In this document: in pieces, positions 1 to 64,000 of the stretch
How the letters are laid out: the number at the start of each line of letters is the position of its first letter
How positions within the stretch are numbered: the stretch's first letter is position 1
DNA from: Eunapius fragilis
Lineage: Eukaryota > Porifera > Demospongiae > Spongillida > Spongillidae
NCBI GenBank assembly: GCA_963681505.1
Contig: OY811980.1
Location: forward strand, 1,181,542-1,245,541
Length of the DNA stretch: 64,000 nt
Direction of reading: 5' to 3'
Made by a program: the position numbers and the translations under genes
Notes under the pieces: model-generated
The model's database searches: none
The model's input: only the letters and a program-made list of their open reading frames with translations
Told to the model about the DNA's origin: nothing

Positions 1-176
1 TTTGGTCGGGCTTGTCACCCTACTACCTGACCAAACGCGGTAGCAGGGCCCGCCTGACTATGTACAGCACGGATCTGCACAAAACCATTCACTTCACATG
101 TAAAGCATGCATGGTGACTCAACTTTGTGTACAGTACATGTAGTGTCTATTGTTTTAATCTGATAAGGCTTCCTTA

Positions 177-213
<37 letters not shown>

Positions 214-333
214 GCCCCTTGTCTAGCCATGTACTATGTATGTTGCAACTGTATGAAAATAATTGCAGTTGCAAGGGCTGAGAACTAGGTGGTGAAATTA
301 AATTAACTTCAACCATATCCTTCTCCCATATAG
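1..333. other. No gene seen; poly-T tract
   Basis: No supportable coding exon. A run of about 29 T lies at 181-209. A plausible splice acceptor (TATAG) ends at 333, just before the open frame described next. Confidence 0.5.
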
Positions 334-616
334 CTACTCCTTGTATGAACCCAAATCTCATGCACTAATGGAGTATAATGGTGGTCTTGAAAAAGCTATT
401 CTTAGGGATAGCGAGCTTCTAAGTGAAGTAAATGATGCCTTTTGTAAGTCTCATCCATTGCTAGCTCAAAATGTTGTTACTAGATCTGCCCGTGCAGCAG
501 TAAGTAAGATTGGGGCAGAGGCATTGGTTTCTAAAGCACTAAGTGTACGAAGAGCAAAAGCAGGGTCATTGCTAAAAACTACACATACACCCCTTCCCTC
601 ACTGTCATTTATATGA
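334..616 (+). CDS. Possible 3'-terminal exon of an unidentified gene
   Basis: An open frame follows a good acceptor and runs to TGA at 614-616. It reads like real protein: a charged, helical stretch with a motif such as AVSKIGAEALVSKALSVRRA, of mixed composition and without repeats. I do not recognise the family. If real it is the last or an internal exon of a gene whose 5' part lies left of the window. A donor inside the frame is also possible, so the last 15-20 residues, which are less protein-like, may be intronic. Confidence 0.35.
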
Positions 617-821
617 TGGAATTGGACCAATAGAATTATAGCACAGTCTGCACACGTGTTAAGGCTTTGCAAGGTATAAAAGTCACTCACCCGCTGAATG
701 GTGCACTTTGCAAAAGGAGGTAAAAATTTAATAATACTCTATGTGGATTCTAGGCTTTGCACTTTGCTTGAAAAAAGAAAGAGGTAAAAATTTAATCATA
801 CTCTCTATCACGTACATGTAG

Positions 822-1121
822 ATGGCAGCTGAAGACCTCAGAAGTTTTTTCACCAATGAGGGGTCGGAGGAGGAAGAGGAAGAGGATGACTACATTCATC
901 CTCCGACTCCTCTCCCCTTCACCCCGCCACCTCCTGAAGCAGCGCTGCCCCCGCCTGCACTCCTGCTGGCACCTGCATGGCCACTGCCACCCTGGCCCAC
1001 CTGGCCAGATCAAGCATGGCGAGGAGGCCGGGAGGAAGACGGCCCCGAAGAAGAAGAGAGCGCGAGCGAGGACACATCATCATACATTCTACTAATTATT
1101 ATTAAAGATATGAATTATTGA
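822..1121 (+). CDS. Possible acidic and proline-rich exon, unidentified
   Basis: The frame opens with ATG directly after an AG (…CATGTAG|ATGGCAGC). It encodes a Glu/Asp run, a Pro/Leu-rich middle and a second acidic stretch before TAA. GC content is much higher than in the flanks, as expected of coding DNA, and an ATTAAA-like signal lies near 1101. An overlapping frame from 856 is also open and ends in a Lys/Arg-rich tail, so the frame cannot be fixed. It could be the last exon of the gene to the left or a small gene. No family is recognised. Confidence 0.25.
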   Translation: MAAEDLRSFFTNEGSEEEEEEDDYIHPPTPLPFTPPPPEAALPPPALLLAPAWPLPPWPTWPDQAWRGGREEDGPEEEESASEDTSSYILLIIIKDMNY

Positions 1122-1165
1122 TTATTGACAATGATACTGCTGACAGGGCGAAAAAAAACTTATGA

Positions 1166-1443
1166 ACAAGTAAATAAAAGCATTCTCTAACGAGAGAGTT
1201 GTTAGTATATAGGATTGACCAATGGTGGTGTAAAAAGCAGGGAAACAAGAGTGACAGAAAAGTTATAATAGGCCTATATTTAGCACACTCATGCACAATA
1301 TAACAGCGCATGCCTGAGTAATGGGCTAAATACAGGCCTATTTCAAAATTTCTGTCACTCTTGTTTCCCTGCTTTTTACACCACCATTGGTCAATCCTTT
1401 ATACCAATAACTCTCTCGTTAGAGAATGTTTTTATTTACTTGT
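1166..1443. mobile_element. Fold-back MITE, family A copy 1
   Basis: A 278-bp near-palindrome. It starts ACAAGTAAATAAAAGCATTC and ends with the complement, so almost the whole element folds into one long hairpin with a short central loop near 1290-1320. It carries no coding potential. The outer ends and the internal blocks GTGTAAAAAGCA and CTATATTTAGC are shared with the copy at 11714-12006. Much of the arm sequence between these blocks differs between the copies. Confidence 0.85.
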
Positions 1444-3463
1444 AGTATATAGCTACACATGGTTTTCAGCAACAGCGCAGCCAATCTAATACGCTTATTT
1501 AAAGGTTGCTGTTGTGTGGAGGGACCTCTTCTTGTATAAGGTTGGTGAGTAAGGCTCTCAATCTTTAGATGGTACGTTGTGCGGGTCCAGCGGTAGAAGT
1601 TAAGAGCTTCCCTCTAGCGGCTCTGCAAAGCTATGAGCAAACGACGTTGCATATATAATGCTCACGCACGCACCATGTAAGGGCGCATGAGTAAGCTTAA
1701 AATACAACCGAACGCTGGCGCATATAAACAAAAAACTGCACAGCGCACACGGTTATAGTTACAACTGCGGTTCAAAGTGGGCAGGCAGCACTACTGTCTG
1801 TGAATATTTCTAGCAAGGTTAATTAATTTGATGCATAGAAACGTTTCTTTTTACAAAGCGTATTTATCGGTAATCTCCCATAGTGACAGCTAGGACATGT
1901 AGGTAGGATGGTTCTGTTTATTCTTTTATGAATATAAGTGGTGAGCCGTGCCCCCCACCCCCCATTTAGAGAGCTCGAGGATGCGAATTTCCATGTCATA
2001 ATGCCATGTCTGCAACACTCTGATATAGTTCAGCAGTGCCTTGGTATAAACATACAATTCATATACGTATGATAAACCAAGCCACCCTCAACCTTTCTAT
2101 AAATAGACCATGTCATCAAGAGCTCACTTCAATATCGTAGGGAATTAGACACAACTGTAGAAATAAAAAAAATAAAATTTAAAATGCGCACTGATTCATG
2201 AGTACCATGCATAACAGACCATAGGGAATTGATCCTACAACCACACAACGCTAGGCTTGAAATTACTAAATGGCTGTCTCACTCGAATGAAGACTTGATG
2301 TGCATGCAATCAATACTGCCTTACAAAAATCATTAAGCAATATTGTAATAATGCAAAGGAGGAATAGGTGCAGGCATCTCTCAATGTGTTTACTGTGTTA
2401 GCAAAAAAACACCTTAATTATGATGTAATAGTATGGGAGATAGATGACCAATTGAATGGAATGGACAATTAAAGTCATTCCATGTATGTCCCCAGAGCAG
2501 ACCTCACTAAAATATATGCATGAGAGTTTTTGACTGCCAGAAAGTATGTCAGTAAGGTGTAATAAGGTCTCTTATGTCCCACAAGTCTCAAGCACTTGGA
2601 ACCAGTATATAAAGCACTTTGGATAGTTGCCTTCAGAGATCAGCACAAATCAATCAATAATGTCGATCCATGATTATTAGTGCATGCATGAGACCAGTGG
2701 CGGTTAGGCTGGTGGGGGCAAACAGGCGTAGGATTATCCAGAGAAAATTCTGGTTTGCCCTCCCTCCACAGCCACACTGCCACTGAGTGGGACATCATCC
2801 ACTAACATGTTAGGCATTTTACACAGCACACATCTAGAGCAGGGAAAAAACAGCGTAGAGGGACTCTAGCTACCGTGATGTTCTAGATGGTGGCCATGCA
2901 CAAGATTATATCATCATTAACCTAATGCACGCATGTTTTTAACCGAATGTTTTTGTTTAACTAAAGTAGAATTGTTCAAAATCAATAAAATGAGGCAGCA
3001 GAGGAATGTTAGGTAGCCGAAAGTGGGTTTCAACAATATAATCTAAAGCCGTGAACATGAATAACTTCAAATTGGTATAATATTTCAAAGTCCGGAAGAA
3101 TTCTTTGGTAACGGTAAACACATTATTGCATGACGCAGACGTGCGTCTCGCGACGTAATCAGTTAAAATATGACAATTTCTTTCTTATGCACTAGAAATT
3201 GGTTTGTCCATCATGGAGTTACAATGGCCTGAATATTTAATTATTCGCACATAAGATTCCTTTTCGATCCCAACTGTATTCAGGTTTTTATTGCCTCACT
3301 AATATCAGTAACCACTGCATGCATGGATATGTATGGTGGAACTGGATAAGTAAATGTCAATAACACAAAATGCACATGTATATGCAGTGCATCTAGTACT
3401 ATCACTTGTGCTCATTCTAGGTAAGTCAAGCAGGAGGAGGGTGGTTCCAAGTGATCCTCCTTG
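1444..3463. other. Intergenic, 3' flank of the ENPP gene
   Basis: No exon is supportable. It holds a possible 91-bp hAT-like MITE at 2695-2785 (ends CAGTGGCGG and CACTG, imperfect inverted arms). It also holds a 65-bp dispersed repeat at about 3176-3242 that recurs at about 6711-6775 in an ENPP intron. Confidence 0.5.
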
Positions 3464-11432
<7,969 letters not shown>

Positions 11433-11713
11433 AAATTTCAGTGGGTGGATAGAGATGACGATAAGCAACTTATGATGTATTAATGAATCGAGTTGTAAGC
11501 TCATAAATGACGTGAGGGAGTTTTTTTTTGTGGGGGGTCCCACATTACAATATATAGGTGCATTAATGTATACTCATTGTGACATGGCTATTCAGAAGGG
11601 CAAGCAAACATTGTACATGTGACCGTAAAAGCAGAGATAAAATTATTTGGTATAAGCGTGCCTATCCCAAGCACCATTACTATCATTTTACAGCACCCCC
11701 AGGATACAACCAT

Positions 11714-12006
11714 ACAAGTAAATAAAAACATTCTCTCTGAGAAAGTTGGTGGGATATAGGTTTTTCAGGCAAATAGTATACTGGTGTAAAAAGCAAAGAA
11801 ACAAGTTTCATCAGAAGGGAAAATGTAATAGTCCTATATTTAGCACACTTCGACTAAGGCATATGCTGTTTCTGTGCTAAATATAGGACTATTACATTTT
11901 CCCTCCTGATGAAACTTGTTTCTTTGCTTTTTACACCAGTATACTATTTGCCTGAAAAACCTATATCCCACCAACTTTCTCAGAGAGAATGTTTTTATTT
12001 ACTTGT
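11714..12006. mobile_element. Fold-back MITE, family A copy 2
   Basis: A 293-bp near-perfect palindrome beginning ACAAGTAAATAAAAACATTC. The arms pair almost base for base around a loop near 11850-11875. The terminal and internal blocks are shared with the copy at 1166-1443, but most arm sequence is copy-specific. Confidence 0.88.
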
Positions 12007-12542
12007 TTCCTTAATTTTTTAACACCCAAATCACTGTTGCATCGCAGGTTTCCCCCCTTTCATTTAACCGTCAATCCAGACGTATTGTGAAAATTTTCTA
12101 GGTATCTTTGCTTAATTAGAATTGGTAAGACCGTATATAGGCTTTTAGGCGTTTTTGTATCAAAGCGAGTCCTCCAGCAAATTCTAAAGCTATTGGTGCA
12201 ATTTTCATTGCTTAAAAGTGTTCCTGTCCCGAGTTATGAGTTTTCAAGAAGAAGAAGAAGCAGAAGCAGACGACCCGCCCATTATTTTTGGAAGGGGAAC
12301 GAGGACGGCAGTATTTTTCGTTCTCGACAACCACGCGGTTCTACGACGTGAAACAAAAACGAAACTACTCAGTTTTGACTTCTAGATCGATTGCCGCAAC
12401 AAGTTAGACGATTCGATCGTCGGGAGCGAAGCTACGGTAGGGTCGCGGGATTTTAATTAAATTCATAGTCGGGGTCAAAACCTATATGGAAGTCTCTAGC
12501 GAGACTTCCGATTAGTTAAATTAAACTGGGAAACTTCAATTG

Positions 12543-12806
12543 ATAGGCGTCCGCTCATTAATTTCAGGGGGGGTGGGGGGGGGGGGGGGGGGGGGTGGGG
12601 GGGGGGGCAAGTATGACAAAACCCTGCCAGGGGGAAGGTGCGAGAGGGGGACGTGCTCCCTCCCGCGCGAAGCCCGGAAGTTTTCGGTACACTAATATAT
12701 TTATGCACGAAAAACTCATGTACAGATGCGCAATTCATGAAAACAAAACTAAGATTAGCTCTATGGTTCTATGAATATTAATTAATGCCATAGAGCGGAC
12801 GCCTAT
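12543..12806. mobile_element. Short TIR MITE with central poly-G
   Basis: Terminal inverted repeats ATAGGCGTCCGCTC (12543-12556) and its exact complement (12793-12806). A 40-bp G-run broken by T lies at 12567-12607. No coding capacity. Confidence 0.65.
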
Positions 12807-12963
12807 GCCAGAGCTAGAGATAATATCTCTGCCTGTACTGACCTGCATCTAATTGTACATGCATCATGTATTTGCACGTGATCATATGGTTACATTCGCG
12901 CCATGGATATGGCGGGTAGATAAGACTCAAATAGAAAGGATGCAAACTATCTCTGTTTGAATA

Positions 12964-34937
<21,974 letters not shown>

Positions 34938-36467
34938 ATGGATACTAAAAGTGCATCAGTACTGATATTAATAATATATATATTTATATATATATATGTT
35001 GTGTAATGAATCCACTTTTTAACCCTTTCTGACTATACTGCACTTCTTTCCAAGTCTTACTCAGAAAGTCATGTGCATGCTCTGGACATTGTGACCTAAA
35101 TTAGAAACTTTTCTGGTAGACAGCTAGACACTAGCTCCATTCTCCTGCCCTAGGCTCATGTACCACAGGTAGGGGTGTATACTTTGTTTCGAGACCCTAT
35201 AATAGATGTGTATTTATGCAAGTGTATGAAGTGTGCATCAATGGTAAGCATGTATTGTACATTAGAACCTTACCCTTCAGTGTAGAAGGATGTACTCATG
35301 TATTTCATTACTCCATAGCATAACCGGATGTGATTATCCAGTTTGCATGCATGAAATTTGCATGGTAATGTATAAAGAAAAATCTACCTCTGTTGCAAAC
35401 ACTCGTTTCGTGCATAAGACAACATTTTGTATGGAGCATGATATAGCTTCAATATATCGTCACGTGATTTGTTACTAGCTGTATATGTCAGAATGCTGGA
35501 TACAAGTTATGCTAGGGAGAACAATACTACACGAATACAACTGAATAGAGAGATTCTAATGTACAACTTCCTTTCTTTCTCTTTTTGAAAAAAAAAGTCT
35601 GGTTAAAACCGTACAACCGGGCCTGCCGTTAATACTGGATTGCTAAAGCGAGTAGTTTTACCAAAAAAAGTATACTATTACCCAGAATCAGTCTGGATAA
35701 TGGCTAGCGCATGCGCACTATAATAACTACCTGGCAGTGTCGTCGTTTTTTTTTCGTTTTTTTTTTTCCCGAGGTTAGAGGTAACCCTTAATAATTATAA
35801 CTGAGAACTCTTGTTTCCTAAAAACTAGTAGTGGTCTAAAGTTACATGATGTCCAAAGTAAAGTGACCTTAGAAAGCCACATACGTGCATGTCTTAAACT
35901 CAAAGAGTCATCTGATGCATTTGATTTGGAGGCAGCAGGCAAAAATACCCCGGCATCGCAAAATAAATAGCAACTGATGAGTAGTAACGAAATGTAAGTT
36001 TAAAAACGTTTAAAAGATTTGGCACACACAAAAATGTTCTTATCAACTTTTGCTGATAGGTTTATTATAGGTTTACTTGCTTCTTTAGCCGGCAAAGTAT
36101 TATTTTATCTGCAAGGTATTTCAATCTATTTATATAATAAAATTATTTTGGTTTTCCTTCAAGGTATCTCTGCATGTTTTTCAATCAAATATGCGTTCAC
36201 GTGTTCAGATGATCGATCCAAATACTTCTCTACAGCAATATGGCTTACCGGGCAAGCTACAACGCTATATGTGGGCACCATGCATTCAAAATGGTTAACT
36301 GCACCGTGCATCAGTGTTCTATAGACCTAAATTGAGATGGTCATTTGTTTATTAGGATTTCAGCGTTATAAACCAGCTGCCGTTAGCTCAAGTCTACATA
36401 TATACAATACTATAATTAACAGTGCATTGGGAGGGAAGGGGGAACATATGTATGTACACATAATAAA

Positions 36468-36500
<33 letters not shown>

Positions 36501-36606
36501 GGTCACGCCGGATGCGCGTGCGCTGCGCATTAACTATAAGGCTTCGGCCCTTAAAATATGGTTTCGGACACCTCGATTGCATTCGTTCAGTTGACTAGTT
36601 TGCTGC
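34938..36606. other. Intergenic: CPLANE1 3' flank to receptor 1
   Basis: It contains an AT-dinucleotide tract near 34973-35000, poly-T runs near 35750 and a G-run of about 30 at 36471-36499. A frame at 36019-36324 is AT-rich and unrecognised, and I do not call it. The duplication shared with receptor 2 begins near 36559 (ATGGTTTCGGACACCTC). Confidence 0.5.
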
Positions 36607-37614
36607 ATGTGGACCATGGAAGCTTTCGACAACGCTACGAATGGCAGCGGCATTTGCGAGTTCACTTCTGAGTCGCCTCTACCAGCATGGCTGATAGCTA
36701 TGCAGGCCGTGTTTCTTATCCCGTCGCTTGTGGCATTGTTGCTTCTCAACGTCTCCTATACGGTGGTCGTGATTATTCACAAAGCGCTCCATCAGAAGGA
36801 GATGATGATAAGTCTAGTTTTCACCATTTCAAACATTTGTACCGGCGTCGTTACGTACATCCCTAGCATTGCTTCGGTGATCAACGGAGGGTGGCCATTT
36901 GGAAAATCAGTCTGCTACGCCGTTGGAACGGCAAGTCTTTTCCTTGCGTTCTTGAGGTTCACGTTCATATTGGCATTCACTGTCGACCGATTCACTGCAG
37001 TCATGTATCCGTTTCAATATCCACAGCACAGTGCAAAGGTCGCAGCAATAATCTTCATCGTTGGCGGTATGTACAGTGCGGTTATATCGCTTCTACTCAA
37101 TGCAAACCTCTTTGGCTGTTACAACCTTGATAAGCCTTTTCAAATATGTCACTTTGTAATAAACTGTACCAAAACGGTGTGTTATATATTCATCGTTATC
37201 CAAGTGCTCGTGATCGTCTCCTTCGGCATTGTGGTGCCATTTGTACTTAATATTGTGATGTTCTACCAGTCCAAAAAGCTTCAAACGACAATCGCTTGCG
37301 GAACGATCGAAAATGATCCTGGAACCGCGATAGATAGACGCGGAAATGTCAGAACAACGGTGACGATCGCGTTACTCCTTGCTTCAACTGTAGGCCTTAC
37401 GTCACCATACGTCATTTTCACCGCCGCAGAGAAGACACTGCATTTTGATGGCACCGCCTACTTCCTGATTGGTGCAATGACTGGTGATTTGTATGCCCTC
37501 GTCCCCATCGCTGACACCCTCGTTATTTGGAGGAATAGAGACGCCTATGAATGCACCGTGTCCTTATGCAAGAAAATCTTCAAAGTGGTCACTAATGCTA
37601 AGTTTGAATTTTAA
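36607..37614 (+). CDS. Rhodopsin-like 7TM receptor, copy 1
   Basis: Intact single-exon 335-residue seven-helix protein in the plasma membrane. It has a short N-terminus with N-glycosylation sites (NATNGS). TM1 is about 29-52 (conserved LLN), TM2 65-88, TM3 97-122 with the preceding Cys, TM4 137-160, TM5 183-207, TM6 240-262 and TM7 272-297. The DRY motif is DRF, followed by TAVMYPFQY, so class A identity is clear. It is divergent elsewhere: the TM2 Asp and TM4 Trp are not at the usual places, TM6 has GLTSPY instead of CWxP, and TM7 has VPIADTLV instead of NPxxY. The ligand cannot be guessed. The better start may be the Met at codon 4 (36616), which aligns with copy 2. A tandem paralogue lies 5.27 kb downstream. 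Confidence 0.88.
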   Translation: MWTMEAFDNATNGSGICEFTSESPLPAWLIAMQAVFLIPSLVALLLLNVSYTVVVIIHKALHQKEMMISLVFTISNICTGVVTYIPSIASVINGGWPFGKSVCYAVGTASLFLAFLRFTFILAFTVDRFTAVMYPFQYPQHSAKVAAIIFIVGGMYSAVISLLLNANLFGCYNLDKPFQICHFVINCTKTVCYIFIVIQVLVIVSFGIVVPFVLNIVMFYQSKKLQTTIACGTIENDPGTAIDRRGNVRTTVTIALLLASTVGLTSPYVIFTAAEKTLHFDGTAYFLIGAMTGDLYALVPIADTLVIWRNRDAYECTVSLCKKIFKVVTNAKFEF

Positions 37615-37853
37615 AATATCGGATCCGAGAGAATTCACTAGAATCTGAACGACAAAAACGTTTAGCTTTACAATGTCCTACAGGTTAACAGCCACAAAGA
37701 GAAGATGCCATAATTGCCTGATGAAACGTTTACCAAATTTATTGTCATCTATTCCATACAGAATACTCGCGTCGTTATATGTGACTGACAAGGTTTTAGA
37801 ATTATATTGAGGGCCGATGTCGCGGAATTGTTTATCCCCCAATCATTGTAACC

Positions 37854-37874
37854 CCCCCCCCCCCCCCCCCCCCC
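37854..37874. repeat. Poly-C run in receptor 1 3' flank
   Basis: A run of about 21 C. A similar run sits at the equivalent place after receptor 2 (about 43110-43130), so it predates the duplication. Confidence 0.85.
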
Positions 37875-37999
37875 TCAACCTCCGGGTGTATTGCTTAATT
37901 ATGAAAACTAGAGGGGTTCAAAAATACTCTAAAGCTTTACACTTAGGAGGACATATAAACACATCAGTTACTGTCACATGTGAGGACTTCTCCAACAGC

Positions 38000-39300
38000 T
38001 ATGCATGAGGCTAACATGCGGGGTAGGTGAAGATCTGGGTTTGAACTTGATTAAAGCAGTAGCATCGGAACAGCAATACTAATTGAATCACAATCCTTGT
38101 CACCTCGCATCTTTCCTACATATGCTGCCAAAGCCATTGACATCGTAACAGCATGCATTAATTGGTCAAATCTAGCCAACATGCACCACTATCAAGACAA
38201 TGAGGAAGTTTTGCAAAACATACCTGTTGATGTCACCAAGAAATATTTTTTAGATATAAAAAAGGTATGTGCTGAGAAAAAATGTATTGCAGCAGTTGGA
38301 TGATGCAATAATTAATGCTGATCATGCATGCTAAAACCTCCGCAATCATTATGTGAGTGTATCTATAAGCAGCAACACTGAGGTGCAAGCGTCCAATCTC
38401 AACACTGATTTTGCTTACTGACGGCCTTGTCGTTTGGCGGGATAGAGACATCTCTATTCAGGAGGATGCGTACATATAGGGTCAGCCAGTAAACATGCAA
38501 TACGTGTACGCAGTGTCCATGACTCCCATGAGTGCTTTTGGATGGGATTACTTATTCAAGCGTTGCATCTGATTATGCGATATATAGTGTATACAGCATA
38601 GAAATTGGAAACGGATATTTTAAATTTATCGTTCCATAGCAAATAAATAAATCCCATTTTTAATTCCCAGTTAATTTTCCAATTACATCTACATTTGGTG
38701 GGGACGAGGCTGTACAAATCATATGGCGGGAGATCTGCACCTGTATCGTCATAATCTGGTGCTAATGTTGCCAAGATAAATATGAAATATGACGCTGTGG
38801 GGTCTCTGCATGACCATCCCCCAATCAAGTAACAGCTGGCTATGATGAAATCTCCCACTTGTTATTAGTGAATGGTGATGGAAGCCATGATTTCAAAGCA
38901 TCCATGGACTGCTTTACTGAATTGAAATGCTCTATGTATGCCATTCGTTTAATGATTTGTTTTCTAGCTTACCAATAAGAGGGAGCTATCATGATACAGG
39001 GTAGAAATTGATAGCAATTTCATTCGAACACTAAAACTTTGAAAGTATAAGGTACCAAAATACATGGTTGAAAAGATCACAAGACTGTTTTACAAGTCCA
39101 GATATACAAAATGAGCTGCTGCAAACCACAGCTGCATTGTGCATTAGTAAAACAACTGAAGATATTTTTTGCAGGCTTTCTTATTTGTTGCAGTCAGTGC
39201 TAATGCTACAGCTGGTTTGGAAAACCGAGGTAGCGACATTGTATCTTGAAAAAGAACCTCGAGCCTAACCTAGCTTCAAGAAACTGTGAAATTGCAATGT
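38000..39300 (+). pseudogene. hAT transposon debris, duplicated block copy 1
   Basis: This stretch matches 43450-45280 behind receptor 2. Near 39110-39260 it keeps a broken piece of the hAT transposase (ZMYM/52-kDa-repressor type): NATAGLENRGSDIVS, where the other copy has GQCYDGANAVASLENQGSN. Stops and frameshifts interrupt it. Relative to copy 2 it lacks about 400 bp with the zinc-finger end, and a segment near 38510-38705 is inverted. Confidence 0.7.
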
Positions 39301-39734
39301 CATTCTTCTGGACCCATTAGATACAGTGGAGAAAATGACCAAACTTATCACCTAAACGTCAAGTACTATTCCTCACCTTTCCTCACCTTTTTCAATTACC
39401 TTTTCTTGTGATGTGCTACACTAGCACATTCATGTGCTGTCAAGCGAGTAACCCTGCTGTCCACTGGCAGCCTCTGGATAGCAGCTGTAATATCCCTCAA
39501 GTGGGCATCCTCTCTAGCTTCAGCTGTATGTACTGCAGCCGAGTCTGGTCGCAGCTGACATGTTCATTCAGTGGTAGAATGTCTGCCATCACCATGGTGG
39601 AGACAGCCCGGATATTTCATTCCAGGCTCCTTGTACCCATATGATTGCCTGGAGATGGTGAGATGATGTATCTATTCAAAGTTTACTAAAATCTTGCATT
39701 GCAACAGCTAGAAATGGACGCACCTGCTTGACAT

Positions 39735-39900
39735 TTTGTTATTAGTGAAAGAGCTAATTAAGTCCTGGGAGGGGTCATCATCGTACTGCATCATCATATG
39801 GCAAGCCAGCTTGTTTTTGTAGCGGGCCTTCAAAGCAGCAATGACCCCTTGATCAAGTGGCTGGGTTAATGCTGTGCAGTTTGCCAGTAGGAACAGGAGT
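39735..39900 (-). pseudogene. pogo/Tigger-type DDE transposase fragment
   Basis: Minus-strand frame with NCTALTQPLDQGVIAALKAR followed by YKNKLA. This is the hallmark stretch near the third catalytic acidic residue of pogo/Tigger (DDE_1) transposases. Only about 55 residues are recognisable, and no flanking transposase or TIR is found, so it is a relic. Confidence 0.8.
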
Positions 39901-40277
39901 AAATTTACGTATACATTAAGCCAAAAGTGCTGCATATTTGTTTACTTACCTGCAATACTATGTGCATGTACATCATTTAATTCCATGCACCGTGGTTTCA
40001 TCCCCTTCACAATTGGTCCCTCAGACACTGCAAAAACCCCTTTTCTAACTTCATATTTACATCATTAACCTGTGATGTCTACTATGATCCAGTAACTAAC
40101 CAACTCTGCTATTTTACTGCTGTAGCTTATGCCATTAGCTCTTCGAGAACTCCAGACCTTTGGCACTCGTGTGAGTCATAGTCCCCTACCTGTACATCCC
40201 TAGTGCATGTTTCACACAATATTATCACATCACATAGAAGGCGTTGTATTATGTCTGAAGCTGGTTGCATGGATCTT

Positions 40278-40829
40278 GGTACCAAGTGAGCAGCATCATC
40301 ACAGCATGGACACCGAGTACTGGCTGATGTTGCAACATTTGGCATCAACAGCACACTTAGAACATTGCAATGCAACTTCACTGTGAGTAAGTCTATGACT
40401 GAAATGACCTGTTTTGGTGCTAATGCAGGGTCCTTTTTACCATACATGCATGATCTTTGGAGGTACCAAGTGAGCAGCATCATCACAGCATGGACACCGA
40501 GTACTGGCTGATGTTGCAACATTTGGCATCAACAGCACACTTAGAACATTGCAATGCAACTTCACTGTGAGTAAGTCTATGACTGAAATGACCTGTTTTG
40601 GTGCTAATGCAGGGTCCTTTTTACCATACATGCATGATCTTTGGAGGTACCAAGTGAGCAGCATCATCACAGCATGGACACCGAGTACTGGCTGATGTTG
40701 CAACATTTGGCATCAACAGCACACTTAGAACATTGCAATGCAACTTCACTGTGAGTAAGTCTATGACTGAAATGACCTGTTTTGGTGCTAATGCAGGGTC
40801 CTTTTTACCATACATGCATGATCTTTGGA
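40278..40829. repeat. 184-bp tandem triplication
   Basis: Three nearly identical 184-bp units starting at 40278, 40462 and 40646 (unit begins GGTACCAAGTGAGCAGCATC). The minus strand of each unit has an open frame with LAPKQVISVIDLL and TRCPCCDDAAHLVP. Because 184 is not divisible by three, the frames do not join. Upstream of the first unit the frame continues with CETCTRDVQVGDYDSHEC (down to about 40130), a Cys/His-rich zinc-finger-like stretch. Confidence 0.85.
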
Positions 40830-40989
40830 GGTGCAATGGTGTTTATATGGCGATGGTTATCGCTCAGGTTTTGTGCCTCTTTTAACTGAGTGGATCCATG
40901 AGTGTATATGTATGGTTTCCAGACTGTTAATTTACACCAAACTGTTCTGGAAACGGCTCGTCTTTGTACACACAAATACATGTACACAA

Positions 40990-41641
40990 TGCACATATTC
41001 CATGCCCATCTCCCTACATCATTTCGACTTATCAGCAGCTGAATTCCATGACTCCCACACAATACGTTGCCATAGGCCCCTCATCAAGGCACCAGCTAAC
41101 TGTGATGGGTGTGGGGAAGTTTTCAGCCTTACTCATCAGGGGCGGATACAGGGTTTTCCAAAAGGGAGGGGTTGAGACCCGCGATACGAAATGCGGGGGG
41201 GGGGGGGGGGGGGGGGGTGTGCTGTCCGCTTTAGACCCGACACGAAAAGTGGGGGGGGGGGGGGGGGAGGTGCTGCCCGCTTCAGGCCCGATACAAAAAG
41301 CGGGGAAGGGGGAGGGGCTGTTTAGCAGAAGAGGGGGCGTTACCATATATGAAAGGGGGGGTTGCAACCCCCAAACCCCCCCCCCCCCCCCCCCCCGGAT
41401 CCGCCTCTGCTCATGACCTCGACTGCAGAAAAGGTGGACTTGTGAGCATCACAATGAAATCAGGGACGCAATAAGGGACGCAATAGGTGACCTAGCATCA
41501 ATTGTGTACAAGGAGGTAATACGGGAACCTGTAGTACAAGAAGCCAACGATGCATGTGGTGTACCTTCATTGATAGCTGATCTTAGTATCAGAGGGGTGT
41601 GGCATGAGCCCCTTGATTCCGTCAGGACATTCACCTCCTGA
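40990..41641 (+). pseudogene. C-terminal remnant of a non-LTR retrotransposon reverse transcriptase ORF
   Basis: Before the insertion (to 41136) it reads AAEFHDSHTIRCHRPLIKAP…CDGCGEVFSLTH. After it (from 41410) it reads DLDCRKGGLV, RDAIGDLASIVYKEVIREPV and IADLSIRGVWHEPL. This Cys/His segment and the following conserved block are typical of the 3' end of many invertebrate non-LTR ORF2 proteins. A single-base frame change lies near 41453-41465, and the frame stops at 41639. A MITE splits it at 41137-41409. The reverse transcriptase core itself is absent. Confidence 0.75.
41137..41409. mobile_element. hAT-like MITE inserted in the RT remnant
   Basis: 273 bp. The left end is CAGGGGCGGATACAGG and the right end is the complement of CAGAGGCGGATCCGG. 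It is flanked by the direct repeat CTCAT (41132-41136 and 41410-41414), read here as a target duplication. It contains three G or C homopolymer runs and an internal repeated GCCCGACACGAAAAG-like motif. Removing it with one CTCAT restores the local reading frame of the host fragment. Confidence 0.85.
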
Positions 41642-41876
41642 TTAAATTCATTGAGCACAATGCGGTTTGCCTTTGCTAAGTGCCTTTAATGTAATACGGT
41701 TCTAATTGGAAAACCTAATGTCCATCTCGAAACTGCCGTGGCTAAGCGGATCCCCACTATACAGAGTTAGGACCCGCCAAGGTTTGGCTGGCTATATGGC
41801 TTCGTCCTTGGGATGTTTTCAATATGGTTTCGGACACCTCAATAGCATTTGTTCTCACATACATTTGACTAATTAG

Positions 41877-42863
41877 TTGTTCGACATGGAAACTTTCGAC
41901 AACGCTACGAATGGCAGCGGCATTTGCGAGTTCACTTCTGGCGGGTCGCCGCTATCAGCATGGCTGATAGCTATCCAGGCAGTGTTTCTGATCCTGTCGC
42001 TTCTGGCATTGTTGCTTCTCAACGTCTCCTATACGGTGGTCGTGATTATTCACAAAGCGCTCCATCAGAAGGAGATGATGATAAATCTAGTTTTCACCAT
42101 TTCAAACATTTGTACCGGCGTCGTTGGGTACATCCCTGGCATTGCTTCGGTGATCAACGGAGGGTGGCCATTTGGAAAATCATTCTGCTACGCCGTTGGA
42201 ACGATTAATCTTTTCCTCGCGTTCTTGAGGTTCACGTTCATATTGGCATTCACTGTCGACCGATTCACTGCAGTCATGTATCCGTTTCAATATCCACAGC
42301 ACAGTGCAAAGGTCGCAGCAATAATCTTCATCGTTGGCGGTATGTACAGTGCGGTTATATCGCTTCTACTCAATGCAAACCTCTTCGGCTGTTATAACCT
42401 TGATAAGCCTTTTCAAGTATGTAACTTCGTAATAAACTGTACCAAAACGGTGTGTTATATATTCATCGTTATCCAAGTGCTCGTGATCGTCTCCTTCGGC
42501 ATTGTGGCGCCATTTGTACTTAATATTGTGATGTTCTACAAATCCAAAAGGCTTCAAACGACAATCGCTTGCGGAACGATCGAAAATTTAAATCCTGGAA
42601 CCGCGATAGATAGACGTCGGAACATCAGAACAACGGTGACGATCGCGTTACTCCTTGCTTCAACTGTAGGCCTTACGTCACCATACGTCGTGTTCATCGC
42701 CGCACTGCATTTTGATGGCACCGCCTACTTGCTGATCGGCACAACGATTGGTGATTTGTATGCCCTCGTCCCCATCGCTGACACCCTCGTTGTTTGGAGG
42801 AATAGAGACGTCTATGAATGCGCCGTGTCCTTATGCAAGAAAATATTCAAAGCGGTGCACTAA
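41877..42863 (+). CDS. Rhodopsin-like 7TM receptor, copy 2
   Basis: Intact single-exon 328-residue paralogue of the receptor at 36607. It has the same seven helices, DRF motif, pre-TM3 Cys, GLTSPY in TM6 and VPIADTLV in TM7. Differences include an extra Gly at the N-terminus (EFTSGGSPL), one inserted residue in loop 3 (IENLNPGTAI), loss of four residues before TM7 (EKT region) and a shorter C-terminal tail ending KAVH. The start could be at 41877 or the second Met at 41886; the latter aligns with copy 1. Coding identity to copy 1 is high by eye, and neither copy has a stop or frameshift, which suggests both are maintained or the duplication is recent. Confidence 0.88.
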   Translation: MFDMETFDNATNGSGICEFTSGGSPLSAWLIAIQAVFLILSLLALLLLNVSYTVVVIIHKALHQKEMMINLVFTISNICTGVVGYIPGIASVINGGWPFGKSFCYAVGTINLFLAFLRFTFILAFTVDRFTAVMYPFQYPQHSAKVAAIIFIVGGMYSAVISLLLNANLFGCYNLDKPFQVCNFVINCTKTVCYIFIVIQVLVIVSFGIVAPFVLNIVMFYKSKRLQTTIACGTIENLNPGTAIDRRRNIRTTVTIALLLASTVGLTSPYVVFIAALHFDGTAYLLIGTTIGDLYALVPIADTLVVWRNRDVYECAVSLCKKIFKAVH

Positions 42864-43109
42864 TGCAAGTTGTATTTGGGATCCAAGAAGAATGCATGTG
42901 AACGACAAAACATTTAGCTTTAGAATATGTCCTACAGATTACACAGCCACAAAGAAACCTGATGAAACGTTTACCAAATTCATTGTCATCCTCCATCCCA
43001 CGCAGAATACTCACGTCGGTACAACGCTGCAAGCGCATGTGCATGCGACAAGGTATTAAAAAAATTATACTGAGGGTGTGTTACGGAATTGTTTATCCCT
43101 CAATAATTC

Positions 43110-43130
43110 CCCCCCCCCCCCCCCCCCCCC
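43110..43130. repeat. Poly-C run in receptor 2 3' flank
   Basis: Equivalent in position to the run at 37854-37874. Confidence 0.85.
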
Positions 43131-44319
43131 TCGGATGTATTGCTTAATGTGCAAAACTAGAATAATAATAATAAAAACGAAGGTTTCAGGAGTCTCCTGC
43201 CTCAGTGAGAGCATTGGTGGATGGTTGCCATAACATCAAGCAGGAAGCCCATGGCCATCTTGAAAGAGTGCATCACTGTTGGGACATATGTCTTGCATGT
43301 AAGGACAATGCAGTCTTTGTCATCCCAGTGCTTTTACAACACAAGCTCTTAATGCCCCTGGTTACTTTTTTCTGACCCATATGGCCGAGGGGCTCAAGAA
43401 TACTCTAAAGCTTTAGATGCATACAAACACATTCCTGTCACATGTGAGGACTTCTCTAACAGCTATAGGACTAACATACAGGGAGATGTGAAGATCTGGG
43501 TTTAAACCTGATCAGAGCAGTAGCATCAACAGCACAATCCTTGTCAACTCAGCATCTTCCCTCTCATATGTCATATGCTGCCAAAGCCATTGAACTTGTA
43601 ATTCATTGGTACAAAGCTAGCAACACCACTATCAAGACAATGAAGTTACCTGTTGATGTCATCAACAAATTTTGTCAATGAATTTTAGGTACAAGAAAGG
43701 TACGTGCTGAGAAAAAAATTTTATTGCAGCAGTTTGGATGATGAAATAATTAACCTTGCTGATCAAAACATTATGTGGGTGTATCTAAGCAGCTACGCTG
43801 AGTTGCAAGCGTACAATCTCAACACTTGATTGTCCTCAGGTACAAAATGTCGATGTATGTAAGTGGAAAATTAACTTCAAGAATGTATTTCTTTCTTCAT
43901 TTGTTTTGCTGTGGAATGATGAATTTAATACAGGATGCAATGCTTTGTAAGTAATTCCCATTCAAAAGCGTTCCATTCACTTGTGAGACACCCCATATAT
44001 GCATACTGCCAGCATGCACCACCACCCTATATATGTATTTCAGTGACACATATGCTGCTTTGAATAGAGATGCATCAGTGATAGGGACAAGGCTGTATAA
44101 ATCCTATAGGATTATATGGCGGGAGAATCTGCACCTGCATCGTCAGAATCTAGTGAAAATGTGACGCTGTGGGGTCTCTCTGACCATCCCAGAATCAAAC
44201 AGCTATGAATGTGCTGTGAAATCTGTTGAACAGTCTCCCACATAGCATTGTTATTGATCTTAGCAAACCAGAAAGTTCTATTCAACAGTCGCATATTTTT
44301 CCACACACACTGTATCAGC

Positions 44320-46020
44320 CCAGACTTGATTTTCCTAAGTGTATATGCATGTTTGGATTACAACGATGTGACTTTTCTGCATCATGGTATCACCAATACT
44401 CACAGTTGCACTACATGACAGCACAGCATCCTCTGCTTTTATTATGTTAAGCTAAATGCCAGTAACATGGTATGTTCAGTTGACAGCAAGTTCTCCACAA
44501 CTAGGTTCAACAACTGGCAAAAGGCAATCACAAAAATTCAATAAACATGCACAGTCTGCAAGCCACTGCCATGTGGTAGATACGGCAACTACATACATCC
44601 ATGGATGTCGGTGAAAAACTGTGTACTGCTTTGTCTGAGGAGAGGGCTAAAATTGAAGTGCTCTATATGCCATTCTTTGCTTGCCATGGCATACAAATTA
44701 AGAGGGAGCTATCATTATGATTTGTTCAGGGTAGTGGAGAATTTCATTCAAACACTAAAAAGATTGAAAGTATGAGGTACCAAAATACATGGTTGAAAAG
44801 GTGACAAGACCGTTTTACAAGTCAGAAATACAAAATGAGCTGCTGCAAATAATGGCACCGGCTTTCAGTTATTCCTAAAATCACTGCCACAGTAGCAGGT
44901 GGGGGAAAATTTGCAGTAATAATGGTTGATGAAAATGTTGACATTTCTAATACTGAACAGCTTGTGTTCTGCTTTAGACGTGTACAGGATGAACTTAACC
45001 ACACGAAGCGTTTACTGTATGGAAACATTGTGCATTAGTAAAACAATTGGAGACATTTTTTGCAGGCTTTCTTTTATCAAAATTGTCGCGGTCAATGCTA
45101 TGATGGTGCCAATGCAGTGGCTAGTTTAGAAAACCAAGGTAGCAACATTGTGTCTTGAAACAGAACCTTGAGCCTTGTATACACATTGCTATGGCCATGC
45201 ACATAACAAGAAACTGTGAAAGTTAATGTCATTCTTTGGGACCCATTAGATACAGCGGAGGAAATGACCAAACTTATCACAAATGTAAAGTGATATTTGA
45301 AAAGTATCAGGATGAAACTTTTGTAAAGTCACGAGGATGGACTGTTTGTGCAGATGCATCAGTGTCTATTGCTGAAAGTTATTTTTGCACACCTGGTCTG
45401 AGACAGTGAGATGTGTGCTCACATTGAATGTGTTACTAAACAAATGAGATCCTTTGAACTTTTTTTTGGGGGGGGGGGGGGGGGGGGGTTAGAGCTGGGA
45501 CTCATTGTTTTTAATATGCATGGCTGACAATTTGATGGTCAATCAATGCATTTCAAATGAAATGGACAATAACAGCATATGAGAAGATAAGGACTAATCG
45601 TTTTTTGGATTTTTGAACACAGTAGAGAAGAAGTGGCAATTGTGTATGGTAGACAAACCACATCTCACTCAACAGCGTAAAGTTCTAGAACGATTTGAAG
45701 TTGGATCCTCCATTCCATACAAGGTGAAATCAATTGAAGATGTTTACATATTTTGAAGTTATTGATCGTGCTATTGATTTGATCAGGATGGCTAGATTGC
45801 TTTGCAAGCTGGAATCATTGTTATGCCACCCAAAACAAGACGACTTCAAAGATATCTTTCAACTGTACAGAAAAGATTTAGACCAGGAATGTCTTATAAC
45901 TCAGCTGCACATTCTATGTAGTAAAATCCCATGCGAATGTTTCAATAGTCAAAATGTTGTAATATACAATTCACTAAACTATCCAACGAAGATACTACGC
46001 TATGAACTCGTTTGACATGT
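44320..46020 (+). pseudogene. Decayed hAT-family transposase (TTF zinc finger / DUF4371 / dimerisation type)
   Basis: Read across frames, the usual order of such proteins is visible. A TTF-type zinc-finger end comes first (QPRLDFPK; SASWYHQYSQLHY; TRFNNWQKAITK, about 44320-44540). The catalytic core follows (FAVIMVDENVDISNTEQLVF, about 44900-44990; GQCYDGANAVASLENQG; VYTHCYGHAHN, to about 45210). The C-terminal part reads RKVLERFEVGSS, then QLHILCSKIP (45670-45960). Many stops and shifts show it is dead. It lies in the same orientation as the receptors and runs up to the 3' end of FIGNL1 on the other strand. Confidence 0.8.
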
Positions 46021-46024
46021 TAAA

Positions 46025-53311
<7,287 letters not shown>

Positions 53312-53481
53312 ACTAGCAATTCGCAATTGCAATTGTATTAATATTACATATTGTTAATAGATATAGATCGACGCTTAATTAACTCAACGACTCGTATCCA
53401 GACCATTAATTTGAGTAGCCTATGAATGCACGTTGGTAGTTGTGAATGTGGGAGTAATTGGCAGGGAGCGGGTGAACGTGG

Positions 53482-53589
<108 letters not shown>

Positions 53590-56149
53590 CGTTAAGGGCT
53601 TTTGACATATGTTATTCATCAAGCAAACCAAACAAAAATAACATAACTGTGGAACTGGTGAGGGGAAGAAGAAAAATGGAGCCCCAGGGTGATAAAATGC
53701 TTTACACATGCCTACACAGAATACTGGAGACAGCTGCTGTGGTCTATGGAATACCGGAAGCCATGAAGAGCCATAAAGGTTGATATCCAACAAATGGTTA
53801 ATGAAATCCCAAGGATTGTAGGGTGTACAGTACTACAGACAAGCACAAGCAATGGAGGACAGTTGGCTTCCATCTGGTGTGAAAGGCATAGTGCATGCAT
53901 GCATTTGCAATGCATTACCAGTGGAGAGTCTGTTTGTGGCCACAGCTTCATGATATTTCTACCTGATAACATTGAGAGGTACTTTTTTGTTTCATCCAGA
54001 GTGTCTGCAGTGTAATTGTTGGCAACAGCTTTCATCGCTGCTGACCAATCTGCAGTCCGTTTTACGAATAACATTTCAGCCACTTGAACTTTTGATGTAT
54101 TTTAGTTTTACCATCATCACTCCATCCAAATGCAGAGGAAGAACATTGCCATATTGCCATTCAAAGGGGTGTGGTGACATAGGAGTAGAATGAAGGGAGG
54201 CAGGTGTAGGTGTGCAAGTGTGAATGATTGATTACCATCAGGTGTAGCCTGAATGCCTTCCCTTTAATCTCATCTCATCTAGTGAACACTATGAATCATT
54301 ATTGCCGGGGTATGGGGGGCAGTTTGTTTTTAAGCTTTACCCTCCCACATTGCCTTACATGTAGGATTGTCATACTGGTAGAATATGACTATATTTAACT
54401 TTGGAATGGCTATGAACAAAAAATTATAAGAACTAGATAGTGTTGTGCAGTGGGATTTGAGCTATATGATACATTTTATGTTATCAACATTGTGGTCATT
54501 GTTGAGTTGAGGTTGGTTCTGTGTGTTTTCAGTAATATGGCAAAACCAATTAGAGTTGGAACTGCCATGGAATGCATAAAGTAGCACACACACATCAATC
54601 TTCATAGATCATTCTAAAAAGGTTGTACTTGTCATACTCTTATCTGTGACAATAAAATATTTTGCACTGTGCATTTTTAAGAATCATATCTGGTGTTTTA
54701 CATTATACAGACCAAGGCCAAGGGTGTGATATAAAAATTAGTAAAGTTACATAAACAACAGTATAGATATTGATGCCGGAAATTTTAATTTAAATGTTGC
54801 AATATTGGTTCTATAGGGCCTTGGAGATTTAAGGTTAAAGTGAGTCCTAGCACTTAGATTATGTTCACTTTGTTGAAAGTTTCTTGTCAAGGGGGAAGTG
54901 GATATTAAAAGGGGGAGGAGACACACAGGATAAGAGCTGTACACAACACAGCCATGTTTGTTACCTTCTACAGAGTGATGAGGGAACGATAAAATTGAAT
55001 GGACCAGCCTAATCTAACAAGAAGTATGTTACTTCATACCTCATGCAGACTGTACAGTGGGTGATTGTGCACATGTGTAAGTGTGTATGTGTGTAGTTTG
55101 TGTGTATATGTGTGTGTGACTTTGCCTACAACTGCTCTGATAGTGTTCTTGATCCACTTGGCCACCACGCTGATACCTCACCTGCACGCAATGGGACGAT
55201 GTCTAGGTAAAGCACTGGTCACCGGGTAAGGCAGCTGCCATTAATGTTACCACTTAATCCAACAATTGTTTTGAAAGCGGAGAATATCAGAAGGACCAGC
55301 AGAATACATAGATACATGCAGACATATATGATATGCAAGAAACACAAACTATCAATAATTAATTATAACAAAACAACCATTGTGAAAAACACATCATAGG
55401 AAAATGTGATAGAAGATATAACAGGGAAAATATTTTAGTTGTTTGCCATATCAATTAATTGGTATCATTATTTTATGTGTTATTACTTTTCACTACCTTT
55501 TGAATTAATTGCCCCCCATTCTTGATTCATAATCAAAATAACAAAGTTGCAAATATTGATAAAATACAATGATTCAACATACACAAACAAACATGTTGGA
55601 GGGTACATGAACACTTAAGCCACAAGGTCCTAGTCCTGCTTAGCAACAATTTTGGTCACTTGATAAGAAAGGTCACATTTCTGTGGTGAAATTCACGATT
55701 GGTTTATTTTTGACAAGTAATTCTAATAAAAATATGTAGTACGAGACTGTGTTAATAATGTTTATTAATTATAATTACAAGCGAGGGCCATTGCAAGGGC
55801 TGTTTGCAAGGGCCATTCTAGCCAGAGCTTTCCGGCCAATAGGGCTGTTTACTTAAGTACATAGAATTATATAATGTTGTTAGTAGTAGTTTAATGTACT
55901 AGTAATATAGTGTTTCATGTTCATGTATTCATGTGTTCATGTATTCTCTGCTGCAACACAAGCACATGCACTAAAATTCAAGGGCTGCATACGGTAGGCA
56001 AAGCAAGTGCCAGCAACTCCTGAGCATTTTGCCCCATTTATACAATTGAAAAACAGCAATGCAGTTCATTTAATGAAGTTGCCGATGGTTGTCCACAGCG
56101 GAAGTCCAGTACTTTGCTTAAATGGGCAAATGTTGTTGTGGTGTCATGG

Positions 56150-56775
56150 CCCCACCCCCTAGCATTTCATCCATTAGAGGGACACACGCTCATCCCCTAG
56201 CATTACATCCACTAGAGGGATACACGTCCACCCCCTAGCATTACATCCACTAGAGGGATACACACCCATCCCCTAGCATTACATCCACTAGAGGGATACA
56301 CGCCCATTCCCTAGCATTACATCCACTAGAGGGATACACACCTATCCCCTATCATTACATCCACTAGAGGGATACATGTCCATCCCCTAGCATTACATCC
56401 ACTAGAGGGATACACGTCCATCCCCTAGCATTACATCCACTAGAGGGACACACACCCATCCCCTAGCATTACATCCACTAGAGGGATACACGTCCATCCC
56501 CTAGCATTACATCCACTAGAGGGATACACGTCCATCCCCTAGCATTACATCCACTAGACGGATACACGTCCATCCCCTAGCATTACATCCACTAGAGGGA
56601 TACACACCCATCCCCTAGCATTTCATCCACTAGAGGGATACACGTCCATCCCCTAGCATTACATCCACTAGAGGGACACACACCCATCCCCTAGCATTAC
56701 ATCCACTAGAGGGATACATGTCCATCCCCTAGCATTACATCCACTAGAGGGATACACGTCCATCCCCTAGCTTTA
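56150..56775. repeat. 38-bp intergenic minisatellite
   Basis: About 16 copies of CATCCCCTAGCATTACATCC+ACTAGAGGGATACACGTC, including a CTAG…CTAG pair. The copies differ mainly in the last six bases. Confidence 0.93.
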
Positions 56776-57309
56776 CAGAGATACACGCCCATCCACTAGC
56801 ATTACAGGCATCACCTTCATCCTGTGTTGTTTTTCCCCCTATCAGCTATAGACCCTAAGATCAAACTTGCTTCTAGGATTTCGGCTGAGTTAAGCAGATA
56901 ATTTTTTTTCTGTGTACTGAACGTATAGATATTTAATGGTATAATACAATATAATAAGTACAACAATATACTTAGAGTTATAAACCCCTAGCTAAAAGTC
57001 ACTACATGGAGGGGAAATGAATAATTATCTTATAAACATTATTTATACTGCCTAAAATTATTAATAAAAATCTATTACATACATTTATTAATGATATTGA
57101 GCAAGAAACAATAGTACACCACTCACAAGAACAAAGAACTAACTACACTACACTACACTACACACAAATGTTCTAAAGAACTACTACCCTGCCCATGATG
57201 GCCCTGGATATTGATCTAACTAGAACCATGTTCATTCTGCTGTAGATATCTTTTATTAATATAATGAATACACGAATATACGGCAGTAAGGTAATTAAAT
57301 GCACCGTAC

Positions 57310-58105
57310 TATAGGTACTAGACAGGGACAAAACACCTGGAGAGGATGGCTGTGGCATTGGCTCTAACTAGGTTGAGGTTCAGCCTCCCATATAAGGCAG
57401 CTAGGACCTCAGCCTTAGCCCTGTTGGAGCTAGTTGCAAGGCGAGAAGCCAGAAGAGAAAAAGACTCCATTGCTTCTGTCCCCTAAGCACCATATGCCTC
57501 AACCACCATGGGGACGCAAACCCACCCTAGCTCCTTGCATTTGACATCATTTTCTTCATGCTTCCTTTCCTCGGTAGCTCTGGCAGCCTGACCTGCTCCG
57601 AATCCCGCTTCAAGTAAAATATTGGAGTTAAGCAGTGACGTCACAGACAAGTCAAAGGCTGCTGGCTTACCCAAAGACCAGTTGGGTATTAGGATGTCTG
57701 CAGGGCGAGTGTGGCTATGGTCTTTGGAGAAGTTACTTCCTGCCTCCACCTTAACACTCAGGTGGGCCCTGCGACAGGTCTCAGCAAGGGTGTCACGTAG
57801 TTTATTGTGGCGGGTTACTACATCTCCACCACGCTTGCAGGTGAGTGCATGATGGCCAAGGGGATCAAGTACTTTCCCAGGACACAGAGGACAAATTGAG
57901 CCACATGAGGTGTCTAGGCCCAGCCACCACTTAATGGCCACCTGAACTCTGAAGGCTGGAGATGAAGGCCTAGCCCCTCGGAGGGAATGACTGACACCCA
58001 AGATGCAGCGTGAGGGGAGGAGACAGAGAGAAGGCGTGCTCTATTTGCGGCAGAAGATTGCTCATAGAGTGTATTATTATTACTGAACACATTCTTGTGT
58101 TCCAC
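57310..58105 (-). pseudogene. Non-LTR retrotransposon ORF2 C-terminal fragment
   Basis: It reads LLSVSSPHAASWVSVIPSEG, LHLQPSEF, then after one frameshift VAIKWWLGLDTS, CPLCPGKVLDPLGHHALTC (zinc-knuckle-like C-x2-C…H…C), RGGDVVTRHNKLRDTLAE and NILLEAGFGAGQAA, and finally ASRLATSSNRAKAEVLAALY and LVRANATAILSRC. This is the well-known C-terminal block of invertebrate non-LTR elements. A TAG at about 57484 interrupts YGA*GTEA, where relatives have Trp. It is 5'-truncated and dead. Confidence 0.85.
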
Positions 58106-58472
58106 ATCGTGATGAAATTATTATTATTTTTTTTATAACAACTTTGTCAACATTTGACTGCTTCCAAAGTGCACTTAAAAGCATTAAGCATTGAGAAAGC
58201 CTTGAGCAGTGAAGGTTATTATGTATTCTCTGGCATACAAATTTATGAACGGCTGACCAGTTTATTAAACTGGTTTATAGATTTGAATAATTGTCTTCAC
58301 TTTATATATTTACCTTTAGTGGTGATGTGCTAACCCTAAGCTGCAATAATGGACATCTTTTTCCAAGACCAAACAGAGCCAATTAGAACTTGTATAATTC
58401 CTTCCTCTCGATACGGTATATTGCACAAGCAAGGGCCTGGGCCCGAGAACAATAGAAATTATCAACCTAAAC

Positions 58473-60359
58473 ATGGCTACCCCTCCTTCTCTCAACCTAT
58501 CTGTGGTCGGGAAACTGAACGTATACGACAAAGACGGCGCCCAAGTAGCGTTTGAAAATTTCTACACGCATCAAAAAGCCATCATCGTTTTTGTACGGGT
58601 GAGTGGCTGGAATGTATGCATATGACGTAGGTAGGCTACTGGATCACCAGTATGCCCTTGTGTTTTTCCGTCGTACACATACTTCCTCTTAATATTTCCC
58701 CGCCTCTTCTTTAATACTCTCCCACACCTTTCCCACCTCTTCTTTAATACTCTCCCACACCTTCCCCACCTCTTCTTTAATACTCTCCTACACCTTCCCC
58801 ACCTCTTCTTTAATACTCTCCCACACCTTCCCCACCTCTTCTTTAATACTCTCCCACACCTTCCCCACCTCTTCTTTAATACTCTCCCACACCTTCCCCA
58901 CCTCTTCTTTAATACTCTCCCACACCTTCCCCACCTCTTCTTTAATACTCTCCCACACCTTTCCCACCTCTTCTTTAATACTCTCCCACACCTTCCCCAC
59001 CTCTTCTTTAATACTCTCCCACACCTTCCCCACCTCTTCTTTAATACTCTCCCACACCTTCCCCACCTCTTCTTTAATACTCTCCCACACCTTCCCCACC
59101 TCTTCTTTAATACTGTCCCACATCTTCCCCACCTCTTCTTTAATACTCTCCCACACCTTCCCCACCTCTTCTTTAATACTCTCCCACACCTTCCCCACCT
59201 CTTCTTTAATACTCTCCTACACCTTCCCCACCTCTTCTTTAATACTCTCCCACACCTTCCCCACCTCTTCTTTAATACTCTCCCACACCTTCCCCACCTT
59301 CTTTAATACTCTCCCACATCATCCCCACCTCTTCTTTAATACACTCCCACACCTTCCCCACCTCTTCTTTAATACTCTCCCACACCATCCCCACCTCTTC
59401 TTTAATACTCTCCCACACCTTCCCCACCTCTTCTTTAATACTCTCCCACACCTTCCCCACCTCTTCTTTAATACTCTCCTACACCTTCCCCGCCTCTTCT
59501 TTAATACTCTCCCACACCTTCCCCACCTCTTCTTTAATACTCTCCCACACCTTCCCCACCTCTTCTTTAATACTCTCCCACACCTTCCCCACCTCTTCTT
59601 TAATACTCTCCCACACCTTCCCCACCTCTTCTTTAATACTCTCCCACACCTTCCCCACCTCTTCTTTAATACTCTCCCACACCTTCCCCACCTCTTCTTT
59701 AATACTCTCCCACACCTTCCCCACCTCTTCTTTAATACTCTCCCACACCTTCCTCACCTCTTCTTTAATACTCTCCCACATCTTCCCCACCTCTTCTTTA
59801 ATACTCTCCCACACCTTCCCCCACTGATGACACACCATTATGCAGCACTTCCTTTGATATATTTGCCAAGAGTACGTGCAAGGTAAGATTGCAATGCAGG
59901 TCTCGATCCAGTATGTTACTGTTACGTCTCCAATTACAAGACTTGGCCAAGATACCGGCAGGCTTGCTTCAAGTATGTCTTGGGGGGAAGGGGGGGGGGG
60001 GGGGGGGTGTTGATGATTGAGATGGTTTTTTTCAGCATGCAAAGTAGTGAGGAGCATTAAATGGGGTTATTTTGCCATGAAGCTAACCAATTTTCCGGTT
60101 CAAAGACATGGCAGTTGCAAACAGAATGGTTGACATGCAGTGAGGTCATTCTCCCTGCATGCCCACTTAACTCTGTGGGAGTGTGTCCACTAAAGGCTCT
60201 GCTGATTGATGTAATTGAGTTCAGCCAAAGCCATGCGTGTCTTATTGGCTCCTTTGTTATTGGTGCTCGTTCAGCCATGATGGTAGTAACCATGGTAATA
60301 CAGTAATTGGGTCAACAATGTGCAGTGTGGTGTCATACACCAGGTCCTTCGTGTGTGCA

Positions 60360-60393
<34 letters not shown>

Positions 60394-60464
60394 TGCATGC
60401 ATGTGTGTATGCTGTTTGTGTGTGTGTGTGTGTGTGTGTGCATGTGTGTGTGCATGTGTGTATG

Positions 60465-60505
<41 letters not shown>

Positions 60506-61001
60506 CTGCAGATTGATGTGTTGTGCTGGCGATTGACAATGCCTTTCCCCACACATTAGGAGGCTTCTGTGCAGATGGTTATCATTGGATGTGCACCCCA
60601 TAAATTCATCAAGGTCTGTCCTTCTGCCTGCGGTAGAAGTGTGGCCTCTCTATTGAAGTGCTAATGATAAAGCGTGCTTCATCTTGGGGGGGGGGGGGGG
60701 GGGGGGGGGGAGTGAGGAGGGTGTGGAAGGGTCCTTGGACATAGCCCTCAGAGTCACATAAATTGCCACCTTAAAAAAGTTTAGAACTGCAACTTTTGCC
60801 CTCCTTCTCCACGAAACCCGTTCCATCCCATATTTGGATCACTGCTCGAATTGTTTCCTTCATCCCACACACCACTTCTGCACTCACAATATGGTGTAAC
60901 CTTTATTTTGGGTCAAAGTTGTGTCATCTAAGTGCAATATGGAATCTGTGTTCCTAATGCAAGAGACATCTTTCGGGTGTCACAAAATCTTATGATATCT
61001 C

Positions 61002-61032
<31 letters not shown>

Positions 61033-62274
61033 AAATAAAACATGAACATTAGTTCCATGGGTTGACAATGTCTTATTGTTCACCTTGTTGGGTTGGAATT
61101 GTTCGGATGGCGTGAAGAATTAAGTGTTCACATTTGACTCTCCCTGTCCAGCATGTTATGTGTGACGATGGAGGTAATGGCAGGGGGGTAATTATTGTAT
61201 AGTGCGTACGTACATTGTGTCAAGGTTTTTTGTATGGTCAGCGTTTTGTGATTTTGTAAGGAGCAGGTCGTGCTGGTAGCATTGGTACCACCAAGATTTT
61301 TCATTTGCACTTATGTGCGTGTTCATCTGTCATTGAGTTTTTTTTTAGTGGTGTAATTATCAATAATTGTATGCTGAAACGAGCTCTTTGATCAACATGC
61401 ATGTCTGCTTACCCAGCACACCATGTCCATTGGGGTATCTGTGTGCACAAATTTTAACTCTATCATTTCTTTTTAACAGGGTTTCATCACTAAAACTGGT
61501 AAGGGATCAATGAATCAATCAGTGTGTTCGCTTTATAGCTGGAATTCTGTTGTTTATTAATAATACAAAATATTGCTAATAACCATACACGCACACACAC
61601 ACATATACACACACAAATATATGCATACACAACTTAATTGTGCTGCTTGCATGCATGTGTGTGTGCGTGTATGCATGCATGCATGTATGTATGTGTGTAT
61701 GCATGCATGCATGTATATGTGTGCGTGTATGCATGCATGCATGTATGTGTGTGCGTCCATGCATGCATGTGTGTGTGTGTGTGTCCACGGGTGTGTGTTT
61801 TATTACAACCGTGGTGGAAGATTAGTGCTGAAGCTGGCACCACTCTGGTGAAATGTGATCCATTGTGTTTCCATTGCAATCGCAATCATATCGGTACACT
61901 GTGGTTTTGGGGCCTTTCTCAACGTCCCAATACAGCTTCATTTTCCATAGGTTGCCGAGTATCTTCTTGACCCCTCCCCCCCCCTCCCCTATCAGTTTTG
62001 ATTTCTTTCTCCCTGTTATTCATAACTGTGGCCAGTTGAGTTCTCTCTTCTCTTGCTACCTCTCTCATCCCTTCCTTCCTTCTTTCCTCACTCACTCACT
62101 TACTCATTCTGAAGTGCTTTCTTGAGATGGCATTGAGGCAGTTACATATGGTTAAATGAAGCATGGAGCAGTCATGTTCCTCTGCTTTATAGGATGTCCT
62201 TTTGAGGTGTACTGTGACCCAGACCTGGAGGTGTACAAGGCCCTAGGCATGCTGCGAACCTGGAAGACGGGTGC

Positions 62275-62319
<45 letters not shown>

Positions 62320-62916
62320 GTGTTGTGTGTGTGTATGTGTGTGTGTGCATGTTTTTGCGTATACATGTACATGTTTATGTGTATGCAGGAGTGTGGGGGT
62401 GCAGGAATGAGATTGTCTTCTAACAGAAAATACCTTTTGATATCATGTTACAAAAATGGGACATGAGGCTGTATAACTGTGTGTGCAGACAGATTGGGTA
62501 TCAGGTTCTCCCGCCACAGGCAGTGAACATGTAAAGTCATCAGCACTGTCAGGTGCCTTGAGATCCACGTGGGAGGCATTGAAGGGCCTTGAGATGCAGG
62601 GAGATGTCAAACAGCAGGGTGGACAGTTTGTAATTGGACCAGGTTTGTTCTCCTTTGCTGCCTTTTACATAAATGGTGAATCATCCAGTGAATCATCAAT
62701 TGTTTTTTTATTATTAATTTTAAACAATAATTATTATAATAGGGGTTATAGTTTGTGGGATGTTTGTTTTTGTACGTGTGCATTTGAGCAGTACCTTTTT
62801 TTTTTCATCGCTTAGGGGAAGAGATTCACTATGCCCATCTTGACACCGCTTCAACTGATCATGCACCAATTAACACCGTCCTGGAGGCAGCTGGTGTGAA
62901 AAAGATTGTGTTCTAA
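58473..62916 (+). CDS. PRXL2C: PRXL2C/AAED1-like thioredoxin-fold protein, predicted selenoprotein
   Basis: AhpC/TSA-like thiol redox protein of the PRXL2 (SelU) group. Exons: 58473-58598, 59846-59882, 59941-59972, 60560-60613, 61480-61498 (19 nt), 62193-62276, 62493-62642, 62816-62916. They total 603 nt (200 residues plus TAA), all in phase. Exon 1 ends AIIVFVR and exon 2 reads HFL-TGA-YICQEYVQ, where relatives have HFLCYICKEYV. The TGA (59855-59857) therefore replaces the first Cys of CxxC and would be selenocysteine. Then come DLAKIPAGLLQ, QMVIIGCAPHKFIK, CPFEVYCDPDLEVYKALGM, HVKSSALSGALRSTWEAL, GDVKQQGGQFVIGPG and HAPINTVLEAAGV, all family blocks. A SECIS follows 30 nt after the stop. Conventional annotation would truncate or split this gene at the TGA. 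Confidence 0.93.
58685..59823. repeat. 33-bp minisatellite in intron 1 of the selenoprotein gene
   Basis: About 34 copies of TCTTCTTTAATACTCTCCCA+CACCTTCCCCACC. They end about 22 bp before exon 2, which carries the Sec codon. On the minus strand the unit is 11 codons without stops (GKVWESIKEEV repeated), which explains the long antisense open frames. Confidence 0.95.
60354..60495. repeat. (TG)n microsatellite in selenoprotein gene intron 3
   Basis: TG repeat with CATG and GTATGC interruptions. Confidence 0.93.
60687..60711. repeat. Poly-G run
   Basis: About 24 consecutive G in intron 4 of the selenoprotein gene. Confidence 0.9.
61645..61795. repeat. ATGC/TG simple repeat, selenoprotein gene intron 5
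   Basis: GTGTATGCATGCATGCATG units in short higher-order repeats. Confidence 0.9.
62277..62350. repeat. (TG)n microsatellite directly at the donor of exon 6
   Basis: The exon ends at 62276 (GGTGCAG) and the intron begins GTGTGTGTGT, so the donor is the first unit of the repeat. Confidence 0.93.
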
Positions 62917-63412
62917 TGCACTTTTTTTTTGTATGATCACGCTTATTTGCGCACGTTTTGAAGCCTTGGGCCGCAATTCTCTAGTTGGAGAAAGGCCTTT
63001 GGCTGATTCCTTGTTTGCGCGGTAGGCGTGGTGGTTTTTTTCTCTAAATGTTCGACTTCACCTTTTACGGTTGTACGACATTCCGAAGTTAGTAAATAGT
63101 GAGAATCAAGCCTGCGATAACACAAAGGAGTGCGAAGAGGAAGTGCTGTGCGTGAAGCTACCGATACCTTAGGATTTTGTTATTGTAGTTTTTTTTAGGA
63201 TAGTCGGTTCAACCGACTTTTTGGGGGGCCGCACTCCGATCTTAGCAGAAAGTGTCGCCCTGAGGGCAACTGGCCGACCGATCGATCTGAGAGCACTCTA
63301 CGTTGACTGGACAAGACGCGCCGACCAAGCATGCCGATCTAACCGACCATATAATAACTACTTGTGACAAGAAGAAGGGAAAAATACAAACGAAACAGGA
63401 CAAGACGAACAT
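62917..63412. promoter_or_regulatory. 3' UTR of the selenoprotein gene and CDC14 promoter region
   Basis: Only 496 bp separates the TAA from the CDC14 ATG on the same strand. The first 110 bp hold the SECIS; the rest must contain the polyadenylation signal and the CDC14 promoter. No AATAAA is seen before 63487, which lies inside CDC14 intron 1, so the upstream transcript may end at a variant signal. Confidence 0.5.
62947..63022 (+). promoter_or_regulatory. SECIS element, form 2
   Basis: A hairpin in the 3' UTR. Helix I pairs 62947-62953 (TTGCGCA) with 63016-63022. The non-Watson-Crick quartet is TGA (62959-62961) against GA (63005-63006). Helix II pairs 62962-62972 (AGCCTTGGGCC) with 62994-63004 (GGCCTTTGGCT), 11 positions with two T·T and one G·T. 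The conserved AA is at 62975-62976, 13 nt after the quartet. Helix III is TTCTC (62977-62981) with GAGAA (62988-62992) around the loop TAGTTG. Order and spacings fit a form-2 eukaryotic SECIS. The base before TGA is T rather than the usual A. By analogy with known SECIS elements it would recruit SECISBP2 to decode the UGA at 59855. Confidence 0.88.
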
Positions 63413-63880
63413 ATGGCGGACAAGGATGTAACGCTGTGCGAGTTTCTGGAAGGTACTGTGACTCCCTTCCCCCCAGCCCATTCCCAATAAAATGGTAGTC
63501 TTAAAAGGCTCTCGGGCATGATTTAGTTTCCCCTACAACATGGCACGTTTCATCTCTTTCGCGGGGCGGGAGGGCGGCACCACCCCCATCATTTGCACCG
63601 TTTTAATTAATTCTACTGATTTTTTTTTTCTTTCCCTTCTGTCACATCTTAGACCGCCTTTACTTTGCCACGCTACGATCTAAACCACGTACCACGTCGT
63701 CACATCATTACTTCTGTACAGACGATGAATTCACATACGAGAAGTAAGTTTGAGCCTCGCGGCACACAGCCCGCAATTACTTATCACCTTTCGTGCCCGA
63801 TCAGCTTTTACGCTGACTTCGGACCACTGAACCTGGCAATGCTCTATCACTACTGTCAAAAAGTTAACAAAAAACTGAAA
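63413..63880 (+). CDS. CDC14: CDC14 dual-specificity phosphatase, 5' end (partial)
   Basis: Exons 63413-63452 ([13 protein letters not shown]), 63653-63743 ([20 protein letters not shown]…DDEFTYE) and 63805-63880 ([20 protein letters not shown]) join in phase. They match the N-terminal non-catalytic DSP domain of CDC14 (family pattern DRLYFATLR…[18 protein letters not shown]). The catalytic HCxxxxxR domain lies beyond the right edge. The last bases (63970-64000) follow an AG but do not continue in phase with the expected sequence, so exon 4 is probably outside the window. Confidence 0.93.
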
Positions 63881-64000
63881 GTAAGCGAGAAGGGTTATGA
63901 AAGTGGGTGGGTGGGGGTGGCATACTTGTGGCAGTGCATCTGTTCATAACCTTTGTCTTCCGTTCCCAGCTTGTTTGAGTATATGGGATGTATTGAACGA

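Follow-up and report, generated by a model that had tools for sequence, protein, structure and literature searches.

A predicted selenocysteine form of PRXL2C (AAED1) and a SECIS-like hairpin with a UUGA core in the sponge Eunapius fragilis

The proteins of the PRXL2/SelU family go by several sets of names. Here, we take SelU1 to be PRXL2A and SelU3 to be PRXL2B, and we take C9orf21, AAED1, and PRXL2C to be one and the same protein. SelU1/PRXL2A and SelU3/PRXL2B are described with either cysteine or selenocysteine (Sec) at the same position of a CxxC motif. Sec forms are reported for SelU1 of fish and birds and for SelU3, the prostamide synthase, of invertebrates (PMC3473315, PMC3316567). SelU3 is given as the most abundant invertebrate group (PMC3473315), and in an analysis of vertebrates, all Sec-containing SelU sequences are placed in SelU1 (PMC3316567). 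For the C9orf21-like (SelU2) lineage, Jiang et al. (2012; PMC3473315) describe a Sec member from Trichoplax adhaerens and present it as the only one of that lineage. As far as these descriptions extend, a Sec form of the PRXL2C branch is rare but already published, and the gene described here adds another. The first-pass annotation had judged such a form to be little or not described; "little" holds, and "not described" gives way to the Trichoplax report (PMC3473315).

The window, by which we mean the whole 64-kb stretch of DNA analyzed, belongs to an assembly of 219 Mb in 24 contigs. It very probably holds a working gene for a Sec form of PRXL2C (AAED1), a predicted selenoprotein, and the locus most likely encodes a functional selenoprotein. 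Like the published Trichoplax protein, the predicted product is an animal Sec form of the same branch, if C9orf21 is PRXL2C; unlike it, the product does not come from a placozoan, and the likeness is drawn from the published description. Vertebrate PRXL2C/AAED1 resembles the window protein in sequence (42-52% identity for the vertebrates among 14 proteins compared) and in an HFLCYIC-type motif that aligns with HFLUYIC; it differs in having Cys at the Sec site, an extended N-terminus, and roughly 10 additional residues at the C-terminus. SelU1/PRXL2A and SelU3/PRXL2B are members of the same family, and their CxxC site is likewise occupied by Cys or Sec, but they represent other branches.

The PRXL2C-type gene lies on the plus strand at 58473-62916 of the window and consists of 8 exons, and its introns are GT...AG in 7 of 7 cases. 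Exon 1 (58473-58598; 126 nt, phase 0) opens with the start ATG and is followed by the donor gtgagt. Exon 2 (59846-59882; 37 nt) is bordered by a cag acceptor and a gtaaga donor and encodes the active site HFL-U-YICQEYVQ, where the predicted Sec peptide reads HFL-U-YICQEYVQDLAK. The splice model continues with exons 3 (59941-59972), 4 (60560-60613), 5 (61480-61498), 6 (62193-62276), and 7 (62520-62642), and exon 8 (62816-62916) ends in a TAA stop at 62914-62916. The spliced coding sequence of 576 nt gives 191 residues, and its sole internal in-frame stop is the TGA at 59855-59857, which is codon 46 and the predicted Sec codon. The TGA thus sits within a 37-nt exon with AG and GT borders, as had been proposed. 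The accompanying statement that 7 downstream exons stay in phase was right about the phase and wrong about the number: 6 exons follow the one that carries the TGA, in a gene of 8. Exon 2 is only 37 nt long, and therefore skipping it in silico shifts the frame and produces early stops. Intron 1 consists almost entirely of 34 tandem copies of a 33-bp unit (58696-59821), and 24 bases separate this array from exon 2.

Several comparisons place the product in the PRXL2C branch. The window protein contains an AhpC-TSA_2 domain (Pfam PF13911; 81.6 bits, cut-off 27) and, in the alignments, a (C/U)xxC motif; the nearest NCBIfam model, a SelL-related redox protein, stays below its cut-off (93.3 of 120). 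A single-sequence search of approximately 5.8 billion proteins returned 38 relatives, of which 33 are named. Thirty-two of these are labeled PRXL2C/AAED1 and come from echinoderms, molluscs, a hemichordate, and vertebrates; the other, from Solemya, is labeled "hypothetical protein." A profile search gave 500 relatives, and the best 120 of the 500 were used. By BLASTP, the window protein is 42-52% identical to 14 PRXL2C-type proteins, 26% identical to PRXL2B (the segment in PDB 9us9), and 23% identical to a provisional PRXL2A sequence. A FastTree phylogeny of 17 sequences separates A and B from the 15 C-type rows, the window among them, with a support of 0.993; A and B are represented by a single sequence each (the PRXL2A provisional), and the branching order within C is weakly supported. 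The earlier assignment to the C branch, made from the letters of the DNA, agrees with both the names of the relatives and this small tree.

In the alignments with relatives, HFLUYIC of the window stands opposite an HFLCYIC-type motif, with the TGA falling on the leading Cys of the PRXL2C CxxC, and this bears out the claim that the TGA occupies the catalytic position. Variation at this motif was surveyed in 136 PRXL2C-type proteins, mostly vertebrate; the set excludes 23 proteins, two of them the window's own and 21 without a name, that a search with a GPCR of the window had retrieved. Among the 130 that could be aligned by pattern, 115 have Cys and 15 have Asp at the first motif position; the second is variable (C, S, T, or A). 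As for the remaining 6, P0025 and P0027 have Cys by eye, P0001, P0035, and P0036 (an open reading frame of the window) are without the region, and P0068 is unassigned. In PDB, the CxxC of the PRXL2B entry 9us9 aligns with the UxxC of the window, and entry 9usa has Ser at both positions, a pair of structures that fits a catalytic role for the aligned CxxC.

Beyond the TGA, the coding sequence is intact, as the first-pass annotation had held: there is no further stop, and residues 47-191 share 43-54% identity with the 14 PRXL2C-type proteins from molluscs, echinoderms, a hemichordate, and vertebrates. Over 121 residues of this part, identity to the unnamed ENA protein P0001 is 82%. P0001 and a second unnamed ENA protein, P0035, begin at a Met shortly after the position equivalent to the TGA; in P0001, this Met corresponds to residue 71, the first Met of the window protein past the TGA. 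Such starts are what gene callers would give if both relatives also had a stop there, which is suggestive only. When prokaryote genomes were scanned with P0001, 24 pattern matches appeared, none of them confirmed as a relative. The expectation that standard annotation misses genes of this kind is borne out for vertebrates, where the proportion of well-annotated selenoprotein genes is put at 11% in Ensembl and 5% in GenBank (PMC12822975).

Recoding of UGA would call for a SECIS element, and a structure scan of the 3' UTR, a check that had been advised for this locus, found a SECIS-like hairpin of form 2 at 62949-63020 on the plus strand. Its helix I pairs GCGCA (62949-62953) with TGCGC (63016-63020). 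The quartet strands are UGA (62959-62961) and GAU (63005-63007); a U (62958) precedes the quartet and makes the core UUGA. Helix II joins AGCC-UU-GGGCC to GGCCU-UU-GGCU, that is, 4 and 5 bp around a UU/UU internal loop. Above it, a GCAA with unpaired AA (62975-62976, on the 5' side) stands opposite a single A, below a helix III of 6 bp closed by a 4-base loop. In the mRNA, the start of the core (62958-63007) lies 42 nt beyond the stop codon and 479 nt downstream of the UGA.

Eukaryotic SECIS elements are described with AU, rarely GU, at the quartet (PMC11227280); the [A/G]UGA rule is also stated in PMC3473315, where GUGA is reported for 12 of 21 sponge elements, and form 2 is said to carry its AAR motif in a terminal bulge (PMC2746813). 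The window hairpin resembles form 2 elements in its UGA/GAU quartet, its helix II, the unpaired AA below helix III, and its place in the 3' UTR. It differs from them in the base before the quartet, which is U in place of A or G, and in having no match to the Rfam SECIS model. For these two reasons, we call it SECIS-like and treat it as a putative SECIS. That the UUGA core belongs to a functional SECIS appears somewhat more probable than that it does not.

The hairpin emerged from a scan that permitted any base before UGA; the scan restricted to [A/G]UGA found no SECIS core in 62900-63700. Looser settings gave weak GUGA candidates at 62896 (-10.0 and -6.4 kcal/mol), which overlaps the end of the coding sequence, and at 63152 (-2.9), as against -19.3 for the UUGA element. 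When the 496-nt 3' UTR was shuffled with dinucleotides preserved, loose criteria produced a candidate in 33 of 3000 shuffles, in 12 of which the core was [A/G]UGA, and strict criteria near the observed values produced none in 3000, at a threshold chosen after the element had been seen. The stability of the hairpin taken alone is modest evidence: the fold lies 2.1 SD below the shuffles, and 30 of 1000 shuffles are equally or more stable. Across both strands of the window, the loose scan marks 4 distinct sites, this hairpin included. Rfam SECIS_1 (RF00031) gave no match at E<=10 in either 57000-64000 or 62917-63100. This silence is weak evidence, since the model found nothing over its cut-off elsewhere in the genome either (134 of 3341 candidates scored). 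The 2 weak genome-wide matches, L007 (GUGA) and L008 (AUGA), have SECIS-like folds and were not used as support; by eye, no selenoprotein exon was recognized in the 1.6 kb up to and including them. Rfam matches of the mir-297/mir-3149 type were set aside, all being under their gathering scores and mostly in GT/TGCA simple repeats. In the open-licence literature of PubMed Central, we found no description of a SECIS with a UUGA core.

A lack of Sec machinery had been named as evidence that would speak against a selenoprotein. The same assembly contains a tRNA-Sec gene, which at 73.7 bits exceeds the gathering score of 47 and to which ARAGORN assigns the anticodon TCA. The tRNA-Sec model also matches 14 of 14 prokaryote and archaeal controls, above the cut-off in 5, and because it matches every control genome, the ARAGORN structure and anticodon outweigh the bare match.

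Gene structure, position of the UGA, kinship with PRXL2C, hairpin, and genomic tRNA-Sec gene can all be read directly in the DNA, and on them we base a likely model of how the gene would work, that of ordinary SECIS-directed recoding of UGA. Once transcribed, the mRNA would be read with Sec insertion at codon 46, where Sec-tRNA(UCA) would decode the UGA under the direction of the UUGA-core hairpin in the 3' UTR, acting as a SECIS. The product would be a redox protein with a thioredoxin fold, a member of the PRXL2/SelU family in which Sec stands in for the reactive Cys of CxxC. By analogy with its PRXL2 relatives, the UxxC site may carry out Sec-based chemistry on peroxides or disulfides: the selenol would be oxidized by peroxide or another oxidized substrate, the oxidized Sec would be resolved by the Cys 3 residues on, and the enzyme would then be recycled by cellular thiols.

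Three other readings of the TGA bear on this model. A one-base sequencing or assembly error would make the true codon TGT or TGC and the gene an ordinary Cys PRXL2C. The position was seen in a single assembly copy, changing one base would make the TGA encode Cys, and relatives have Cys here more often than any other residue; yet the 3' UTR carries a form 2 SECIS-like hairpin that would be useless to a Cys gene, and the Met starts of P0001 and P0035 just past this position look as if a stop stood there too, a hint that is suggestive only. On balance, we regard an error as very improbable. We give just as little credence to gene decay or recent loss, in which the TGA would be a real stop, or the SECIS would have been eroded when the base before its quartet became U, and the product would be a 45-residue stub. 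A core base outside [A/G] and an element that Rfam does not recognize are what such decay might leave behind. Against it stand 576 nt in which the TGA is the only internal stop, the frame is unbroken, and every splice site is intact, and the invariant columns of a 21-row alignment that includes the window (D98, H121, K123, G129, Q149, G151, G157, P158, and G185), every one of which lies after the TGA.

Splicing could also avoid the TGA, by one route: an AG acceptor inside exon 2, from which the exon would begin at 59873. That AG exists and its use preserves the frame, but the resulting protein would be without HFLUYICQE, the entire active site and a catalytic loop kept in the aligned PRXL2C relatives, whereas splicing at the 59846 acceptor supplies precisely those residues found in the relatives. 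Such a bypass we consider extremely improbable. A Sec form of PRXL2C, decoded through the UGA, is the reading that we favor.

If so, the window gene would apparently be the second case, at least, of a PRXL2C-branch protein that uses selenium, and the Cys of vertebrate PRXL2C may therefore derive from an ancestral Sec. With Sec in the window, Cys in vertebrates, and Asp in many molluscs, these enzymes would form a set in which to ask why lineages swap a catalytic residue. Were the UUGA core functional, the SECIS-binding protein of this organism would tolerate a third base before the quartet; the sequence rule for SECIS elements would widen, and searches based on [A/G]UGA would miss selenoproteins of this kind.

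The surroundings of the gene offer a further comparison. The next gene 3' of it, on the same strand, encodes a CDC14 phosphatase, whose first exons lie at 63413-63880 (CDC14A 9rib_A, E 6.1e-27; DSPn). This order resembles the human arrangement, in which CDC14B adjoins PRXL2C, and it agrees with the assignment to the PRXL2C branch. Elsewhere in the window, a GPCR is encoded at 36607-37611.

Among the 130 PRXL2C-type proteins whose motif could be aligned by pattern, 15 carry Asp in place of the first catalytic Cys (P0005, P0007, P0009, P0012, P0013, P0022, P0032, P0062, P0063, P0064, P0066, P0069, P0071, P0088, and P0095), and in these the second Cys is frequently gone as well (DxxT in 9, DxxA in 2, and DxxC in 4). 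The 10 that are named come from a chiton, Haliotis, Gigantopelta, clams, a mussel, and snails, all of which are molluscs; CxxC is retained in the PRXL2C-type proteins of Solemya, Patella, and Lottia. The Asp forms look like either active-site loss or a mimic of oxidised Cys. Two unnamed ENA relatives, P0001 and P0035, start shortly past the Sec position, and are possibly additional Sec forms shortened by gene callers.

Elsewhere in the genome, SECIS-like hairpins lie around 1501-1572 of extract L007 (GUGA core) and 1501-1570 of extract L008 (AUGA core). Both score under the Rfam cut-off, and no host gene was recognised by eye in the 1.6 kb up to and including each hairpin.

The window also holds 2 tandem single-exon GPCR genes (36607-37614 and 41877-42863), whose products, P0039 and P0040, share 89% identity over 97%; 21 further relatives, none with an assigned name, show 45-61% identity. 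Intron 1 of the PRXL2C gene consists almost wholly of a 33-bp tandem repeat (58696-59821; 34 copies, 96% matches) that stops shortly upstream of the TGA-bearing exon.
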